In this document: in pieces, positions 1-64,000 of the stretch
Layout: every line of letters begins with the position of its first letter
Numbering within the stretch: position 1 is the stretch's first letter
From: Thiohalocapsa sp.
GTDB lineage: Bacteria; Pseudomonadota; Gammaproteobacteria; Chromatiales; Chromatiaceae
NCBI GenBank assembly: GCA_021736785.1
Contig: JAIPFF010000021.1
Span: forward strand, 1 to 64,000
DNA: 64,000 nucleotides
Direction: 5' to 3'
Notes under the pieces: model-generated
Database searches by the model: none
What the model saw: only the letters and a program-made list of their open reading frames with translations
Told to the model about the DNA's origin: nothing
Translations under genes and position numbers: made by a program

Positions 1-1025
1 TCCAGGTCCTGCGAGGACTTGGCCACCTCCGCGCGCATATCCTCCGGCAGCGGGATCAGACCCTTGTCGGCCAGGTAGCCGTCCGGACCCCAGGCGTTGT
101 CGCTGGTGAACGCGGTCACGTACTCCTGGATGCCGGGGATGGTGCCGACATGCGCGTTCTTGACATAGAAGTACAGCGAGCGAGAGACCGGGTAGTCGCC
201 GGCGGCGATGTTGTCGAAGGTCGGCTCGACACCGTCGATGATCGTGCCCTGCAGCTTGTCGGCGTTTTGATCCAAGAAGCTGAAACCGAACACGCCGAGT
301 GCGCTCGGGTTGGAATCGAGCTTCTGGACGATCAGGTTGTCGTTCTCGCCGGCCTCGACATAGGCGCCATCCTCGCGCACCGAGCGGCACACCGCCTTAT
401 ACTTGCTCTTGTCCTCGGCCTTCATCGCGGCAATCCAATCGAACGTCTTGCAGCCGCCTTCCATCGCGATCTCGGCGAAGGCGTCGCGGGTGCCGGAAGT
501 GGGCGGCGGGCCGAGCACCTCGATCGCTACGTCCGGCAGATCCGGATTGACTTCTTTCCAGGTCTTGTAAGGGTTCGGCACGAGCTCTTCGCCGCCCTCG
601 GGGTTCGGGACGTCCTTCGCGAGCGCCAGCCAAACGTCGCGCAGCGACATCTCGAACTGCGGAGCCTGCTTCGAGTTGGCGATGGCGATGCCGTCGTACC
701 CGATCTTCACCTCGGTGATTTCCTTGACGCCGTTCTCCTGGCAGGACTCGAACTCCGAGACTTTCATGCGGCGCGACGCATTGGTGACGTCCGGATGCTC
801 GACGCCGACGCCTGCGCAGAACAGCTTCATGCCGCCGCCGGAGCCGGTGGACTCGATTTTCGGCGTGTTGAACTTGGTGGCGTTGCCGAAATTCTCGGCG
901 ACACTGGTCGCAAACGGGAACACGGTCGACGAGCCGACGATGTTGATCACATCGCGGGCCATGGCCTGGCTGGTCATCGAGGCGGCGCCGAGCACGGCGA
1001 TCGCAATCAAAGTCTTTTGTGTCAT
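1..1025 (-). CDS. pstS: PstS-like phosphate ABC transporter substrate-binding protein (3' end outside window)
   Basis: Periplasmic phosphate-binding protein that would deliver phosphate to a PstCAB transporter. Translating the minus strand from the ATG at 1025 gives a signal peptide (MTQKTLIAIAVLGAASMTSQ, cleavage near AMA-RD). The mature start is INIVGSSTVFPFATSVAENF, which holds the phosphate-binding GSSTVFP loop typical of the family. The GPPPTSGTRDAF loop further on is the second anion-binding motif. About 341 codons are present and the frame runs off the left edge, so the protein is nearly complete. It lies 235 bp downstream of aioA on the same strand. A PstS next to arsenite oxidase fits arsenic islands, where phosphate uptake competes with arsenate. 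No transporter permease is visible in the window. The family assignment is firm; phosphate as ligand is inferred. Confidence 0.9.
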   Translation of the reverse strand, partial: MTQKTLIAIAVLGAASMTSQAMARDVINIVGSSTVFPFATSVAENFGNATKFNTPKIESTGSGGGMKLFCAGVGVEHPDVTNASRRMKVSEFESCQENGVKEITEVKIGYDGIAIANSKQAPQFEMSLRDVWLALAKDVPNPEGGEELVPNPYKTWKEVNPDLPDVAIEVLGPPPTSGTRDAFAEIAMEGGCKTFDWIAAMKAEDKSKYKAVCRSVREDGAYVEAGENDNLIVQKLDSNPSALGVFGFSFLDQNADKLQGTIIDGVEPTFDNIAAGDYPVSRSLYFYVKNAHVGTIPGIQEYVTAFTSDNAWGPDGYLADKGLIPLPEDMRAEVAKSSQDL

Positions 1026-1099
1026 CTGAAACTCCAGAAAAAGTCGTAATCGAGCACGGGGATTGTCCCCGCTGATTGTTGAGTTCAGACGAACATTGC

Positions 1100-1117
1100 A
1101 TTTCCGTTTAATGACGG
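1100..1117 (-). promoter_or_regulatory. Possible Pho box upstream of pstS
   Basis: Read on the minus strand the segment is CCGTCATTAAACGGAAAT. Compared with the PhoB box (two CTGTCAT repeats separated by four A/T-rich bases), the first repeat matches 6 of 7, the spacer is TAAA, and the second repeat matches 4 of 7. It lies about 75 bp before the pstS start. Between it and the gene is a perfect 6-bp inverted repeat (CGGGGA-TTG-TCCCCG, 1057-1071), which could be an operator or a hairpin in the leader. This is a match by eye only. Confidence 0.35.
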
Positions 1118-1260
1118 CGCCGGCAAGACAAGCACGGCGGCACTGGAACGCGAAGTCGCCGCGGGGATGCGTCGGCGACATGGTCCAGCGCCGTGCTCCG
1201 CGCAATCCAATCTCCGTGCAGGCAGTAGCCGAAGCCGGTAACGGCGTTCGGCATCGACGC

Positions 1261-3735
1261 TCAAGCCAAATCGAAGCGACGCCGTTTGAACGACACGGTG
1301 CGCTTGTAGTCGCGCATGCTGCCGACCTTGCGCAGGTCGGCCCAGGTGCCCTTGTAGTAGGGAATCAGGTTGCGGTCGGTCCAGGGCGTGACCACGTCGC
1401 CGACGACGCCGTTGTCGTAGCCGAACATCATGAAGACATGTCCCTCGGCGATGTCGGGCTCCGGATAGGCCATCGCGAACGCGGAGCCGTAGTCGTTGTG
1501 CAGCTCGACGATATCCCCCGCCTCGATGCCCAGATCCTCGGCGTCCTTCGGATTCATCTCCAGCGGCGACATGGGAAAGCGGTCGCGGCGGAACGCGAGA
1601 TAGCGATCGTGGTAGGCGGTCTGCCAGATGTGGTTGGTGCGCCCGTTGTTGACCCAGAACCGATACTTCTTGCGCTGGGCCTCCACGGTGGCGGGCAGCC
1701 CGTTCCAGGGTGCCGGCAGGAACCGCGCCCTGCCGTCGTCGGTGTCGAACTTGTAGTCGGTGTAGAGCATCTCGGTGCCGACCAGCTTACCCCCGGTGTA
1801 CTCCTTGATCGGCAGTTGCACGCCGTTGTTGCCCATGGCGCGCAGCCGTTCGTAGGTTGCCAGATCGCCGGTCGGGCCGCCTTGGGTGTCGATGCCCTCG
1901 GGCTTTCGGAAACCGTCGTTGAAGGCGTCTTCCTCGTTCTGCCAATCGAAGCCCGCGAACCGGGCGGCCATCTCGCTGTTGCCGTCCGCCTCGTAAAGGC
2001 CCTTCAGGGTGTTCGCGATGTCGGCGGCGATCAGGCAATCCGGCTTGGCCTCGCCGGGCGGGTCCATGAAGCGCTGCGACAGACGCATGCGCCGCTCGCC
2101 GTTCATGGACGTCAGGTTCATTTCGCCGGGATGCGCGGCCGGCAGCAGGAGATGGGCCGCATCCGAGAACTTGGTCTTGTAGAGATCGATATTGGTCACG
2201 AACAGGCCGCCGCGATTCTCCACCGCGTCGTAGATGAGATCGACCAGCTCGTCCGCCGTGGCCCCGCGTGCCCGGGCGATGCTCTCGCGCACGATGCCGG
2301 CGCGCCGATAGACCGCCTCGCGGTACTCCTCCGCGTTGAGCGTCGTCTGAAAGGCGTTGCAGGCCCAGACCGTCAGCATTCGGCCGTTGCCTTTGATGAT
2401 CTCGTCGTCGACATAGATGGACGGGCGCCCGCCCGGGTAGGGCGGCCGGGCGTAGCCCTCCTGATGCCCGCCCATGCGCACGACACCGCTGCCGCGGCGG
2501 CCCACGTTCTCGGTGGTCAGCACCAGGTTCACCAGCGCCGACTGGATGCGGTAATTGTCGTTGCCCCAAATGATGCCTTTCTCGTAGCCGTGCATCGTGC
2601 GCGGATAGTGCCCGGATGCCTTCGGCTTGTAGGCCCATTCGGCGGCCTTGACAATATCGGCCTCGGGCACGCCGGTGACCCGGCTGCACTCGGCCAGGCT
2701 CATTCGGTTGGCCGCGAGCGCCTCGTCGAAGCCCGAGGTGTGCTCGGCGATGAAACGCTCGTGGTGCCAGTCCTGTTCGACGACATAGGTCATCAGCCCG
2801 TTGAAGAGAGCCGTATCGGTGCCGGGTGCGATGGCCAGATGCAGCACGTTGTCCTTGCCGGCCACGTGCTCGGCGATCGAGACGGTCAGGGTCCGGCGCG
2901 GGTCGACGAAGACGATCTTGGCCTTCTCCGCGGTCTCGCCGGGGAACCAGGCCTGCTTCTTGGCAATGGTCTCGCCGCGCATATTCGGTATGGCGTGGGC
3001 GAGGAAGTAGTTGGTCTGGGTCTCGTAGCCGTTGGCGCCGATATAGAACAGCGTGTCGGCGACCTCGGAGTCTTCGTAGCTGTTGTTCAGCTCGCCGATG
3101 CCCATGTCGCGGGTCGCGTGGCATTCGGAGTTGTAGGCCGGGCGGTTGTGGATACGCACCAACGGGGTCTGCAGCGCGCTGAACATCAGCTTGCCGCTGC
3201 CCCAGGTGTTCTCGAAGCCGCCTCCGGCACCGCCGTGGTCGAAGGCATTGAACGCCAGGGCCTCGGGGCCGCGCTCGTCGAGCAGGCGCTTGGTGACGCC
3301 GGCGTATACCTTGAGCGCCGTGTCCCAATTGGTCTCGACCCAGTCGTCGCCGGTGAACAGCATCGGATACATCAGCCGCTGCCGGGACGCGCCTTCCCCG
3401 GTATGCATCACGCTCGCGAGCTGCCCGCCGCGGGTCGAAGAGAGCCCCTTGTTCACCACGCATTGCTTGTCCGGCAGCACCATGATGTTCCAGCGCCGGC
3501 CGTCACGGTCGGCGATCACGTTGTGCATCGGCGGGGTCATGATGATCTGCTCGGGCCCGATCTGGCGGCGGAAATCGAAGCCCAGGGCATTCTCGTCCGG
3601 CGCCCGGCCCCCTTCCCGGTTCTCGGGCCACTTGTAGACGTGATAGCCACAGCCGACGATGCAGAAGTGGCAGGTCATATCGGTGCGCTGTGCGTCCTTC
3701 GGCGGCAGCGGGATGCGGTCTTTGTATTGACTCAT
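1261..3735 (-). CDS. aioA: Arsenite oxidase large subunit AioA (molybdopterin, 3Fe-4S)
   Basis: Catalytic subunit of Aio-type arsenite oxidase, a DMSO-reductase-family enzyme with bis-MGD molybdenum that oxidises arsenite to arsenate in the periplasm. The 824 residues match the family length. The N-terminus carries C22-x2-C25-x3-C29 ([16 protein letters not shown]), the 3Fe-4S ligand pattern specific to AioA, with no fourth Cys. Other family stretches include [20 protein letters not shown] and, near the C-terminus, [14 protein letters not shown]. There is no Tat signal of its own, as expected, since AioB carries the signal for co-export. It follows aioB by 28 bp and shares the sigma-54 promoter at 4327-4341. 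The closely related Arx enzymes were considered, but the adjacent Rieske subunit makes Aio the clear choice. Confidence 0.97.
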
Positions 3736-3763
3736 GGTTGGTCGGCTCCGTCGGCGCGGGGAC

Positions 3764-4285
3764 TTAGATGACGTTGCATTGGCGGCCGTAGATCAGGCCT
3801 TCGACGGCGACGGCGTAGAGGGTGTCTTCGGCCTCGTCGTGCTCGAGCAGGATGCGCGGCAGGTTCTCGGTGGCCTGCCCGTCCACCATCTGGCCATGCA
3901 TCTCCGGATCGAAGATGCTGAAGTGACAACCGCACTTGAAGGTCCGCGCCGCCTTGTCGTAGCTCAGCGGGCAGCCCATGTGCGTGCACTGCGTGCTGAA
4001 TGCCACGATGTCCCCGTCGGGGCCGACACCGCCCGGCACCGGGCGGCCCAACTTGATGACCTGGCAGAAAGAATCCTCGTCCGGATAGCTGAAGGCCTTG
4101 GGCTCGTTCTCCTTCAGCGCGGAAGCCTTGGCGATGCCCGAGCGCGGATAGGGCAGCGTCGTCGCGCCCGGGTGGGATTGCTCGGTGTCGGCGTGCGCAA
4201 GACCGCCGCCGAGCAGGGTTGCCCCCGCCGCGGCCGCTGTCGTTCCGCCGGCCTTGAGAAAACGTCGTCTGCTGAGATCGGCCAT
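3764..4285 (-). CDS. aioB: Arsenite oxidase small (Rieske) subunit AioB
   Basis: Rieske 2Fe-2S subunit that takes electrons from AioA and passes them to a periplasmic cytochrome c or azurin. It begins with a Tat signal (SRRRFLKAG, then an Ala/Gly-rich core ending AHA-D). The Rieske motifs are C100-T-H102-M-G-C105 and C118-G-C120-H121. C100, H102, C118 and H121 would bind the cluster. C105 and C120 are placed to form the disulfide seen in some Aio enzymes and missing in others. At 173 residues it has normal length. It is the first gene of aioBA and is divergent from aioX. Confidence 0.97.
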
Positions 4286-4326
4286 AAGCTCGCATCGCTC
4301 CGGTAGGTGTTACGCGCCGGAGTACA

Positions 4327-4341
4327 GCAAGCGCTATGCCC
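4327..4341 (-). promoter_or_regulatory. Sigma-54 (-24/-12) promoter of aioBA
   Basis: The minus strand reads GGGCATAGCGCTTGC. Against the RpoN consensus TGGCAC-N5-TTGC it has the invariant GG and GC exactly 10 bp apart and a perfect TTGC -12 element; it differs only at the first and sixth positions. Transcription should start near 4315, about 30 bases before the aioB ATG. The neighbouring regulator AioR is an NtrC-type activator with a GAFTGA motif, so a sigma-54 promoter is what the gene context predicts. Confidence 0.85.
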
Positions 4342-4393
4342 GGCGCGCGAGGTCTGTTGGAACAATTACTTAGGTATGCCGGCGTAGATCATA

Positions 4394-4432
4394 GGTAACA
4401 CCCGCGCCCATGCTGTGTTACAAAAAGGTAAC
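4394..4432. promoter_or_regulatory. Candidate AioR enhancer: GTAACAC/GTGTTAC elements
   Basis: The aioB-aioX intergenic region contains GGTAACAC (4394-4401), GTGTTAC (4415-4421) and GGTAAC (4427-4432). These form two overlapping inverted repeats, GTAACAC with GTGTTAC and GTTAC with GTAAC. A further GGTGTTAC lies at 4306-4313, close to the predicted aioB transcription start. Relative to that start the upstream set sits at about -80 to -117, the usual range for a bacterial enhancer-binding protein. That these are AioR sites is inference. Confidence 0.6.
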
Positions 4433-4457
4433 GTCCACCTACCGGAGGATCGCGTCG

Positions 4458-5351
4458 ATGCATCCATGCTCTCGCCGCGCCTTCATGGCCGGCCTGCTCG
4501 CGGCAGCCGGCGCTGCAACCTCGCCCTCGGCAGTCCGGAGCGCGGCGGCGGCGAACGGCCCTCGTCGCCGCGCGCCGCTGCGCCTCGGCGTCACGCCGGT
4601 CATCCTGGAAGACCGGGTCGGGTTTCTGAACCGTTGGGGGGCGTGGCTCGGGGAGCATCTGCGCACCGACGTCGAACTGGTGCAGCGCACGCGCTATCGC
4701 GAGATCGTCGACCTGTTGCTGCGCGGGCGGCTCGATCTCGCCTGGATCTGCGGCTATCCCTATGTGCAGCACCGGGACCGCTTGTCGTTGATCGCGGTGC
4801 CGCGCTGGCGCGGACAGCCCCTGTATCGCTCGGAGATCATCGTGCCCGTCGACTCCGCGGCCGCCGGCCTGTCCGATTTGCGCGACGGCCTGTTTGCCTG
4901 GAGCGACCCGGATTCCAACTCCGGCTGGCTCTACCCGCGCTTCAAGCTGCGATCGTCCGGTCAGGATCCGGACCGCTTCTTCCGCCGGACCATCTTTACC
5001 TGGGGCCACGCCCGCAGCGTCCAGGCCGTCGCCGAGGGATTGACGGACGGTGCCGCCGTCGACAGCTACGTGCGCGAGACACTGCTGCTGCATGAGCCGC
5101 GGCTGGCCGCGGCCGTGCGCGTCGTCGAGCGCTCGCCGCTGTTCGGCTTCCCGCCCATCGTCGGCGGCCCTTCACTCGCCGCGGATCGGCTGCAGCGGGT
5201 GCGCGAGGTGCTGCTCGGGCAAGACGCCGACGCCGAAGGCCGGGCGTTGTTGGCCGACTTGAACCTGGACGGATTCGCGGAGGCCTCATCGGCGCTTTAC
5301 GGCGATATCGCGGCCATGGCGGAGCGCATCGACGGCAGGCAGCCCGCATGA
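4458..5351 (+). CDS. aioX: AioX, periplasmic arsenite-sensing PhnD-type binding protein
   Basis: Substrate-binding protein of the PhnD (phosphate/phosphonate) superfamily, which in aio loci binds arsenite and signals to the sensor kinase AioS. The ATG at 4458 is preferred over one at 4410 because it has a GGAGG at 4444-4448 and begins with a Tat-type signal (CSRRAFMAGLLAAAGAA). The mature protein starts near APLRLGVTPVILEDRVGFLN, typical of PhnD-like proteins. It is 297 residues long. Its stop overlaps the aioS start (ATGA), so translation is coupled. No transporter genes accompany it, which favours a sensor rather than an uptake role. Family placement and context agree; arsenite binding is inferred from known aioXSR systems. 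Confidence 0.88.
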   Translation: MHPCSRRAFMAGLLAAAGAATSPSAVRSAAAANGPRRRAPLRLGVTPVILEDRVGFLNRWGAWLGEHLRTDVELVQRTRYREIVDLLLRGRLDLAWICGYPYVQHRDRLSLIAVPRWRGQPLYRSEIIVPVDSAAAGLSDLRDGLFAWSDPDSNSGWLYPRFKLRSSGQDPDRFFRRTIFTWGHARSVQAVAEGLTDGAAVDSYVRETLLLHEPRLAAAVRVVERSPLFGFPPIVGGPSLAADRLQRVREVLLGQDADAEGRALLADLNLDGFAEASSALYGDIAAMAERIDGRQPA

Positions 5352-6775
5352 GTCGGCTCACCTCCAGCTACCGCTTCCGCCTGCCGCTTGCGCTTAGTCT
5401 CACGGCCATTGTCACGGCGGTTTTCATGGCCGCCGCCCTCGGCCTGCAATCGCTGCACAACCTGCGCGAGGATCAGGGCCGCAATGCCCTGCGCCTGGCA
5501 CATGCGATGTCCCACTTGCTGGTCGGCGCACTGCGCCAAGACGACGTTTGGCTGGCCTACTCCCTGCTGCGTGGTCCCGACGGCGCCGACGGCACGCTGA
5601 TTTGGATCGTCGCGGACGCCGACGACAGGGTCTTTGCCAGCAACCGGCCGCGGGACTTCCGCTTGGGACAGCCGCTGCGCGAAGCGCTGCCGCTGATTGC
5701 CGAGATGCCGCCGGCGGCGGATCCGACCGGCACGGTCATCGAGGTCCGGGAAGCGGACGTGCGCCGCGTGCTGCACCTGCCGCTGTTCAGCGAGAACACC
5801 GGCGTCGGAAATCTCTACGCCCTGCTGTCCGACGAGCCCTTCCTGCACCGCTTCCACGAGGTGGTGCTCGGCGGCGTTGCGGTGACGGCCGCCGTGCTCG
5901 CCCTGTTGCTCCCGGTGGGCTGGCTGTCGGGACGACGCATGGTCACGCCCTTGGTGGACTTGGCGCAGTGCATGGCCCGGGTCGGCCGCGTCGACCCGCG
6001 CGACATGGAATGCCGCATCCGGACCGGCGACGACGAGATCGGCCAGCTCGGGCGCTGCTTCAAAGGCATGCTGGGGGCGCTCGCCGAGAAGGCGCAGCTG
6101 GAGCGCCGGGTCGTGCAAACGGAGCGCCTCGCCGCGGTCGGCCGCGTCGCAGCCGGCGTTGCGCACGAAATCAACAATCCCCTCGGCGGCATGGTCATGG
6201 CCATCGACACCTATCGCGGCGGCGGCCCCCTGGACGCGCGCAACCGCCAGTTGCTGGACCTGCTCGACCGCGGCCTGCGCCAGATTCAATCGACGGTCTC
6301 GGCACTGCTGGTCGAGGCGCGCGCGGACCGGCGCACCTTGACGCGGGACGACTTCGAAGACGTCCGCACCTTGGTCGAGCCCCGGGTGAATCGCCGCGGC
6401 GCGCCGCTGGACTGGCATGTGACGCTCGACGCGGCGACATCGTTGCCGGCAACGCCGGTGCGCCAGCTGCTGCTGAATCTGGTGCTGAACGCACTGAGCG
6501 CCGCCGGCGAAGGCGGCCGCGCCGTTGTTCATGTCACCGCGTCGGATTCGGGGCTGTGCATGCTGGTCGAGAACACCGGCACGCCGTTGCCGCCGGAGCG
6601 GCTCGACTATCTATTCGAGCCCTTCCCGTCCTCGCGCGGGGACGGCGAAGGCCTTGGCCTGTGGGTCTGCTATCAGATCGTCTCCCAGCTGCACGGCAGG
6701 ATCGATGTGGAAGCGGTCGGCGCGGCGACCCGCGTTCGTGTCGACCTGCCGCTGCATCCGGAGATCGAGCGATGA
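5348..6775 (+). CDS. aioS: AioS, membrane sensor histidine kinase
   Basis: Sensor kinase of the arsenite response. There is a transmembrane helix at about residues 12-33, a periplasmic region of about 140 residues, a second helix at about 174-193, and then a HAMP linker. The phospho-acceptor H273 lies in GVAHEINNPLGG, a HisKA H-box of the NtrB/AtoS type. The ATP-binding domain follows, with NLVLNAL (N box), FEPFPSSRGDGEGLGLWVC (F and G boxes). At 475 residues it is complete. It overlaps aioX and aioR by four bases each. The partner is the NtrC-type regulator encoded next. Confidence 0.92.
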   Translation: MSRLTSSYRFRLPLALSLTAIVTAVFMAAALGLQSLHNLREDQGRNALRLAHAMSHLLVGALRQDDVWLAYSLLRGPDGADGTLIWIVADADDRVFASNRPRDFRLGQPLREALPLIAEMPPAADPTGTVIEVREADVRRVLHLPLFSENTGVGNLYALLSDEPFLHRFHEVVLGGVAVTAAVLALLLPVGWLSGRRMVTPLVDLAQCMARVGRVDPRDMECRIRTGDDEIGQLGRCFKGMLGALAEKAQLERRVVQTERLAAVGRVAAGVAHEINNPLGGMVMAIDTYRGGGPLDARNRQLLDLLDRGLRQIQSTVSALLVEARADRRTLTRDDFEDVRTLVEPRVNRRGAPLDWHVTLDAATSLPATPVRQLLLNLVLNALSAAGEGGRAVVHVTASDSGLCMLVENTGTPLPPERLDYLFEPFPSSRGDGEGLGLWVCYQIVSQLHGRIDVEAVGAATRVRVDLPLHPEIER

Positions 6776-8097
6776 CGCGCATCTGCTTGATCGAGGACGA
6801 CGCCATCATGGGCGAGGCCCTTGCCCAGCGCCTGGCCTTGGAGGGTTTTACCGTGGACTGGCGGCGCACGGGCAACGCCGGGCTCGCGGCGCTGACTGGT
6901 GGCTGCGCCGGTGCAGGTGCCCGCGCCGATGCGGCCGTCATCGACATCAACCTGCCGGACATCTCCGGCATCGCCCTGTTCGAGGAACTGCTGCAGCGCT
7001 GCGAGTCGCCGCCGCCGTGCCTGTTCATCACCGGTTACGGCACCATCGACGACGCCGTTCGGCTGCTGAAGCTCGGTGCCGCCGACTATCTGACCAAGCC
7101 GCTGAGCCCCGCGGAGTTGATCGCGCGTCTGCGCGCACTGGCGGGGTCCGGCGCGACCGGGCCCGCGAATAGGCCCGCGGGCGGGGACGACGACCCCCTG
7201 GGACTCTCCCCGGCCATGCGGCGCATCGACGGCGCGCTCGAGCGCATTGCCCGACATCCGGAGATGCCGCTTTTGATCCGCGGCGAGTCCGGTGTCGGCA
7301 AAGAGGTGGTGGCGCGGCGGCTGCATCGGCTGCAGTGTCCGCAAGCCCCCTTCGTTGCTGTCAACTGCGCGGCGATGCCGGAGGGGCTGATCGAGTCGGA
7401 GCTGTTCGGCCACGAAAAGGGCGCGTTCACGGGCGCATCCGCGAGACGCGAGGGCTGCTTCGAGCGCGCCGGCGACGGCCTGCTCTTCCTCGACGAGATC
7501 GGCGACATGCCACAAGTGCTGCAGCCCCGCCTGCTGCGGGCGCTACAGGAACACCGCGTGACACGAATCGGCGGCGACCGGGAACTGGCCATTGCCGCCC
7601 GGCCGGTGCTCGCGACGCACCAGGATCTGGAAGGCCTGGTCCGCGACGGGCGTTTTCGCGAAGACCTCTACTACCGGATCAATGTGCTCGAAATCGACAT
7701 CCCGCCGCTGCGCGAGCGCCCCGAAGACATTCTCTGGCTTGCCGAGCACTTCCTCGGCGAGCACGCCCGGCGCTTTCCGGACGAGCACCGAACGCTGAGC
7801 GCGGAAGATCGCGCAACGCTGCTCAAATACCGCTGGCCGGGCAATGTCCGCGAGCTGCGGCACGTGCTCGAGCGCGCCTGCGTCATGGGTGAAAGCGACC
7901 GGCTGCTGCTGAAGCTGCCCGGCGCCGGCCCGAGTGACGAGAAGCCCCTTAAGTCCTACGCGCGGGCCGGCGAGCGCGCCGCCATCGTGGCCGCCCTGGA
8001 GGACCACAAGCGCAACGTCACCGCGGCCGCGGCGGCGCTCGGCATCAGCCGCAAGACCCTATGGCAGAAGATGAAGCGCTACGGCATCTCGCGCTAG
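6772..8097 (+). CDS. aioR: AioR, NtrC-family sigma-54-dependent response regulator
   Basis: Activator of the aioBA promoter. The ATG at 6772 overlaps the aioS stop; the frame stays open far upstream, but that part is antisense-like shadow of aioS. Of the 441 residues, the receiver domain is first, with D58 (AVIDINLPDISG) as phosphorylation site. The AAA+ domain follows: GESGVGKE (Walker A), the sigma-54 contact loop HEKGAFTGAS, FLDEIGDMP (Walker B) and WPGNVREL. A Fis-type helix-turn-helix ends the protein (AAALGISRKTLWQKMKRYGI). It ends 8 bp from the convergent mrp operon. Confidence 0.95.
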   Translation: MTRICLIEDDAIMGEALAQRLALEGFTVDWRRTGNAGLAALTGGCAGAGARADAAVIDINLPDISGIALFEELLQRCESPPPCLFITGYGTIDDAVRLLKLGAADYLTKPLSPAELIARLRALAGSGATGPANRPAGGDDDPLGLSPAMRRIDGALERIARHPEMPLLIRGESGVGKEVVARRLHRLQCPQAPFVAVNCAAMPEGLIESELFGHEKGAFTGASARREGCFERAGDGLLFLDEIGDMPQVLQPRLLRALQEHRVTRIGGDRELAIAARPVLATHQDLEGLVRDGRFREDLYYRINVLEIDIPPLRERPEDILWLAEHFLGEHARRFPDEHRTLSAEDRATLLKYRWPGNVRELRHVLERACVMGESDRLLLKLPGAGPSDEKPLKSYARAGERAAIVAALEDHKRNVTAAAAALGISRKTLWQKMKRYGISR

Positions 8098-8105
8098 AGA
8101 CCCCG

Positions 8106-9791
8106 TCAGCGGATATAGAGCAGCAAGGTGCAACCGAGCAGCAGCGCCACCCAGAGCACCATGCTGCCGGTGGGTCGGGTTCGCGCCAGGATGCCTTGCG
8201 GGCCGTGATGGGCATACAGGTTGTCGATGAGGCGCCGCACGGTCCTTGCGGTCCGGGCCTCGAATCCGGCATGGGCCGTCGTGGTGCGCACGGCGAACTC
8301 CTCGCCCAGGGACTTGAAGAACCGCCGGTAGAACCAGTCGAAATCGAGACTGATGGTCAGCGTGCGCTTCATTTGGTCGAGCATCACGAAGAACGCGAAT
8401 CCGGCGAACAACAGCAGCTGCAGCTGCGTCAGCACGTGATCGAGGGTGTAGGGCTGATAGTCGAGCGGATACGGCAGCATCACGTAGATGACCTGCGGGA
8501 ACAATCCCAGCCCGATGCAGAGAAACGAGAACAGCCCCATGGCCTGCATCATGTTGCGCGGCGGCTCCGGCGGGCGCAGCCCGGAATCACGCTGGAAGAA
8601 TACGAACCACGGGAATTTGATGCCGGCGTGCAGGAAGACGCCGGCCGAGGCCGCCAGCAGCAGCAGCCAGACGATCATCAGACCTTCGTGCGCCGCCGCC
8701 GAGGTCTCGAGCGACTTGGTCACGAAGCCGGACGTGAACGGAAACGCCGAGATGGCCAGCGCGCCGATGATGCCGTGCATCGCCGTCAACGGCATGGACT
8801 GGAATAGGCCGCCCAGGTCGGTGCACTTGCGCTTGCCGGTCATCATCAGCACGCTGCCGGCGGACATCAGCAGCAGGGCCTTATAGATAATGTGCGCAAA
8901 CGCATGCGCCGCGGCACCGTTCAGCGCCAGTTCGGTGCCGATACCGATGGCGCAGACCATGAAGCCCACCTGGTTGACGATGCTGTAGGCCAGGATACGG
9001 CGCATGTCGTTCTCGAGCAGCGCATAGATGATGCCGTAGAACACCATGTAGAGGCCGATCCAGATCAGTATGTCGGCGCCCGGGAAGACCACCAGGAGCG
9101 CGAAGACGGCCGTCTTCGTGGTGAACGCCGACAACACGACGGTGCCGCTCGGCGATGCCTCCGGGTAGGCATCGGCAATCCACGCCGACAGCGGCGGCGC
9201 GCCGGCGTTGATGAGGAAGCCGATGAGGATCAGCACCGCGCCGAAGGACTCCGGCGCCAGGGCACGCACGGCGATGTCTCCGGTGGCGGCAAAGTGGGCA
9301 GCGATGCCGGCCATCAGCACGACGCCGCCCAGCAAGTGGATCATCAGGTAGCGGAAGCCGGCGCGGCGGGCGCTCTCGGTGCCGGCGGAGTAAACGACCA
9401 AGGTCGATCCGAGCGCCATCAGCTCCCAATAGATAAACAGCGTGACGAAATCGCCGGCGAAGGTGACGCCGATGGCGGAGCCCGCATAGACCAGCGTCGC
9501 CATCACTTCGACGTTGCGCGCATTGCCCAGCCCGTAGAGGCCGCCGGCGAAGGCCATGATCGCGAACACCGTCGCGAACAGCCGCCCGGCCGCGGTGTAG
9601 TGCACCGGGTCGAGCTCGAAGCCGAGGAACGGGATCGGGAAGTGGGCATTCGCCGGCACCAGCCAGACCAGTACCAGCGTCAGCAACGGCAGACCTAGGA
9701 TCAGGAGCCGACGCCGATCACCCTTCGCGAACGGGATCAGGAAGGCGCCCAGCACCATGACCAGGCCGGGCGGCAACGCGAATTCACTCAT
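8106..9791 (-). CDS. Mrp antiporter MrpD/NuoN-like subunit with C-terminal extension (third copy)
   Basis: Polytopic proton/cation translocation subunit of the Na+/H+ antiporter family related to NuoL/M/N. Typical segments are the helix-7 region FIYWELMALGSTLVVY (conserved Glu) and the helix-8 region with AGAPPLSAWIADAYPEASP, where antiporter D subunits have a Lys-containing P-H-x-W-L-P loop. After about residue 430 there is an extra tail with two more hydrophobic stretches and a soluble end (SLDFDWFYRRFFKSLG), as in the C-terminal part of long MrpD/NuoL-like proteins. It is 561 residues long and last in the operon, overlapping the 86-residue gene by 8 bp. Whether it stands in for the missing long MrpA is unclear. 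Confidence 0.82.
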   Translation of the reverse strand: MSEFALPPGLVMVLGAFLIPFAKGDRRRLLILGLPLLTLVLVWLVPANAHFPIPFLGFELDPVHYTAAGRLFATVFAIMAFAGGLYGLGNARNVEVMATLVYAGSAIGVTFAGDFVTLFIYWELMALGSTLVVYSAGTESARRAGFRYLMIHLLGGVVLMAGIAAHFAATGDIAVRALAPESFGAVLILIGFLINAGAPPLSAWIADAYPEASPSGTVVLSAFTTKTAVFALLVVFPGADILIWIGLYMVFYGIIYALLENDMRRILAYSIVNQVGFMVCAIGIGTELALNGAAAHAFAHIIYKALLLMSAGSVLMMTGKRKCTDLGGLFQSMPLTAMHGIIGALAISAFPFTSGFVTKSLETSAAAHEGLMIVWLLLLAASAGVFLHAGIKFPWFVFFQRDSGLRPPEPPRNMMQAMGLFSFLCIGLGLFPQVIYVMLPYPLDYQPYTLDHVLTQLQLLLFAGFAFFVMLDQMKRTLTISLDFDWFYRRFFKSLGEEFAVRTTTAHAGFEARTARTVRRLIDNLYAHHGPQGILARTRPTGSMVLWVALLLGCTLLLYIR

Positions 9792-10044
9792 CGTAGTAGT
9801 TTTCGTCGCGCTTCACGAAGATACCCAGCACCTTGGCCAGCGCCACCATGCCCGCGCAGGTCACGAACCCGTACCAGGCGTAAAAGCCCGGGCTCGCATC
9901 CAGGCTGAACACTTGCGGCGTAAAGTGGGCATGATGGTGAATAAACACATCGGGCAGCAGGACCAGCACCAGGATCACGATCTGAATGGCCCATAGCTTG
10001 GGCCAGTTCTCGGGTCGGTAGAGCCAATGTCTGGAGTCTTTCAT
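9784..10044 (-). CDS. Small two-helix membrane protein in the mrp operon, unknown
   Basis: Eighty-six residues with two hydrophobic segments (about 16-34, LWAIQIVILVLVLLPDVF, and 57-73). Between them is a His-rich loop HHHAHF, and the end is a charged KRDENYYDE tail. I do not recognise it as any standard Mrp subunit. It sits between two MrpD-like genes, 23 bp after one and overlapping the next by 8 bp, so it is certainly co-transcribed and probably part of the complex. The His-rich stretch between helices might bind a metal or act in proton transfer; that is speculation. Confidence 0.75.
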   Translation of the reverse strand: MKDSRHWLYRPENWPKLWAIQIVILVLVLLPDVFIHHHAHFTPQVFSLDASPGFYAWYGFVTCAGMVALAKVLGIFVKRDENYYDE

Positions 10045-10067
10045 GACGAGTCGCCCCTTTTACACCG

Positions 10068-11528
10068 TTAGGCGCCGGCCATCTGGCGGGCCAGGTCAAG
10101 CGGGATCTGGTGGAACAGAAACAGGAGCACGGTCAAAGCGGCCGTCGCGGTCAGCGCGGCGACGATCGGCCAAGGCGCCTCGCCGTGCTCCGGGCCGCCG
10201 TTATCGCCGTCGCGCGCAAAGGCGCTGAAGACGATGGGCAGGAAATAGGCGGCATTGAGCACCGTGGACAACACCACGACACCCACCGCGACCCACTGCT
10301 CCATCGAGAATGCCCCCACCAGCAGGTACCACTTGGAGATGAAGCCCGCCGCCGGCGGCACGCCGATCATCGACAGCGAGCCGATGGTAAAGGCGGTCAT
10401 CGTCCACGGCATACGCCAGCCGATGCCGCGCAGTTGCGAGACCTCGGTCTTGTGGGCGGCCGTGTAGATGGCACCGGCGGCGAAGAACAGCGTGATCTTG
10501 CCGAACGCGTGGGCGGCGATGTGCAGCGCCGCGCCGACCACCGACAGCGGCGCCAGGATCGCGGCCGCCAGGATCACGTAGGACAGCTGGCTGACCGTCG
10601 AGTAAGCGAGACGACGCTTCAAATTGTCCTGCCGCAGCGCGATCACCGACGCGACGATGATGGTAAATCCGGCAGCATAGAGCAGCCATTGCGCCGAAGG
10701 CTCGGCCTGCAGCGTCTCCAGGCCGAACACATAGACGATGACCTTCACCACCGTGAACACACCGGCTTTGACCACCGCCACCGCGTGCAGCAGCGCGCTG
10801 ACAGGCGTCGGCGCCACCATCGCCGCCGGCAGCCAGCGGTGCACCGGCATCAGTGCCGCCTTACCGATGCCGAACATGAACAGGAACAGCAGTACACCGA
10901 CCAGCGGCCCGTCGAGATGCCCGGCCAGAATGCCGCCGTCGGTGAAATCCGTGGTACCGGCCGCGGACCAGGTCCAGACAATGGCGGGCAGCAGCAGGCC
11001 GATCGACGTGGCGATCAGAATACCCAGATAGACGCGGCCGCCATCCCGGGCGGCTTCGGTGCCCTTGTGGGTGACCAGCGGATAGGTGGAGAGGGTCAGC
11101 ACCTCGTAGAAGATGAACAACGTGACCAGGTTGGCCGAGAACGCGATACCCATCGCCGCCCACAGCGCGATCGCGAAGCAGACGTAGAAACGCGTCTGGT
11201 GCGACTCGTCGTTGCCGCGCATGTAGCCGATGGAATAGAGCGAATTGATCGGCCAGAGCAGCGATGCAACCAAAGCGAAGATCATGCCCAGCGGTTCGAC
11301 GCGAAAGGCAATGGCGATACCGGGCAGGATCTCGTCGAAGGCCCACTGCGGCCGTGCCCCGGCCAGTACGTCGGGCAGCAGGCTGAGCACCGCCGCGAGC
11401 AGCAGCAGCGCCGTCACCAGCGTGACACCCTCGCGCAGGTTCGGCGCCTTTCCGGCGATCGCGATAGCGGCCGCGCCGAGCAGCGGCACCGTCATCGCGG
11501 CGATGATGGCGATCTGGTCGGCACTCAT
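10068..11528 (-). CDS. mrpD: Mrp antiporter subunit D (second copy)
   Basis: NuoM/NuoN-like membrane subunit of 486 residues with about 14 predicted helices. The key Glu lies in FIFYEVLTLSTYPLVTHKG and the conserved loop is MPVHRWLPAAMVAPTPVSALLHAVAVVKAG, which contains the P-V-H-x-W-L-P and H-A-V-x-V-K signatures of proton-translocating antiporter modules. Its start overlaps the stop of the preceding mrpD by four bases. It acts in the cytoplasmic membrane with the other Mrp proteins to exchange Na+ for H+. Confidence 0.92.
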   Translation of the reverse strand: MSADQIAIIAAMTVPLLGAAAIAIAGKAPNLREGVTLVTALLLLAAVLSLLPDVLAGARPQWAFDEILPGIAIAFRVEPLGMIFALVASLLWPINSLYSIGYMRGNDESHQTRFYVCFAIALWAAMGIAFSANLVTLFIFYEVLTLSTYPLVTHKGTEAARDGGRVYLGILIATSIGLLLPAIVWTWSAAGTTDFTDGGILAGHLDGPLVGVLLFLFMFGIGKAALMPVHRWLPAAMVAPTPVSALLHAVAVVKAGVFTVVKVIVYVFGLETLQAEPSAQWLLYAAGFTIIVASVIALRQDNLKRRLAYSTVSQLSYVILAAAILAPLSVVGAALHIAAHAFGKITLFFAAGAIYTAAHKTEVSQLRGIGWRMPWTMTAFTIGSLSMIGVPPAAGFISKWYLLVGAFSMEQWVAVGVVVLSTVLNAAYFLPIVFSAFARDGDNGGPEHGEAPWPIVAALTATAALTVLLFLFHQIPLDLARQMAGA

Positions 11529-13006
11529 TTGACAGCCCCGAACAAATGCGCGGCGGCATCACCGGCGACGCCCAGCGTGAGGCTGCTATGGATACCGAAA
11601 TAGAGATTGGCGGCGACCAGGATCCAAGTCGGAATCAGCAGCACGGCCGGCGCCTCTTGCACCGTCTCGGTGCCGGCCGGGCGCTCGCGGAAGTAGGCCG
11701 CCTCGACGACGCGGCCGATATAGACCACCGCAATCAGCGAGGTGACCAGCACCAGCGCGGCCAGCGGCCACCAGCCCAGTTCCATCGCCGCCGACAGCAG
11801 ATACCATTTCGATAGAAAGCCGACCGTGAGCGGCACGCCGATCAGGCTGAGACCGCCGACCACGAACGCCGCCATCGTCAACGGCATGTCGCGGGCGATG
11901 CCGGCCATCCGATCGATATCGCAGCGCCCGATGCGATAGCAGACAGCACCCAGCGCGAGGAACAGCGCGCCCTTCATCAAGGCGTGGTTGAACAGATGCA
12001 CCAGGCTCGCGGTCAGGCCGGTGACGGTGGCCATACCGATCCCGAGCAGCATGTAGCCGATCTGGGCGACGGACGAATACGCCAGCATTCGCTTGATGTC
12101 ATGCTGGAACACCGCGACTACCGAGGTAATGAAGATGCCGACCGCCGCAAGCGGCAATACCAGCACCTCGATGTGCATGGACTCGAACGCGAAGTGGGTT
12201 CCGAAGACCGTGTAGACGAAGCGGATCATCGCGTACAACGCCACCTTGGTGGCCGTTGCCGCCAAGAAGGCCGTGACCACCGACGGCGCAAACGTATAGG
12301 CATTGGGCAGCCAAAGGTGCAGCGGGAACATGGCGAGCTTCAGCGCCAAACCCACGGTGATGAACGCGAACGCGGTCTTCAGCGTGCGCCGGTCTTCCAA
12401 CGCGTCGATACGCTCGGCGAGGTCCGCCATATTCAGCGTACCGGTAAGCTGATACATCAGCCCGACACCGATGATGAAGAACGTGGCGCCGATGGTTCCC
12501 ATGATCAGGTATTGATACGCGGCGGTCAGCGAGCGCCGGTCCTTGCCGAGGCTGATCAAGGCATATGTGGAAAGCGAAGAAATCTCCAGCAGCACGAATA
12601 GATTGAACGCGTCGCCGGTGATGACGATACCGAGCAGGCCGGCCAGGCAAAGCAGCATCAGCGTGAAGGCGAGCGGCAGCAAATGCGCGTCGATCTCGGA
12701 GCTCAGGCTGCGCCAGGCGTAGGGCATCATCACGGCGGCGATCAGCGACACGATCAGCAGCACATAGGCCGCCAGGCGGTCGACGACGTATTCGATCCCC
12801 CAGGGCGCGGCCCATCCGCCGAAGGCGTAATGGATAACCGAGCCGTCCTTGACCTGCCACAGCAGCACCACGCTGATGGCGAGCCCGAGCCAACTGATCA
12901 GCGTCGCGACCAGCCAGGCAGGACGCCCGCGGCTGAGCAACAAGCACAGCGGTGCAGCCAGCAGTGGCAGGACCACCTGCAGGGCGGGTAGGTTCTCGAC
13001 GATCAC
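11525..13006 (-). CDS. mrpD: Mrp antiporter subunit D (first copy)
   Basis: MrpD/NuoN-type proton-translocating subunit, 493 residues. It shows LFVLLEISSLSTYALIS, with the essential helix-5 Glu, and the loop FPLHLWLPNAYTFAPSVVTAFLAATATKVALY, a D-subunit hallmark in which the Lys follows A-T. Close resemblance to MrpD of classical systems makes this the likely true MrpD, with the next two genes as paralogues. It is coupled to mrpC (overlap 4 bp) and to the downstream mrpD (overlap 4 bp). Confidence 0.92.
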   Translation of the reverse strand: MIVENLPALQVVLPLLAAPLCLLLSRGRPAWLVATLISWLGLAISVVLLWQVKDGSVIHYAFGGWAAPWGIEYVVDRLAAYVLLIVSLIAAVMMPYAWRSLSSEIDAHLLPLAFTLMLLCLAGLLGIVITGDAFNLFVLLEISSLSTYALISLGKDRRSLTAAYQYLIMGTIGATFFIIGVGLMYQLTGTLNMADLAERIDALEDRRTLKTAFAFITVGLALKLAMFPLHLWLPNAYTFAPSVVTAFLAATATKVALYAMIRFVYTVFGTHFAFESMHIEVLVLPLAAVGIFITSVVAVFQHDIKRMLAYSSVAQIGYMLLGIGMATVTGLTASLVHLFNHALMKGALFLALGAVCYRIGRCDIDRMAGIARDMPLTMAAFVVGGLSLIGVPLTVGFLSKWYLLSAAMELGWWPLAALVLVTSLIAVVYIGRVVEAAYFRERPAGTETVQEAPAVLLIPTWILVAANLYFGIHSSLTLGVAGDAAAHLFGAVK

Positions 13007-13356
13007 AGGCTGTCGTCCTTGGCGTGGATCTCGTCTTCCTCGATGGTTCCGTAGGCCTCTTTGATACGCACCACCAAGGCCAGCCCCAGCGCCGTCGTCG
13101 CGACGCCGACCACGATGGCTGTCAGGATCAGCACATGGGGCAGCGGGTTTGAATACAGAGCACCGTCGGCAAGCACGATCGGCGCGGTTCCGCCGGCCAC
13201 CTTACCCATCGAGATGTAGAGCAAGAAAACGGACGTCTGAAAGATATTCAGACCGACGATCTTGGCAACCAGATTGCCGCGCGCGATGACGACGTAGAAG
13301 CCCGTCATCATCAGAAAAAAGACCACCCAGTAATTGAACTGACCTAGAAGCACCAT
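13003..13356 (-). CDS. mrpC: Mrp antiporter subunit C (NuoK-like)
   Basis: NuoK homologue of 117 residues with three transmembrane helices: FNYWVVFFLMMTGFYVVIA, then IVGLNIFQTSVFLLYISMG, then VLILTAIVVGVATTALGLAL. The conserved ALxL-V-R-I-K-E end (LALVVRIKEAYGTIEEDE) is present. It lies between mrpB (1 bp gap) and mrpD (4 bp overlap). Confidence 0.93.
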   Translation of the reverse strand: MVLLGQFNYWVVFFLMMTGFYVVIARGNLVAKIVGLNIFQTSVFLLYISMGKVAGGTAPIVLADGALYSNPLPHVLILTAIVVGVATTALGLALVVRIKEAYGTIEEDEIHAKDDSL

Positions 13357-13357
13357 G

Positions 13358-13774
13358 TCAGTTCTGCTCCCCCATGAAGGCGTAAAAGATCACCATCATG
13401 ACAGCAGCCACGGTGATGCCGACGCCGAGCTCGATGATCAGGATTCCGTAATGCTGGCCGTGGATCGGATCGTGCGCGAGAAAGCCGTAGTCCAGGAAGT
13501 GGCCGCCGAGCAGCATCGACGCGATACCGACCCCCCCGTAGAGCAGCACGCCGATGGCCATCATGGGCTTGAGCACCGCCGGCGGCATCACCGCCATGGC
13601 GCGATCGACGCCCTGCACCAGCGCATAGAGAATGATGCCGGTGGCAAATATAACGCCGGCCTGGAAGCCGCCGCCCGGCCCGAAATCACCATGGAACTGC
13701 ACGTAAAGCGCGAACAGCAGAATAAAGGGCACCAGAATCTTGGCGAAAACGACCAAGACGACATTCTTATCCAT
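13358..13774 (-). CDS. mrpB: Mrp antiporter subunit B
   Basis: MnhB-family membrane protein of 138 residues with four helices. The motif HGDFGPGGGFQAGVI is diagnostic for MrpB. The ATG at 13774 is chosen because an AAGGGG Shine-Dalgarno lies six bases upstream; another ATG at 13780 directly abuts that site. The start overlaps the end of the DUF4040 gene by 8 bp. Confidence 0.93.
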   Translation of the reverse strand: MDKNVVLVVFAKILVPFILLFALYVQFHGDFGPGGGFQAGVIFATGIILYALVQGVDRAMAVMPPAVLKPMMAIGVLLYGGVGIASMLLGGHFLDYGFLAHDPIHGQHYGILIIELGVGITVAAVMMVIFYAFMGEQN

Positions 13775-14378
13775 CGCCATCCCCTTTTCGGCGCCGCCGC
13801 ACACCGAGCAGTGCCAGAACGCCGACACCGGCCGTAAACACCACTGCCACTTCGCCCAGCGTATCGAACCCGCGGTAGCTCGCCAGAACCGCCGTCACCA
13901 TGTTCGGAACGCCGACCTCCTCGGGCCCGGCCTCGATGTAGCGATCGGCCACATGCAGGTGGATCGGCGCCCCCGGATCGGCGAACCGGGGCATATCCTG
14001 CGTGCCCCAGAACAGCACGGCGCCGGTAATGATGACGACGGTCAGGGGCAACGCCGGCGAATGCCGAGCCGGTGCCTGCTTATGGCCTGTTCGAGCCAGC
14101 GTCGTCAGCATCAACACGGTCGTAATTCCGGCGCCGACGGCAGCCTCGGTGAAGGCCACATCGACGGCATCGAGCACGACGAAGATGCCCGCCGTGATCA
14201 GGCTGTAAATGCCGAACAGCATCACGACGGCGAATAGGCTTTTGATCCGCACGACGGCAATGGCCGTTATCACCAGCAGGATCAGCAGCAGAACGTCGAT
14301 AACTTGGTCGATGACGGCGCTCCTAATCGGACAGGCGCGGATGCCAGCCGGAATGCATGGCCGCCCGCGCCAGCGCAT
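13767..14378 (-). CDS. Stand-alone DUF4040 / MrpA C-terminal-like subunit
   Basis: Corresponds to the MrpA C-terminal (DUF4040, MbhD/MbhE-like) region, here a separate protein as in group-2/3 Mrp systems. The core is IDQVIDVLLLILLVITAIAVV, then a Glu-containing helix (DVAFTEAAVGAGITTVLML) known to be important in MrpA and MbhD, then ASYRGFDTLGEVAVVFTAGV (MbhE-like). The only ATG/GTG/TTG start before the first helix is at 14378, which would overlap mrpG by 56 bp and lacks a good Shine-Dalgarno. A strong AGGAG at 14320-14324 instead points seven bases ahead to an ATC at 14312, so the true start may be a non-standard codon. Confidence 0.8.
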   Translation of the reverse strand: MRWRGRPCIPAGIRACPIRSAVIDQVIDVLLLILLVITAIAVVRIKSLFAVVMLFGIYSLITAGIFVVLDAVDVAFTEAAVGAGITTVLMLTTLARTGHKQAPARHSPALPLTVVIITGAVLFWGTQDMPRFADPGAPIHLHVADRYIEAGPEEVGVPNMVTAVLASYRGFDTLGEVAVVFTAGVGVLALLGVRRRRKGDGDG

Positions 14379-14628
14379 GGCTGGCCACCGGGCTGGTAAT
14401 CCACAGGAACATCAAGATGAAGGCGAGCTTCAGCGTCACCAGCGTCAGCCCGGCCTGCAGCATGAGGCCGCCCAGGATCAGGCCGGCGCTCAGCGTGTCG
14501 GTGACCCCCGCGGCATGGATACGGGTGTAGAAGTCCGGGAAGCGAATCACGCCGACGGCGCCGCTGATGCCCAGAAACACACCGCCGAGCAGCATTGCGA
14601 ACGAGAGCAGGTCGAGCAGCAAGGCCAT
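14323..14628 (-). CDS. mrpG: Mrp antiporter subunit G
   Basis: MnhG/MrpG-family protein of 101 residues with three hydrophobic helices. The family motif is VIRFPDFYTRIHAAGVTDTLSAGLILGG. Its start overlaps the mrpF stop (TGATG). It is thought to assist assembly and activity of the multi-subunit Na+/H+ antiporter. Confidence 0.93.
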   Translation of the reverse strand: MALLLDLLSFAMLLGGVFLGISGAVGVIRFPDFYTRIHAAGVTDTLSAGLILGGLMLQAGLTLVTLKLAFILMFLWITSPVASHALARAAMHSGWHPRLSD

Positions 14629-14906
14629 CAGAGATCCTCCGGCGCTCGCGGGTCGGCGACGCGCTCGACGAATTTGAGCACGGCGACGACGCCGACGAAA
14701 TTGATCAGCGCATAGGTCAGCGCGATGTCGAGAAAGTCCGGCCGGTCGGTCAGGAAGCCGTAGACGGCAATCAGCAGCGTGGTCTTGGTGCCGACCATGT
14801 TCACGGCCAGCACGCGGTCGAAAACGCTCGGACCGAGAAAGCCGCGAACGAGCGCCAGGGCCATCACCACCAAAATTCCCACGGCCGCCATCGCGTACAT
14901 GAGCAT
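14628..14906 (-). CDS. mrpF: Mrp antiporter subunit F
   Basis: MnhF-family protein of 92 residues with three helices and the motif GPSVFDRVLAVNMVGTKT, the PhaF/MrpF signature. The start at 14906 (MLMYAMAAVGILVVM) overlaps the mrpE stop by one base; the frame stays open upstream but that is shadow of mrpE. Confidence 0.93.
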   Translation of the reverse strand: MLMYAMAAVGILVVMALALVRGFLGPSVFDRVLAVNMVGTKTTLLIAVYGFLTDRPDFLDIALTYALINFVGVVAVLKFVERVADPRAPEDL

Positions 14907-15391
14907 CAGCGGTGCCCCTTCTCTACCGAGGTGACGCGTCGATCCATCTCGCCTTCGCGCAGGGCGTCCAGTCCCTCCTTCGTCAGCGCGTGCACCTCGA
15001 CATCGTCGTCGGTCACTTCGATAGCGACGGTCCCCGGGGTCAGCGTAATGGACTGCGCGTAGGCGGCTTTCGCGACGCCGGAGACCTGGCTCAGCGGCAG
15101 CCGCGCCATGCAAGGGCTGATCGGATGCTCTTTCGGCAGCCAGATACGCTTCACCACGTCGATGTTCGCCTTCACGATCTCCACCAGCAGCCACCAGGAG
15201 TAAGCCGTTATGCGAACAATGCTGACAGGGTAACTGCGTGGCGGATCGGCCCCGATCAACCGCGATCCGATCCAAGCCACCAGCAACGACGACGCCGCGC
15301 CGAAGGCGAGCAGCAAATCGTTGTCCCAGTAGCCGGACAGCAGCAGCCAAAAGGCACAAAGCAGCAGAAACAGGATCAGGAAATAACGCAC
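14906..15391 (-). CDS. mrpE: Mrp antiporter subunit E
   Basis: First gene of the mrp operon. It is an MnhE-family protein of 161 residues: two N-terminal helices (FLILFLLLCAFWLLLSG and a second around LLLAFGAASSLLVAWIG), a helix at SWWLLVEIVKANIDVVKRIW, and a cytoplasmic domain with TPGTVAIEVTDDDVEVHAL, the family signature. The gene order E-F-G-DUF4040-B-C-D-D-small-D differs from the classical A-B-C-D-E-F-G order. Confidence 0.93.
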   Translation of the reverse strand: MRYFLILFLLLCAFWLLLSGYWDNDLLLAFGAASSLLVAWIGSRLIGADPPRSYPVSIVRITAYSWWLLVEIVKANIDVVKRIWLPKEHPISPCMARLPLSQVSGVAKAAYAQSITLTPGTVAIEVTDDDVEVHALTKEGLDALREGEMDRRVTSVEKGHR

Positions 15392-16074
15392 GCGGTCATA
15401 CGAGCCAAAGGGGGAGCAACAATGCGCCGGCGGGCATCCGTCGTGGGACCCGGGCTTGCGCGCGACCCCCGATCAGGTCGCGCAGCGATTTAGGGCCACC
15501 GTTCTTGAGGCCCCGGCCATCGGCCGGCGCTCGGCACGAAGGCACGAATGTTAGGGGAAGCCGCAGTCAGCGGCAACCCGAGCGATCCGGCGGCAAAAGA
15601 GCCGGCGGGCACACGGCCGGTGCGCCGCTGCGGGATCATGGCGGCATGATCCCCCTGCGCACGGTCTCCGGCGCGGTGATCTTCGACCAATTCCGACGAG
15701 CAACGCCTGGTCGGCTGATAAGCCCGCCGCACGAAACCGGGCTGCGCGCCTCACCGAGCGGGCCTTGCGAGCGCGATGGTTACACGCCCCGCCCGCGGTC
15801 ACCGCTGCCGCTGAAGCGGCGTACGGCCGCCGAGCGTCCGGGGGCGCCTTGACCGATCGCCAATTCACTTCTAGCCTGGATACGGATGCTGCGCCAGACG
15901 AGCAGAGCCGGTTGGATGTCCTGTCCGTTCTCACTGCCGGGCTCGTGTTCGTCATCGCGGCACATGCTTTTCGAGATCCGGGCTTTTTCCGCTGTACGCG
16001 AGCGCTAAGCCGATCGAAGCATTTCCTCGCGCGCCCCGACCAACAACAACGTCCTTGAACGGAGGTGACCTGTC
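15392..16074. other. Divergent intergenic region between mrp operon and the peptidase/PLD/EEP cassette
   Basis: I see no convincing coding region in these 683 bases; the open frames have no family resemblance and poor starts. It must contain the mrpE promoter and the promoter of the cassette starting at 16075. It holds the long palindrome at 15632-15653. A weak TTGACC-N17-TAGCCT pair begins near 15849 and could be a plus-strand promoter, but only the -35 is good. Confidence 0.5.
15632..15653. repeat. Perfect 9-bp inverted repeat (GGGATCATG-GCGG-CATGATCCC)
   Basis: The arms match at all nine positions around a four-base centre. There is no T-run after it on either strand, so it is not a good intrinsic terminator. 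Its position about 240 bp before mrpE and 420 bp before the next operon fits an operator or an mRNA leader hairpin. Confidence 0.6.
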
Positions 16075-16620
16075 GTGGCCGAGCCAACCCTTGGTTTGAG
16101 TCCCATCAACCGAGACCTCTTCTTCCCGCCCCGCGAAAACCGAACAGACGCGATGCGGCTACGCCGGCTCATCGAAGGCCGGCAAATGCTGATTCGCAGA
16201 TACGGCATCGCCTACGGCGGCATCGCCGATACGCTCCGGCAGGTGCGCGACGGCAGCCACCCCGCGGTCTCTCAGATGTCCGCGGAGCAGCGCGCGGAGG
16301 TGGAGCGGCAGCTGCTGGCCGCCCGCGACGAGGTCGCACGCGGTTTCACCCAAGCGATCGCACGCTCGGAGAACGACGCCAACGAGCTCGCCCCGGGCAC
16401 CTTCCCGCGCGGCGACGCGCCGTTCCAGTCATTCGACCTCGGGGAATGGGCGGAGCAGATCCTCGAAGGCCTGATCAGCATCCTGGAAGGTCTGGCCGAT
16501 ATCTTCGATGCGTTCGGCTGGGATACCGGCGCCGCCGCGATGCAAGCGGGCGCGGACGCGGGCCACGCGCTGGACCGCTACGGCGAAGAGCAGGGGTGGT
16601 GGTCCCCCGACGACGATTGA
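16075..16620 (+). CDS. Hypothetical helical protein, first gene of peptidase/PLD/EEP cassette
   Basis: Not recognised. It has 181 residues, a GTG start with a perfect GGAGGTGA Shine-Dalgarno at 16061-16068, no signal peptide and no transmembrane helix. Residues about 20-105 look helical and charged. Residues about 125-150 form an amphipathic run (EWAEQILEGLISILEGLADI), and the protein ends in acidic WWSPDDD. Three bases separate it from the papain-like peptidase gene. It could be a substrate, chaperone or regulatory partner of that peptidase, or an adaptor for the nuclease-like proteins; nothing in the sequence decides this. Confidence 0.8.
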   Translation: MAEPTLGLSPINRDLFFPPRENRTDAMRLRRLIEGRQMLIRRYGIAYGGIADTLRQVRDGSHPAVSQMSAEQRAEVERQLLAARDEVARGFTQAIARSENDANELAPGTFPRGDAPFQSFDLGEWAEQILEGLISILEGLADIFDAFGWDTGAAAMQAGADAGHALDRYGEEQGWWSPDDD

Positions 16621-16623
16621 TCG

Positions 16624-17406
16624 ATGCCGATTCTGCGTGACGGCAGCGAGACATCGGATCCACGCATCGACCGTATTGACGAGAAGGACCCCCGCTCCCG
16701 GGGGCACTCGATCGCCGAGCTGCTGACGGCCGCTCAGTACGCGAACCCGCGCTCATACACGTGGCGCTGCGAGCTGTGGCTCGATCAAGGCTTCGAGGGC
16801 TCCTGCGTCGGCTTCGCCTGGGCCCATGAGCTGGCGGCGCGGCCGGCTGTCGTGCAAGGGCTGACGGCTCGGTTCGCCCGCGAGCAGATCTACTTCGAGG
16901 CGCAGCGCAGGGATCGCTTCCCGGGCGGCGCCTATCCGGGCGCGATGCCCTTTGCCGAGGGCACTTCGGTCGTCGCCGCGGCCAAGGTGGTCGCGGCGCT
17001 GGGTTATATGGACGCGTATCGCTGGGCCTTCGACGTACGTGATCTGATCGTCGCCGTCGGCTACCGCGGACCGGCGGTGTTCGGCTGCCGCTGGTACCGG
17101 GATATGCAGCGTCCGACCGCGGACGGCGTCGCCGAGCCGACCGGTCCGCTGATGGGCAATCACTGCGTGCTGTTGAACGGCATCAAGATCGTCCGCGGCG
17201 CCGACGGGACTGCGGACGAGCAGGCATCATTCTTCCGTTTCCGCAATTCCTTCGGCCCGGACTGGGGTGACGGCGGAAACGGCATCCTCAGCGTCGCGGC
17301 CGTGCGCGCCCTCTGGGACGGCGCGGAAACCTGCATCCCGGTGGTTCGCCGTCGAACCCCCGCGCCGCCCGATCCCCGACAGCCCGACCACGGAGAGCAA
17401 CCATGA
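16624..17406 (+). CDS. Papain-like (C1-family) cysteine peptidase, cytoplasmic
   Basis: A 260-residue protein with the full papain catalytic set. Q55 and C61 lie in LDQGFEGSCVGFAWAHELAA (oxyanion Gln and nucleophile), H180 in GNHCVLLNG, and N208 in RFRNSFGPDWGDGGNGILS, matching the papain N-S-W-G-x-x-W-G-x-x-G-Y motif. There is no signal peptide and no obvious propeptide; only about 50 residues precede the active site, so it probably acts inside the cell. The C-terminus is Pro-rich. It overlaps the next gene by four bases. Papain-like peptidases are uncommon as cytoplasmic bacterial proteins and are often found in effector or conflict systems. The target is unknown. Confidence 0.85.
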   Translation: MPILRDGSETSDPRIDRIDEKDPRSRGHSIAELLTAAQYANPRSYTWRCELWLDQGFEGSCVGFAWAHELAARPAVVQGLTARFAREQIYFEAQRRDRFPGGAYPGAMPFAEGTSVVAAAKVVAALGYMDAYRWAFDVRDLIVAVGYRGPAVFGCRWYRDMQRPTADGVAEPTGPLMGNHCVLLNGIKIVRGADGTADEQASFFRFRNSFGPDWGDGGNGILSVAAVRALWDGAETCIPVVRRRTPAPPDPRQPDHGEQP

Positions 17407-18449
17407 GCGCTCGTTCCGACGACGGCTCCCATGAGGTCTTCCTGACGCCGCCGGCCAGAGGCGCCCCGGATAACTTGCGGCACAGGCTCAAAGCCCTGCT
17501 GGCGCACGATGCGGACTTGGATATCGCGAGCCAGCAGATGTCCGACCGCGGCCTGGTCTCCGCGCTGGCCAACATCCGCTCGGTCAGGAACCGCCGCGCC
17601 CGGGTGTTTGTGGAGAGCCGATACCTGACCGAGGCATCGCCGCTGCCGCCCGATCGGATCTGGGACGAGGGTGGCGATCGCGAATCGAACCGCCAGTGCT
17701 TCGCGGCCCTGAGCCGCGCCGCGATCGAGGTGCGCGCGGACGTCGTCGGCGGAGCGCTGCAGCATGTCAATCTGATTCTCGCCCGCGGCGAGGGGGAACG
17801 CCTGCTGCTCGTCACCTCGGCGAACCTGGCGCCCGGCAGTATCGACAAACATCTCAACTGGGCCGTCGAGATCGCCTCGCCCGGGGCCGTCGATGCGGCA
17901 GCGGAGGTCTTCGAGGCGATCTGGGACGGCGACTTCCGCGGCGCGGCGGCGACAGTTCCCCTGGCGGGCCCCGAGGGCGAATTCGGTCGAGTCTCGGTGG
18001 GCGCCGACGGCGAGGCAGTCGACGACGCCGTCGCGGCCATCGAAAGCGCAACCGAGCGCATCCGATTCGCCTACTTCGCGATGTCCCGAGACACCCGGAT
18101 CATCCAGGCGCTGCTCGCGGCCGTCGGCCGCGGCGTGGACGTCGCGGGCATCATCGACGCCGACCAGGGTTTCCAGCCGTGGAACGCGGTGCCGCAGTTA
18201 CGCGACGGCGGCGTCGACGCCCGCTACTACCCGGGCGCGCTGACCGGGGCCTCGGGGCGCATGCACCACAAGACCCTCGTCGTCGACCGGGCCTTGACCT
18301 ATCTCGCGACCGCGAACGCCTCGCAGGCGGCCGAGAAGTCGTTCGAGCTCTCGGTATCGCTGAAGGGAACCGAAGTCGCCGGCTTCGTGGACGCGGAGAT
18401 CCTGCGCCTCGGCGCCAACGCCTCCGTCAGCCCGATCAATCCGCTATGA
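17403..18449 (+). CDS. Phospholipase D-like domain protein
   Basis: PLD-superfamily protein (348 residues), the family that includes nucleases, cardiolipin synthases and phosphodiesterases. The C-terminal half has an intact HKD motif, H288-x-K290-x4-D295 (MHHKTLVVDRA), followed by TANASQAAEKSFE. The N-terminal half has the matching position but degenerate (H121-x-N123, then R128 where Asp is expected) followed by TSANLAPGSIDKHLNWAVE, so one of the two pseudo-symmetric active sites appears dead. No signal peptide or membrane helix is seen, which favours a soluble nuclease or phosphodiesterase over a lipid synthase. It is coupled by ATGA overlaps to the peptidase and EEP genes. Confidence 0.85.
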   Translation: MSARSDDGSHEVFLTPPARGAPDNLRHRLKALLAHDADLDIASQQMSDRGLVSALANIRSVRNRRARVFVESRYLTEASPLPPDRIWDEGGDRESNRQCFAALSRAAIEVRADVVGGALQHVNLILARGEGERLLLVTSANLAPGSIDKHLNWAVEIASPGAVDAAAEVFEAIWDGDFRGAAATVPLAGPEGEFGRVSVGADGEAVDDAVAAIESATERIRFAYFAMSRDTRIIQALLAAVGRGVDVAGIIDADQGFQPWNAVPQLRDGGVDARYYPGALTGASGRMHHKTLVVDRALTYLATANASQAAEKSFELSVSLKGTEVAGFVDAEILRLGANASVSPINPL

Positions 18450-19540
18450 CCACGCGCAGCGTCGTTTTTTGGAACGTGCAACGGCTATTCGGCTCCGCGG
18501 GCAGCCCGATCGAATTCGCGCTATCGGGTGATGAAGAGGCAGCCGCGGCGAGTCAGGAGGCGGTCGAACGCAAGATCGACACGATCGCAGCCGCCCTCGA
18601 CCTGATCGCCGAGCGGGCGGGGCCGCCGCTCGTTGTCGGTCTGGTCGAGATCGAGACCGACGAACTGAGCCACGCGATCGCGGCCCGGGTGAGCTCGGTG
18701 GAATTGGAGACCGTCGACCGGTTGGGCGACGATCGTACCGGCGTCGCCCTGGACGGCTTGAACATCAGCGCCTTGGTGGACCGCCGTGTCGTCGAAGGCG
18801 TCCGCGGGCTAACCTCCCACGTGATCGACCGTACCTTCAAGACCCGCGACGTGCTGGAGTTCCACTTGGACCTCGCGGGACTGGGCTCTGTCGCGGTCCT
18901 GGTGAACCACTGGCCGTCGCGCCTGTCGGCGGAAGGCGCCAGTCGCCGCGTGTCGGCAGCCCATTACGTCAACCGGCTGGTTGCGGCCGAGACCCGCTAT
19001 CGGCTGGACGAGATGTGGGACGCCGAGCGCAAGCTACTCGACCTACCGAACGCCGACGAGATGCGACAACGGGCCCACTCTCCGGTGATCGTCATGGGCG
19101 ACTTCAATGACGAGCCGTTCAGCGCGAGCGTCGAACTGCTCGGCTCGACCAATGACACGGAGGCCGTCAAGGACGACCTAGACGTCAAGGGCCGGACCAA
19201 GAAGGAGCGCTTCCGGACCTACGCGACGTCGACGCCGCTGCTTTACAACCCTTGGTGGCACTTCGTCGGCCGCAGCGGCTCCTATTACCGGAGCCCCCGC
19301 TGGCGCCTTTACGACCAGATCCTGCTAGGCAGCGGGCTGCTCCAAGGCAACGCCCCGATTCGCATTATCCCCGACTCGCACACCATCCTCGACGCCGAGA
19401 CCGTGACCCGCGCCGACGGCACGGTCTGGCCCCTCGTCAACAGGGGCGGCAAGCCGATCGCGTTCGACCTCGAGCGCGAGCGCGGCTGCTCCGACCACTT
19501 CGCCGTCTACCTGCAGATCGAGACAGACGAGATCGGCTGA
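18446..19540 (+). CDS. Endonuclease/exonuclease/phosphatase (EEP) family protein
   Basis: A 364-residue EEP-fold metal-dependent phosphodiesterase (DNase I / exonuclease III / sphingomyelinase superfamily). All core residues are visible: N10 in FWNVQRLF, E68 in VGLVEIETDEL, H155 in VNHWPSR, D219 and N221 in VMGDFNDEP, and D350-H351 in CSDHFAVYL. There is no signal peptide. It starts at 18446, overlapping the PLD stop, and ends the cassette. Substrate (DNA, RNA, nucleotide or lipid head group) cannot be told from sequence. It differs from the secreted EEP lipoprotein at 38699-39775. Confidence 0.87.
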   Translation: MTTRSVVFWNVQRLFGSAGSPIEFALSGDEEAAAASQEAVERKIDTIAAALDLIAERAGPPLVVGLVEIETDELSHAIAARVSSVELETVDRLGDDRTGVALDGLNISALVDRRVVEGVRGLTSHVIDRTFKTRDVLEFHLDLAGLGSVAVLVNHWPSRLSAEGASRRVSAAHYVNRLVAAETRYRLDEMWDAERKLLDLPNADEMRQRAHSPVIVMGDFNDEPFSASVELLGSTNDTEAVKDDLDVKGRTKKERFRTYATSTPLLYNPWWHFVGRSGSYYRSPRWRLYDQILLGSGLLQGNAPIRIIPDSHTILDAETVTRADGTVWPLVNRGGKPIAFDLERERGCSDHFAVYLQIETDEIG

Positions 19541-19656
19541 GAGGCCGCATGCGACGCGACGGAGCAAGCCCTCGGGGCGCCGGACGCGTTCGCGAGCGAG
19601 ATGCCATCAGCTGTCGACCGGTCTGGCGCCGGATGCGATCACCCGAGGAGGTTTTG

Positions 19657-19707
19657 ATGCCCGACTCGGGGTCTACACTTTTTATTAGGAGCGGCTTCAT
19701 GCCGTGA
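19657..19707 (+). CDS. Possible 16-residue peptide with strong ribosome site
   Basis: The ATG at 19657 is preceded by GAGGAGG six bases upstream, one of the best Shine-Dalgarno sites in the region, and the frame closes after 16 codons (MPDSGSTLFIRSGFMP). It lies about 100 bp before the secreted-protein gene at 19805 and could be a leader peptide for it. No homology can be claimed. Confidence 0.3.
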   Translation: MPDSGSTLFIRSGFMP

Positions 19708-19804
19708 GTGGATCCTCGTGCCGGCGATCCGGTTCTTTTCCGTCAGGCGGCCGGACGATGAAGGAGGGTCCGAAGAACGATCGATGCGGCGGAAGGAGGG
19801 AGAC

Positions 19805-20242
19805 ATGAACAAACTGATACTTACGGCGACGGGCGTCCTGCTTTCAGTCGTCGGCTTGCACGCTGCAGGCGCCGACCCCCAGCCGGGATTCACGGTTTAC
19901 GAGACCTGTCATCAGTACATCGCCGTCAACGACGACTCCGGTGAGCGCCTGAACATACGAAAAGTGTCCATGCACGACGAGCTGGACCGGCAGTTGCCGT
20001 ATAGCGCCTGCGTGGAAGAGATCGTCTTCACCGGGCCGCCGACACGGAACCTCGTTTGCCCATCTTCGCAGACAGAGTCGGCTTCCGACGGTGAGTCGGC
20101 GCAAACCTATCGGATTCAGCGCCCCGTCGTGATTCGGGTCGGCGGTGCTGTCGACCGGGAGATTTCGGGGGTGATGGTCTATCGAGAATCAGACGGGATA
20201 CCCAGCGTCAGGCGCCCGTGCCCGCCCGGTCCGCGCCACTGA
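19805..20242 (+). CDS. Small secreted protein, unknown function
   Basis: The start at 19805 is supported by a GGAGGG-rich ribosome site directly upstream. The 145-residue product has a clear Sec signal peptide (MNKLILTATGVLLSVVGLHA, cleavage near AGA-DP). The mature part is mostly beta-like with three Cys residues (YETCHQY, YSACVEE, NLVCPSS) and a late RRPCPP. The mid-section VVIRVGGAVDREISGVMVY may be a strand-rich core. I do not recognise a family. Directly after the stop is a GC-only palindrome (20257-20273) that might act as a terminator but lacks a T-tract. Confidence 0.65.
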   Translation: MNKLILTATGVLLSVVGLHAAGADPQPGFTVYETCHQYIAVNDDSGERLNIRKVSMHDELDRQLPYSACVEEIVFTGPPTRNLVCPSSQTESASDGESAQTYRIQRPVVIRVGGAVDREISGVMVYRESDGIPSVRRPCPPGPRH

Positions 20243-21109
20243 ACTCCGCTCTGAAAGCCCCGGGCCCCGGGGCGCGATTGGCGCGTAACGACGTGAAGCG
20301 AAGGGAGTCAGTCGGCGGATAGGCAGTCCTCGCATTCAGGTCCAAAGCCATCCGCCTGACTTGCTGAAAGACCAAATATTACTGTTTTTTTGGCGCTTTT
20401 TTAGAGTACCCTCCCTAGCGATAAGGTCGGGCGATGGCCCACGGGTAAGTCTTTGGTTACAGCAGCGTCAACAAACAACAATGTGACGCTTCCTAAAGGT
20501 CAAGGCGCGCGCTTCCGTACGCGGTAACGTCCTTCGGCACCAAGGCCTCGATCCGATTGCCGAACGCAAAGCTCATCGCCCGGCTCGCGGGGAAGAGAAT
20601 CGAAAGTCAAACTGTTCGAGCTCCGCGTAGCGGATTTGTCACCGTCCCGGCCGGCCGCAAAACCAAGAGCCGGGACCAGACACGCCCATACGTCCCCGTT
20701 GATTGCAAACCACCGATCGCCCCCGGTCGACGACGAACGGCGACGACCGCACCGCAGGCGGTGATATAGAACGCGCCAATCACTTCCGAACATCACCCCG
20801 CACTCGGTAAACCTCAATCGGAACAGTCGGTCACCTCCGGTCGGATAGCCGGTCAAGGTGAATCGGAATCGGCCGACCATGTGGGCCGGAATAGGTACCC
20901 TCCCTCGGCACAGGATAAAATGATGCGCGCGCTGCAAGAGGCCAGGAGCCCAAGCGCGCGATGCGCAGAGACTGAGCAACTGCGTTTTCCCCTCCCCATC
21001 CTGGACAAGCGACGTGAGGGCGACGACCGCCTCGCATCGCAGGCTACGGCGAAGGGACTGCCCGAGCTTCTATCGAATGTTTGCGGGACACGACACTAGA
21101 ACGCCCTTC
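20243..21109. other. Lower-GC stretch without a supported gene
   Basis: About 870 bases with visible T-runs near 20380-20405 and lower GC than its flanks. Open frames on either strand (for example 20500-20979 minus) have compositions and starts unlike real genes here. I see no IS ends, tRNA or known riboswitch. It may hold the promoter for the hybrid kinase gene and remnants of transferred DNA. Confidence 0.45.
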
Positions 21110-24100
21110 ATGAAGACTTCAGACGCCCGCGAATGCGCTGTATTCCACTCCCTTCTGAATCGTCCTGCCACTTCCCGTCAAGCGTGCGTGCCGCGACCCG
21201 ACAATGCCCCACCAAAGCCAAGCAAGGTGATCGGCTACCGATCGTGCTCCCCGATCACATTGGCCCTCTTGCTCCTCTTATCTCCGGTGACGCACGCCGG
21301 CGAAGAGGTTGTGCTCCAATTGCGCTGGCAGCATGGATTCCAGTTCGCCGGATACTATGTGGCAAAGGAAAAGGGGTTCTATCGAGAAGCCGGCCTGGAT
21401 GTTTCCATGATCGAGGGGGGTCCCATGGTGGACCATATCGCCGAGGTCCTCGATGGCCAAGCAGATTTTGGTATCGCCGGGTCACCACTGATCATCGAAT
21501 ACATGAAGGGCAAGCCCGTAAAAGCGATCGCCGCCGTGTTTCAGCACTCGCCCTATGCCATCATGGCAAGGGCATCTTCGGGCATCACAAGCCCGCAACA
21601 ACTGGTCGGAAAGTCCGTCTATCTAGGCATCGTCCCCAGAACGGCCGAGATACAGGCAATGTTCATCCAAGAAGGGGTGACACTGGACAAGCTCAATATC
21701 ATATCGAAGCTACCTCGTGATCTTGCCGACCCCGAAGTCGACGCCTTCTCCGTATATCTGACCAATGAACCGTTCCTGTGGCGCCAGCAAGGAATCGAAG
21801 CCGCAATCATCAGGCCGCAAAGCTACGGCATCGATTTTTACGGAGATGTCCTATTCAGCTCGGCGGATAATCTTCGCAACGAGATTCGTGCTCGAAAGTT
21901 TCTAAATGCCTCGCTCATGGGGTGGCGGTATGCCTTTGAGCATCCGGAAGAGACGATTTCGATCATTCAACGAGAATACAATTCGCAAGGCCGCAGCAGA
22001 GCACATCTGCTCTACGAGCATGATGTTATGCTCAAGCTCGTCGAGCCCAACCACATACCCGTCGGCCAGCAGAATCTTTATCGCTGGGAGCGAATCGGTC
22101 AGATCTATCACTCGCTTGGTATGGCGCCGGCAATAGACGACTTTTCGGATTTCATCTACGACCCGGCGAGAGATCATGCGCGAAGGCTTGAAAGGCAGAC
22201 ATCGGCGGCGATTGCCTTCGTATCGCTGGCGGTGATTGTCGCTTTGCTGTTGTGGCTATGGAGCAAATCGCTTCAGAAGGCACTCTTGCTAAAAACGACG
22301 TCGCTCAGGGAGGAAATCAGATCCCATCGATTGACCCAGAATGATCTAAAGCGGGCGCTCGCCAAGTACAAGACTCTCTTTTCCGCCTTTCCCCATGGCA
22401 TTACGGTGTCCGATGACCAGGGCAACATCGTTGAGGCGAACGAGGCCGCGCAGACGCTGCTCGGAGTAGCGACATCCGATCATGTCGCAAGAAGGCTCGA
22501 TGGCAACGAGTGGCGGATTATCCGATCCGATGGCTCCAGCATGCCCAGCAACGAATGGCCGGCCGTTGCGGCCTTGCAAGAGAAGCGTACCGTCGCCGAT
22601 GGCGAAATGGGCATTTGCCGACCGGACGGCCAAGTGATTTGGCTCAGTGTAACGGCAGCGCCTTTGCCCGTTGAGGGTCACGGTGTCGTCGTGACCTACA
22701 GCGACATCACCGAAAGAAAGAAGGCGCAGGAGTCGCTGCAACAGACCACAGCGATGCTGTCGAGAACCGAATCCATTGCTCGTATCGGTAGCTGGCAATG
22801 GGAAGTAGAACGGGATCTTGTAACCTGGTCCGATGAATTATTCCGCATCTTCGGGCGCGATCCATCTTCGGCGGCGCCCTCCTTTGCCGAGCACGATCAA
22901 CTGTACTTCCCGGAGGACTTGGCGCGTCTGCAAAGGGCCGTGGAGCGTGCCGTTACGAAAGCCGAGCCATACGAATTGGACCTGCGGGCGATGCGTTCCG
23001 ACGGCGAGACCCGTTATTGTCGTGCAGTGGGCTCTCCCGATCTCGATGCGGACGGGAGAGTCTTTCGCCTCTACGGCTTCCTGCAGGATAACACAGAGCT
23101 GTTCCTCGCCCAGCAGGAAACCAGAAAGTTGGTCTACGACCAGACCGCGATCCTCAAGAACATCCCGGCCTATATCTACTTCAAGGACCGGGAAAACTAT
23201 ATCATACGAGTCAGTGACAGCGTCGCCCGAGTTACCGGCGTGCCGAAGCATGAGATTGAAGGGCGGCATTCTTCGGAAGTCTATCCGGAGATGGCCGATT
23301 CATACTGGGCGGACGATTTGGAGGTGATCAGAACGGGGAACGCAAAAATGGGCATTGTGGAGCCGTTGCCATTAGCGGATGGAGAGTCGCGTTGGCTGCA
23401 GACCGATAAGGTTCCGTATTTCGGGGATACCGGCGAGGTTGAGGGCGTGATTGTGCTCGCCACGGACATTACGGAGCGCAAAGTGGCGGAAGAGAAGCTC
23501 GCGGAGCTGAACCGCGTGCTGGAGCGACGCGTCGCCGAGCGCACCGCGGAGGTGGCCCGACAGGCGCAGCAGCTGCGGGCGCTCGCGTTCCGCCTGACGC
23601 AGACCGAGCAGCTCGAGCGCAAGCGAATGGCCATGCTGCTGCACGACCACCTCCAGCAGCTCATCGTAGCGGCGCAGATCCAAGTGGACCGGGCGAAGCG
23701 CGCCGCCAACCCCGGTTCAATGCAGGCGGCGGCGCAGAGTGCCAAGCAGGTGCTGCATGAGGCGCTCGAAGCATCGCGCTCGCTGACGGTGGAGCTTTGT
23801 CCGCCGGTGCTTTACGAGCTCGGGCTGGCCGGCGGGCTCGACTGGCTCGGCAGGCGCATGCGCGAGCAGCATGGACTGAGTGTGCGGCTGCACGCGGACC
23901 CCGCCGCCGAGCCCGACGGCGACGAGGCGCGCTTCCTTCTGTTCGAGTGCGCACGCGAGCTGCTGCTGAATGTCGTCAAGCATGCCGATGCCGAGCATGC
24001 CGACCTGACCCTCGCCCGGCCGGCGCCCGGAGAGATCCACCTCGAGGTAGCCGACGATGGCAAGGGATTCGATCCCGACGCATTAACGCAACGGCGCCCC

Positions 24101-24670
24101 GACGCGATGCACTTCGGGCTCTTCAGCATTCAGCAACGCATCGCCCATCTCGGCGGCCGCACGGAGCTTGAAAGCGTGCCGGATCAGGGGGCGAGCGTTA
24201 CATTGGTCTTGCCCAATGCCGACGGAACCGCGTCCGAGGCGCGCGCCGAGACGGCTCGCGGACAGCGGGCAAAACCCATTCAGGTCGGGGAGTGTGCAAC
24301 GCGCTATCGGGTGCTTATCGTCGACGACCACCGGATCGTGCGGGAGGGGCTGGCCGGACTGCTCCAGGTCGAGCCCGACATCGACGTGGTGGGCGGAGCG
24401 GAGAATGGCACGCAAGCCGTCGCGTTGGCCGAGGAACTGACTCCCGACGTCGTCGTCATGGACATCAACCTCGGCCCCGGCATCGACGGCATCGAGGCGA
24501 CGCGCCGGGTGCTGTCCGCGAACCCCGGGACCAAGGTGATCGGGCTTTCCATGCATATCGACGAGGACATCGCCGCGGCCATGGTCGATGCCGGCGCCGC
24601 CATCTACCTCTCGAAAGGCGGTCCGCCGGAAGACTTGATCGATGCCATCCGCAAATGTCGCGCGGAATGA
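21110..24670 (+). CDS. Hybrid sensor kinase: NMT1/THI5-like sensor, three PAS, HisKA_3, HATPase, receiver
   Basis: A giant multidomain signalling protein, about 1186 residues from the ATG at 21110 (an ATG at 21014 is also in frame; neither has a good ribosome site). The order by coordinate is: signal/hydrophobic segment (~21240-21295); a periplasmic NMT1/THI5 substrate-binding domain (~21300-22150, LRWQHGFQFAGYYVAKEKG); a membrane helix (~22200-22260); three PAS domains (~22360-22710, 22770-23090, 23140-23480), two ending in the D-I-T-E-R-K signature; a HisKA_3 dimerisation domain with phospho-acceptor in MLLHDHLQQL; a NarL-type ATPase (NVVKHADAEHA, VADDGKGFD); and a C-terminal receiver with acceptor Asp in VVVMDINLG. 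No DNA-binding domain follows. NMT1-type domains bind pyrimidine/thiamine precursors or similar small molecules; the ligand here is unknown. Confidence 0.88.
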   Translation: MKTSDARECAVFHSLLNRPATSRQACVPRPDNAPPKPSKVIGYRSCSPITLALLLLLSPVTHAGEEVVLQLRWQHGFQFAGYYVAKEKGFYREAGLDVSMIEGGPMVDHIAEVLDGQADFGIAGSPLIIEYMKGKPVKAIAAVFQHSPYAIMARASSGITSPQQLVGKSVYLGIVPRTAEIQAMFIQEGVTLDKLNIISKLPRDLADPEVDAFSVYLTNEPFLWRQQGIEAAIIRPQSYGIDFYGDVLFSSADNLRNEIRARKFLNASLMGWRYAFEHPEETISIIQREYNSQGRSRAHLLYEHDVMLKLVEPNHIPVGQQNLYRWERIGQIYHSLGMAPAIDDFSDFIYDPARDHARRLERQTSAAIAFVSLAVIVALLLWLWSKSLQKALLLKTTSLREEIRSHRLTQNDLKRALAKYKTLFSAFPHGITVSDDQGNIVEANEAAQTLLGVATSDHVARRLDGNEWRIIRSDGSSMPSNEWPAVAALQEKRTVADGEMGICRPDGQVIWLSVTAAPLPVEGHGVVVTYSDITERKKAQESLQQTTAMLSRTESIARIGSWQWEVERDLVTWSDELFRIFGRDPSSAAPSFAEHDQLYFPEDLARLQRAVERAVTKAEPYELDLRAMRSDGETRYCRAVGSPDLDADGRVFRLYGFLQDNTELFLAQQETRKLVYDQTAILKNIPAYIYFKDRENYIIRVSDSVARVTGVPKHEIEGRHSSEVYPEMADSYWADDLEVIRTGNAKMGIVEPLPLADGESRWLQTDKVPYFGDTGEVEGVIVLATDITERKVAEEKLAELNRVLERRVAERTAEVARQAQQLRALAFRLTQTEQLERKRMAMLLHDHLQQLIVAAQIQVDRAKRAANPGSMQAAAQSAKQVLHEALEASRSLTVELCPPVLYELGLAGGLDWLGRRMREQHGLSVRLHADPAAEPDGDEARFLLFECARELLLNVVKHADAEHADLTLARPAPGEIHLEVADDGKGFDPDALTQRRPDAMHFGLFSIQQRIAHLGGRTELESVPDQGASVTLVLPNADGTASEARAETARGQRAKPIQVGECATRYRVLIVDDHRIVREGLAGLLQVEPDIDVVGGAENGTQAVALAEELTPDVVVMDINLGPGIDGIEATRRVLSANPGTKVIGLSMHIDEDIAAAMVDAGAAIYLSKGGPPEDLIDAIRKCRAE

Positions 24671-24713
24671 TTGCGACTCGAGGGCGACTCGGAGTCGGCT
24701 GCGATCTACGGTT

Positions 24714-24803
<90 letters not shown>

Positions 24804-24939
24804 GAGGATCAGCCGCCCGGGGCGGGCGTCTGTGTTGGGCCGACGATGCGGTGACGGTCACGGCCCAATGGGCCTCAAGCGTTCACTCACACCGAGCCGT
24901 ACAGTATAGCGGCGACGGCCCTGGCTGTATACCGTGGTC

Positions 24940-24978
24940 CCGGATGCGATCTCCGGATGCGATCTCCGGATGTGAACT
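24940..24978. repeat. Three 13-bp tandem repeats
   Basis: CCGGATGCGATCT occurs twice in tandem (24940-24952, 24953-24965), followed by a diverged third unit CCGGATGTGAACT. It lies between the tRNA and the end of sbcB. It looks like slippage duplication; no function is evident. Confidence 0.85.
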
Positions 24979-25052
24979 CAGGCCGCGCGCTGCCGGCGGG
25001 GCTCAAGCGGATGCCGGGGGGACTATCTCGGCGGATACACGGCCATCAGCCG

Positions 25053-26492
25053 CTATACGTCCGCATCCATCACCTCGGCGCCCCATTGCTCAAGCGCATC
25101 GAGAATGGGCTGCGCGGCCGGGTCGTCGGCGCGCTCGGTGCGCAGCTCGACGATACGCTGCTCGAAACCGTCGATGACGATAGAACCGCCGGCGCCGGGG
25201 TCGGTCAGGCGCTCGAAACGCCAGGCGTCCCAGTCCTCGCGCTCGGCTTCGCCGAGGGTCTCGGGCCAATTGCGGGCGCGCATGCGAAACAGCATGGTCG
25301 GCAGGCGCGGGTCGTCGAAGCGCGGCTGCTCGGTTGCCAGCTCGGCCGGCTCCAATGCGCGCAGCCGCTCCATCTCGCGGCGGTCCGCGTCGGAGAAAAA
25401 GCCGCCGGTGTAGAGCATCAGGTCCGGATCGCTCGGCTCCTCGCGCCCCGGCCGATCGTAGGTCTCGGCCAGTTTTGCCATGAGTGCGCTCGCTTGCGTA
25501 GCCAGCGCGCCGGCATGGCGGGCGACTGCGTCCCGGTCGATGGCCCATCGCTCTGCGGCTTGCGCGGTGAGCGTATTCATCGGGGCCAGCATGGGCGAAG
25601 CATTGATCTTGAAGCCCTTGATCGGAATCCGCTGTACCCCCTCGGGCAGGTCGGCGGCCGGCGTAAACAGCCGCGCGCGGATGTCCTCGGCCGATAGGTC
25701 CAGCAGTTCAACGGGGTCATGGCGCAGATCGAAGCACAGGAGGCCGTTGGGATTGCCGGGCTGCGGACCGAGGATCGCGACCGGAGCCATGCAGCCGAGC
25801 TCGGCGGGATAGCGTTGGGAAACATGCAGCAGGGGCGCTCCCTTGTCGACGAGCGCCTGCACGGCCTGCTTGCGGCGCAGCGTCAGTGCGTAGTCGAACA
25901 GTTTCGGCTGCGCTTGCTTGAGCAGCCGCGCCATGCCGATCGTCGCGCGGACGTCGGCAAGTGCATCATGGGCCCCGGCATGGGGGATCTCGTTGGCGGC
26001 GGTCAGATGCTCGAGCTTGAAAGATGCGATACCGGGCTCGCGCTCTGGCCAGACGATGCCGTCGGGGCGCAGCGCATAGGCCAGGCGCAGGACATCGATC
26101 AGATCCCAGCGCGAGTTGCCGTTACGCCAGGCATGGGCGTAGGGATCCAGGAGATTGCGGTAAAACAGCGCGCGGGTGACTTCGTCATCGAAACGCAGGC
26201 TGTTGTAGCCGACTGCGCAGGTGCCGGGCTCCGCCAGTGCTCGCTGGATGGTGTCGGCGAAGTCGGCTTCGGGCACACCCTCGCGGGCTGCTCGCTGGGG
26301 CGTGATGCCGGTGACGAGGCAGGCATCGGGCTGCGGGAGAATATCCGACGCGGGCCGGCAAAACAGTTTCAGCGGCTCGCCGATCTCGTTCAGGTCGGAG
26401 TCGGTTCGCAGACCGGCGAACTGGCAAGGCCGGTCCTTTGCCGGTACGGAGCCCCAGGTCTCGTAGTCGTGCCAGTAGAAGGTATCGGCCAT
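25053..26492 (-). CDS. sbcB: Exodeoxyribonuclease I
   Basis: 3'-to-5' single-strand DNA exonuclease used in recombination and mismatch repair. The 479 residues are the length of E. coli ExoI. The DEDDh active site starts at FYWHDYETWG (Asp and Glu), with FDDEVTRALFYRN and HDALADVRATIGMARL giving the later acidic and His residues. The SH3-like and C-terminal regions follow, including FKINASPMLAPMNTL. It is a single gene on the minus strand. Confidence 0.96.
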   Translation of the reverse strand: MADTFYWHDYETWGSVPAKDRPCQFAGLRTDSDLNEIGEPLKLFCRPASDILPQPDACLVTGITPQRAAREGVPEADFADTIQRALAEPGTCAVGYNSLRFDDEVTRALFYRNLLDPYAHAWRNGNSRWDLIDVLRLAYALRPDGIVWPEREPGIASFKLEHLTAANEIPHAGAHDALADVRATIGMARLLKQAQPKLFDYALTLRRKQAVQALVDKGAPLLHVSQRYPAELGCMAPVAILGPQPGNPNGLLCFDLRHDPVELLDLSAEDIRARLFTPAADLPEGVQRIPIKGFKINASPMLAPMNTLTAQAAERWAIDRDAVARHAGALATQASALMAKLAETYDRPGREEPSDPDLMLYTGGFFSDADRREMERLRALEPAELATEQPRFDDPRLPTMLFRMRARNWPETLGEAEREDWDAWRFERLTDPGAGGSIVIDGFEQRIVELRTERADDPAAQPILDALEQWGAEVMDADV

Positions 26493-26723
26493 GGGCCGCC
26501 AGACTAGCAGATGCGCACGGTATCGGCACGCACGGCTGATGGGGCTTGTGCTTTGGCCCGATGGACGGGAGCGCCGGCGAGCAACGCTTCAAGGACGTGT
26601 GTCCCGCATCGATGGTAACGGACGCGCGTTGAAGTCGCGCCGATCGCCAAACTCGGCGCAAGGCGCATCGAAAACGCATGCCCGTGAAGTTGCCGCCATA
26701 TGCATCGGCGCTCGAAAACAACA

Positions 26724-26751
26724 GAGCCCGAAAGCTTCTGTTTTCGGGCTC
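26724..26751 (-). terminator. Intrinsic terminator of the rpsP-rimM-trmD-rplS operon
   Basis: A 10-bp inverted repeat (GAGCCCGAAA paired with TTTCGGGCTC, 8-base loop). On the minus strand the hairpin is followed by TGTTGTTTTCG, a T-rich but broken tract. It lies about 70 bases after the rplS stop, the expected place for the operon terminator. Confidence 0.7.
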
Positions 26752-26819
26752 GGATCCGGACGCCGGCGCTCGGGCTGCATCCGCCGCGCATCGACGGCGG
26801 CCGAGCAAGCAATCGGTTG

Positions 26820-27164
26820 CTAGATCTTTTCCTTGATGCGGGCAGCCTTGCCGGTACGTCCGCGCAGGTAGTACAGCTTCGCGCGGCGTACGTCGCCACG
26901 GCGCTTGACTTCGATGCCGGCGATGCTGGGGCTGTAGGTCTGGAAGACACGCTCCACGCCCTCGCCGTGGGACATCTTGCGCACCGTAAACGCGGAGTTC
27001 AGGCCGCGGTTGCGCTTGGCGATGCAGACGCCCTCGAAGGCTTGCAGACGCTCACGCTCGCCCTCCTTGACCTTGACTTGAACAACCAGGGTATCGCCGG
27101 GAGAAAACTCCGGGATCTCTTTACCCATCTGTTCTTTCTCGAGTTCTTCGATAATCGTGCTCAT
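26820..27164 (-). CDS. rplS: Ribosomal protein L19
   Basis: Large-subunit protein at the 30S-50S interface. The 114 residues carry the family motifs [29 protein letters not shown] and [26 protein letters not shown]. It follows trmD by 4 bp in the classic rpsP-rimM-trmD-rplS order. Confidence 0.98.
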
Positions 27165-27168
27165 TTGG

Positions 27169-27939
27169 TTATCGCTCCTGTTGCGCTCCGGCGCCGCGGT
27201 GCGCCCGGATAAATTCGTCCAATAATCGACGCTCTTCGTCGTCGAGCGTACGTCGCTCGATCAACTCCGGCCGCCGTAGCCATGTTCGCCCCAGCGACTG
27301 CTGCAATCGCCACCGGGCAATGGATTTGTGGTCGCCGCCGAGCAGAACCTCCGGCACCCGCACGTCGTCGACCTCTTCGGGACGAGTGTAGTGCGGACAG
27401 TCCAGCAGCCCGTCGGCATGCGAGTCTTCACGTGCCGAGTCGGCATGCCCGAGCGCACCCGGCAACAGGCGAATGGCCGCATCCATAACCACCATCGCCG
27501 GCAGCTCGCCGCCGCTGAGCACGTAGTCGCCGATGGACCATTCCTCGTCGACACAGGCGTCGATCAGTCGCTCGTCGACCCCCTCGTAGCGTCCGGCGAG
27601 CAGAATCCAGCCCGGTGCGGCCGCGATGCGCGCAATCGCGGCTTGATCCAGGACACGACCCTGCGGCGACAGGTAAGCGACGCGGGCATCACAGCCCTCG
27701 GCGGCGGCCGCATCGCGTGCCGCGGCGATCGCGGCCCGCAGCGGCGCCACTTTCATCACCATCCCCGGCCCGCCACCATAGGGGCGGTCGTCCACCGTGC
27801 GATGCACATCGGTCGTGAAATCGCGGGGATTCCACAACGCCATGGTCGCAATGCCCTGCCGCAACGCCCTGGCGATCACGCCCTCGTCGGCAAAGATCCG
27901 GAACTGCTCCGGGAACAAGGTGATGACGTCGAATCGCAA
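27169..27939 (-). CDS. trmD: tRNA (guanine-N1-)-methyltransferase TrmD
   Basis: Methylates G37 of tRNAs using S-adenosylmethionine and thereby prevents frameshifting. The 256 residues start [13 protein letters not shown], from a TTG codon at 27939. The knotted SPOUT core shows [15 protein letters not shown] and [20 protein letters not shown], including the catalytic Asp region. [21 protein letters not shown] is also typical. Confidence 0.98.
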
Positions 27940-28090
27940 GGCATCGTCCGTTTGCGCCGAGTCTCGGGTTTCGTGGCCGCTACAGGTGATGCCGCGACGA
28001 CTGCGATGGCGCGGTTCAACCGCGACTTCGATCGCCTATCGGCGCTTGCGGCCCGCTTCCACGGCAACGCAGCCCGAGCGCGCCGGTTGC

Positions 28091-28588
28091 TCAGAAATCC
28101 GGGTCCCAATCCACCCGAATCAGGGCCTGCGCGAAGTCCACGTCTTTGACGACGTCGCCCCAGACGAATGGAATCAGTCGTTCCCGATCACCGGCCACAA
28201 CCAGCACATCGTTGGCGCCGGTCTCGAACAGATGGCTTACCCGGCCCATGTCCGTGCCTTCGGTGGTCACCACGGCCAGCCCTTCCAGGTCGGCCCAGTA
28301 GAACTCGTCCGCCCGCGGCGGCGGTAACTGGTCGCGGCGCACCGCGATGTTCTTGCCGATCAAGCCCGCTGCCTGGTCGCGGTCCTCGAACCCGCGCACG
28401 CGCGCCACCAAGCCTTTGCCGTGGCGCTTGCCCTCTGCCACTTCGTACGGCGTGCCGTCGAGCAGCCAAGGCGAGTAGCGCAGAATGTTTTCCCGCGGAT
28501 CGGTGTCGGAAAAGATCCGCACCCAACCCCGGACGCCATACAGGCCGGAAATGCGCCCCAGCACGATCAAGCGTGATTCATCGGCCAT
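28091..28588 (-). CDS. rimM: 16S rRNA processing protein RimM
   Basis: Ribosome maturation factor that binds S19 and helps assemble the 30S head. It has 165 residues: an N-terminal RimM domain (LGRISGLYGVRGWVRIFS) and a C-terminal PRC-barrel (EFYWADLEGLAVVTTEGTDMG, then ERLIPFVWGDVVKDVDF). The gap to trmD is about 150 bp, longer than usual, while gene order is conserved. Confidence 0.97.
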   Translation of the reverse strand: MADESRLIVLGRISGLYGVRGWVRIFSDTDPRENILRYSPWLLDGTPYEVAEGKRHGKGLVARVRGFEDRDQAAGLIGKNIAVRRDQLPPPRADEFYWADLEGLAVVTTEGTDMGRVSHLFETGANDVLVVAGDRERLIPFVWGDVVKDVDFAQALIRVDWDPDF

Positions 28589-28680
28589 GGCCTAGCGGCG
28601 ACCGTGGCTCGGGGCTGCCCCGGGGGCCAACGATTGCCCGCCCGGACGCCGTAAGAGCCGAGCCGGCCTTGTCTCGCGCC

Positions 28681-28950
28681 TCAGACCGCGGCCGGCGCTT
28701 GCTCGGCCTGCTTCGCCGCATCCTTCAGCAGCTTGGCGACGCGCTCGGTGGGCTGCGCACCCTGCTGAAGCCAGTGCTCGGCACGGGCGCGATCGACACG
28801 CAGGCGCTCTTCTCCGCCGGTCGCAACGGGGTTGAAGAACCCGATGCGCTCGATGGACCGGCCATCACGCGACTTGCGGATGTCGGAGACGACGATTTGG
28901 TAGAAGGGGCGCTTCTTGGCGCCGCCTCGGGACAGACGGATCTTGACCAT
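28681..28950 (-). CDS. rpsP: Ribosomal protein S16
   Basis: Small-subunit protein, 89 residues, starting [20 protein letters not shown] at the ATG at 28950; the open frame upstream is not part of it. RERIGFFNP-type sequence ([17 protein letters not shown]) and a C-terminal Ala-rich tail complete the family pattern. It is first in the rpsP-rimM-trmD-rplS operon. Confidence 0.98.
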
Positions 28951-29012
28951 GTGCGATTCCGATGCAGACGGTTGAACGGCAAACCTGCACTCGGAGCGCA
29001 GGTAAACGTGCA

Positions 29013-29040
29013 AATATACACGATCGAACAGGAATTGGAA
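29013..29040 (-). promoter_or_regulatory. Probable sigma-70 promoter of the rpsP operon
   Basis: On the minus strand TTCCAA is followed 16 bases later by TATATT, a 5/6 match to the -10 box. It lies about 65 bp before the rpsP start, in a local AT-rich pocket, with the neighbouring alpha-E gene ending just beyond it. Confidence 0.5.
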
Positions 29041-29095
29041 GAGGCTCCGACGACTCGTTTGCACCCGGTTCGGGCGCCGCTCGGGCGCGACGCAC

Positions 29096-30043
29096 TCAGT
29101 CGTGGTCCGCGGAAACCAACGGCGGCGGAAACCAAGTCCCGGCAATCTCTGCATGGAGGTCGCCGATGCCGAGTTGGAGATCATCGACGAAGGCATGCAG
29201 ATCGCCCTGCGTCAGCCGCTCCAAATCGGCGCCGTCGAGGGAGCGCGAGAGGCGGTTGGCGAAGCGCAACGAGGCCTCGTTGCGCGGCAGCCGCTCCAGG
29301 CTCAGGCTCGCGTGCCGGCAGCAGTAGCGCACCGAGCGCGGGAACAAGGGGCTCTGAAAGATAAACCGCAGCACCGGCGTGCGCTGCACCCGGATCTGCT
29401 CGCTGCGCCGGTACATTTGGTAGGCGGTCATCGACTTCAGCACGCTGACCCACTGAATGTTGTCGTAGGGCCGCAGTTCTTCGGCATCGGGCAGCAGTGT
29501 TGCGGAGCGCACGTCGGCGATGCGAGTGGTCATATCGGCCCGCTCCAAATAGCGCCCGAGACGCAGGAATTCGTAGCCCTCGTCGTGCAGCATGGTTCCG
29601 TCCAACAGCCCCGAGATGGTCTGACAGCCCGTGATCAGGGCGCGCAGATAGCCGTGGCGCCCGGTCTTGGTCGTACCTTTCTGAAGCTGGTCGCCGGCGA
29701 ACAGGTAGAGCCCGTTGATCTGCTCCCAGGCCTCGCGCGGGACGATGTCGCGGATGGTGCGACAGTTCTCCCGGGCCGCGGCCAGCGCCGACATGATCGA
29801 GCCGGGATGGCGCTCGTCGCCCAGCAGAAAGCGCACCACTTGGCGCTCGCCGTAGTCCTTGAAGTGCTCCTCGAACAGGTCGTTGGAGCCTGTGATATCG
29901 ATCAGCGGCCGCCAGCCCGGGGCGATACCCTTCGGCAGGTCCAGCAGCAGGTTGGCGTTGACGCTGACGACGCGGGCGGTGTTCTCGGCGCGCTCGACGG
30001 AGCGCGCGAGCCAATAGATGTTCTCGGCGACGCGGGAGAGCAT
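29096..30043 (-). CDS. Alpha-E domain protein (DUF403)
   Basis: All-helical alpha-E family protein of 315 residues. The N-terminal signature [20 protein letters not shown] is intact, as is the [10 protein letters not shown] continuation and the later [15 protein letters not shown]. The family is thought to work with the circularly permuted ATP-grasp protein encoded 40 bp upstream, probably in forming a peptide bond on a small molecule or protein; the exact product is not known. AGGAG lies at a good distance before the ATG. Confidence 0.93.
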
Positions 30044-30083
30044 GCAGGGGCTCCTGAAGGCAAAAAAGGGCGAATGCCGGTGC

Positions 30084-31583
30084 TTAGGACTGGGACTGGC
30101 TTTGGGCCTGCAGCTGGCCGTCGGCCGATTCCGCGGCCCATTCCGGGACGATCCACGTATCCTTGCTGCCGCCGCCCTGGGAGGAATTGACCACCAGCGA
30201 GCCCTTGCGCAGGGCGACGCGGGTGAGACCGCCCATGGTCACCTGCTGGCGGTCGGCCGACAGAATGAAGGGCCGAAGATCCACATGCCTGGGCTCCACA
30301 TTGCCCTTGATCACCGTCGGCACCGTCGACAGGCGCAGCGTCGGCTGGGCGATGTAATTACGGGGATCCTTCTTGATCAGGGCCGCAAACTTATCGCACT
30401 CGGCCTGGGTCGATGCCGGCCCGACCAGCATGCCGTAACCGCCCGACTCGTTGGCCGGTTTCACCACCAACTCGCTCAAATGCTCGAGCACGTATTTGCG
30501 CGCGTCGGCTTCCATGCAACGGAAAGTGGGCACGTTCGGGATGATCGGATCCTCGTCGAGATAGTACTTGATGATCTCGGGCACGAACGCATACACCACC
30601 TTGTCGTCGGCGACGCCGGCACCCGGCGCATTGGCCAAGGCCACATTGCCCGCTTTCCAGGCCCGAACCAGCCCGGGCACGCCGAGCATGGAATCCGGCA
30701 GAAACGCCTCCGGATCGAGGAACAGATCATCGACGCGGCGGTAGATCACGTCGACCCGGGCCGGCCCGTCGATGGTGCGCATATAGCAGCAGTCATCGTC
30801 GTCGACGAACAGATCGCGCCCTTCCACGAGCTCCGCACCCATCTGCTGCGCCAGGTAGGAGTGCTCGAAATAGGCGGAGTTGTAGATACCCGGGGTCAGC
30901 ACGACGACTTCGGGGTATTCCGCCGGGCGCGGCGACAGCGCGGCCAGGGTATCGAAGAGTTGCGACGGATAGTCGTCCACCGGCAGCGGCGCGTAGTGCT
31001 CGAACAGCTCCGGGAAGACGCGCTTGGTGACCAGGCGGTTCTCCAGCATGTACGAGACGCCGGACGGCACTCGCAGGTTGTCTTCCAGCACGTATAGCGT
31101 GCCGTCCCCGTCCCGAACGAGGTCCGATCCGCAGACGTGGGCCCAGATGCCGAGCGGCGGATCGACGCCGACGCACTGCGGGCGGAAGTTGGCTGACTTG
31201 GCCAGCACTTCCGCGGGAAAAACGCCGTCGGCCACGATCTTCTGATCGTGATAGAGATCATCGATGAACAGGTTCAGCGCCTGCACGCGCTGCTTCAGCC
31301 CGGCCTCGACCCGGCGCCATTCCTGCTCGGGAATCACCCGCGGAATCACATCGAACGGCCAAGTGCGATCGATTGCACCGCCCTCTTCGGAATAGACCGT
31401 AAAGGTGATTCCCATCTCTTTGATCGAGACCTCGGCTGCCTCCTGACGGGCGCCGAGCTCCTCGGGGCCGAGCGCGGCAAGGTCTTCGGCGAGGGCTCGC
31501 GTCTGCACCCGAGCCCGGCCGGGGCCCTCGAGCAGTTCGTCGTAAAACCCTTCGCAGGGATAAGTCGACCAGTCGATCGTCAT
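30084..31583 (-). CDS. Circularly permuted ATP-grasp protein (DUF404/DUF407)
   Basis: A 499-residue enzyme of the circularly permuted ATP-grasp family, predicted to form amide bonds by an acyl-phosphate route. I place the start at 31583 (MTIDWSTYPCEGFYDELL), which fits the usual F-Y-D-E beginning; upstream codons in frame lack similarity. Characteristic stretches are GIWAHVCGSDLVRD, YVLEDNLRVPSGVSYMLENR, VVVLTPGIYNSAYFEHSYLA, VVKPANESGGYGMLVGP (ATP-binding) and the C-terminal SSQGGGSKDTWI. It forms a two-gene operon with the alpha-E gene. The transglutaminase-like and proteasome-like genes often found with such pairs are not seen nearby. Confidence 0.93.
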   Translation of the reverse strand: MTIDWSTYPCEGFYDELLEGPGRARVQTRALAEDLAALGPEELGARQEAAEVSIKEMGITFTVYSEEGGAIDRTWPFDVIPRVIPEQEWRRVEAGLKQRVQALNLFIDDLYHDQKIVADGVFPAEVLAKSANFRPQCVGVDPPLGIWAHVCGSDLVRDGDGTLYVLEDNLRVPSGVSYMLENRLVTKRVFPELFEHYAPLPVDDYPSQLFDTLAALSPRPAEYPEVVVLTPGIYNSAYFEHSYLAQQMGAELVEGRDLFVDDDDCCYMRTIDGPARVDVIYRRVDDLFLDPEAFLPDSMLGVPGLVRAWKAGNVALANAPGAGVADDKVVYAFVPEIIKYYLDEDPIIPNVPTFRCMEADARKYVLEHLSELVVKPANESGGYGMLVGPASTQAECDKFAALIKKDPRNYIAQPTLRLSTVPTVIKGNVEPRHVDLRPFILSADRQQVTMGGLTRVALRKGSLVVNSSQGGGSKDTWIVPEWAAESADGQLQAQSQSQS

Positions 31584-32248
31584 GGCCGGGCAAGCTCCTG
31601 TTCTCTGCTGCGGCGGCGGTTGGGAAAGGGTGCTCCGGCTGCTACGGGCAGCGGCACCGTTTGTGATCGCATCGGGGCGCCTGCCGCGCGGCCACGGCGA
31701 TGGCGGGAGCCCGCCCCGGCAGGTTCCGACAATCGGCGCCATGGAGGGCGGCGCCGGCGGATGTTCGCGGCGGCGGAATCACGACCGCGCCTGCACCATA
31801 TCACCGGCCGCCTGATTGTTGCGCCCGGCGGCCCTCGAGATCAATCACCGCGTCGCCGAGCACGTCTTCGCCGGCGGCCGCGCATGCCTGCAGCGGACCT
31901 CGCGGCCCGTGATCCAGGTCGCGGTTCCCGAATAAGTCCCTGCGGCGAATGCCCATTCAGGCCGGTGAATTGAAAAATCTCATAGACTGGTTTTTCAGAA
32001 TATTGCCATATAACGATACAGCCTGCCGAAACGTACCCCGAAGGGGTCGCCTAACCGGCGGCGATCCTGCATCGCTCAACCGCCGCGCGCAGCCGGCGCG
32101 CGAGGGGATCGGCACCGGTGGAGTCAGGCTAGGTCGGGCGGTTCCTTCGCGCCGCCGACGGCAGTCCATCGAGGCGACAGGACGCGGACGGCCGCCGGCA
32201 CAGCCGGGGAACGACAACATTGTTCATCGAACACGGAGTTGCAACGTC
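31584..32248. other. Intergenic region with hairpins and possible promoter, no supported gene
   Basis: Upstream of both the ATP-grasp operon (minus) and a tiny membrane-protein gene (plus). The GC drops sharply near 31970-32025. There TGAAAAA (31971-31977) and TTTTTCA (31991-31997) form an inverted repeat, followed by CATATAACG, which contains a -10-like TATAAC. A short hairpin ACCCC-GAA-GGGGT lies near 32034. I find no coding region. Confidence 0.45.
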
Positions 32249-32353
32249 ATGCGTTACTTGGCAAAAATCAAAGCGCTGACCTTCAGCGAGATCATTTCGA
32301 TCGTCCTCGTCATCGCCATTCCGTTGGCGATCGGCTACGGCTTGCTGGCCTGA
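32249..32353 (+). CDS. 34-residue single-helix membrane peptide
   Basis: The frame MRYLAKIKALTFSEIISIVL... encodes a basic N-terminus (KIK) and a strongly hydrophobic C-terminal helix, positions about 14-33, ending GLLA. A GGAG lies 10 bases before the ATG. The composition (single helix, positive N-terminus, no charge after it) is typical of small regulatory or stabilising membrane proteins. No partner can be named; the next genes are the hydrogenase operon about 900 bp downstream. Confidence 0.5.
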   Translation: MRYLAKIKALTFSEIISIVLVIAIPLAIGYGLLA

Positions 32354-32931
32354 TCGAGCACTGATCGCCGCGCGGCGGCGCCGGGTTGTCCGGTGCCGCT
32401 GCCGCCCTTCCCGGTGGCTGCACCCCGGCAGCCCGCCCTACCAACATTCTGCGCACGCCACGGCGCCCGGTGCGTTCGGTCGTGGCCCGTGCTGCGATAC
32501 GCTTTCCACGAACGCCGCCTTTTCCCTGCACCCTCCGTTTTCCGTCGACGCTCGATTCCCGCCGGCACCACGTTTCACACCGGCACCACGCTTCCTACCG
32601 ATCCCCGCTCTGCGCCGTTGCCCCTCTCTGCGCCCTTCGGCCCAACGCCAACGTCCGCACCCGGCCCCGCGGCGTCGGTCCAGACGCGCGCCCCCCGCGG
32701 CGATCACGCGCCCAAAGCCGCGAATGAAGCACACCGACAATTCAATCAAGCGACTCAATAAAAGCCTCTCGTTTTGATAGGTTTATTAATTGCTTATTTA
32801 CCCTTTTAACCAATTAACAGACCGGTGAATATCATCGTCGCTTTTGATTCATCGAAGTCGGCGGGCATTCTTCATGGCGAGCACCGGAGCCGGAGAAAAC
32901 AACGGGCTCAATAACCAATACACAGCTCGAC

Positions 32932-32945
32932 TTGATCCAAGTCAA
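32932..32945 (+). promoter_or_regulatory. FNR-type binding site upstream of hynS
   Basis: TTGATCCAAGTCAA matches the FNR consensus TTGAT-N4-ATCAA at 9 of 10 positions. A TCGAAT (32971-32976) about 30 bp downstream could serve as the -10 box, which would place the site near -44, close to the usual -41.5. FNR control of the hyn hydrogenase is known in Thiocapsa, so the site makes biological sense. The leader would be about 250 bases. Confidence 0.65.
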
Positions 32946-33089
32946 ATGCTTTTTCAATGAGCCGAACGGGTCGAATTTTTCCGCCTACATTGAATACCAC
33001 AAGCGCGGCCAATCGGTTTCCAACAAGTAATTCATCGTTTTTTCATGTAGTTCCGAGACACCGCAAGAGTGCCGTGATTGACAATTATC

Positions 33090-33109
33090 ATTGACGCAAT
33101 GACGTCAAT
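33090..33109. repeat. Palindrome ATTGAC-N8-GTCAAT in hynS leader
   Basis: Perfect 6-bp arms around GCAATGAC; the centre of the right arm contains the 8-bp palindrome TGACGTCA. A further TTGAC half-site lies at 33078-33082, 13 bp before the left arm. It is about 125 bp before the hynS start and may bind a second dimeric regulator, downstream of the FNR-like promoter. Confidence 0.5.
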
Positions 33110-33232
33110 TGGTGCGGAAAGGGATGAAATGCCACCGCCGAACAATACCCTTACGCGGGCTGCGAACCGCGAGTGGTGGCTGATAAACAAGCCCATCAAA
33201 GGCAATTAAAAACCAACTTAGGAGGGCAATTA

Positions 33233-34297
33233 ATGGCAACCCAACCAACCCTGGGCGAGGTGCTTCAGAGCCAAGGCGTCAGCCGTCGCGCATTCATGAA
33301 ATTCTGCTCCGCGACGGCATCATTGATGGCGCTGCCGGCGGGCATGGGCGCCGCGATGGCGGAAACACTGGCCAGCGCAAAGCGTCCGTCGGTTATTTGG
33401 CTCTCTTTCCAGGAATGCACGGGCTGCACCGAGGCGCTGACTCGTTCGCACGCGCCGACCATCGAGGGGCTGATCTTCGATTTCGTTTCGCTGGATTACC
33501 ACCACACGCTGCAAGCCGCCTCCGGAGACGCCGCGGAGCATGCCCGCGAGCAGGCCCAGCACGACCATGCGGGGGAGTACCTCGTGCTGGTCGACGGGTC
33601 GATTCCGCTGATGGAGCACTGTTCGACCATCGCCGGCATCAGCAATGTGCAAATGCTCAAAGAGGCCTGCGCCGACGCCGCCGCGGTCATCAACATCGGC
33701 ACCTGCTCCGCTTACGGCGGCTTGCCGATGGCAAAGCCCAATCCCACCAACGCGGTCGCGGTCGGCGACATCATCACCGACAAGCCTATCGTCAACATCC
33801 CCGGCTGCCCGCCGATGCCTCTGGCCATTACCGGGGTCATCGCCCACTACCTGACCATGGGCGGCATGCCGGAACTGGACCACTTGGGCCGCCCGCAAGC
33901 GTTCTTCGGCGAGAACATCCACGACCGCTGTTATCGGCGCCCGTTCTACGACCGCGGCCAGTTCGCGGAGACCTTCGACGACGAGGGCGCCCGCAAAGGC
34001 TGGTGCCTGTACAAGCTCGGCTGCAAGGCCCCGACCACCTACAACGCCTGCGCGCACCTGAAGTGGAACAACGGTGTCAGCTTCCCGATCCAGTCCGGTC
34101 ACGGCTGCCTGGGCTGCTCGGAGCCCAACTTCTGGGACGCGCTGGCGGTGTACGACTCCCCGGCCAAAGGCCAGTTCGGCGACGGCGCCAAACTGGGTGC
34201 CGCAACCGTCGCCGGCGCGGCGCTCGGTGCCGGCGCAGCGGTGCTGGCGCGGCGCAAGAAGACGCGCATCGCGGAGGAAGAAGAGTCGGCGAGCTGA
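33233..34297 (+). CDS. hynS: [NiFe]-hydrogenase small subunit HynS
   Basis: Electron-transfer subunit of a membrane-attached group 1 uptake hydrogenase. The start at 33233 has AGGAGGG just upstream; an earlier in-frame start lacks one. The 354 residues begin with a Tat signal (GVSRRAFMKFCSATASLMAL). The proximal cluster motif is ECTGCTE (C62, C65). Further ligands lie in NIGTCSAYGG and NIPGCPP, then DRCYRRPFYDRGQFAE, LGCKAPTTYNACA and GHGCLGCSEPNFWD. The end is a hydrophobic tail anchor (LGAATVAGAALGAGAAVLA) with RRKK. The operon hynS-isp1-isp2-hynL places two redox genes between the subunits, as in Thiocapsa. Confidence 0.96.
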   Translation: MATQPTLGEVLQSQGVSRRAFMKFCSATASLMALPAGMGAAMAETLASAKRPSVIWLSFQECTGCTEALTRSHAPTIEGLIFDFVSLDYHHTLQAASGDAAEHAREQAQHDHAGEYLVLVDGSIPLMEHCSTIAGISNVQMLKEACADAAAVINIGTCSAYGGLPMAKPNPTNAVAVGDIITDKPIVNIPGCPPMPLAITGVIAHYLTMGGMPELDHLGRPQAFFGENIHDRCYRRPFYDRGQFAETFDDEGARKGWCLYKLGCKAPTTYNACAHLKWNNGVSFPIQSGHGCLGCSEPNFWDALAVYDSPAKGQFGDGAKLGAATVAGAALGAGAAVLARRKKTRIAEEEESAS

Positions 34298-34399
34298 CAG
34301 CCGCACCCGACAAATCCCGACCGGTCCGCTCGGCGGGCGGGTGCGGGAAGACAAGGCATCTACACACCAAAATCAAAAACCACCGGAGGACAGAACCCC

Positions 34400-35050
34400 A
34401 TGACTCTCCTGGAATTTGCGCGCGGACCGGCGATTCACGCATCGCTGATCATCCTCGTCGCCGGCAGCATGATCCGTCTCGTCGGCGTGCTTGCGTTGAC
34501 GCGGGGCGCGGACCTCTCGCGCCCGCGTGACGTGTTCGGCAACTTCAAGGGCTATCGCACCGTATTCAGCCGGGCCTGGCCCAGTGACGAGTTCACCATC
34601 GTGACCCGTTACCAAACCGCGATGGCCTATGTTTTCCATATCGCGACCCTGTTGGTCGTCGTCGCCATCGTGCCCCACATCGAGTTCATTACAAGCCTCA
34701 CCGGTCTGTCCTGGCCGGGCCTGCCGAACTGGATCGGCGTCGCGCTCGGCACCATCGCGCTGGTTTCGCTGATCGCGCTGATCATGCGCCGGCTCTCCAA
34801 GCCCGAGGTCTACAACTCGACCGTCGGCGACTACGTCACCTGGATCATCGTCGCCCTGCCGCTGATCACCGGCCTAATGGCCTTCGCCCATGTCGGCCTG
34901 CGCTACGAGACGATGCTGGCGCTGCATATCCTGAGCTCGGCGCTGTTGTTCGCCTACTTCCCGTTCAGCAAGCTGATGCACGCCTTCTGGTTCTTGTTCT
35001 CGCGCGCCCAGAGCGGCGTCGCCTATGCGCATAAGGGGGTCCGGATATGA
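34400..35050 (+). CDS. isp1: Isp1, cytochrome b-like membrane protein of the Hyn hydrogenase
   Basis: Isp1 is a b-type haem membrane protein (NarI/DsrM-like) linking the hydrogenase to the quinone pool. The 216 residues hold about five helices: positions ~13-32, ~75-95, ~110-130, ~150-170 and ~180-200. Candidate haem-ligand His residues lie in AYVFHIATLLVVV, MAFAHVGLRYE, LALHILSSALL and SKLMHAFWF. A GGAGG lies before the ATG. It overlaps isp2 by four bases. Confidence 0.92.
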   Translation: MTLLEFARGPAIHASLIILVAGSMIRLVGVLALTRGADLSRPRDVFGNFKGYRTVFSRAWPSDEFTIVTRYQTAMAYVFHIATLLVVVAIVPHIEFITSLTGLSWPGLPNWIGVALGTIALVSLIALIMRRLSKPEVYNSTVGDYVTWIIVALPLITGLMAFAHVGLRYETMLALHILSSALLFAYFPFSKLMHAFWFLFSRAQSGVAYAHKGVRI

Positions 35051-36459
35051 GCGCCCAGTTGGAAACGACACAGGTCTTCCCGAGCTTCGAGCAGGTCTAT
35101 CAGGGTCTCGCCGGACAGATCGGCATGCTGCGTCAAATGGCACCGGAACCGACCAAGTCCGAAGAGCGCCGCCTCGCCGGCGCCATCAATACGCTGGTGG
35201 AAGAGACCAACGCCGACGAAGCCGTCTGGCTGGAAAGCTGCATCCACTGCGGCCAGTGCACCACCGCCTGCCACTTCTTCCAGGCCACCGGCGAGGCCAA
35301 ATATGCGCCGATGCGCAAGATGGACCTCTACCGGCGCGTCTACCGGCGCGAGGTCAGCCCGCTGCGCTGGCTGTTCAAGCTTGCCACTCGCCCGGTCAAG
35401 CTGAAGGACTTCGAGGAAGCTCAAGAGCTGATCTACGACTCATGCTCCGAGTGCGGACGCTGCACGATGGTCTGCCCGATGGGCATCGACACCGCGTCGC
35501 TGGTTCATCACATGCGAAGCGCAATGGTCGCGGCGGAGTTGGTGCCGCCGGAGCTCTCGGCACTGCGCATGGAGCAGAAAAACGCCGGAACCGTGTTCGG
35601 CTCATCGCCGGAAACACTGAAGAAGATGATCGACACCATCCGCACGCATTACGGCGTCGAGATCCCGCTCGACCTGCGCGAGGCGGAGGTCATGGTGCTC
35701 AGTTCCGCGGTTGATCTGGTCGCCAACGGCAACGGCCTGCTGGCGACGGCCAGGATCATGAATCACATCGGCGTCGACTGGACGATTTGCTCCGACGGTT
35801 TCGAGAGCGCCAATTTCGGACTGCTCTCGGGCGATATGTCGCTTTGGAGGATGCAGGCCGACCCGATCGTCGCGGCCGCCCAGCGCATCGGCGCGAAGAC
35901 CCTGGTCATCGCCGAATGCGGACACGCCTATCCTGCACTGCGCTGGAACCCGATGCTGCGCAGCGGCGCCCTGCCGTTCGAAATGATGTACATGTCCGAG
36001 TTCCTGGGCAGGCAGGCCAAGGCCGGCAAGTTACGGTTGCGGCCGCTGGAGGGCAAGGTCACTTATCACGACCCGTGCAAGACGGGCCGGCGGGGCGGCG
36101 CCTTCGACGAGCCGCGGGCGGTGCTCAAGGCGCTCGGGGCCGACTTCGTCGAGCTGCCCGCCAACAAGGAATACAACTGGTGCTGCGGCGGCGGCGCGGG
36201 CATCTTCCTGCTCGAGGACGCCACCCGGCTGCGCGACGAGTCGTTCAAGATCAAGATCCGGGAGGTCAACGAAACCGGCGCCGAGGCGGTCGTGGTCAGC
36301 TGCGCCAGCTGCCGCCTCAACTTCGAGGCCGGCCGGCAAAAGAACCACTGGGACAAGCGCGTGGATAGCCTGGTCGAACTGGTCGCCGACCATCTGATCG
36401 ACGGCCCGACGCCGATCAGCGGCAAGAAAGCGGCGGACGCCGAAGGAGCCGTGGCATGA
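35047..36459 (+). CDS. isp2: Isp2, HdrCD-like iron-sulfur protein of the Hyn hydrogenase
   Basis: Cytoplasmic iron-sulfur partner of Isp1, similar to heterodisulfide reductase HdrD / DsrK. Two 4Fe-4S motifs are visible: C65-x2-C68-x2-C71-x3-C75 (ESCIHCGQCTTACHF) and SCSECGRCTMVCPMG near residues 131-143. Two CCG domains follow, with CGHAYPALRW in the first, and HDPCKTGR, NWCCGGGAG and CASCRLNFEAG in the second. It is 470 residues, coupled to both neighbours by ATGA overlaps. It probably carries electrons between the hydrogenase and a thiol/disulfide or quinone partner. Confidence 0.93.
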   Translation: MSAQLETTQVFPSFEQVYQGLAGQIGMLRQMAPEPTKSEERRLAGAINTLVEETNADEAVWLESCIHCGQCTTACHFFQATGEAKYAPMRKMDLYRRVYRREVSPLRWLFKLATRPVKLKDFEEAQELIYDSCSECGRCTMVCPMGIDTASLVHHMRSAMVAAELVPPELSALRMEQKNAGTVFGSSPETLKKMIDTIRTHYGVEIPLDLREAEVMVLSSAVDLVANGNGLLATARIMNHIGVDWTICSDGFESANFGLLSGDMSLWRMQADPIVAAAQRIGAKTLVIAECGHAYPALRWNPMLRSGALPFEMMYMSEFLGRQAKAGKLRLRPLEGKVTYHDPCKTGRRGGAFDEPRAVLKALGADFVELPANKEYNWCCGGGAGIFLLEDATRLRDESFKIKIREVNETGAEAVVVSCASCRLNFEAGRQKNHWDKRVDSLVELVADHLIDGPTPISGKKAADAEGAVA

Positions 36460-38186
36460 GCGCGCGCGTTGTTGTCGATCCCATTACCCGCATCGAAGGA
36501 CACCTGCGCATCGAGGCGCAAATGAACGGCGGCATCATCGAAGACGCGTTCTCGAGCGGAACGATGGTGCGCGGCATCGAGACCATCGTCCAAGGCCGCG
36601 ACCCGCGCGAGGTCTGGGCCTTCTCGCAGCGCATCTGCGGTGTCTGCACGCTGGTGCACGGCTTGGCGGCGGTGCGCGCCGTCGAAGATGCGCTCGATTG
36701 GAAGATCCCGCCCAATGCCGAGCTGATCCGCAATCTGATGGTCGGCTCCCAGTACGTGCACGACCATGTCATGCACTTCTATCACTTGCATGCACTGGAT
36801 TGGGTCGACGTGGTCTCGGCGCTGAAGGCGGATCCGAAAGCAACATCCGAACTGGCACAAAGCATCGGCGGTTCCGCCAAGTCGTCACCGGGCTACTTCT
36901 CCGATGTCCTGAAGAAGCTAAAGAGCTTCGTCGACAACGGCCAACTCGGCATCTTCGCCAACGGCTACTGGGGCCACCCGGCCTATCGGCTGCCGCCGGA
37001 GGCGAACCTGATGGCGCTGGCGCATTATCTGGATGCGCTGGCCTGGCAGCGCGATGTCTCCGAGCTGCACGCGATCTTCGGCGGCCGCAACCCGCATCCG
37101 AACATGTGCGTCGGCGGCATGCCCTGCGCCATCAGCCTGGACTCGGGCAAGCAGGCAGGCACGGCATTGGACGTGGTGGGCCTGGAACGGGTGCGCAACA
37201 CGATCGCGAAGATGCAGGAGTTCGTCCATCAGGTCTACGTACCCGACACGCTCGCCATCGCCGGCTATTACAAGGACTGGTTCAACAGGGGCGAGGCCGT
37301 CGGCAACTTCATGTGCTTCGGCGACTTCCCGGCCAAGGGCTTCGGCGATGCCGACAGCTACATGATCCCCGCGGGCGTCATCCTGAACCGGGATCTATCC
37401 CACATCGAGCCGGTCGACCTCGATGCCGAGGGCGAGATCCAGGAGTTCGTCTCCCGCGCCTGGTACGACTATGCCGAAGGCAAGGACGCCGGACTGCATC
37501 CGTACAAGGGTGAGACGGAATTCGCCTACACCGGCCCCGAGCCGCCTTACAAGCAGCTCGATGTGGACAACCAGTATTCGTGGCTGAAGTCGCCGCGCTG
37601 GCGCGGCAAGGCCATGGAGGTCGGCCCGCTGGCGCGCATGCTGATGCTCTACGCCAGCGGCGACGAGCAGGCGACCACAATGGTCGACTCGACGCTTGCG
37701 CAGCTCGAGCTGCCCATCGACGCCCTCTACTCGACCATGGGCAGAACGGCGGCGCGCGCCCTCGAGACGGCGATCATGGTGGATGCGCTGTCGGGTTGGT
37801 ACGACAACCTGCTGGCCAATATCAAGGCCGGCGATACCAAGACGTTCAACGAACAGTACTGGGATCCGCGCACTTGGCCGCAACGGTCCCAGGGTGTCGG
37901 GCACATGGAGGCGCCGCGTGGCGCGCTCGGCCACTGGATCGTCATCGAAGACGGCAAAACAGCCAATTACCAAGCAGTCGTGCCCAGCACTTGGATGGCC
38001 GGGCCGCGAGACGCTCAGAACCAAAAGGGTCCCTACGAGGCTGCACTGGCGGGTCATACGCTGCACGATCCCGATCAGCCGATCGAGATCCTGCGCACGA
38101 TCCACAGTTTCGACCCCTGCATCGCGTGCGCGGTGCATCTGACCGACCCGAATGGCGAGGAGGTACTCAGCGTCAACGTGCGATAG
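36456..38186 (+). CDS. hynL: [NiFe]-hydrogenase large subunit HynL
   Basis: Catalytic subunit carrying the Ni-Fe centre. The 576 residues have both cysteine pairs: C61-x2-C64 (QRICGVCTLVHG) and C555-x2-C558 (DPCIACAVH). The C-terminal 15 residues after H561 (LTDPNGEEVLSVNVR) are the peptide removed by a HynD-type protease on maturation. The N-terminus VVVDPITRIEGHLRIE is typical. No maturation genes (hyp, hynD) are in the window. Confidence 0.97.
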   Translation: MSARVVVDPITRIEGHLRIEAQMNGGIIEDAFSSGTMVRGIETIVQGRDPREVWAFSQRICGVCTLVHGLAAVRAVEDALDWKIPPNAELIRNLMVGSQYVHDHVMHFYHLHALDWVDVVSALKADPKATSELAQSIGGSAKSSPGYFSDVLKKLKSFVDNGQLGIFANGYWGHPAYRLPPEANLMALAHYLDALAWQRDVSELHAIFGGRNPHPNMCVGGMPCAISLDSGKQAGTALDVVGLERVRNTIAKMQEFVHQVYVPDTLAIAGYYKDWFNRGEAVGNFMCFGDFPAKGFGDADSYMIPAGVILNRDLSHIEPVDLDAEGEIQEFVSRAWYDYAEGKDAGLHPYKGETEFAYTGPEPPYKQLDVDNQYSWLKSPRWRGKAMEVGPLARMLMLYASGDEQATTMVDSTLAQLELPIDALYSTMGRTAARALETAIMVDALSGWYDNLLANIKAGDTKTFNEQYWDPRTWPQRSQGVGHMEAPRGALGHWIVIEDGKTANYQAVVPSTWMAGPRDAQNQKGPYEAALAGHTLHDPDQPIEILRTIHSFDPCIACAVHLTDPNGEEVLSVNVR

Positions 38187-38298
38187 CACGCATGAGGGGG
38201 CTGCCTATGCAGCCGCGGCCGGCGCGCGGGCGACGATCCCAAAACAACTACCGGCCCGCGCGCAGGCCGTTCACAACTGCCAAAGGAGGAATTGAACC

Positions 38299-38613
38299 GT
38301 GATTTCGCAGGTAAAATTGGCCGAGCTCCATGTCAAGGCGTTCCTATCGCAACAGAAGCGCCAGGATGAGTTGAACGAGCAACAATGCGCCCACCACACC
38401 GGCAACTGCGGTTGCACCCCCGAGACCGAGCAGGACGACACCTGGCGGCAGGCCGCCATCAACTGCGCGGGCCCGTTGTGCATCATCGATGCAATTGCCC
38501 AGGCCGAAGAGAGTTGGGTCGAACTGTTCGAGCATGCCCCGCGCTGCAAGCTGCCCCGCTCGGATGAAGACAGCACCCCGGCTCAACGCCGCTTGGTGCC
38601 GCGGCTCGCTTGA
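38299..38613 (+). CDS. Cysteine-rich small protein downstream of hynL, unknown
   Basis: A 104-residue protein starting with GTG at 38299, with an excellent AAAGGAGGA ribosome site eight bases upstream. It has a helical N-terminus, then QQCAHHTGNCGCTPE (Cys-x6-Cys-x-Cys with two His), then INCAGPLCIID (Cys-x5-Cys) and a final PRCKLPRS. Six Cys and two clustered His suggest binding of an Fe-S cluster or zinc. No signal peptide is present. It is 112 bp after hynL on the same strand and the next gene is convergent, so it is probably the last gene of the operon. I do not recognise a family. Confidence 0.75.
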   Translation: MISQVKLAELHVKAFLSQQKRQDELNEQQCAHHTGNCGCTPETEQDDTWRQAAINCAGPLCIIDAIAQAEESWVELFEHAPRCKLPRSDEDSTPAQRRLVPRLA

Positions 38614-38698
38614 GCGGGCACCCGGCGGGCACCCGGCGCAGCAGGCGCGGGGACTCGCCGTCCGCCCGACGAAGTCGCGGCCGGTCGCCGACGGACTT

Positions 38699-39775
38699 TC
38701 AGTGTCGCCGCCCTTTCGGCGGCGGAGATATGGAGCCGGGCAGGCGCAGCGTGACGCGGATCGGGTGGTGGTCGGACGGGGGTGGCTCGGTGTCATAGCC
38801 GATTGCGGCATAGCTGCGATGCAACACCCAGTCCTTCGCCTCGCCGCCGAAGACGAAATGATCGATGGCGAACGGATAGCGCGGGTTATAGGGGAACGGG
38901 AAGGGTCGGCCCGCGTTGGCGAGGGTCAAGTCGGCATCCCCGTCGCGCACCTCGGTGCCTTCGATGCAGCGGCGCCCGAGTGCATCGTGGGTGCGCCAGC
39001 GGCAGATCATGCCGTCGTCGATGGCGGCCCAGAAGTCGTCTTCGGGCTGGTCCAACTGGCGGTTGAAATCGCCGAGCAGCACGAAGGGCGCATCGGCTCG
39101 GGCCCGGTCGTCGATCCATGCCTCCAGAATGCCCCGCTGCCGGCGCAGTTCCAAACACTGCGCGCGGCGTATTTTGCGCACTCGGTCATCGCCGCCGAGA
39201 CGGCCCCAGGCACACCCCGATTTCAGGTGCAGCGAGACTAATTCCAGCGCCTCGAACCGATCGCCGCCCGAAAGCCCCGCGCTCGGCTCGAGCAGAATCC
39301 GCACCGCCCAGCGCCGGCGCTCGAGGCCGATCGCCTCGAACGCGGGCAGCACCCGATAACGCAATCCCGATGCGGCCATCCGCGATCGATTGACGGCAAA
39401 GCCGGTACGCAGCGCCGTGAGACGCTGCCCCGGCATGCCGCGGCACGGCGACCGACCGCGAACCCGCCGCTCGGAGACGACGATATCGTAGATCGCGGGA
39501 TCGAAGATCCGGGCCACGGCGCGGTCGTTTTCGACCTCCTGCAGCGCCACGATGTCGGCATCGAGCCGCTGCGCGCTCTCGCGCAGGAGCGCGTAGTCCG
39601 CATCCGTGCGCGGGCGGCAGCCATCTCCGTTACGCTCGGCCAGATGCTGAAGATTCCAACTTCCCAACCTCAGGTGTGTCGCGGCTTCGCCTTGCGTACA
39701 GCCGCTCAAGACCAGCGCCATCGCCGCGACGCACCAGCCGAACCGCCTCCGCACCGCCACCCTTTTCGAGTGCAT
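38699..39775 (-). CDS. EEP-family phosphodiesterase, lipoprotein
   Basis: A 358-residue endonuclease/exonuclease/phosphatase. I place the start at 39775 because it gives a lipoprotein signal (RFGWCVAAMALVLSGCTQG, lipobox LSGC); upstream codons in frame have no meaning. Core motifs are GSWNLQHLAE (Asn), IVALQEVEND (Glu), VSLHLKSGC (His), LLGDFNRQLD (Asp, Asn), and the final PPSDHHPIRVTL (Asp-His). It would act in the periplasm or on the outer membrane, on nucleic acids or phosphoesters. It is not close kin of the cytoplasmic EEP at 18446. Confidence 0.88.
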   Translation of the reverse strand: MHSKRVAVRRRFGWCVAAMALVLSGCTQGEAATHLRLGSWNLQHLAERNGDGCRPRTDADYALLRESAQRLDADIVALQEVENDRAVARIFDPAIYDIVVSERRVRGRSPCRGMPGQRLTALRTGFAVNRSRMAASGLRYRVLPAFEAIGLERRRWAVRILLEPSAGLSGGDRFEALELVSLHLKSGCAWGRLGGDDRVRKIRRAQCLELRRQRGILEAWIDDRARADAPFVLLGDFNRQLDQPEDDFWAAIDDGMICRWRTHDALGRRCIEGTEVRDGDADLTLANAGRPFPFPYNPRYPFAIDHFVFGGEAKDWVLHRSYAAIGYDTEPPPSDHHPIRVTLRLPGSISPPPKGRRH

Positions 39776-40073
39776 CGCAACACCCTGTGCGGATCTCATT
39801 CGCCGGCACGCCGATGACAACGGCTCGCGCACCCGGCCGGATGACGGCGCATTGCAGACAAACATCGGTCGGCACGCCGGGCAAGCCTCGCCTGCCCCCG
39901 CCGCTTCGCTATGATTAGCCACCCGTGTTCCCGGTTCAATCATCGGACCGTGAGCTCCAACCGAGCGGCAGCCGCCCGTCGGCACATCGCGGCATCGGAT
40001 GACACGCGGTGCGGCCCGTCCGATGCGCCGCGACACCACCCGATGACGATTCCACCACAGTACTGGAGGCCAT

Positions 40074-40628
40074 TTGGACCTCGACGGACGCACGCTCCTG
40101 GTTGCGGCATCGCTGACCTCCATCCTGCTCGCGATGCTCGTGCTCCACGTTCGCCGCTGGCTCGGCAAATCGATACACGGGCTTGGCTGGTGGGCAGCGG
40201 CCGTCATACTGCTCACCGGGTCCACCTTGCTGCTCGCCGACCTCGACCGCTTCAAAGCTATCAACGATACCCACGGCCACGGTGTCGGAGACCGCGCGCT
40301 GAAGGCGTTTGCCGATGTCGCCTCCGCGCAGATCCGCGACGGCGACCTGTTCGCTCGCCACGGCGGCGAGGAGCTCGTCGTCTTGCTGCCCGGCACCGGG
40401 CATCAGGAGGCCCGAGCGATCGCCGAGCGCATCCGTGCGGCCACCGAAGCCGCCATCATCGACGGCCCGGAAGGCAAGCCCATCCGTCTCAGCGTCAGCA
40501 TCGGCGCAGCTTCGGCGCTGCCGGGCTCACGGGCGGCGGTTCACCTCGATCCCCTACTGCGCGACGCCGACCGCGCCATGTACCGCGCCAAGGAAAGCGG
40601 CCGCAACCGTGTCGTCGGCCCGTCCTAG
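40074..40628 (+). CDS. Internally deleted GGDEF-type diguanylate cyclase
   Basis: A 184-residue remnant with a TTG start at 40074 and a GGAGG just upstream. The N-terminus has two membrane helices (about 8-26 and 39-55). It then passes directly into the middle of a GGDEF domain: LLLADLDRFKAINDTHGHGVGD, then RHGGEELVVLLPGTG (GGEEL signature), then the closing ADRAMYRAKESGRNRV. The start of the GGDEF fold (D-x-L-T-x-L-x-N-R-R) and any linker or sensor are missing, as if a deletion joined a membrane domain to the rest in frame. The enzyme is probably inactive or altered. It looks like a decaying gene. Confidence 0.75.
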   Translation: MDLDGRTLLVAASLTSILLAMLVLHVRRWLGKSIHGLGWWAAAVILLTGSTLLLADLDRFKAINDTHGHGVGDRALKAFADVASAQIRDGDLFARHGGEELVVLLPGTGHQEARAIAERIRAATEAAIIDGPEGKPIRLSVSIGAASALPGSRAAVHLDPLLRDADRAMYRAKESGRNRVVGPS

Positions 40629-40881
40629 GCGAATCGCCGACCATCCGGGCGTTGTTCGCCGGCGCGGCTCCCGGGTCACCCGGCGAGCTCTACCCAGCGA
40701 CATCCAGCCGGCGAGGTCCGGCCGGCCGCAAGCCCCTCCCTCCCCAATAGGCCGCGTCCTTGGTCTACGCTTTCAATGAACGTCCCAGAGTGTACGTCCT
40801 TTTCTTACATTAGCGCGTGCCGGACGCGTCGCGGAACGCTCTTGGCTCCGGCACGCTCGGAACCCGGCAAGAAGGGGAGCA

Positions 40882-41811
40882 ATGAGCGGACAGGCTTCGG
40901 AGTACGACGCGCCTCGACTGCTGAGGCTTGCCACTTACGCCTCGGTGATCACGGCAGCGTTGCTGATCTTGGCAAAACTGGCGGCTTGGCTGGCGACCGG
41001 ATCGATCAGCGTCCTGGCTTCGCTGGTCGACTCGGTGATGGATGCCGGCGCGTCGCTGATCAATTTGCTGGCGGTGCGCTGGTCGCTGCAACCCGCCGAT
41101 TCCAAGCACCGCTTCGGGCACGGTAAGGCGCAGCCCCTGGCAGCACTCGCCCAATCCGCATTCATCACCGGGTCCGCCGTTTTCCTCTGCCTGGAGGCCA
41201 TCGACCGGCTGCTGAATCCGCGACCCGTGATGCAAATCGGCATCGGGCTCGCGGTGATCGGCTTTGCGATTGCCGCGACCTTGGTACTGCTCGCCATTCA
41301 AGCCTATGTCATTCGCCGTACCGGCTCCACGGCCATCCGTGCCGATGCGCTGCACTACGCCACCGATTTGGCAACCAATAGCGCCACGCTTGCGGCCCTC
41401 GGGCTTGCGGCACTTGGCTGGCACGGGCTCGATCCGGTTTTCGGGCTCGGTATCGGCGCCTTTGTGCTGTTCGGCGCCTTGAAGATCGGTTACGAGGCAG
41501 TACAGCTGCTGCTCGACCGTGAGCTGCCCTCGGAGCAGCGCAACGAGATTCTTGCCTTGGCGCGGGAGACCCCGCAGGTTCGCGACGTCCACGCATTGCG
41601 AACGCGTCGATCCGGCCAGACGGTGATCATTCAATTGCATTTGTCTCTCGACGACCAGCTACCGCTGGCGGCAGCGCACCGTATTGCGATGCGTGCGGAG
41701 GAGCGCATCCGCAAGCGCTACCCGGATGCGGATATCATCATCCATCTGGATCCGGTCAGTCTCGGCGACGAGCGCGAATCACCGCCGGAGGAGCCTGTGC
41801 AATCCGCCTGA
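40882..41811 (+). CDS. fieF: Cation diffusion facilitator (FieF/MMT1 type)
   Basis: A 309-residue CDF-family exporter of divalent metals (iron, zinc). Six helices come first. The metal-site motifs are SLVDSVMDAGASL (D-x3-D) in helix 2 and RADALHYATDLATNSATL (H-x3-D) in helix 5. SKHRFGHGKAQPLAAL follows helix 2, as in FieF. The cytoplasmic domain has the late metal-binding pattern DADIIIHLDP. A GAAGGGGAG ribosome site precedes the ATG. Confidence 0.93.
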   Translation: MSGQASEYDAPRLLRLATYASVITAALLILAKLAAWLATGSISVLASLVDSVMDAGASLINLLAVRWSLQPADSKHRFGHGKAQPLAALAQSAFITGSAVFLCLEAIDRLLNPRPVMQIGIGLAVIGFAIAATLVLLAIQAYVIRRTGSTAIRADALHYATDLATNSATLAALGLAALGWHGLDPVFGLGIGAFVLFGALKIGYEAVQLLLDRELPSEQRNEILALARETPQVRDVHALRTRRSGQTVIIQLHLSLDDQLPLAAAHRIAMRAEERIRKRYPDADIIIHLDPVSLGDERESPPEEPVQSA

Positions 41812-41934
41812 GCCGATCGCGTACCGAAGGTGACGGCCGCGGCAACGGGTTGCCGGATCGAGCACGGGCGAGCAGACAGGTTCAACGATTCGGCTTCAGG
41901 GTCTCGTGCTTGCGGCCCGCGGTAAGAATGCTCG

Positions 41935-41956
41935 GGGCGCCATCGGCGTGGCGCCC
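41935..41956 (+). terminator. Possible terminator after fieF
   Basis: Perfect 8-bp stem GGGCGCCA-TCGGCG-TGGCGCCC followed by GTTTCG. The T-tract is only three bases, so efficiency is doubtful. It lies between the convergent fieF and cytochrome b561 genes. Confidence 0.45.
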
Positions 41957-42072
41957 GTTTCGCCGCGGCGCGCAACATTGTGGCGAGCGACGGAGCGGCG
42001 ACACGGCAACCGAGCTTGCCCGCCCGATACCGTCGTCGCTCGCCGGCCTCCGCGAAGCACGTGAAGGATTGA

Positions 42073-42624
42073 TCAGGGCAGACTGATGCGCCGCATCACA
42101 TTGTCTTTCTTGCGCCAATGCTTGATGGCGGCGCCCACGTGCAGCACGATCAGGCCAAGCAGCACAAGGCCTGCATAACCGTGGAACTGGAACAGCGTCT
42201 TGCTGAGCTCTTCGTTCTTCGGAACCAAGCCCGGCAGTTCCCAATCGAAGAACTGCACGGGAAAGCCGCCGGACGCGGTGGCAAGCCAGCCGCCGATCGG
42301 CATGCCGATCAGTAGCAAATAGAACAGCACGTGGACCGAGCCGCCGACGTACCGCTCGAAGCCGCCGATCGGAGGATCGTAGGCCGGCGTCGTGTAGGCA
42401 CGGCGCAGGGCGACGCGCAGGACCATCAGCATCAACAACAAAATGCCGAAGCTTTTATGGTAGGTGTAGAGCATATTGGTGGTCGTGTCGCCGAACAGTC
42501 CGACGACGCCTTCATAACCGCCCAGAGTCATGAACGTCAGGCCCACCGCCAACAAGGCGAAGACGATCAAGGCAATCAGCCAGTGCAGCACTCGCTGAAC
42601 GAAAGAAAAACGCGCATTCGTCAT
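42073..42624 (-). CDS. Cytochrome b561 (CybB family)
   Basis: A 183-residue diheme membrane cytochrome with four helices. Haem-ligand His residues lie in RVLHWLIALIVFALL, LYTYHKSFGILLLML, FQFHGYAGLVLL and IVLHVGAAIKH. The family oxidises ubiquinol and can pass electrons to superoxide or other acceptors. It is a single gene. Confidence 0.92.
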   Translation of the reverse strand: MTNARFSFVQRVLHWLIALIVFALLAVGLTFMTLGGYEGVVGLFGDTTTNMLYTYHKSFGILLLMLMVLRVALRRAYTTPAYDPPIGGFERYVGGSVHVLFYLLLIGMPIGGWLATASGGFPVQFFDWELPGLVPKNEELSKTLFQFHGYAGLVLLGLIVLHVGAAIKHWRKKDNVMRRISLP

Positions 42625-42804
42625 TCTTATCTCCTTGCGGGATTAACCGGGGATCGGGACGGTCCGGCCGAACATCGGCAAGCCGCGGAACAGCGGCCGG
42701 TCCGGGCCATTGGACACCGAGCCGAAGGTCGATAGCACGCTCCGACCCTCCGACTTTGCCGGCATCGCCCCCATTGTCGCTGTACTCGGCGAAGGAGGAA
42801 ACCG

Positions 42805-43740
42805 ATGTCTGACCCGATCGTGGCGTCTCGCCCGTGGCGCAGGAGCCTGCGCTACGCAAACTGGCTCTACAATCCGTTCCACGGGCTCGATGCCGTGGGC
42901 ATCTACGACCTGCTGTCGACCGGCGCGGCGACGCAGCAGGGTCTCTATCTCAACCTCGGCTACTGGCGAGAGGCCGCCGACATCGACGAGGCGAGCGCCG
43001 CGCTGGCGATGCTGGTCGGCGAGCGCGCGGGCATGGCCCCGGGCGACGAAGTGCTCGACGTCGGCTTCGGTTTTGCCGACCAGGACATGCTGTGGGCTCG
43101 GCGACTGGAGCCCGCGCGGATCACCGGGCTCAATATCACCGCGTCTCAAGTCGCGCTGGCACGCGAGCGGGTGGCCGAGGCGGGGCTCGCCGAGCGGATC
43201 GATCTCCGCCAGGGCAGCGCGACCGACATGCCGCTGGCGTCGGAATCCGTGGACCTGGTGGTCGCGCTGGAATGTGCCTTTCACTTCCGCACGCGCGAGC
43301 GGTTCTTTCGCGAGGCCTGGCGGGTTCTGCGCCCGGGCGGGCGGCTGGTGAGCGCCGACATCATTCCCATGCCCCGCATCAGCGGCTTTCCGGCGCGGCT
43401 CAAACAGCAGTTGTCTTGGTCCTTGGTGGCCGGCAAATTCGCCATCCCGGCCGAAAATTCGTACACGCGCCCGACCTATCACGCGAAGCTGGCCGTGACG
43501 GGATTCGAGGCGATCGAGATCGAGTCGATTCGCGGCGACGTCTATGCACCGCTGCACCGCTATTTGGCGGCAAATCCGGGCAGCCTGGGCCGTTTACATC
43601 CGATGGCACGCTTCGCCGCGCGCCTCGCTCTGCAATTCGACGCCGACAGCGTTTATCGCGGCCTCGACTACATCCTGGCCGCCGCGCGAAAGCCGAAGCG
43701 CTTGTCCCCCCGTTCTTCCGTGCGCGAAGCAGCTGATTGA
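42805..43740 (+). CDS. SAM-dependent class I methyltransferase
   Basis: A 311-residue small-molecule methyltransferase of the UbiE/sterol type. The SAM-binding motif I is VLDVGFGFADQDMLW, then ITGLNITASQVALARERV (motif II), then SVDLVVALECAFHFRTRERFFREA (acidic motif III/IV) and VLRPGGRLV (motif V). A GGAGG lies at good spacing before the ATG. The variant GFGFADQ in place of G-x-G-x-G is also seen in lipid and macrolide O-methyltransferases. The substrate is unknown, since no biosynthetic neighbours are present. Confidence 0.88.
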   Translation: MSDPIVASRPWRRSLRYANWLYNPFHGLDAVGIYDLLSTGAATQQGLYLNLGYWREAADIDEASAALAMLVGERAGMAPGDEVLDVGFGFADQDMLWARRLEPARITGLNITASQVALARERVAEAGLAERIDLRQGSATDMPLASESVDLVVALECAFHFRTRERFFREAWRVLRPGGRLVSADIIPMPRISGFPARLKQQLSWSLVAGKFAIPAENSYTRPTYHAKLAVTGFEAIEIESIRGDVYAPLHRYLAANPGSLGRLHPMARFAARLALQFDADSVYRGLDYILAAARKPKRLSPRSSVREAAD

Positions 43741-43893
43741 TCGTCGATCCGGCCCGGCAAGTATCCCCTTGCCGGCAGCCCGGCCCGGCTCACTCGGCTC
43801 GCGATCATGCCGCGGGCGGCTGCGGCCGTCGGCGGCCGCGCCATCGCAGGGACCGCTCCGCCGTCGCAGGTCACGCCATCACCCGGCCCGCGC

Positions 43894-46704
43894 TCAACCC
43901 GTATTGCGCATGCCCGCGGCGATCGCATTGATGGAGCGCAGCAGCGGGTCCAGCCACTGCTCGCGCGACTCCTGCGTCTCCTCGCTGCGGTAGCGCTCGA
44001 GCAGTGCGATCTGGACGTGATTCAACGGGTCCAGATAGGTATTGCGCCGCGCCAGCGACAGCTGCAGATCAGGCGTCTCTTCCATGAGCCCGTGCAGACC
44101 GGCAATGTGAAGCACCTGAGTCAGCGTGCGCTGGTACTCGTCGGCGATCATGGCGTAGATGGCCTCGGCCTTGGCCCGGTCCTTCGCCAGCCGCAGGTAC
44201 TCGTGGGCGATGTGCATCTCCGCTTTGAACAGCGCCATCTGTGTGTTGCTCAGGATGGCCCGGAAAAACGGCCAGTCCTGATACATGCGCTGCAGCTTCG
44301 CCAAGCGCTCGAGATCGGCACCGCGCCAGCGCTCGATCGCCGTACCGATACCGAACCAGGCGGGCAGCGTATGCCGCGACTGCGCCCAGCCGAAAACCCA
44401 GGGAATGGCTCGGATCGATGTCAGCGAGCGGTCGGCCTTTTTCCGATGCGACGGGCGCGAGCCGATATTGAGCAGCGCGATGGCGTCCACCGGCGTTACT
44501 TCGTAGAAATAATCCAGCACGCCGCCGTCGGCGCCGACGAGCTTGCGGTAGGTCTCTTCGCCGCAGGCCGCGAGCTCGGCCATGATGCCCAGGAAATCCT
44601 TGCGCGGCTGCGGCGGCGTCTCGATCACGCAGCGGCTGGCCTTGATCAGGCCGCTGATCCCCATGGTCAGCTCGTAGAGCGCGGTCTCCGGGTTCGCATA
44701 GCGATAGGACAGCACCTCGCCCTGCTCGGTGAACTTGACCTGACCGCGCACGGTGTTGTCCGGCTGCGACAAAATCGCCTCGTGCGTCGGGCCGCCGCCG
44801 CGGCCGATGGTGCCGCCGCGGCCATGGAAGAGGCGACACTTGATCCCGTGCGAATCCGCCAGCGCGATAATCTTTTCCTGCGCTTCATAGAGGTTCCAGG
44901 CCGAAGACAAAATGCCGCCGTCTTTGCAGGAATCCGAATACCCGAGCATCACCTCCTGCATGTTGCCAGAGGCCGCCAGCAGCGCCGCATAGGTCGGGTT
45001 GTCGAACAGCGTCGACATCACGGTATCGATCCGCGCGAGATCGTCGATGGTCTCGAACAGCGGCGAAATGCGGATCGTGCAGAACCATCCCTCCGGCGTG
45101 CGTCCGGCGAGACCGGCCAGACGCGCGAGCAGCATCACCTCCATCACGTGACTCGCGGTATGGGTCATCGAGATGACGTAGGCGCCGAAGACTTGATCGC
45201 TGATCTCAGCGCGCATGCGCGCCATGGATTCGAACACCTCCAGCGTCTCGCGGGTCTCCGGCGTCAGCGTGCCCTTGTCGATATGGAACGGATGCGGGTG
45301 AGCGATGGCCTCTGCCAAAGCGACAAGCTTCTGGTCCTCGGTAAACGCCTGGTAGAAGGGCGCGCCGGGCTGGCGCGCGAACAGCTCGGTGACGGCCTCG
45401 CTGTGGCGCGTCGACTCTTGGCGGATATCGAGCAGCACCAAATGAAAGCCGAAGCTCTCCACCAGGCGGATCAGATCCTTGAGTACCCCGTCGGCGGCAT
45501 TGGCGTCGCCGTGACTGATCAGCGAGTCGCGGATCAGGTACAGGTCATCGAGCAGGTCGCCGGCATGGGGGTAACCGTCGACACGGTCGTCCGGACAGTC
45601 CCCGCCCTCGATACGCGCCCGCACCCGCGCCAGGTTGGCCGCAAGCCGATGGCGGACGATGGCGAGCTTGCGACGGTAAGGCTCATGGTAGTAGCGCCGC
45701 TGTGTCTGCCCCATCGTGTCCATCCAATAGTCCTCGTCGGCATCCAGGCTGTCGAGAAACTCGGGGGACGGGCGGCACAGCGTGCTCGAATGGCTCAGGA
45801 TGCGCGTCAGCTTGGCGACGCGCTCGATGTAGGCCTCCAGCACCAGCTCGCAGTGCATGCGCACCGCAAGCTCGGTGGTATCGGGCTTCACGTAGGGATT
45901 GCCGTCGCGATCACCGCCGATCCAGGAGCCGAAGCGCACGAAGCTCGGTACCTTTATTTCGCCGTCGCTGCCGTAGGCACGGCGCACCGCACGCTCCAGG
46001 TTGCGGTAGATCTGCGGCAGCGTCGCGAACAGCGACTCGCGGAAGAAATACAGCCCTTGGCGCACCTCGTCGGTCACCTGCGGCTTGTGCACGCGCACCT
46101 CGTCCGTCTTCCACAGGATTTGGATCTCGCTCAGGATCTCGCCGAGGCGGTCCTGCTGCTCCTCCTGGTTCAGCTTGTGCCGGTGCAGGCCGAGCGTCAG
46201 CAGGAAGATGCGCCGTTGGGTCTCGAGCGTGGTGCGCCGCTTGGCCTCGGTGGGGTGGGCGGTGAAGACCGGTAGGTAAGCGAGCTCGTCGAACAGGGCC
46301 TGCAGGTGCCGTGCCTGCACGCCGTCCTCGGCGAACTGGCGCAGCGTATGATCGAACGACCCCCGCCACAGACGCCCGCCGGCGCTGATCAGCGAGCGGC
46401 GGCGCAGATAGCCCTGCACCTCCTCGGCGATATGGGCCAGGCTGAAGTAGATCGTATAGGCCCGGATCACCTCCGAGAGCGTCTGCGGATCGAGCCCGTC
46501 AATACGCTTCATCAGCTTCGCGCGCAGTGTCGGATCGTCCTTCTCGCGCAACGCGAGGAAGCCGTCACGCAGCCGCTCCACTACCACCAGGACGCGCTTT
46601 CGGCTGTGCTCGCGCAAAACCTCTCCGAGCAAATTGGCGAACAGCTGAATGTCGCGCTCCGGTCCGATGACCTCCGCGGCCTCTTGTTGGTCGTTATTCG
46701 TCAT
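43894..46704 (-). CDS. ppc: Phosphoenolpyruvate carboxylase
   Basis: Makes oxaloacetate from phosphoenolpyruvate and bicarbonate. The protein has 936 residues, longer than E. coli (883). The catalytic motifs are VFTAHPTEAKRRT (catalytic His), LGYSDSCKDGG (Lys) and FHGRGGTIGRGGGP (Gly-Arg-rich loop), and the conserved C-terminus is AAGMRNTG. In an autotroph or mixotroph it would refill the TCA cycle. The gene stands alone. Confidence 0.97.
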   Translation of the reverse strand: MTNNDQQEAAEVIGPERDIQLFANLLGEVLREHSRKRVLVVVERLRDGFLALREKDDPTLRAKLMKRIDGLDPQTLSEVIRAYTIYFSLAHIAEEVQGYLRRRSLISAGGRLWRGSFDHTLRQFAEDGVQARHLQALFDELAYLPVFTAHPTEAKRRTTLETQRRIFLLTLGLHRHKLNQEEQQDRLGEILSEIQILWKTDEVRVHKPQVTDEVRQGLYFFRESLFATLPQIYRNLERAVRRAYGSDGEIKVPSFVRFGSWIGGDRDGNPYVKPDTTELAVRMHCELVLEAYIERVAKLTRILSHSSTLCRPSPEFLDSLDADEDYWMDTMGQTQRRYYHEPYRRKLAIVRHRLAANLARVRARIEGGDCPDDRVDGYPHAGDLLDDLYLIRDSLISHGDANAADGVLKDLIRLVESFGFHLVLLDIRQESTRHSEAVTELFARQPGAPFYQAFTEDQKLVALAEAIAHPHPFHIDKGTLTPETRETLEVFESMARMRAEISDQVFGAYVISMTHTASHVMEVMLLARLAGLAGRTPEGWFCTIRISPLFETIDDLARIDTVMSTLFDNPTYAALLAASGNMQEVMLGYSDSCKDGGILSSAWNLYEAQEKIIALADSHGIKCRLFHGRGGTIGRGGGPTHEAILSQPDNTVRGQVKFTEQGEVLSYRYANPETALYELTMGISGLIKASRCVIETPPQPRKDFLGIMAELAACGEETYRKLVGADGGVLDYFYEVTPVDAIALLNIGSRPSHRKKADRSLTSIRAIPWVFGWAQSRHTLPAWFGIGTAIERWRGADLERLAKLQRMYQDWPFFRAILSNTQMALFKAEMHIAHEYLRLAKDRAKAEAIYAMIADEYQRTLTQVLHIAGLHGLMEETPDLQLSLARRNTYLDPLNHVQIALLERYRSEETQESREQWLDPLLRSINAIAAGMRNTG

Positions 46705-47166
46705 GATCTCGGTACTGCTGCTGGAACCGCGTTACCCCAAGAGGGATTCGCGGCGGCACAAGCGGGTGGGAAAGGGTGGGTAGGTAAGTTCAGAGTCTAA
46801 CCCGCTCCCTCGGGCCTTGAAACCGAAAATCGTACACCGGCATCCCGCATTCGTGCGCTATCGCAGCCCCGACAGCCGCGATAACTCCGCCTTCCGCGCC
46901 CGATACATAAAAAATCAGAACAAAAAGATGACATATCCGAGTGATTCAGCCCGACCAGGGCTTGGCTGTCTTCGCGGGCTCGTTCGGCCCGGAATGCACC
47001 CCGGAATGCACCCCGGAATGCACCCCGGCAACCGGTTCGCCGAAAACCCTGCATCCCGCAATGCGCAAAGCGCTTGCGAATTCCTCCCCATGGCGCAGAC
47101 TCTTCGGTATGACAGCGGCCGGCGGCCCCGGGCCGTCGGCGAACGATGATGACGCCGGAGACAGCG
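46705..47166. other. Intergenic region between ppc and zinc-ribbon gene
   Basis: About 460 bases. No coding region is supported; the open frames here (for example 46817-47149 plus) are made of repeat-derived sequence. It holds the 12-bp tandem repeat at 46991-47026, and must carry the promoters of ppc (minus) and of the next gene (plus). Confidence 0.5.
46991..47026. repeat. Three exact 12-bp tandem repeats (GGAATGCACCCC)
   Basis: Units at 46991-47002, 47003-47014 and 47015-47026 are identical. The period (12) is a multiple of three, so frames stay open through it on both strands, which creates spurious ORFs. It is likely a variable-number tandem repeat. Confidence 0.9.
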
Positions 47167-47724
47167 ATGAACGACCAGGCCGATAACGACAAATCCAAAG
47201 ACTCCCCCGCCGACCGTCTGGTCGACGCTTACAACAGCATGCTCGAGCGCACGCGCGAAGGGATCGAGCAGGCGCAGGAGACCACGCCGAAGCTGCGCCA
47301 CATGCTCGAAGGCGTGCGCGACAACATGGTCGAGCTCGGCGAGCTGACGCGAGAAGAAGCACACAAAATCGCCGAATACGTAGAGCGCGACATCGAAGAT
47401 GCCGCGACCTATCTCGTCGACACCGGCGAGACCTGGCGCGACTGGTGGCGCTTCGACCTGGAGCTGATGGAACAGCGGATGCTCGACGCCTTCACCAGCG
47501 TGGCGGACCAGACCAGCCTGCAGCTGAGCAGTTGGGCCGAGCAGGCGCGCCGAGCGAATCTCTACCAGGCCGGGCAGATCGCAGGACCGGGCACACTGAT
47601 CTGCGACCGCTGCGGCGCGGAAACCCATTTCACGCGCACGGGCCGCATTCCTGCCTGCGCCGACTGCGGCGGGCTCGTGTTCCGCCGCCCGAGCGCGGCC
47701 GACAAGAGCGCCGACTCCGGCTGA
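47167..47724 (+). CDS. Zinc ribbon-containing protein (DUF1451)
   Basis: A 185-residue soluble protein. Residues 15-140 are a long coiled-coil-like helical part. The C-terminal zinc ribbon is LICDRCGAETHFTRTGRIPACADCGG (two C-x2-C pairs). I choose the ATG at 47167 because GGAG lies seven bases upstream; the ATG at 47146 has none. The function of DUF1451 proteins is not known; the family is common near housekeeping genes in gammaproteobacteria. Confidence 0.87.
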   Translation: MNDQADNDKSKDSPADRLVDAYNSMLERTREGIEQAQETTPKLRHMLEGVRDNMVELGELTREEAHKIAEYVERDIEDAATYLVDTGETWRDWWRFDLELMEQRMLDAFTSVADQTSLQLSSWAEQARRANLYQAGQIAGPGTLICDRCGAETHFTRTGRIPACADCGGLVFRRPSAADKSADSG

Positions 47725-47800
47725 GCGCACGCCCGGCACCGCGCGCGAGCACGCCCGCCGTGCGCACGGCCCGCGCGGCGCATCGATTGCGGATGCGTCC

Positions 47801-47829
47801 TTGGCTTTCGCCCGAGGCGCCGCTATAGT
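47801..47829 (+). promoter_or_regulatory. Sigma-70 promoter of the glycine riboswitch / gcv operon
   Basis: TTGGCT (47801-47806), 17-base spacer, TATAGT (47824-47829). The spacing is ideal, the -10 matches 5/6 and the -35 4/6. Transcription would start near 47836, nine bases before the first aptamer. Confidence 0.7.
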
Positions 47830-47844
47830 CCCATCTCGGATTCA

Positions 47845-48025
47845 GCTTCGCGGGAGAGACCGGTCAAGTACCGGCGCCGAAGGCGCAACCCCGCCCGGAA
47901 TCGCTCAGGCACCCGGACCGCGAAGCCAAGCACCGACTCTGGAGAGCGGCCGCCCATCGCGGCCCACCGACGGGGCAGCAGCACCGCCGCTGGCGGCACT
48001 GCAAACTCTCAGGTTCAGGACAGAG
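47845..48025 (+). ncRNA. Tandem glycine riboswitch
   Basis: Two glycine aptamers in series ahead of gcvT. Aptamer 1 (47845-47926) is closed by the perfect P1 stem GCTTCGCG/CGCGAAGC. It contains GGGAGAGACC, the conserved CCGAAGGCGCAACC, and GCTCAGGCACCCGGACCG. Aptamer 2 (47937-48025) is closed by CTCTG/CAGAG. It contains GGAGAGC, the variant CCGACGGGGCAGCA and the classic ACTCTCAGGTTCAGGACAG. The linker is ten bases. Glycine binding would turn on the downstream glycine cleavage genes. Confidence 0.93.
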
Positions 48026-48070
48026 GGGCGGCGGCAGCGGTCGTAACGGCCGCGGCCCCGTTTGCTTTTT
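48026..48070 (+). terminator. Expression platform of the glycine riboswitch
   Basis: Directly after the second aptamer is a strong hairpin, with outer stem GGGGC/GCCCC and inner GCGGTCG-TAA-CGGCCGC, followed by TTTGCTTTTT. This is a good rho-independent terminator and probably the off-state of a transcription-terminating switch. About 43 bases remain to the gcvT ATG. Confidence 0.7.
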
Positions 48071-48113
48071 CCAACCAGCGCCCGGCCCTCCGGTCGGCGA
48101 AACGGGAGGCCCG

Positions 48114-49205
48114 ATGGGTTCCAGAACCCCCCTATATACCGAGCACGAGCGCCTCGGCGCGCGCATCGTCCCGTTCGGCGGCTGGGATATGCCCCTGCAC
48201 TACGGCTCTCAGATCGAAGAGCACCACGCCGTGCGTCGCGCCGCCGGCATGTTCGATGTCTCCCACATGCAGCCGGTGGATATCGCCGGCGACGGCGCCA
48301 AGGCCTTCCTGCAGCATCTGCTGGCGAACGACGTCGACAAACTCAAACAGCCGGGGAAGGCCCTCTACAGCTGCATGCTGAACGAGCGCGGCGGCGTCAT
48401 CGACGACCTGATCTGCTACTGGCGCGGCGGCGAGCACTATCGCCCGGTCGTCAATGCCGCCACCGCGGACAAGGACCTGGCCTGGATGAAGTCGCAGGCG
48501 GCGCGTTTCGATGTCACCGTCGCCCGGCGCGACGATCTCGCGATGGTCGCCATCCAAGGCCCGCGGGCACGCGAAAAGACCGTACCGCTGCTCCCGCCCG
48601 AGCTGCGCGAGCCGTCATCGGCATTGAAGCCCTTCTTCGCCGCCGAGCACGGCGACTGGCTCGTCGGGCGCACCGGCTACACCGGCGAAGACGGCTTCGA
48701 GGTCATGCTCCCGGCCGATCGGGCCGCGGACTTCTGGCGCGCCCTGTACGACGCCGGCGTGACGCCCTGCGGCCTCGGAGCACGCGACACGCTGCGCCTG
48801 GAGGCCGGCATGAACCTCTACGGCCAAGATATGGACGAACAGACGGGACCGCTCGAGAGCGGACTCGGCTGGACCGTGGCGCTGGAGCCGGCGGATCGCT
48901 TTTTCGTCGGTCGCCATGCGCTGGAGCAGCGTTGCGCGTCCCCCGACCTGCCGCGCTTCGTCGGCCTGCTGCTGACCGGGCGCGGCGTGCTGCGCAGCCA
49001 CCAACCGGTCCTCATCGACGGCAGGCGCGCCGGGGAGATCACCTCCGGCGGCTTCTCGCCGACGCTGCAGCGCTCCATCGCGCTGGCCCGCGTCGACGCC
49101 GGCATCGGCGACACCTGCGACGTGGAAATCCGCGGCAAACCCGTGCCGGCACGCGTGGTCCGGCCACCGTTCGTTCGCAACGGCGAAGCGCGGATCGCGC
49201 TCTGA
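48114..49205 (+). CDS. gcvT: Glycine cleavage system T protein (aminomethyltransferase)
   Basis: Transfers the methylene group of glycine to tetrahydrofolate and releases ammonia. It has 363 residues. The family motifs are [34 protein letters not shown] at the start, [10 protein letters not shown] in the middle, and [17 protein letters not shown] toward the end. GGGAGG lies before the ATG. It is first in the riboswitch-controlled operon gcvT-gcvH-gcvPA-tpx-gcvPB. Confidence 0.97.
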
Positions 49206-49251
49206 TTGCGCTGATCCGATTCCCGATATCCCGACCTTACCGGAGCCCGAT

Positions 49252-49644
49252 ATGAGCAATGTTCCCGCCGACCTGAAGTACGCGGAAAGCCACGAGTGGA
49301 TCAAAGACAACGGCGACGGCACCGCTACCGTCGGCATCACCGACCATGCCCAGGAGGCACTCGGCGATCTGGTCTTCGTCGAGCTTCCCGAGGTCGGTAA
49401 ACAGCTCGCGGCCAAGGATGCCTGCGCCGTGGTTGAATCGGTCAAAGCCGCGTCCGATATCTATACACCCGTCGGCGGCGAAGTCGTCGCGGTGAACGAC
49501 ACCCTCGAAGGCGCGCCGGAGACAATCAACGACGATGCCTACGGCGAAGGCTGGATCTTCCGAATAAAGCTTGACGACGCCGCTCAGATGGGCGCGCTGC
49601 TCGACGCCCCCGGTTACGAAAAGGCGCTCGAGGAAGAGGGCTAA
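49252..49644 (+). CDS. gcvH: Glycine cleavage system H protein
   Basis: Lipoyl-bearing shuttle protein, 130 residues. Lipoyl Lys is in [15 protein letters not shown]. The N-terminus [26 protein letters not shown] is typical. It lies 46 bp after gcvT. Confidence 0.98.
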
Positions 49645-49762
49645 GCACACCGCGGCCCGCTCCGGCGGGCCCACGCCGCCGGCCCGCGGGCCGGGCCGGC
49701 CGAGCGCGTCCGGCCTCTGCATCCGCGAAAATCTTATCAACCAGCACCGACCCGACGAAGCG

Positions 49763-51169
49763 ATGCCTTTCATCCCCCACACGCAAGAAGACGTCGAGGC
49801 GATGCTCGCCAAGATCGGCGTCGACTCCATCGACGACCTGTTCGACGAGATTCCCGCCGAGTTGCTGGCCGGAGGGCTGGACGGCATTCCCTCCGGCCTG
49901 TCGGAAATGGAGATCACGCGGCTGATGCAGGCCCGCGCCCGCGAGGACGGCCAGCCGCTATGCTTCATCGGCGCCGGGGCCTACGAGCACCATATCCCGG
50001 CCGCCGTCTGGCAAATCACCACCCGCGGCGAGTTCTACAGCGCTTACACGCCCTATCAGGCAGAAGCCAGCCAGGGTACACTGCAAGTGCTCTACGAGTT
50101 CCAGTCGATGATGACGGCCTTGACCGCCCTCGACGTCTCCAACGCCTCGCTCTACGACGGCGCCTCCGCACTGGCCGAGGCCGTGCTCATGGCCGTTCGA
50201 GCGAACCGCAAGGTGAATTCCAAGCGGGTATTGATGCCCCGAACCGTGCATCCCTCTTACCGCCGTACGGTGCAGAGCATCGTGCGCCATCAGGGGATCG
50301 AGGTGGTGGAGATCCCGTTCGATCGCAAGGGCGGTCATACGTCGCTCGCGCAGTTGGAGGCCTTGGCCGGCGATCCTTTCGCCGCACTGGTGATCCCGCA
50401 GCCGAACTTCTTCGGCGTGCTCGAAGACGTGGACGCGTTGACCGATTGGGCCCACGCGCGCGACGCACTGGTGATCGGCGTCGTCAATCCGGTCGCACTC
50501 GCGCTGTTGTCGCCGCCCGGGGATTGGGGCAGCGCCGGTGCCGACATCGCCTGCGGCGAAGGGCAGCCGCTGGGCATACCGCTGGCATCCGGAGGGCCTT
50601 ATCTCGGCTTCCTCTGCTGCAAGCAGCCTTACCTGCGACAGTTGCCCGGGCGGATCGCCGGAAAGACCGTCGACCTCGACGGTAAAGAGGGCTATACACT
50701 GACGCTGCAGGCACGCGAGCAGCATATCCGCCGCTCCAAGGCCACCTCCAACATCTGCACCAACCAAGGACTGCTGGTCACCGCGGCCACCATCCACATG
50801 GCGATGCTGGGGGCGGACGGTCTCGAGGGCGTGGCCGCCGCCTGTCACTCGAACACCGCCAAGCTCGCGGACATGCTGTGCGCCGTTCCCGGCGTCGAGC
50901 CGCTGTTCGATCGTCCCTGCTTTCACGAGCGCGCGCTGCGGCTTCCGGCACCCGCCGCCGACGTGCTGCGCTCGCTCGCCGCGCACGACATTCTCGGCGG
51001 CTTCGATCTGGGCAGCGAGTACCCGGAACTGGAGCCGGCCGTGCTGGTGTGCGCGACGGAGATGCGAACCGACGAGGATCTGGCCGCGTTCCGCGACGAG
51101 TTGGCTCGCGTCATCGGCGACGCGCAGTCCGGCACGCCGTCCGCCGGAGCCCAAGTCGTGAATGCGTAA
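49763..51169 (+). CDS. gcvPA: Glycine dehydrogenase (decarboxylating) subunit 1
   Basis: N-terminal half of the P protein, 468 residues. The start is at 49763 ([15 protein letters not shown]); upstream in-frame codons are the 3' shadow of gcvH. Motifs include [20 protein letters not shown] and [20 protein letters not shown]. It forms an alpha2beta2 decarboxylase with GcvPB. The two-subunit form is found in many Chromatiales and Gram-positives. Confidence 0.97.
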
Positions 51170-51253
51170 CGAGCGATTCGGCACGGTCACGGCCATGCCG
51201 CGACCGTCCCCCGACGGACCCGACCGACACAACCCCGACACCGGAGACGCCCC

Positions 51254-51754
51254 ATGGCCCAGACCGCATTGAAAGGTAACCCCGTCAACCTCACCGGCGA
51301 CATGCCCGCCGTCGGAGCCCCGGCGCCCGACTTCGAGCTCGTCGCCGGCGATCTCTCCGACAAGTCGCTCGCCGACTTTGCCGGCAAAAAGAGGCTGCTG
51401 AACATCGTGCCGAGCCTCGACACCGATGTCTGCGCGACCTCGACGCGCAAGTTCAACGAGCACTTCAGCGGCCGTTCCGACGCGGTCTGCCTGGTGGTGT
51501 CGGCGGATCTCCCGTTCGCGTCCGGGCGCTTCTGCAGCACCGAGGGGCTGGACAACGTGCATCCGCTGTCGATGATGCGCTCGCGCAATTTCGCCAAGGA
51601 TTACGGCGTGCTGATCGCCGATGGCCCGCTGGCCGGCATCACTGCCCGGGCGGTGGTGGTCATCGACGCGAACGACAAGGTGATCCACACCGAGCTGGTG
51701 CCCGAGATCACGCAGGAGCCGGACTACGAGGCCGCCCTGAAAGCACTGGGGTAA
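51254..51754 (+). CDS. tpx: Thiol peroxidase Tpx
   Basis: Thioredoxin-dependent 2-Cys peroxiredoxin, 166 residues. The peroxidatic Cys is in [15 protein letters not shown] and the resolving Cys in [12 protein letters not shown]. It starts [17 protein letters not shown], as usual for Tpx. It sits between gcvPA and gcvPB, an unusual place; spacing of about 85 bp before and 245 bp after allows its own promoter or readthrough from the glycine operon. Confidence 0.96.
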
Positions 51755-51998
51755 GGCGCCCGAGCCCGAAAGCACCGGACCCGGCAGCACCGCAACAGGC
51801 CATCGGGCCGATGTGCCGGGGCTCGGCCCGCCCCGGGCGGCGCCCCCGATGGGGAGGCCGCGACGCCCGACGGCGGCGCCGCGGCCGGCGCCGAGTTTCG
51901 TTCCGATTCGGGAACCGCCGCCGGGCGCACGGCCGGGAGCGGCAAAGCAGCGCCTACGACGGCGCATAGACGACGACCACGCAACAGTGAGCGCGCAC

Positions 51999-53462
51999 AT
52001 GCTGATTTACGAGCAATCGCGAGCCGGGCGCCGGGCGACGGCGCAGGCACCTTCGGAAACCGCCCCCGTGGATCATTTGCCGGCGGCGCTGCGCAGAAAG
52101 CGCCGCCCGGACTTGCCGCAGGTGTCGGAGCTGCAGGCCGTGCGTCACTATACCCGGCTGTCGCAAAAGAATTTCTCCATCGACACGCAGTTCTATCCGC
52201 TCGGCTCCTGCACGATGAAGTACAACCCGCGCGCCTGCAACAGCCTGGCCTCGCTGCCCGGCTTCCTGGCGCGCCACCCCGCGGCCCCGGCGACCCACAG
52301 CCAGGGCATCATGGCCTGCCTGCTCGAGCTGCAGGACATGCTGAAGTTCGTCACCGGTATGCACGCCGTGTCGCTGGCGCCGGCCGCCGGCGCCCAGGGC
52401 GAGCTGGCCGGCGTGCTGATGATCCGCGCCTATCACGACGCCCGCGGCGACCACGAGCGGCGCGAGATCCTGGTACCCGACGCCGCCCACGGCACCAACC
52501 CCGCGTCCGCGATCATGGCCGGCTTCCAGGTGCGGGAGATCCCCACCGGCAGCAACGGCGACGTGGACATCGACGCGCTGCGCGCCGCGGTCGGCCCCCG
52601 CACCGCGGGCATCATGCTGACCAATCCCAGCACCGTCGGCGTCTTCGACCGCAACATCCAGGCCATCGCCGAGACCGTGCACGCCGCCGGCGGGCTGCTC
52701 TACTACGACGGCGCCAACCTGAACGCGATCCTCGGCAAGGTGCGTCCGGGCGACATGGGCTTCGATGTCATTCACATGAACCTGCACAAGACCTTCTCGA
52801 CCCCCCACGGCGGCGGCGGTCCGGGTGCCGGGCCGGTGGGTGTCTCCAAGCGGCTGGAGCCCTATCTGCCCGTGCCGCTGGTGTCTCGCGACGGCGATCG
52901 GTACCGCTGGCTCACCGAGCGCGACCGGCCGGAGAGCATCGGGCGCATGACTGCCTTCGGCGGCAATATGGGCATTCTGCTGCGGGCCTACATCTATGCC
53001 CGTCTGCTCGGCGCCGAAGGCATGCGCCGGGTGGCCGAATACGCGACGCTGAATGCCAACTATCTGCTCTCCTGCCTGCGCGAGGCCGGTTTTCAGCCCG
53101 CTTATCCGCAGCGCCGCGCAAGCCACGAGTTCATCGTCACCCTCAAGCGCGAGGCCAAGGAGCTCGATGTCAACGCGATGGACTTCGCCAAGCGGCTGCT
53201 CGACTACGGTTACCACGCGCCGACCACGTACTTTCCGCTGCTGGTGCCCGAGTGCCTGCTCATCGAGCCTACCGAGAGCGAAGCAAAAGAGGATCTGGAC
53301 GGGTTCGTCGACGCCATGACCCGCATCCGCGCCGAGGCCGAGTCCGAGCCGCAGATGGTCAAGGGTGCGCCATACAAACTTCCGGTCCGCCGGCTCGATG
53401 ATGTGCGCGCAGCGCGCCAATTGGATCTCGCTTGGCGGGGCGGCACCGAAGCCGGTCAGTGA
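51999..53462 (+). CDS. gcvPB: Glycine dehydrogenase (decarboxylating) subunit 2
   Basis: C-terminal half of the P protein, carrying PLP. The 487 residues (from ATG 51999, [12 protein letters not shown]) include the PLP Lys in [24 protein letters not shown] at 51987 (four codons earlier) is also possible; no start has a clear ribosome site. [14 protein letters not shown] is another family landmark. It is separated from gcvPA by tpx. Confidence 0.96.
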
Positions 53463-53698
53463 CCAAAGCGGGCGGCGTCGCGAAGGCGCCCGGCCCGCTC
53501 CGAGGTCGCCCCCTCCGAGGTCCCCGGGCCCGGCGCGTCCTGCCGACACGAACGGCTGCCCGGAGCGCGGCTCGCTCGGCCCGGTGCGGGGTGTACCGAG
53601 CCGCGATGCATGTCCGTGCCGTTGCGGCATCGCCCGCCTCGCGATGACCTGCGCCGGGCACCATTTCCGCCACAACGCCGAGACGACGGAGCCACTCG

Positions 53699-54070
53699 AT
53701 GGCTTACCAAAATGCCAAGGGCTGGCGACGGGTCGTTAACGCCTTCGGTTACTCGATGCGCGGGCTCAAGGCCTGCTACGAGCTCGAAGAGGCCTTCCGC
53801 CAAGAGGTCTTCGTGCTGATCCCGCTCGTGCCCGTCGGCCTCTGGCTCGGCGACACACCCGTGGAACGCGCGATGCTGGTGGGCAGTCTCATGCTGGTGC
53901 CGATCGTCGAACTGTTGAATTCGGCCATCGAGGCCAACGTCGACCGCGTCGGTCTCGAGCGGCACGAGCTCTCCAAGCGGGCCAAGGACATCGCATCGGC
54001 GGCGGTATTTACGAGTATTCTGTTTGCCGCCGTGATCTGGGCATTAATCCTGCTGCCGAAATGGCTGTGA
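53699..54070 (+). CDS. dgkA: Diacylglycerol kinase
   Basis: Small integral-membrane kinase recycling diacylglycerol to phosphatidate, 123 residues with three helices. Motifs are AFRQEVFVLI, then VELLNSAIEANVDR and RAKDIASAAVF, which form the catalytic and ATP-binding site. It lies 236 bp after gcvPB. Confidence 0.96.
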   Translation: MAYQNAKGWRRVVNAFGYSMRGLKACYELEEAFRQEVFVLIPLVPVGLWLGDTPVERAMLVGSLMLVPIVELLNSAIEANVDRVGLERHELSKRAKDIASAAVFTSILFAAVIWALILLPKWL

Positions 54071-54223
54071 ACCGGCGGCGGGCTCGGGCGGGTTCCGGGC
54101 ACGTCGGGCGCACGACCGCCGCACCGCCCGCGTGCGAGCCCGGCCGCCGCGGCCGCCGGGCTCGGTCCGGGCTAACCGCCGCCCGCGGACGACGTTTCAT
54201 TCTGATGACTGTGGCACCGCACA

Positions 54224-54754
54224 ATGAGTCAAACCCCGGACAATGCGGCCTTCATGCCGCTCGATATTGCGATTCTGACCGTCTCCGACAGCCGAACCGA
54301 AGCCGACGACACCTCCGGGCACCTGCTGCGCGACAGCGTGGCGGCGGCCGGGCACCGGATCGCGGCCAAGGAGATCAGCCCCGACGATGTCTACAGGCTG
54401 CGCGCAATCTTCTCGCGCTGGATCGCCGACCCCGGCGTCCGTGTGATCATCAGCACCGGCGGCACCGGTCTGACCGGCCGCGACAGCACCCCTGAAGCGG
54501 TTGCGGCTTTGCTCGATAAGCCCATCGACGGTTTCGGCGAGCTGTTCCGACAGCTCTCCTATCGCGATATCGGCGCGTCCACGGTCCAATCCCGCGCCGT
54601 GGCGGGCCTGGCCAACGGCACGCTGATCTTCTGCCTGCCCGGCTCCACGGGCGCCTGCCGGACTGCCTGGGACGAGATCCTCGGGCCGCAGCTCGACAGC
54701 CGCACCCGGCCATGCAATTTCGCGCAGCTGATCGCGCGCTTCGGTGAGCGCTGA
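54224..54754 (+). CDS. moaB: Molybdopterin adenylyltransferase-type MoaB
   Basis: MoaB/Mog-family protein of molybdenum cofactor synthesis, 176 residues. Motifs are [35 protein letters not shown] and [18 protein letters not shown]. It is followed directly by moeA and moaD. Molybdopterin enzymes, including AioA in this window, need this pathway. Confidence 0.96.
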
Positions 54755-54755
54755 C

Positions 54756-56018
54756 ATGTCCGCCGCCGGCAACCACAACGATTGCGACGCCGGGCCGCAG
54801 CGCACGAAACCCCTCGGCGTGGAACAGGCCCTGGAGGTTCTCCTGGCGCGTGCCCGACCGTTGACCGAGACCGAAACGCTGCCGCTGGCCCGGTCGCGGG
54901 GGCGTGTGCTCGCCGAGCCGCTCGCAAGCACCGTCGACCTGCCGCCCTGGGACAACAGCGCAATGGATGGCTATGCGCTGCGCGCGGAGGATGCAGCAAC
55001 GACGCAGGGAAGGCTGCCGGTCTCGCAACGCGTGCCCGCGGGCAGCTCTGCCGAGCCCCTCGTCCCCCGCACCGCGGCCCGCATTTTCACCGGTGCGCCC
55101 GTGCCGGCGCATGCCGACACCGTCGTCGTGCAGGAGAGCTGCCAACGTGACGGCGACGTGGTGATCGTGCCCGCGGCACTCGAGCGGGGTGCCAACATCC
55201 GCCGCCGCGCCGAAGACGTTCGTGCCGGCGACACGGTCATCGCCGCCGGCACCCGGCTCAGCACCCAGCAGCTGGGCCTGGCCGCTTCGGTGGGCGCGGC
55301 GCGGGTCCGCGTCTATCGGCGCCTGCGGGTGGCGTTCTTCGCCAGCGGCGATGAACTGACCATGCCCGGCGAGCCACTCTCCCCGGGCAAGATCTACAAC
55401 TCCAACCGCTTCCTGTTCCAAGGACTGCTCGAAGATTTGGGCTGCGATGTCATCGACCTCGGAACGGTGCCGGATACATTCGACGCCACCGCCGAGGCAC
55501 TGCGCCGGGGTGCCGAGCAGGCCGACCTGGTGATGGCCAGCGGCGGTGTGTCCGTGGGCGAGGAAGACCATGTCCGGCCCGCCGTGCAGCAGATCGGGAC
55601 GCTCGATCTATGGAACGTCGCCATGCGCCCCGGCAAGCCGCTGGCGTTCGGCCACATCGGCGACACGCCGTTCATCGGCAGTCCGGGCAACCCGGTTTCT
55701 TTGTTCGTCACCTTCTGTCTGTTCGCCCGGCCCTTTATCCTGCGCATGCAAGGCGTCGAGCGCGGCCTCGTTCCTAACGCGCTGCGTGTTCGCGCCGGCT
55801 TCGATTGGCCGACCCCCGGCAAGCGCCGCGAGTACCATCGGGCCAGGATCACGACCGGCGCCGACGGCATACCGGTGGCCGAGATCTTCGAGAGCCGCTC
55901 GTCGGCCTCGCTGCGCTCGCTGGCCTGGGCCGGCGGCTTGGTCGACATCGCGGCCGGCACGACAGTGACAGCCGGCGACAGCGTCGTATTCCTTCCCCTT
56001 TGCGAGCTGCTCGGATGA
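54756..56018 (+). CDS. moeA: Molybdopterin molybdenumtransferase MoeA
   Basis: Inserts molybdate into adenylated molybdopterin. The product is 420 residues from the ATG at 54756, one base after the moaB stop; a GTG at 54744 is a weaker choice because the GGTGAG ribosome site lies just before the ATG. Motifs are DNSAMDGYALRA, RIFTGAPVPAHADTVV, FASGDELTMPG and SGGVSVGEEDHV, then PGKPLAFG and SPGNPVS. Confidence 0.96.
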   Translation: MSAAGNHNDCDAGPQRTKPLGVEQALEVLLARARPLTETETLPLARSRGRVLAEPLASTVDLPPWDNSAMDGYALRAEDAATTQGRLPVSQRVPAGSSAEPLVPRTAARIFTGAPVPAHADTVVVQESCQRDGDVVIVPAALERGANIRRRAEDVRAGDTVIAAGTRLSTQQLGLAASVGAARVRVYRRLRVAFFASGDELTMPGEPLSPGKIYNSNRFLFQGLLEDLGCDVIDLGTVPDTFDATAEALRRGAEQADLVMASGGVSVGEEDHVRPAVQQIGTLDLWNVAMRPGKPLAFGHIGDTPFIGSPGNPVSLFVTFCLFARPFILRMQGVERGLVPNALRVRAGFDWPTPGKRREYHRARITTGADGIPVAEIFESRSSASLRSLAWAGGLVDIAAGTTVTAGDSVVFLPLCELLG

Positions 56019-56266
56019 TTCGCGTACTTTTTTTCGCAAGCCTGCGGGAGCGTCTCGGCACCGCGCAGGAGTCCATCGCCGCCGACGGCATCGCCAGCGT
56101 CGCCGACGTGATTTCCCGGCTGCGCGCCGCCGACCCCGCCCGTGCGGAGGCGTTGTCGCCGCAGCAGGCCGTCATCGCCGCCGTTAATCAGGAAATGGCC
56201 CGCGCCGATACGCCGGTGGCCGACGGCGACGAAGTGGCTTTTTTCCCGCCCGTCACCGGCGGCTGA
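56015..56266 (+). CDS. moaD: Molybdopterin synthase sulfur carrier MoaD
   Basis: Ubiquitin-like small subunit of molybdopterin synthase, 83 residues, ending in the required VTGG tail that is thiocarboxylated. The start overlaps the moeA stop (ATGA). MoaE is not in the window. Confidence 0.96.
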   Translation: MIRVLFFASLRERLGTAQESIAADGIASVADVISRLRAADPARAEALSPQQAVIAAVNQEMARADTPVADGDEVAFFPPVTGG

Positions 56267-56428
56267 AGGCATCGCCGACCGCATCCGGGATGGCTCGGCC
56301 CGGCGCGCCGGGCGAATTCCCGCCCAATCGGCGATGGCGTCTCCTGCATGGTCTAGACTCAGTTCCGAAGGCTGCACCGCAGCCGCGCCCGAACCCACGG
56401 AACAGCAGAGAATCCGCACAGCCCCGAA

Positions 56429-57496
56429 GTGAGCACGCCCAACGCTTCAGAACGCTTTCTGGTTTTCGCCGCCGGCGAGCATCGCTACGCCCTATCGGCG
56501 GACTGCGTTCGCGAAACCCTCTCGCTGCCGCGACTGACGGCACTCGACGATACGCCGCCATGGGTGCTGGGTGCGTTCGACCTACGCGGCGAGTTGGCGC
56601 CGTTGGTCAGTATCGAGGTTTGCCTGGGCGCTCCGACACCGAGCGCGACCGCGGCGGACCTGGCCATCGTCGCCGATATGGGCGGCCATCCCGTGGCACT
56701 GCACGCGCACGCACTGTGCGGACTTTGCCGCGCCGTGCGCATGGCGACGCCCGCGGCCGACGCGGACGGCCCGGAGATCCGCCGGCCGCGCTGGCACATT
56801 GCGTTGGCGGACGGAACGGCGCCGGTCGTGACCGAGTCCTGCCTGCGCGTCGGTGCGCACGAGATTCTCGACACGCGGGTGACGCCCGAGGCGCGCCTCG
56901 CCGCCTTCGAGCGGAGCCTCGGCGCCGACGGCCGCGACCTGCTCGACGAGCGCGCGCATCGATTCGGCGAGCTCACGGCCGATCACAGCCGAAAACCCCG
57001 GTGGCCGTTCTTGCAGGTACTGATCGGCGGCGAGCGCTTTGCGTTCTCGGCATCGGATTCGGTGGCATTTTCCAGCATCCGCGCCGGCTCCGGCAGTGGA
57101 TCTGCCGCGTCGGCGGCACAATCGGCGCCAGCGCCGGCGGCGGCGCCCGCCGACACACGAGACCGCCTCCGCTGCACCGTGCAGTCAGGTCAACTGCCGC
57201 CCGTGTTCGATGTCCGGCCTACGCTGGGGATCACCCGCCATGCGCAATGGCGGCCACGCCAAGCTGTATTGATCGATCTCGCCGGTGAACAGCGCGCCAT
57301 CGCCGTGGACGCCATCGAGCATTTCCTGCATGCACGCCCCCGTGACGCCTCGCTGCTCCCGGCCTCGCTGCGCGCGCGCCTTCTGCACTGGATCACCGGC
57401 GCCATCCAGGGCGAAGACCGTCTGCTGCCCATCGTCGATCCGGTAGAACTGCTCAGCGAAGCGGAGCCGGGCAACGATCTCGCTCCCGGTCACTGA
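56429..57496 (+). CDS. Tandem CheW-domain protein
   Basis: A 355-residue protein with two CheW-like domains: residues about 8-130 (FLVFAAGEHRYALSADCVRE, then PWVLGAFDLRGELAPLVSI) and about 195-345 (FLQVLIGGERFAFSASDSVAF, then DRLLPIVDPVELL), separated by an Ala/Pro/Ser linker (APAPAAAPA). CheW domains connect receptors with CheA kinase. It starts with GTG and has no clear ribosome site. There are no other chemotaxis genes nearby, so it may serve a distant cluster or a second signalling system. Confidence 0.8.
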   Translation: MSTPNASERFLVFAAGEHRYALSADCVRETLSLPRLTALDDTPPWVLGAFDLRGELAPLVSIEVCLGAPTPSATAADLAIVADMGGHPVALHAHALCGLCRAVRMATPAADADGPEIRRPRWHIALADGTAPVVTESCLRVGAHEILDTRVTPEARLAAFERSLGADGRDLLDERAHRFGELTADHSRKPRWPFLQVLIGGERFAFSASDSVAFSSIRAGSGSGSAASAAQSAPAPAAAPADTRDRLRCTVQSGQLPPVFDVRPTLGITRHAQWRPRQAVLIDLAGEQRAIAVDAIEHFLHARPRDASLLPASLRARLLHWITGAIQGEDRLLPIVDPVELLSEAEPGNDLAPGH

Positions 57497-57812
57497 TTCC
57501 TTCACCAATCCCCGCCATTCGTCAGCGCTTCGGCGCAATCCGATCGACCGGGCGTCGAAAGACCCCGCCGGTTGATGCGCATGCGCCTTCTCCGGTACCG
57601 ACGCCCGCCGTCCGATCAGCGGTCGAAAACGCGCTTGACGCACAATGCCAGCGCTCTATAGTCAGCTTTAAGGCCGGACACTGATGTGGATATAAAAATT
57701 TTTGATCCGTTGCGCACCCCCGACCGTCTCCGCGGACACCGACCGCGTCCATCGGATGACCAATCGTCATAACCATTGTCGAGCACCACTGCCGCACCAA
57801 GGAGATGCAGCC
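57497..57812. other. Intergenic region before the TusE-like gene
   Basis: Contains a strong promoter (57635-57662) and an AT-rich symmetric element GGATATAAAAATTTTTGATCC at 57692-57712, just downstream of the predicted transcription start. No gene is seen. Confidence 0.5.
57635..57662 (+). promoter_or_regulatory. Sigma-70 promoter of the TusE-like gene
   Basis: TTGACG (57635-57640), 16-base spacer, TATAGT (57657-57662), a very good match for this GC-rich genome. The leader would be about 145 bases, with the AT-rich symmetric element at 57692-57712 inside it. Confidence 0.65.
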
Positions 57813-58157
57813 ATGAGCAAGCAGCTTGCACGCCGTCGCTTCACGTCCATTCACCAACCATTGCCGATGGACAACGACGGATTCCTGACCGACCCGTCTC
57901 TTTGGAGCGAGACCATGGCTTGCCTGATCACCGCGATGGATGGCAGAGGCACGTTGGAGCGCGAGCACTGGACCGTCATCTACTACCTGCGCGAGCACTT
58001 TTTGACCTACAGCGCATTGCCGCCGGTGTCGCAGCTGTGCCGCACCCACGGCATGCAGCGCGAGCGCGTGAAGCAGCTCTTCGGTAGTTGCCGCGCGGCG
58101 TGGCGCACGGCGGGACTGCCGAACCCGGGCCCCGAGGCGCTGGCCTATATGACCTGA
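57813..58157 (+). CDS. TusE/DsrC/DsvC-family protein lacking the C-terminal cysteine
   Basis: A 114-residue protein with the DsrC/TusE fold pattern: FLTDPSLWSETMACLIT, then HWTVIYYLREHFLTY, and AAWRTAGLPNPGPEALAYM. The C-terminal Cys of TusE and the C-x10-C arm of DsrC are not present; the protein ends LAYMT. It cannot act as a persulfide carrier by the usual Cys, so a regulatory or partner-binding role is likely. The AAGGAG site lies eight bases before the ATG. Confidence 0.82.
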   Translation: MSKQLARRRFTSIHQPLPMDNDGFLTDPSLWSETMACLITAMDGRGTLEREHWTVIYYLREHFLTYSALPPVSQLCRTHGMQRERVKQLFGSCRAAWRTAGLPNPGPEALAYMT

Positions 58158-58255
58158 GCCGCTATGACCTGAGCCTCGACGACCTGAGCCGCAGCCCGCG
58201 CGCGTGATCGATCGGCCCGGCCGGCGCGGCCATCACTGCCCGCCAACCGGCGGCT

Positions 58256-59407
58256 TCAAGCCGCGTCGCAGCGTCGGCAATCACGCACGATAGCGTGGAC
58301 AAAGGCCAGCTTCTCGATGGCCGGCCCGGAGAGCACGAAAGGATAGAGATCCTGCTGACCCATGCTGCGGCTCAGGCTGTTGAGCGCAAAGGTCAGCGGC
58401 AGCCAGTCGTCCATGATCTCGGCGAAGTCCTGTACGTCGTAGGGGTCCACCTCGGGGTTCGCTTGCTGCAGGCTGCCGTCGGGAAGACGCCGCTCCACCT
58501 GCACGCCGAAGTGCTCGGCAGTCTCCAGCGTATCGAGAATATGCAGGTAGTGGGCCCAGCTTTCCGCCCAGTCCTCCCAGGGATGGGAGCTGGCGTAGGC
58601 GCTGATGAAGCGATCCTGCCAGTCCGGCGGCGCGCTATTCGCGTAATGGGCATCGAGCGCCGCCCGATAGTCGGCGCGCTCGTCGCCGAACAGCGCCCGG
58701 AACGCGTCCTGACGATCCCCATCGCGAATAAGCACATTCCAGTAGTAATGCCCGATTTCGTGGCGGAAATGCCCGAGCAGTGTTCGATAGCGCTCCGCCA
58801 TGTCGATGCGCCGGCGCTCGCGCACGGCAGCGTCGGCCTCGTCGATATTCAGCGTGATCAAACCTTCGGCATGCCCGGTGAGGACAGCCTGTCCGAGCGG
58901 CGCGTCCTGACTCGACAAGAATGCAAAAGCGAGCCCCGACACCGGGTCTTCGAGCCGGGTTCGAAGCGGCAGCCCCAAACGCAGCAGCGAGTAGAACAGC
59001 CGGCGTTTGCTACGCTCGATGCGGAACCACTTGTCCAGATTGCCGGCTCGAGCCAGGTTCGGAATCATCTGGTTGTGACGGCAGGCGGTGCAGAATACCT
59101 GCTCGCTCGACGTCGGAACCATCCAATTGCAGACCTCGTGCCCGGAGTAATTGCCGCACTTGCGGTAGGTCCGCACCGGCTCGGTCCGTCTCTGCGAAAG
59201 CAGGCGCGAGAACAGGCCTCGCACGCTGCGCGTTGCCCGCGGTGAACGCGTGCTGTCGGGCTCGCGCCAGAGGCCGTCAGGGCCCTGCTGAAGTGCCGTC
59301 AAGCGCATCCGATCCGGCACAAAGCCGAGTGTCGCGCCGCAGTGGGTGCATACGGAATTCTCGAAGTACACGGACTGCCCGCATAGTCGGCAGCTAAACG
59401 TCTTCAT
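58256..59407 (-). CDS. Putative zinc-binding metallopeptidase with N-terminal zinc ribbon
   Basis: A 383-residue soluble protein. The N-terminus MKTFSCRLCGQSVYFENSVC starts a zinc ribbon, completed by THCGATLG; a second set of Cys (YRKCGNYSGHEVCNW, VFCTACRHNQ) follows. The catalytic motif is H-E-x2-H in GHFRHEIGHYYW. This matches the family often called putative zinc-binding metallopeptidase (PF15887). The start at 59407 is chosen for the zinc ribbon beginning. The substrate is unknown. Confidence 0.9.
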   Translation of the reverse strand: MKTFSCRLCGQSVYFENSVCTHCGATLGFVPDRMRLTALQQGPDGLWREPDSTRSPRATRSVRGLFSRLLSQRRTEPVRTYRKCGNYSGHEVCNWMVPTSSEQVFCTACRHNQMIPNLARAGNLDKWFRIERSKRRLFYSLLRLGLPLRTRLEDPVSGLAFAFLSSQDAPLGQAVLTGHAEGLITLNIDEADAAVRERRRIDMAERYRTLLGHFRHEIGHYYWNVLIRDGDRQDAFRALFGDERADYRAALDAHYANSAPPDWQDRFISAYASSHPWEDWAESWAHYLHILDTLETAEHFGVQVERRLPDGSLQQANPEVDPYDVQDFAEIMDDWLPLTFALNSLSRSMGQQDLYPFVLSGPAIEKLAFVHAIVRDCRRCDAA

Positions 59408-59447
59408 GGCAAGGTGCTCCGATGGCGGGGTGTCCGCTGGCGGCGCA

Positions 59448-60119
59448 TCAGCCCCGTTGCGGGGGCTTTTCCCGCAGCCGTGCGAGGCTGTCGCGCCCGC
59501 ATCGGCGCGCAATACGCAGCAAACGCAGGAAGATCTGGGCAGCCAGAAACGCGTCGCCGGCGGCGGTATGACGGTCGTAGGGGACAATCGAGAAGCGCTT
59601 GCACAGCCCGTCGAGGGATAAGTCGTTCAAATGCGGATCGTCGCCGAAGCCGCCATCGGCCTCCAGCCGCAACGCCAGATCGCCGGTATCGACGCTCGTG
59701 TTCAGCAGCCGCGCCTCGCTATGACGATCGAGGGCTGCATTGAGCATGTCGATGTCGTAGCGAATGTGATGACCGACCAGCACGGCATCGCGCAGATAGC
59801 CCAGCAGCTTGGCGATGGCCTGCGCTTCGGGCACGCCGCTGCTGCGCGTGGCATCCCGCGTGATGCCGTGGACCAGCGTCGATGCCGTGTTGTGCCGGAT
59901 CTGCAAGACCGCCTCGAAGGTGTCGCCGAGATCGATCCGGCACTCGTCGATGCCCACGGCGCCGACGCTCACGATCCGGTGCCGGCGCGGATCCATGCCC
60001 GTGGTCTCGCAATCGAGCACGACGAACCGCACCGACTCCAGCGGCGCATCGCGGGCCCAGCTATCGTCGAAAGCATCGCGATAGTCGGCCAAGGCCTGCA
60101 TGTCGAAGCCCTCGGTCAT
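59448..60119 (-). CDS. DEDDh 3'-5' exonuclease (DnaQ-like)
   Basis: DnaQ-type exonuclease with VVLDCETTGMDP (Exo I: Asp, Glu), VGHHIRYDIDML (Exo II) and DRHTAAGDAFL (Exo III: His, Asp). I place the start at 60119 (MTEGFDMQALAD, 223 residues); an earlier GTG at 60260 would add a Arg-rich extension of doubtful reality. It is followed 40 bp later by the metallopeptidase gene and lies just after the cNMP/CBS/DUF294 gene, with which such exonucleases are commonly paired. Confidence 0.88.
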   Translation of the reverse strand: MTEGFDMQALADYRDAFDDSWARDAPLESVRFVVLDCETTGMDPRRHRIVSVGAVGIDECRIDLGDTFEAVLQIRHNTASTLVHGITRDATRSSGVPEAQAIAKLLGYLRDAVLVGHHIRYDIDMLNAALDRHSEARLLNTSVDTGDLALRLEADGGFGDDPHLNDLSLDGLCKRFSIVPYDRHTAAGDAFLAAQIFLRLLRIARRCGRDSLARLREKPPQRG

Positions 60120-60305
60120 CGGTCCGACAGCGCGCCCCGCGCTGCATGGCCGCTGCAGGATCGGCGCGAGGCGCCGCCCCCCCCGCCCGGCCGGGACTGG
60201 CGATCGCGCCGCGGCGCTGCCGGTGCGGACCCACCCGGCACACCGGCGCCGATAGACCATCCCCGCGGCAAGCGAAGGGTCGGCCGCGCCAACGCCCCAT
60301 CAGGG

Positions 60306-62228
60306 TTATCGCCGAGGTACCAAGCCATAGCGCCGTCCCATGTATTCCATCAAACGCACGACGGTGCGAAAGCCCGCCTTCAGCAGCGTCTGGTCCAATC
60401 GGGTCAGATTCGAGGGGTCGATGCGGCTGCCGTCCGTGCCCGTGGTCAGGCCCGCTCGGGCGCGCTGATACAGTGCATTGCCGAACGCGGCCACGGTCTC
60501 TTCGATCAGCACCGCCGTCTCGTCGCTCTCCGGCTCGAGTGCCCGCAGGCGGTCCAGTGTCGTCGCCCCTTGGTGGACTCCGCAATCAAGGGCGAGCGCG
60601 CGGGCGATATCGACGATCGGCTGCAGCGTCGTGCGCTGAAGATCGAGCACGTCGTTGTAGCCGCCGTCGTCATCGATCACGAGATTGCGGAAGAAGGTCA
60701 GCGGCGGCAGATTCGCCATGGAATCGTTGACCAGCAATGGCACGAAGCTCGGATTGCGGTCCTCTTCGCTATGGATATGGCGCTCGAGCGCCTGCACCAG
60801 CCAGCAGTCGCCGTGCACCGCACGCAGATCGAACAGCGACGTGGCCCGATACACCGCGCTTTCGATGGGATCCCGGATCCAGCCGGTGAATGCCCGCTGC
60901 CACTCCGATAGCGAGCGGCAGGCACTGGGGTGACCGGCAACGATGCCCTTCGCGGTCGGCACGAAACCGCACGCGGCGAGTCCGGCACTGACGCGACGAC
61001 CCAGTTCGAGAAAGTAGCCGCGCGCGGCGCGCGCAAGCTCCGGCTCCGGGTCCGCATAGACGATGCCGTGATCGAGGTCGTACATGGTCACCAGCTCGCG
61101 CCGCCCGGCGGCCCCGAAAAAGACCCAACAGTGGTCGAGCCCCGGACTCTCCACGCCCTCCTCGGCCAGCGCGCCCTCGACCAGCGTCACGACCCGGCGC
61201 AACACCGCCGCATTGAACGCCGAAGCGATGGGCGCCAGCCAGCGTATGGCCTCCGGGGCGCTGAGACCGGCCGCGATCACTTCCTCGCCCTGGGCGCGAA
61301 GCTGCGCCAGCTCGCCGATATTGCGGGCAGCGGCCATATCGCAGACGATCTCCAGCGGCGCACCACCTTCGATCTTGGTCAAATCGCGTCGAGACACCAC
61401 CGCCACCACCGGGGCCCCGGGCGTCCCGTCGACGGTCAGCACAAGGTGCTCCGCCTGGGCCTCCAACATCCGGATCAGATAGGTGCCGGCCTCCAAGCCC
61501 GCCGCGGCGATCGGAACCGGCTGCACCAAACGCTCCGCCGGTGCTTGCGCCGGCACCTCGCCTGAGGCGACATGGTCGCTCAGCGCACGAATCGAGACGA
61601 CGCCGATGGGTGCGCCGTCCGGGTCCGTGATCGCCGCCGCGCTGGCGCCCCGCTCCGCCAGCCGCGCGGCGACGGCGCGCAGCGGGGTGCCCGAGCCGCA
61701 GGCGACGAGCGCCGGTGCCGCGAGCCGGCGCAGCAACCAATCGAACGGGCGCCGGCCGAGGCGCATCTCCTCGCTGCGCCCGCGGCGGCTCTCCAGCTCA
61801 GACGGCATGACGGACGTAGAAAAGTAGGCCGCCAGAAAACGGCTCGCACGCCCGTGACGCTTGACGGCCTCCCAGAACCGGTCTGCCGGCAAGGCGTAGA
61901 GGATCACGTCGGTCTCGGTCCGCGCCGTCAGCGTGTGCTCTTCGGCACCCAGATAGCGCCCGACCCCGAGCAAGTCGCCCTCGCCGCGGACATCCCGCAG
62001 CGATTCGCCCTCCGCGGTGGCCTCGACCAGCCGCACCACGCCTTGCTGGATCACGTAGACGAAGGGCTTTCGCTTGCGGCCCTTCTCGAAGACCAATTCC
62101 CCGTGCTCGTGGAAGGCCACTCGCCCGCCGTCGACCAAATCAAGCAGCTCGCCCTCAGTCATGTACTGAAAAGGCGGATAGCGGCGCAGAAAGTCGGCGA
62201 CGCGATGTGCGATCGTGGCAGTCTTCAA
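60306..62228 (-). CDS. cNMP-binding / CBS / DUF294 nucleotidyltransferase-like protein
   Basis: A 640-residue signalling protein. The TTG at 62228 has a good AAGGAT site; the frame stays open further upstream but without similarity. Domains in order: cyclic-nucleotide-binding fold (about 15-130, VYVIQQGVVRLVEAT), two CBS domains (about 150-265, AAITDPDGAPIGVVSIRALSDHV), a DUF294 nucleotidyltransferase (FFGAAGRRELVTMYDLDHGIVY, with Asp-x-Asp), and a DUF294 C-terminal helical domain. The active-site motif usually G-S-x-G-R reads GAAGR. It may sense cNMP/adenylates and nucleotidylate a target; the target is not known. Confidence 0.9.
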   Translation of the reverse strand: MKTATIAHRVADFLRRYPPFQYMTEGELLDLVDGGRVAFHEHGELVFEKGRKRKPFVYVIQQGVVRLVEATAEGESLRDVRGEGDLLGVGRYLGAEEHTLTARTETDVILYALPADRFWEAVKRHGRASRFLAAYFSTSVMPSELESRRGRSEEMRLGRRPFDWLLRRLAAPALVACGSGTPLRAVAARLAERGASAAAITDPDGAPIGVVSIRALSDHVASGEVPAQAPAERLVQPVPIAAAGLEAGTYLIRMLEAQAEHLVLTVDGTPGAPVVAVVSRRDLTKIEGGAPLEIVCDMAAARNIGELAQLRAQGEEVIAAGLSAPEAIRWLAPIASAFNAAVLRRVVTLVEGALAEEGVESPGLDHCWVFFGAAGRRELVTMYDLDHGIVYADPEPELARAARGYFLELGRRVSAGLAACGFVPTAKGIVAGHPSACRSLSEWQRAFTGWIRDPIESAVYRATSLFDLRAVHGDCWLVQALERHIHSEEDRNPSFVPLLVNDSMANLPPLTFFRNLVIDDDGGYNDVLDLQRTTLQPIVDIARALALDCGVHQGATTLDRLRALEPESDETAVLIEETVAAFGNALYQRARAGLTTGTDGSRIDPSNLTRLDQTLLKAGFRTVVRLMEYMGRRYGLVPRR

Positions 62229-62384
62229 GGCGATCCTTCGAATTGCTGCTTGTGTCTGGCGCCTCGGCGCGCGGCAATGCCGCACGACGAAATATTCGGG
62301 CGATGTTAGCCCATCACGACGCGGCCACGCAGCGCCGATTGCGAGGAAGCATCGCGCCGGTCTCCCGAAGCACCGCGCGGGGCC

Positions 62385-63743
62385 TCAGCGCCGCCCGGTC
62401 GCAACCGTAAAACGGGTCGGCAGCACGCCGCCGCGCCGGTCGAGAACTTGGTCGGGCGCGTCCACTCTGCTCAGGCGCCGGCTCGCAAGCAGCGGGCGCA
62501 GCAATGCCGGGACGGCCACGCGGTTGATATGCTCACCGAAGCACCGGTGCGCACCGTACCCCCAATGCAGATAGTGGGTGCTCGGTCGGTCGGTCCGGAA
62601 TGTGCGCGGCAGCCAAAGCGTCAGCGGATCGAACATCGCGCCGAAGGTGGCCGCAAAGACCATGCTGTCCTGCGGGATCTTCCGGGCGCGCAGGCTGCCC
62701 CGTGCGATGACGCAGTCCCTGACGGCCCGGCGACAGATCACCGTATGCACCGGACGGAAGCGCAGCGCCTCGAACAGGTAGCGCCCCAATGCAGGCAGAT
62801 CGTTGCCGCGCGCGGCGTCGCACGCGGCCTCCAGCATCCGCGGCCGGCGCAGGAGCTCATCGAGGGCGTTCACGGCCGCCGCCGAGACGGTGGGCAGCGC
62901 CGAGACGGCGAGCAGCAGCCAATTGTCGCGAATGGCCGCATCGTCGAAGTTCGGCTGCGCCGCCTTCTGTAATGCCAGGCAGCGGTTGAGGACATCGTCG
63001 CGATCGCCCGGGGCGGCCTTGCGCGCGGCAATGGCCGCATCGAGTTGTGCCCGCATCGCACGCGCCGCGGCCAGTGCCTCGCGCTCCACGTCCGGATCCG
63101 CCGCCAGATCCAGCGCCAGATAGCGGTACATCGGCGTTGTCCAACCGATCCAAGGCTCGCCGTCGCTGCCGGGCAAGCCGAAATAGCGGGCGAGGACATC
63201 GGCCATGACCGGCAGCGTCAACTGTGCCGGCACGTCGATCTGCCGGCCGGAGGCGGCAACCGCGGCCCGGGCGCCCTGCTCGATCGCAGGCAGTAGCAAC
63301 CGCTCCACATCGTCCCGGCGCAGGGCCAGGTGCATCATGGCCAGGCCCTGCTCGCGCGCCTGCCCGGGCTGCATGCCGGCGAACGTGCTCGACCCCGCCG
63401 TGAGGCGTCCGATCCGGGGCCCGTAGACGACGGCGAAGTCCTCGTCGCGCTCGAGCACTTCGCGCACATCGTCGAAGCGGGTGACGATCACCGTGCCGGC
63501 GTTGGCGTAAGCCTCTACGAGGCGGCGCGACATCGACAGGTTGGCATTGAATACCCGCAGTACGCCGAACAGGAGCCGCTGACCGTCGGTGGTGGCGGTC
63601 ATGGCCTCCAAGCGTTCGGCGATGGGCGTGCCCTTATCGGCTTTCGCGAGCAGATAAAGCAGCCGGGCCAAATCGCCGAGGCCGGCGGCGAATGCGCCCA
63701 AGTAGCGCAGCGGGAGCAGGAACAGATTGCTCAGCAGCGGCAT
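62385..63743 (-). CDS. Cytochrome P450, atypical oxygen-activation motif
   Basis: A 452-residue P450. The haem-binding loop is HWGYGAHRCFGEHINR with Cys401 as thiolate ligand; the ExxR motif is FEALRF. The I helix reads LLLAVSALPTVSAAAV, where most P450s have A/G-G-x-D/E-T: the acidic residue is replaced by Pro, though the Thr is kept. The N-terminus is hydrophobic (LLSNLFLLPLRYLGAF) and may attach to the membrane. No redox partner gene is nearby. The changed motif suggests peroxide use or an isomerase-type reaction instead of classical O2 activation. Confidence 0.88.
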   Translation of the reverse strand: MPLLSNLFLLPLRYLGAFAAGLGDLARLLYLLAKADKGTPIAERLEAMTATTDGQRLLFGVLRVFNANLSMSRRLVEAYANAGTVIVTRFDDVREVLERDEDFAVVYGPRIGRLTAGSSTFAGMQPGQAREQGLAMMHLALRRDDVERLLLPAIEQGARAAVAASGRQIDVPAQLTLPVMADVLARYFGLPGSDGEPWIGWTTPMYRYLALDLAADPDVEREALAAARAMRAQLDAAIAARKAAPGDRDDVLNRCLALQKAAQPNFDDAAIRDNWLLLAVSALPTVSAAAVNALDELLRRPRMLEAACDAARGNDLPALGRYLFEALRFRPVHTVICRRAVRDCVIARGSLRARKIPQDSMVFAATFGAMFDPLTLWLPRTFRTDRPSTHYLHWGYGAHRCFGEHINRVAVPALLRPLLASRRLSRVDAPDQVLDRRGGVLPTRFTVATGRR

Positions 63744-63840
63744 TGAAATCTCCGCAAATAACAGGGAAAGGCGGCGGAGCGGCTCGGCGAGCGCCGGCGC
63801 GACGCATCCGGCATACCCGCTCGACGCCCGGACTCGGCGC

Positions 63841-63870
63841 TCGGAAGCGGCGCTCGGAAGCGGCGCTCGG
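63841..63870. repeat. Two 13-bp tandem repeats (TCGGAAGCGGCGC)
   Basis: Exact copies at 63841-63853 and 63854-63866, with partial copies on each side. It lies three bases from the stop of the HtrA-like gene, in the gap before the P450. Confidence 0.8.
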
Positions 63871-63872
63871 AT

Positions 63873-64000
63873 TCAGGGCGCCCCGATAATACGACGCATC
63901 GCCTGCTGCACACGGTTCACCGGGACGGCGAAACCGATGCCGACATTGCCGCCGGCGGGGCCGATCAGCGCGGTATTGATGCCGACCACCTCGCCGGCCA
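63873..64000 (-). CDS. HtrA/Deg-type serine protease, C-terminal end (5' part outside window)
   Basis: The minus strand encodes GEVVGINTALIGPAGGNVGI, then GFAVPVNRVQQAMRRIIGAP and stop. This is the end of the trypsin-like domain of the DegP/DegQ family (the usual motif is N-T-A-I-x-S-P-x-G-G-N-x-G-I-G-F-A-I-P). A PDZ domain normally follows at once; here the protein ends about nine codons later. The catalytic part is outside the window. Confidence 0.88.
   Translation of the reverse strand, partial: AGEVVGINTALIGPAGGNVGIGFAVPVNRVQQAMRRIIGAP

Follow-up and report, generated by a model that had tools for sequence, protein, structure and literature searches.

A small gene lies directly behind the large-subunit gene hynL of an Isp-linked [NiFe] hydrogenase operon in Thiohalocapsa sp., and we asked whether this gene, here called X, is real, whether it belongs to the hydrogenase and what its product might do. 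The window, that is, the whole stretch of 64,000 nucleotides that was analysed, carries X at positions 38299..38613 of the plus strand. An earlier note on the letters alone had proposed a Cys/His-rich protein with an Fe-S cluster, a role in cluster transfer or electron transfer with Isp2.

In the available excerpts of previous reports, Isp1 is a b-type cytochrome and Isp2 is set in the context of the DsrM/DsrK- or heterodisulfide reductase-like family (PMC10892978, PMC5944118, PMC3368242). Allochromatium vinosum possesses four [NiFe] hydrogenases, of which the excerpt of PMC3368242 pairs HydSL alone with Isp-type genes; the electron acceptor of Isp2 in purple sulfur bacteria appears, in the available part of PMC5944118, as proposed rather than settled. 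No gene behind hynL is named in the excerpts of PMC3102683 and PMC3325256, and a literature survey by titles and beginnings of abstracts, with subscription journals mostly outside it, returned nothing on an hynL-adjacent X or on two Isp types. As far as these sources and the family databases go, the small unnamed protein of the hynL operon stands as new.

The window operon as a second Isp-type hydrogenase

All four structural genes lie on the plus strand. The small subunit is encoded by hynS (33233..34297; TIGR00391, 418.8 bits, with relatives in the PDB), whose ORF opens at GTG 33173 and whose likely start is the ATG at 33233, preceded by a ribosome site. Next comes isp1 (34400..35050), for a membrane b-type cytochrome resembling NarI, TmcC and HmcE, with a PF02665 match of 32 bits against a gathering score of 22.9 and an NF045723 (TmcC) match of 112 bits, below the cut-off of 240. 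The product of isp2 (35047..36459) is a DsrK/HdrD-like Fe-S protein with a PF02754 CCG match of 54.1 bits and Fer4 domains above cut-off; its best NCBIfam match is NF045796 (DsrK), at 221.1 bits and below the cut-off of 400. The large subunit follows as hynL (36456..38186; PF00374, 760.5 bits), with 3myr_B as the closest solved chain.

By protein comparison, this operon is a second, paralogous Isp-type [NiFe] hydrogenase of its genome. The other hynS-isp1-isp2-hynL set lies on another contig (G000:C96, L110 4801-9692), and its proteins are 68 % (HynL), 32 % (Isp1) and 33 % (Isp2) identical to those of the window. The L110 copy is the nearer of the two to 3myr, which we take to be the A. vinosum enzyme: its HynL scores 1078.9 vs 934.6 bits against 3myr_B, and its HynS, over only the matched 305 residues, 514.5 vs 438.2 bits against 3myr_A. 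Both Isp types also occur in G151 and G009, so that they coexist in at least three genomes. In a HynL tree, a branch with support 100/99 separates the four copies of the other type from 29 window-type copies.

The HydSL/HynSL-Isp1-Isp2 systems of A. vinosum and Thiocapsa share the gene order hynS-isp1-isp2-hynL with the window and, as far as the excerpts of the published accounts go, a b-cytochrome-like Isp1 and a DsrK-like Isp2. Unlike that published type, the window operon is a paralogue, and X turned up with the window type alone: none of the three other-type operon regions (L109, L110, L111) contains it. Among at least 29 window-type operons, a lower bound from the best 30 HynL matches in an order where HynL is matched in 157 of 210 genomes, 19 carry X and 10 do not; since these ten operons do without it, X is not indispensable. 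X is present in both main window-type branches (supports 98/94 and 92/86), and its distribution takes at least four label changes on the tree. Such a history would fit an early gain followed by several losses, with transfer possible. The isp1 match in one metagenome-derived locus (L004, 1817-2314) spans just 166 residues, perhaps through a frameshift or an assembly error.

X is a genuine gene linked to hynL

The reading frame of X specifies 104 amino acids from a GTG start at 38299, on the hynL strand and 112 bases behind the hynL stop. The strong ribosome site that the earlier note had claimed is indeed there, as AAAGGAGG at 38282..38289 (plus strand), and all 19 genomes compared have a GGAG- or GAGG-type site ahead of the start chosen for X. 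The gap between hynL and X measures 106-126 bases in 17 of these 19 genomes and 198 and 208 in the other two; inspection by eye of the 19 gaps revealed no conserved element other than the ribosome site. A terminator scan of the plus strand from X to 38900 found no terminator-like site.

X is more than a chance ORF, because orthologues occur in 20 of the 210 genomes of the order and the dN/dS values lie between 0.03 and 0.34 (11 chosen pairs, two of them with dS >1.3, near saturation). A protein search of the order matched 23 of the 210 genomes at E 0.01 or better; three weak matches (G082, G083 and G106, E 0.004-0.007) were left out of the orthologue count, and the remaining 20 reached E 1.2e-10 or better. 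The same 20 genomes were recovered by a profile search at E 2.6e-21 or better. Relatives with a name are a Thiohalocapsa MAG and Halochromatium salexigens DSM 4395. The alignment of 19 orthologues (A1 hereafter), without L023 (G117), whose N-terminus is not recognisable with a start near the contig edge, and without L004 and L006, taken as duplicate contigs of L008 and L003 on account of their equal lengths and proteins, shows two conserved segments: an N-terminal LAELHxxxF..QDE and a C-terminal AGPLxxxDAxxQxxESWVELFEHAPRCxLP, with LAExHxRE and AGPxxxxDxxxQxxExxxExxExAPxCxL as consensus across the orthologues.

Linkage to the hydrogenase held wherever it could be read. The gene directly upstream of X is hynL in 19 of the 20 genomes, that is, in all orthologues with a readable upstream side, and for the twentieth (L023) almost nothing of the contig precedes X. 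The complete order hynS-isp1-isp2-hynL-X was found in 15 of the 16 operons compared, the sixteenth having been chosen for its lack of X.

Outside these orthologues, a second place in the window genome reached E 0.06 (36 % over 44 residues), and plasmid records gave a single weak match at E 0.5. In searches that score only the best first-look candidates of each genome, so that misses are possible, a class sample gave, the own genome apart, matches in 15 of 369 genomes, all of the A2 type described below by eye (best E 3.1e-10), and a phylum sample none in 398 at E 0.001 besides the own genome. Fourteen Isp operon regions outside the order, of which 12 show sequence behind hynL (hynL goes unmatched in L150 and is cut off by the end of L151), contained no ORF of at least 50 amino acids matching A1 or A2 at E 0.01.

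Genes at the operon end

A DUF302-type gene stands behind X in 10 of the 20 genomes (Pfam match from the L003 copy, 10422-10805). At this place the window has an ORF on the minus strand (38699-40396) with an endonuclease/exonuclease/phosphatase domain (PF03372, from 38699-39637) that converges on the operon end, and a 78 % relative of the DUF302 gene lies on a different contig of the window genome. DUF302 recurs in 9 of the 16 operon regions, and inspection by eye of ORF clusters, antisense shadows included, showed no other flanking gene with so wide a spread. Two Isp operons outside the order encode a probable coiled-coil protein next after hynL (L149 6093-6455, L153 3065-3442). The L149 protein has a near-threshold match to V-ATPase subunit G (E 8.1e-6; 26.8 bits against a cut-off of 28), and that of L153 has a weak DivIVA match (E 0.0012, below cut-off).

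X as a divergent branch of a helical protein family

The earlier impression that X is not a known Hup/Hyn maturation factor is borne out by the databases: the window protein has no match in Pfam or NCBIfam at E up to 1, its 19 orthologues have no relevant one, and X thus falls into none of the hydrogenase maturation or chaperone families represented there. An X profile found no solved chain among PDB sequences at E up to 1, and no relative of known function emerged from Pfam, NCBIfam or the PDB profile search.

Profile comparison nevertheless identifies X as a divergent, operon-bound branch of an uncharacterised family of helical proteins of about 100 residues, scattered in Gammaproteobacteria. 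The ORFs that the X profile matched weakly elsewhere mostly encode about 100 residues and show both conserved segments in unchanged order. We aligned them as A2, an alignment without accession that leaves out loci with long predicted starts (L052, L094, L095, L097 and L099) and duplicates (L101-L108). Compared by hhalign, A1 and A2 are related with a probability of 99.4 % (E 5e-21), the similarity covering both segments in order. All 19 X proteins score 30.1-58.8 bits against the A2 profile, compared with at most 11.7 for 950 shuffled and 5.4 for reversed X sequences; conversely, 19 A2 proteins score 23.5-56.7 bits against the X profile, where 950 shuffles reach at most 9.1. Of the 20 genomes with X, a genome-wide search with the A2 profile recovered it in eight (E 1.5e-9 to 3.3e-6) and, at E 1e-5, missed it in 12, the window genome among them.

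In A2, an N-terminal LxEQHIREYESRLKHxDEL and a C-terminal AGPMxIWDxxAQxLExLxER align in order with X, whereas the hhalign alignment shows a middle segment longer by about 20 residues, the APRCxL extension at the C-terminus is absent by eye, and no hyn or isp match appeared in the stretches compared (about 3 kb; about 1.5 kb per side at most). The profile search of the order pointed to 11 further genomes; two of these stayed outside A2, G041 (E 0.019, with internal stops) and G092 (with 24 positions), and the nine with a clear A2 member do not overlap the 20 genomes with X.

Three of six A2 members tested resemble the sll1863 family stress response proteins (NF052504) weakly, at E 1.8e-4, 0.0082 and 0.08, all below the 35-bit cut-off. 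X differs in this respect, none of the 19 orthologues matching NF052504 at E up to 1, let alone above its curated cut-off of 35 bits.

A single invariant cysteine

The window protein contains six cysteines (30, 37, 39, 56, 61 and 83) and two adjacent histidines (32 and 33), as had been noted, although the second cysteine pair is spaced C-x4-C (56, 61) and not C-x5-C. Among the 19 orthologues, Cys83 (codon 38545..38547, plus strand; within the X-specific motif APRCxL) is retained in every protein, C61 in nine, C56 in six, C30 in four, C39 in three and C37 in one. The adjacent histidines fare no better, His32 being kept in one orthologue and His33 in two, and the best-kept ones are H11 (15/19) and H79 (14/19). 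The Cys/His pattern of the window protein is hence nearly private to this genome, and five of the six cysteines are not conserved. With one invariant cysteine and no invariant histidine, X has no conserved cluster site and no conserved metal-binding Cys/His set across its orthologues, which leaves the suggested cluster, cluster transfer and electron carriage unsupported.

A tentative role in assembly or docking

A low-confidence AlphaFold model of X from a three-row alignment (mean pLDDT 59, pTM 0.27) places helices at 4-34, 45-56 and 58-79, together with a loose tail. The product is probably soluble and cytoplasmic, judging by the lack of any hydrophobic stretch to the eye, and no signal sequence is evident on inspection.

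We tentatively favour, at somewhat less than even odds, a reading of X as a non-metal helical accessory protein dedicated to the second type of Isp-linked [NiFe] hydrogenase. X and the A2 family, which has no visible hydrogenase link, share an ancestor; X has the C-terminal extension with its one invariant cysteine and would have joined the operon early, before the two main window-type branches split, unless later transfer spread it. It would bind protein and not metal, its N- and C-terminal helices may form a cytoplasmic hairpin, and this hairpin could help complex assembly or docking, the HynL precursor or Isp2 being its likeliest partner. Across 15 operons, the evolutionary distances of X correlate with those of Isp2 (r 0.88, partial 0.37), HynL (0.86, partial 0.27), HynS (0.82, partial 0.03) and Isp1 (0.55, partial -0.04, with the short L004 match), correlations that are purely descriptive and are no proof of contact. 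Columns changing with the loss of X numbered 0 in Isp2 and 0 in HynL, a comparison of little power in which the chance means are 0.26 and 0.18.

Of the alternatives, the one that survives best, though we consider it unlikely, is that X is an sll1863-like protein of the stress type that was carried along and is merely co-expressed, having no contact with the hydrogenase. The weak sll1863 resemblance of half of the A2 members tested points this way, as does the behaviour of Sll1863 itself, a general stress protein whose inactivation caused no salt-sensitive phenotype (an unpublished result cited in the available part of PMC8670252). The failure of all 19 X proteins to match that family speaks against it, however, as does the retention of the hynL linkage in two branches of the HynL tree.

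Less probable again is a partnership in thiol redox or sulfur chemistry, in which, on the model put forward for DsrC and the published Isp complex, Cys83 would form a persulfide or mixed disulfide for the HdrD/DsrK-like site of Isp2 to reduce or oxidise. Several observations suit this idea: Cys83 is the only cysteine invariant in 19/19 orthologues, its motif is absent from the wider A2 family in the alignment by eye, DsrK is the best NCBIfam match of Isp2, X distances track Isp2 best, and an electron path from Isp to DsrC is proposed in the excerpt of PMC5944118. Yet X matches no family, and hence no DsrC model; a lone cysteine may be structural; and ten of the 29 window-type operons manage without X. 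We regard as a long shot the fuller version, in which X would be a thiol carrier or adaptor dedicated to the DsrK-like Isp2 of this second Isp hydrogenase class. Through Cys83 it would link H2 oxidation in the periplasm with sulfur chemistry in the cytoplasm, and a helical protein would thereby have arrived independently at a role like that of DsrC.

Improbable, too, and more so than the basic thiol partnership, is a role in chaperoning the HynS precursor at its Tat signal, which would make X, presumably, a functional analogue of HyaE/HybE/HoxO/HoxQ-type proteins. HynS does bear a Tat-like signal (TAT_signal_seq of NCBIfam, E 0.013, with 15.8 bits against a cut-off of 16.7), and the apparent lack of a signal sequence in X would suit a chaperone, but the partial correlation between X and HynS distances is just 0.03 and X has no match to the families of such chaperones in Pfam or NCBIfam. 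Most improbable of all is the original proposal of an Fe-S protein or electron carrier: six cysteines are present in the window protein itself, but each of five is absent from 10 to 18 of the 19 orthologues, no Fe-S family in Pfam or NCBIfam is matched, and the cysteine pattern is missing from A2 by eye. We reject this reading on the conservation of Cys and His among the orthologues.

Implications

According to the available part of PMC3102683, attempts to obtain heterologous activity of the Thiocapsa Hyn enzyme with the known accessory set did not succeed, and unrecognised accessory genes are of practical interest for this reason. That enzyme could well belong to the other Isp type, and the failure may have nothing to do with X. 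X, a conserved gene without a name that closes one class of Isp operons, provides a testable candidate for the question of the electron acceptor of Isp2, and telling the two Isp hydrogenase types apart within one genome helps their annotation.
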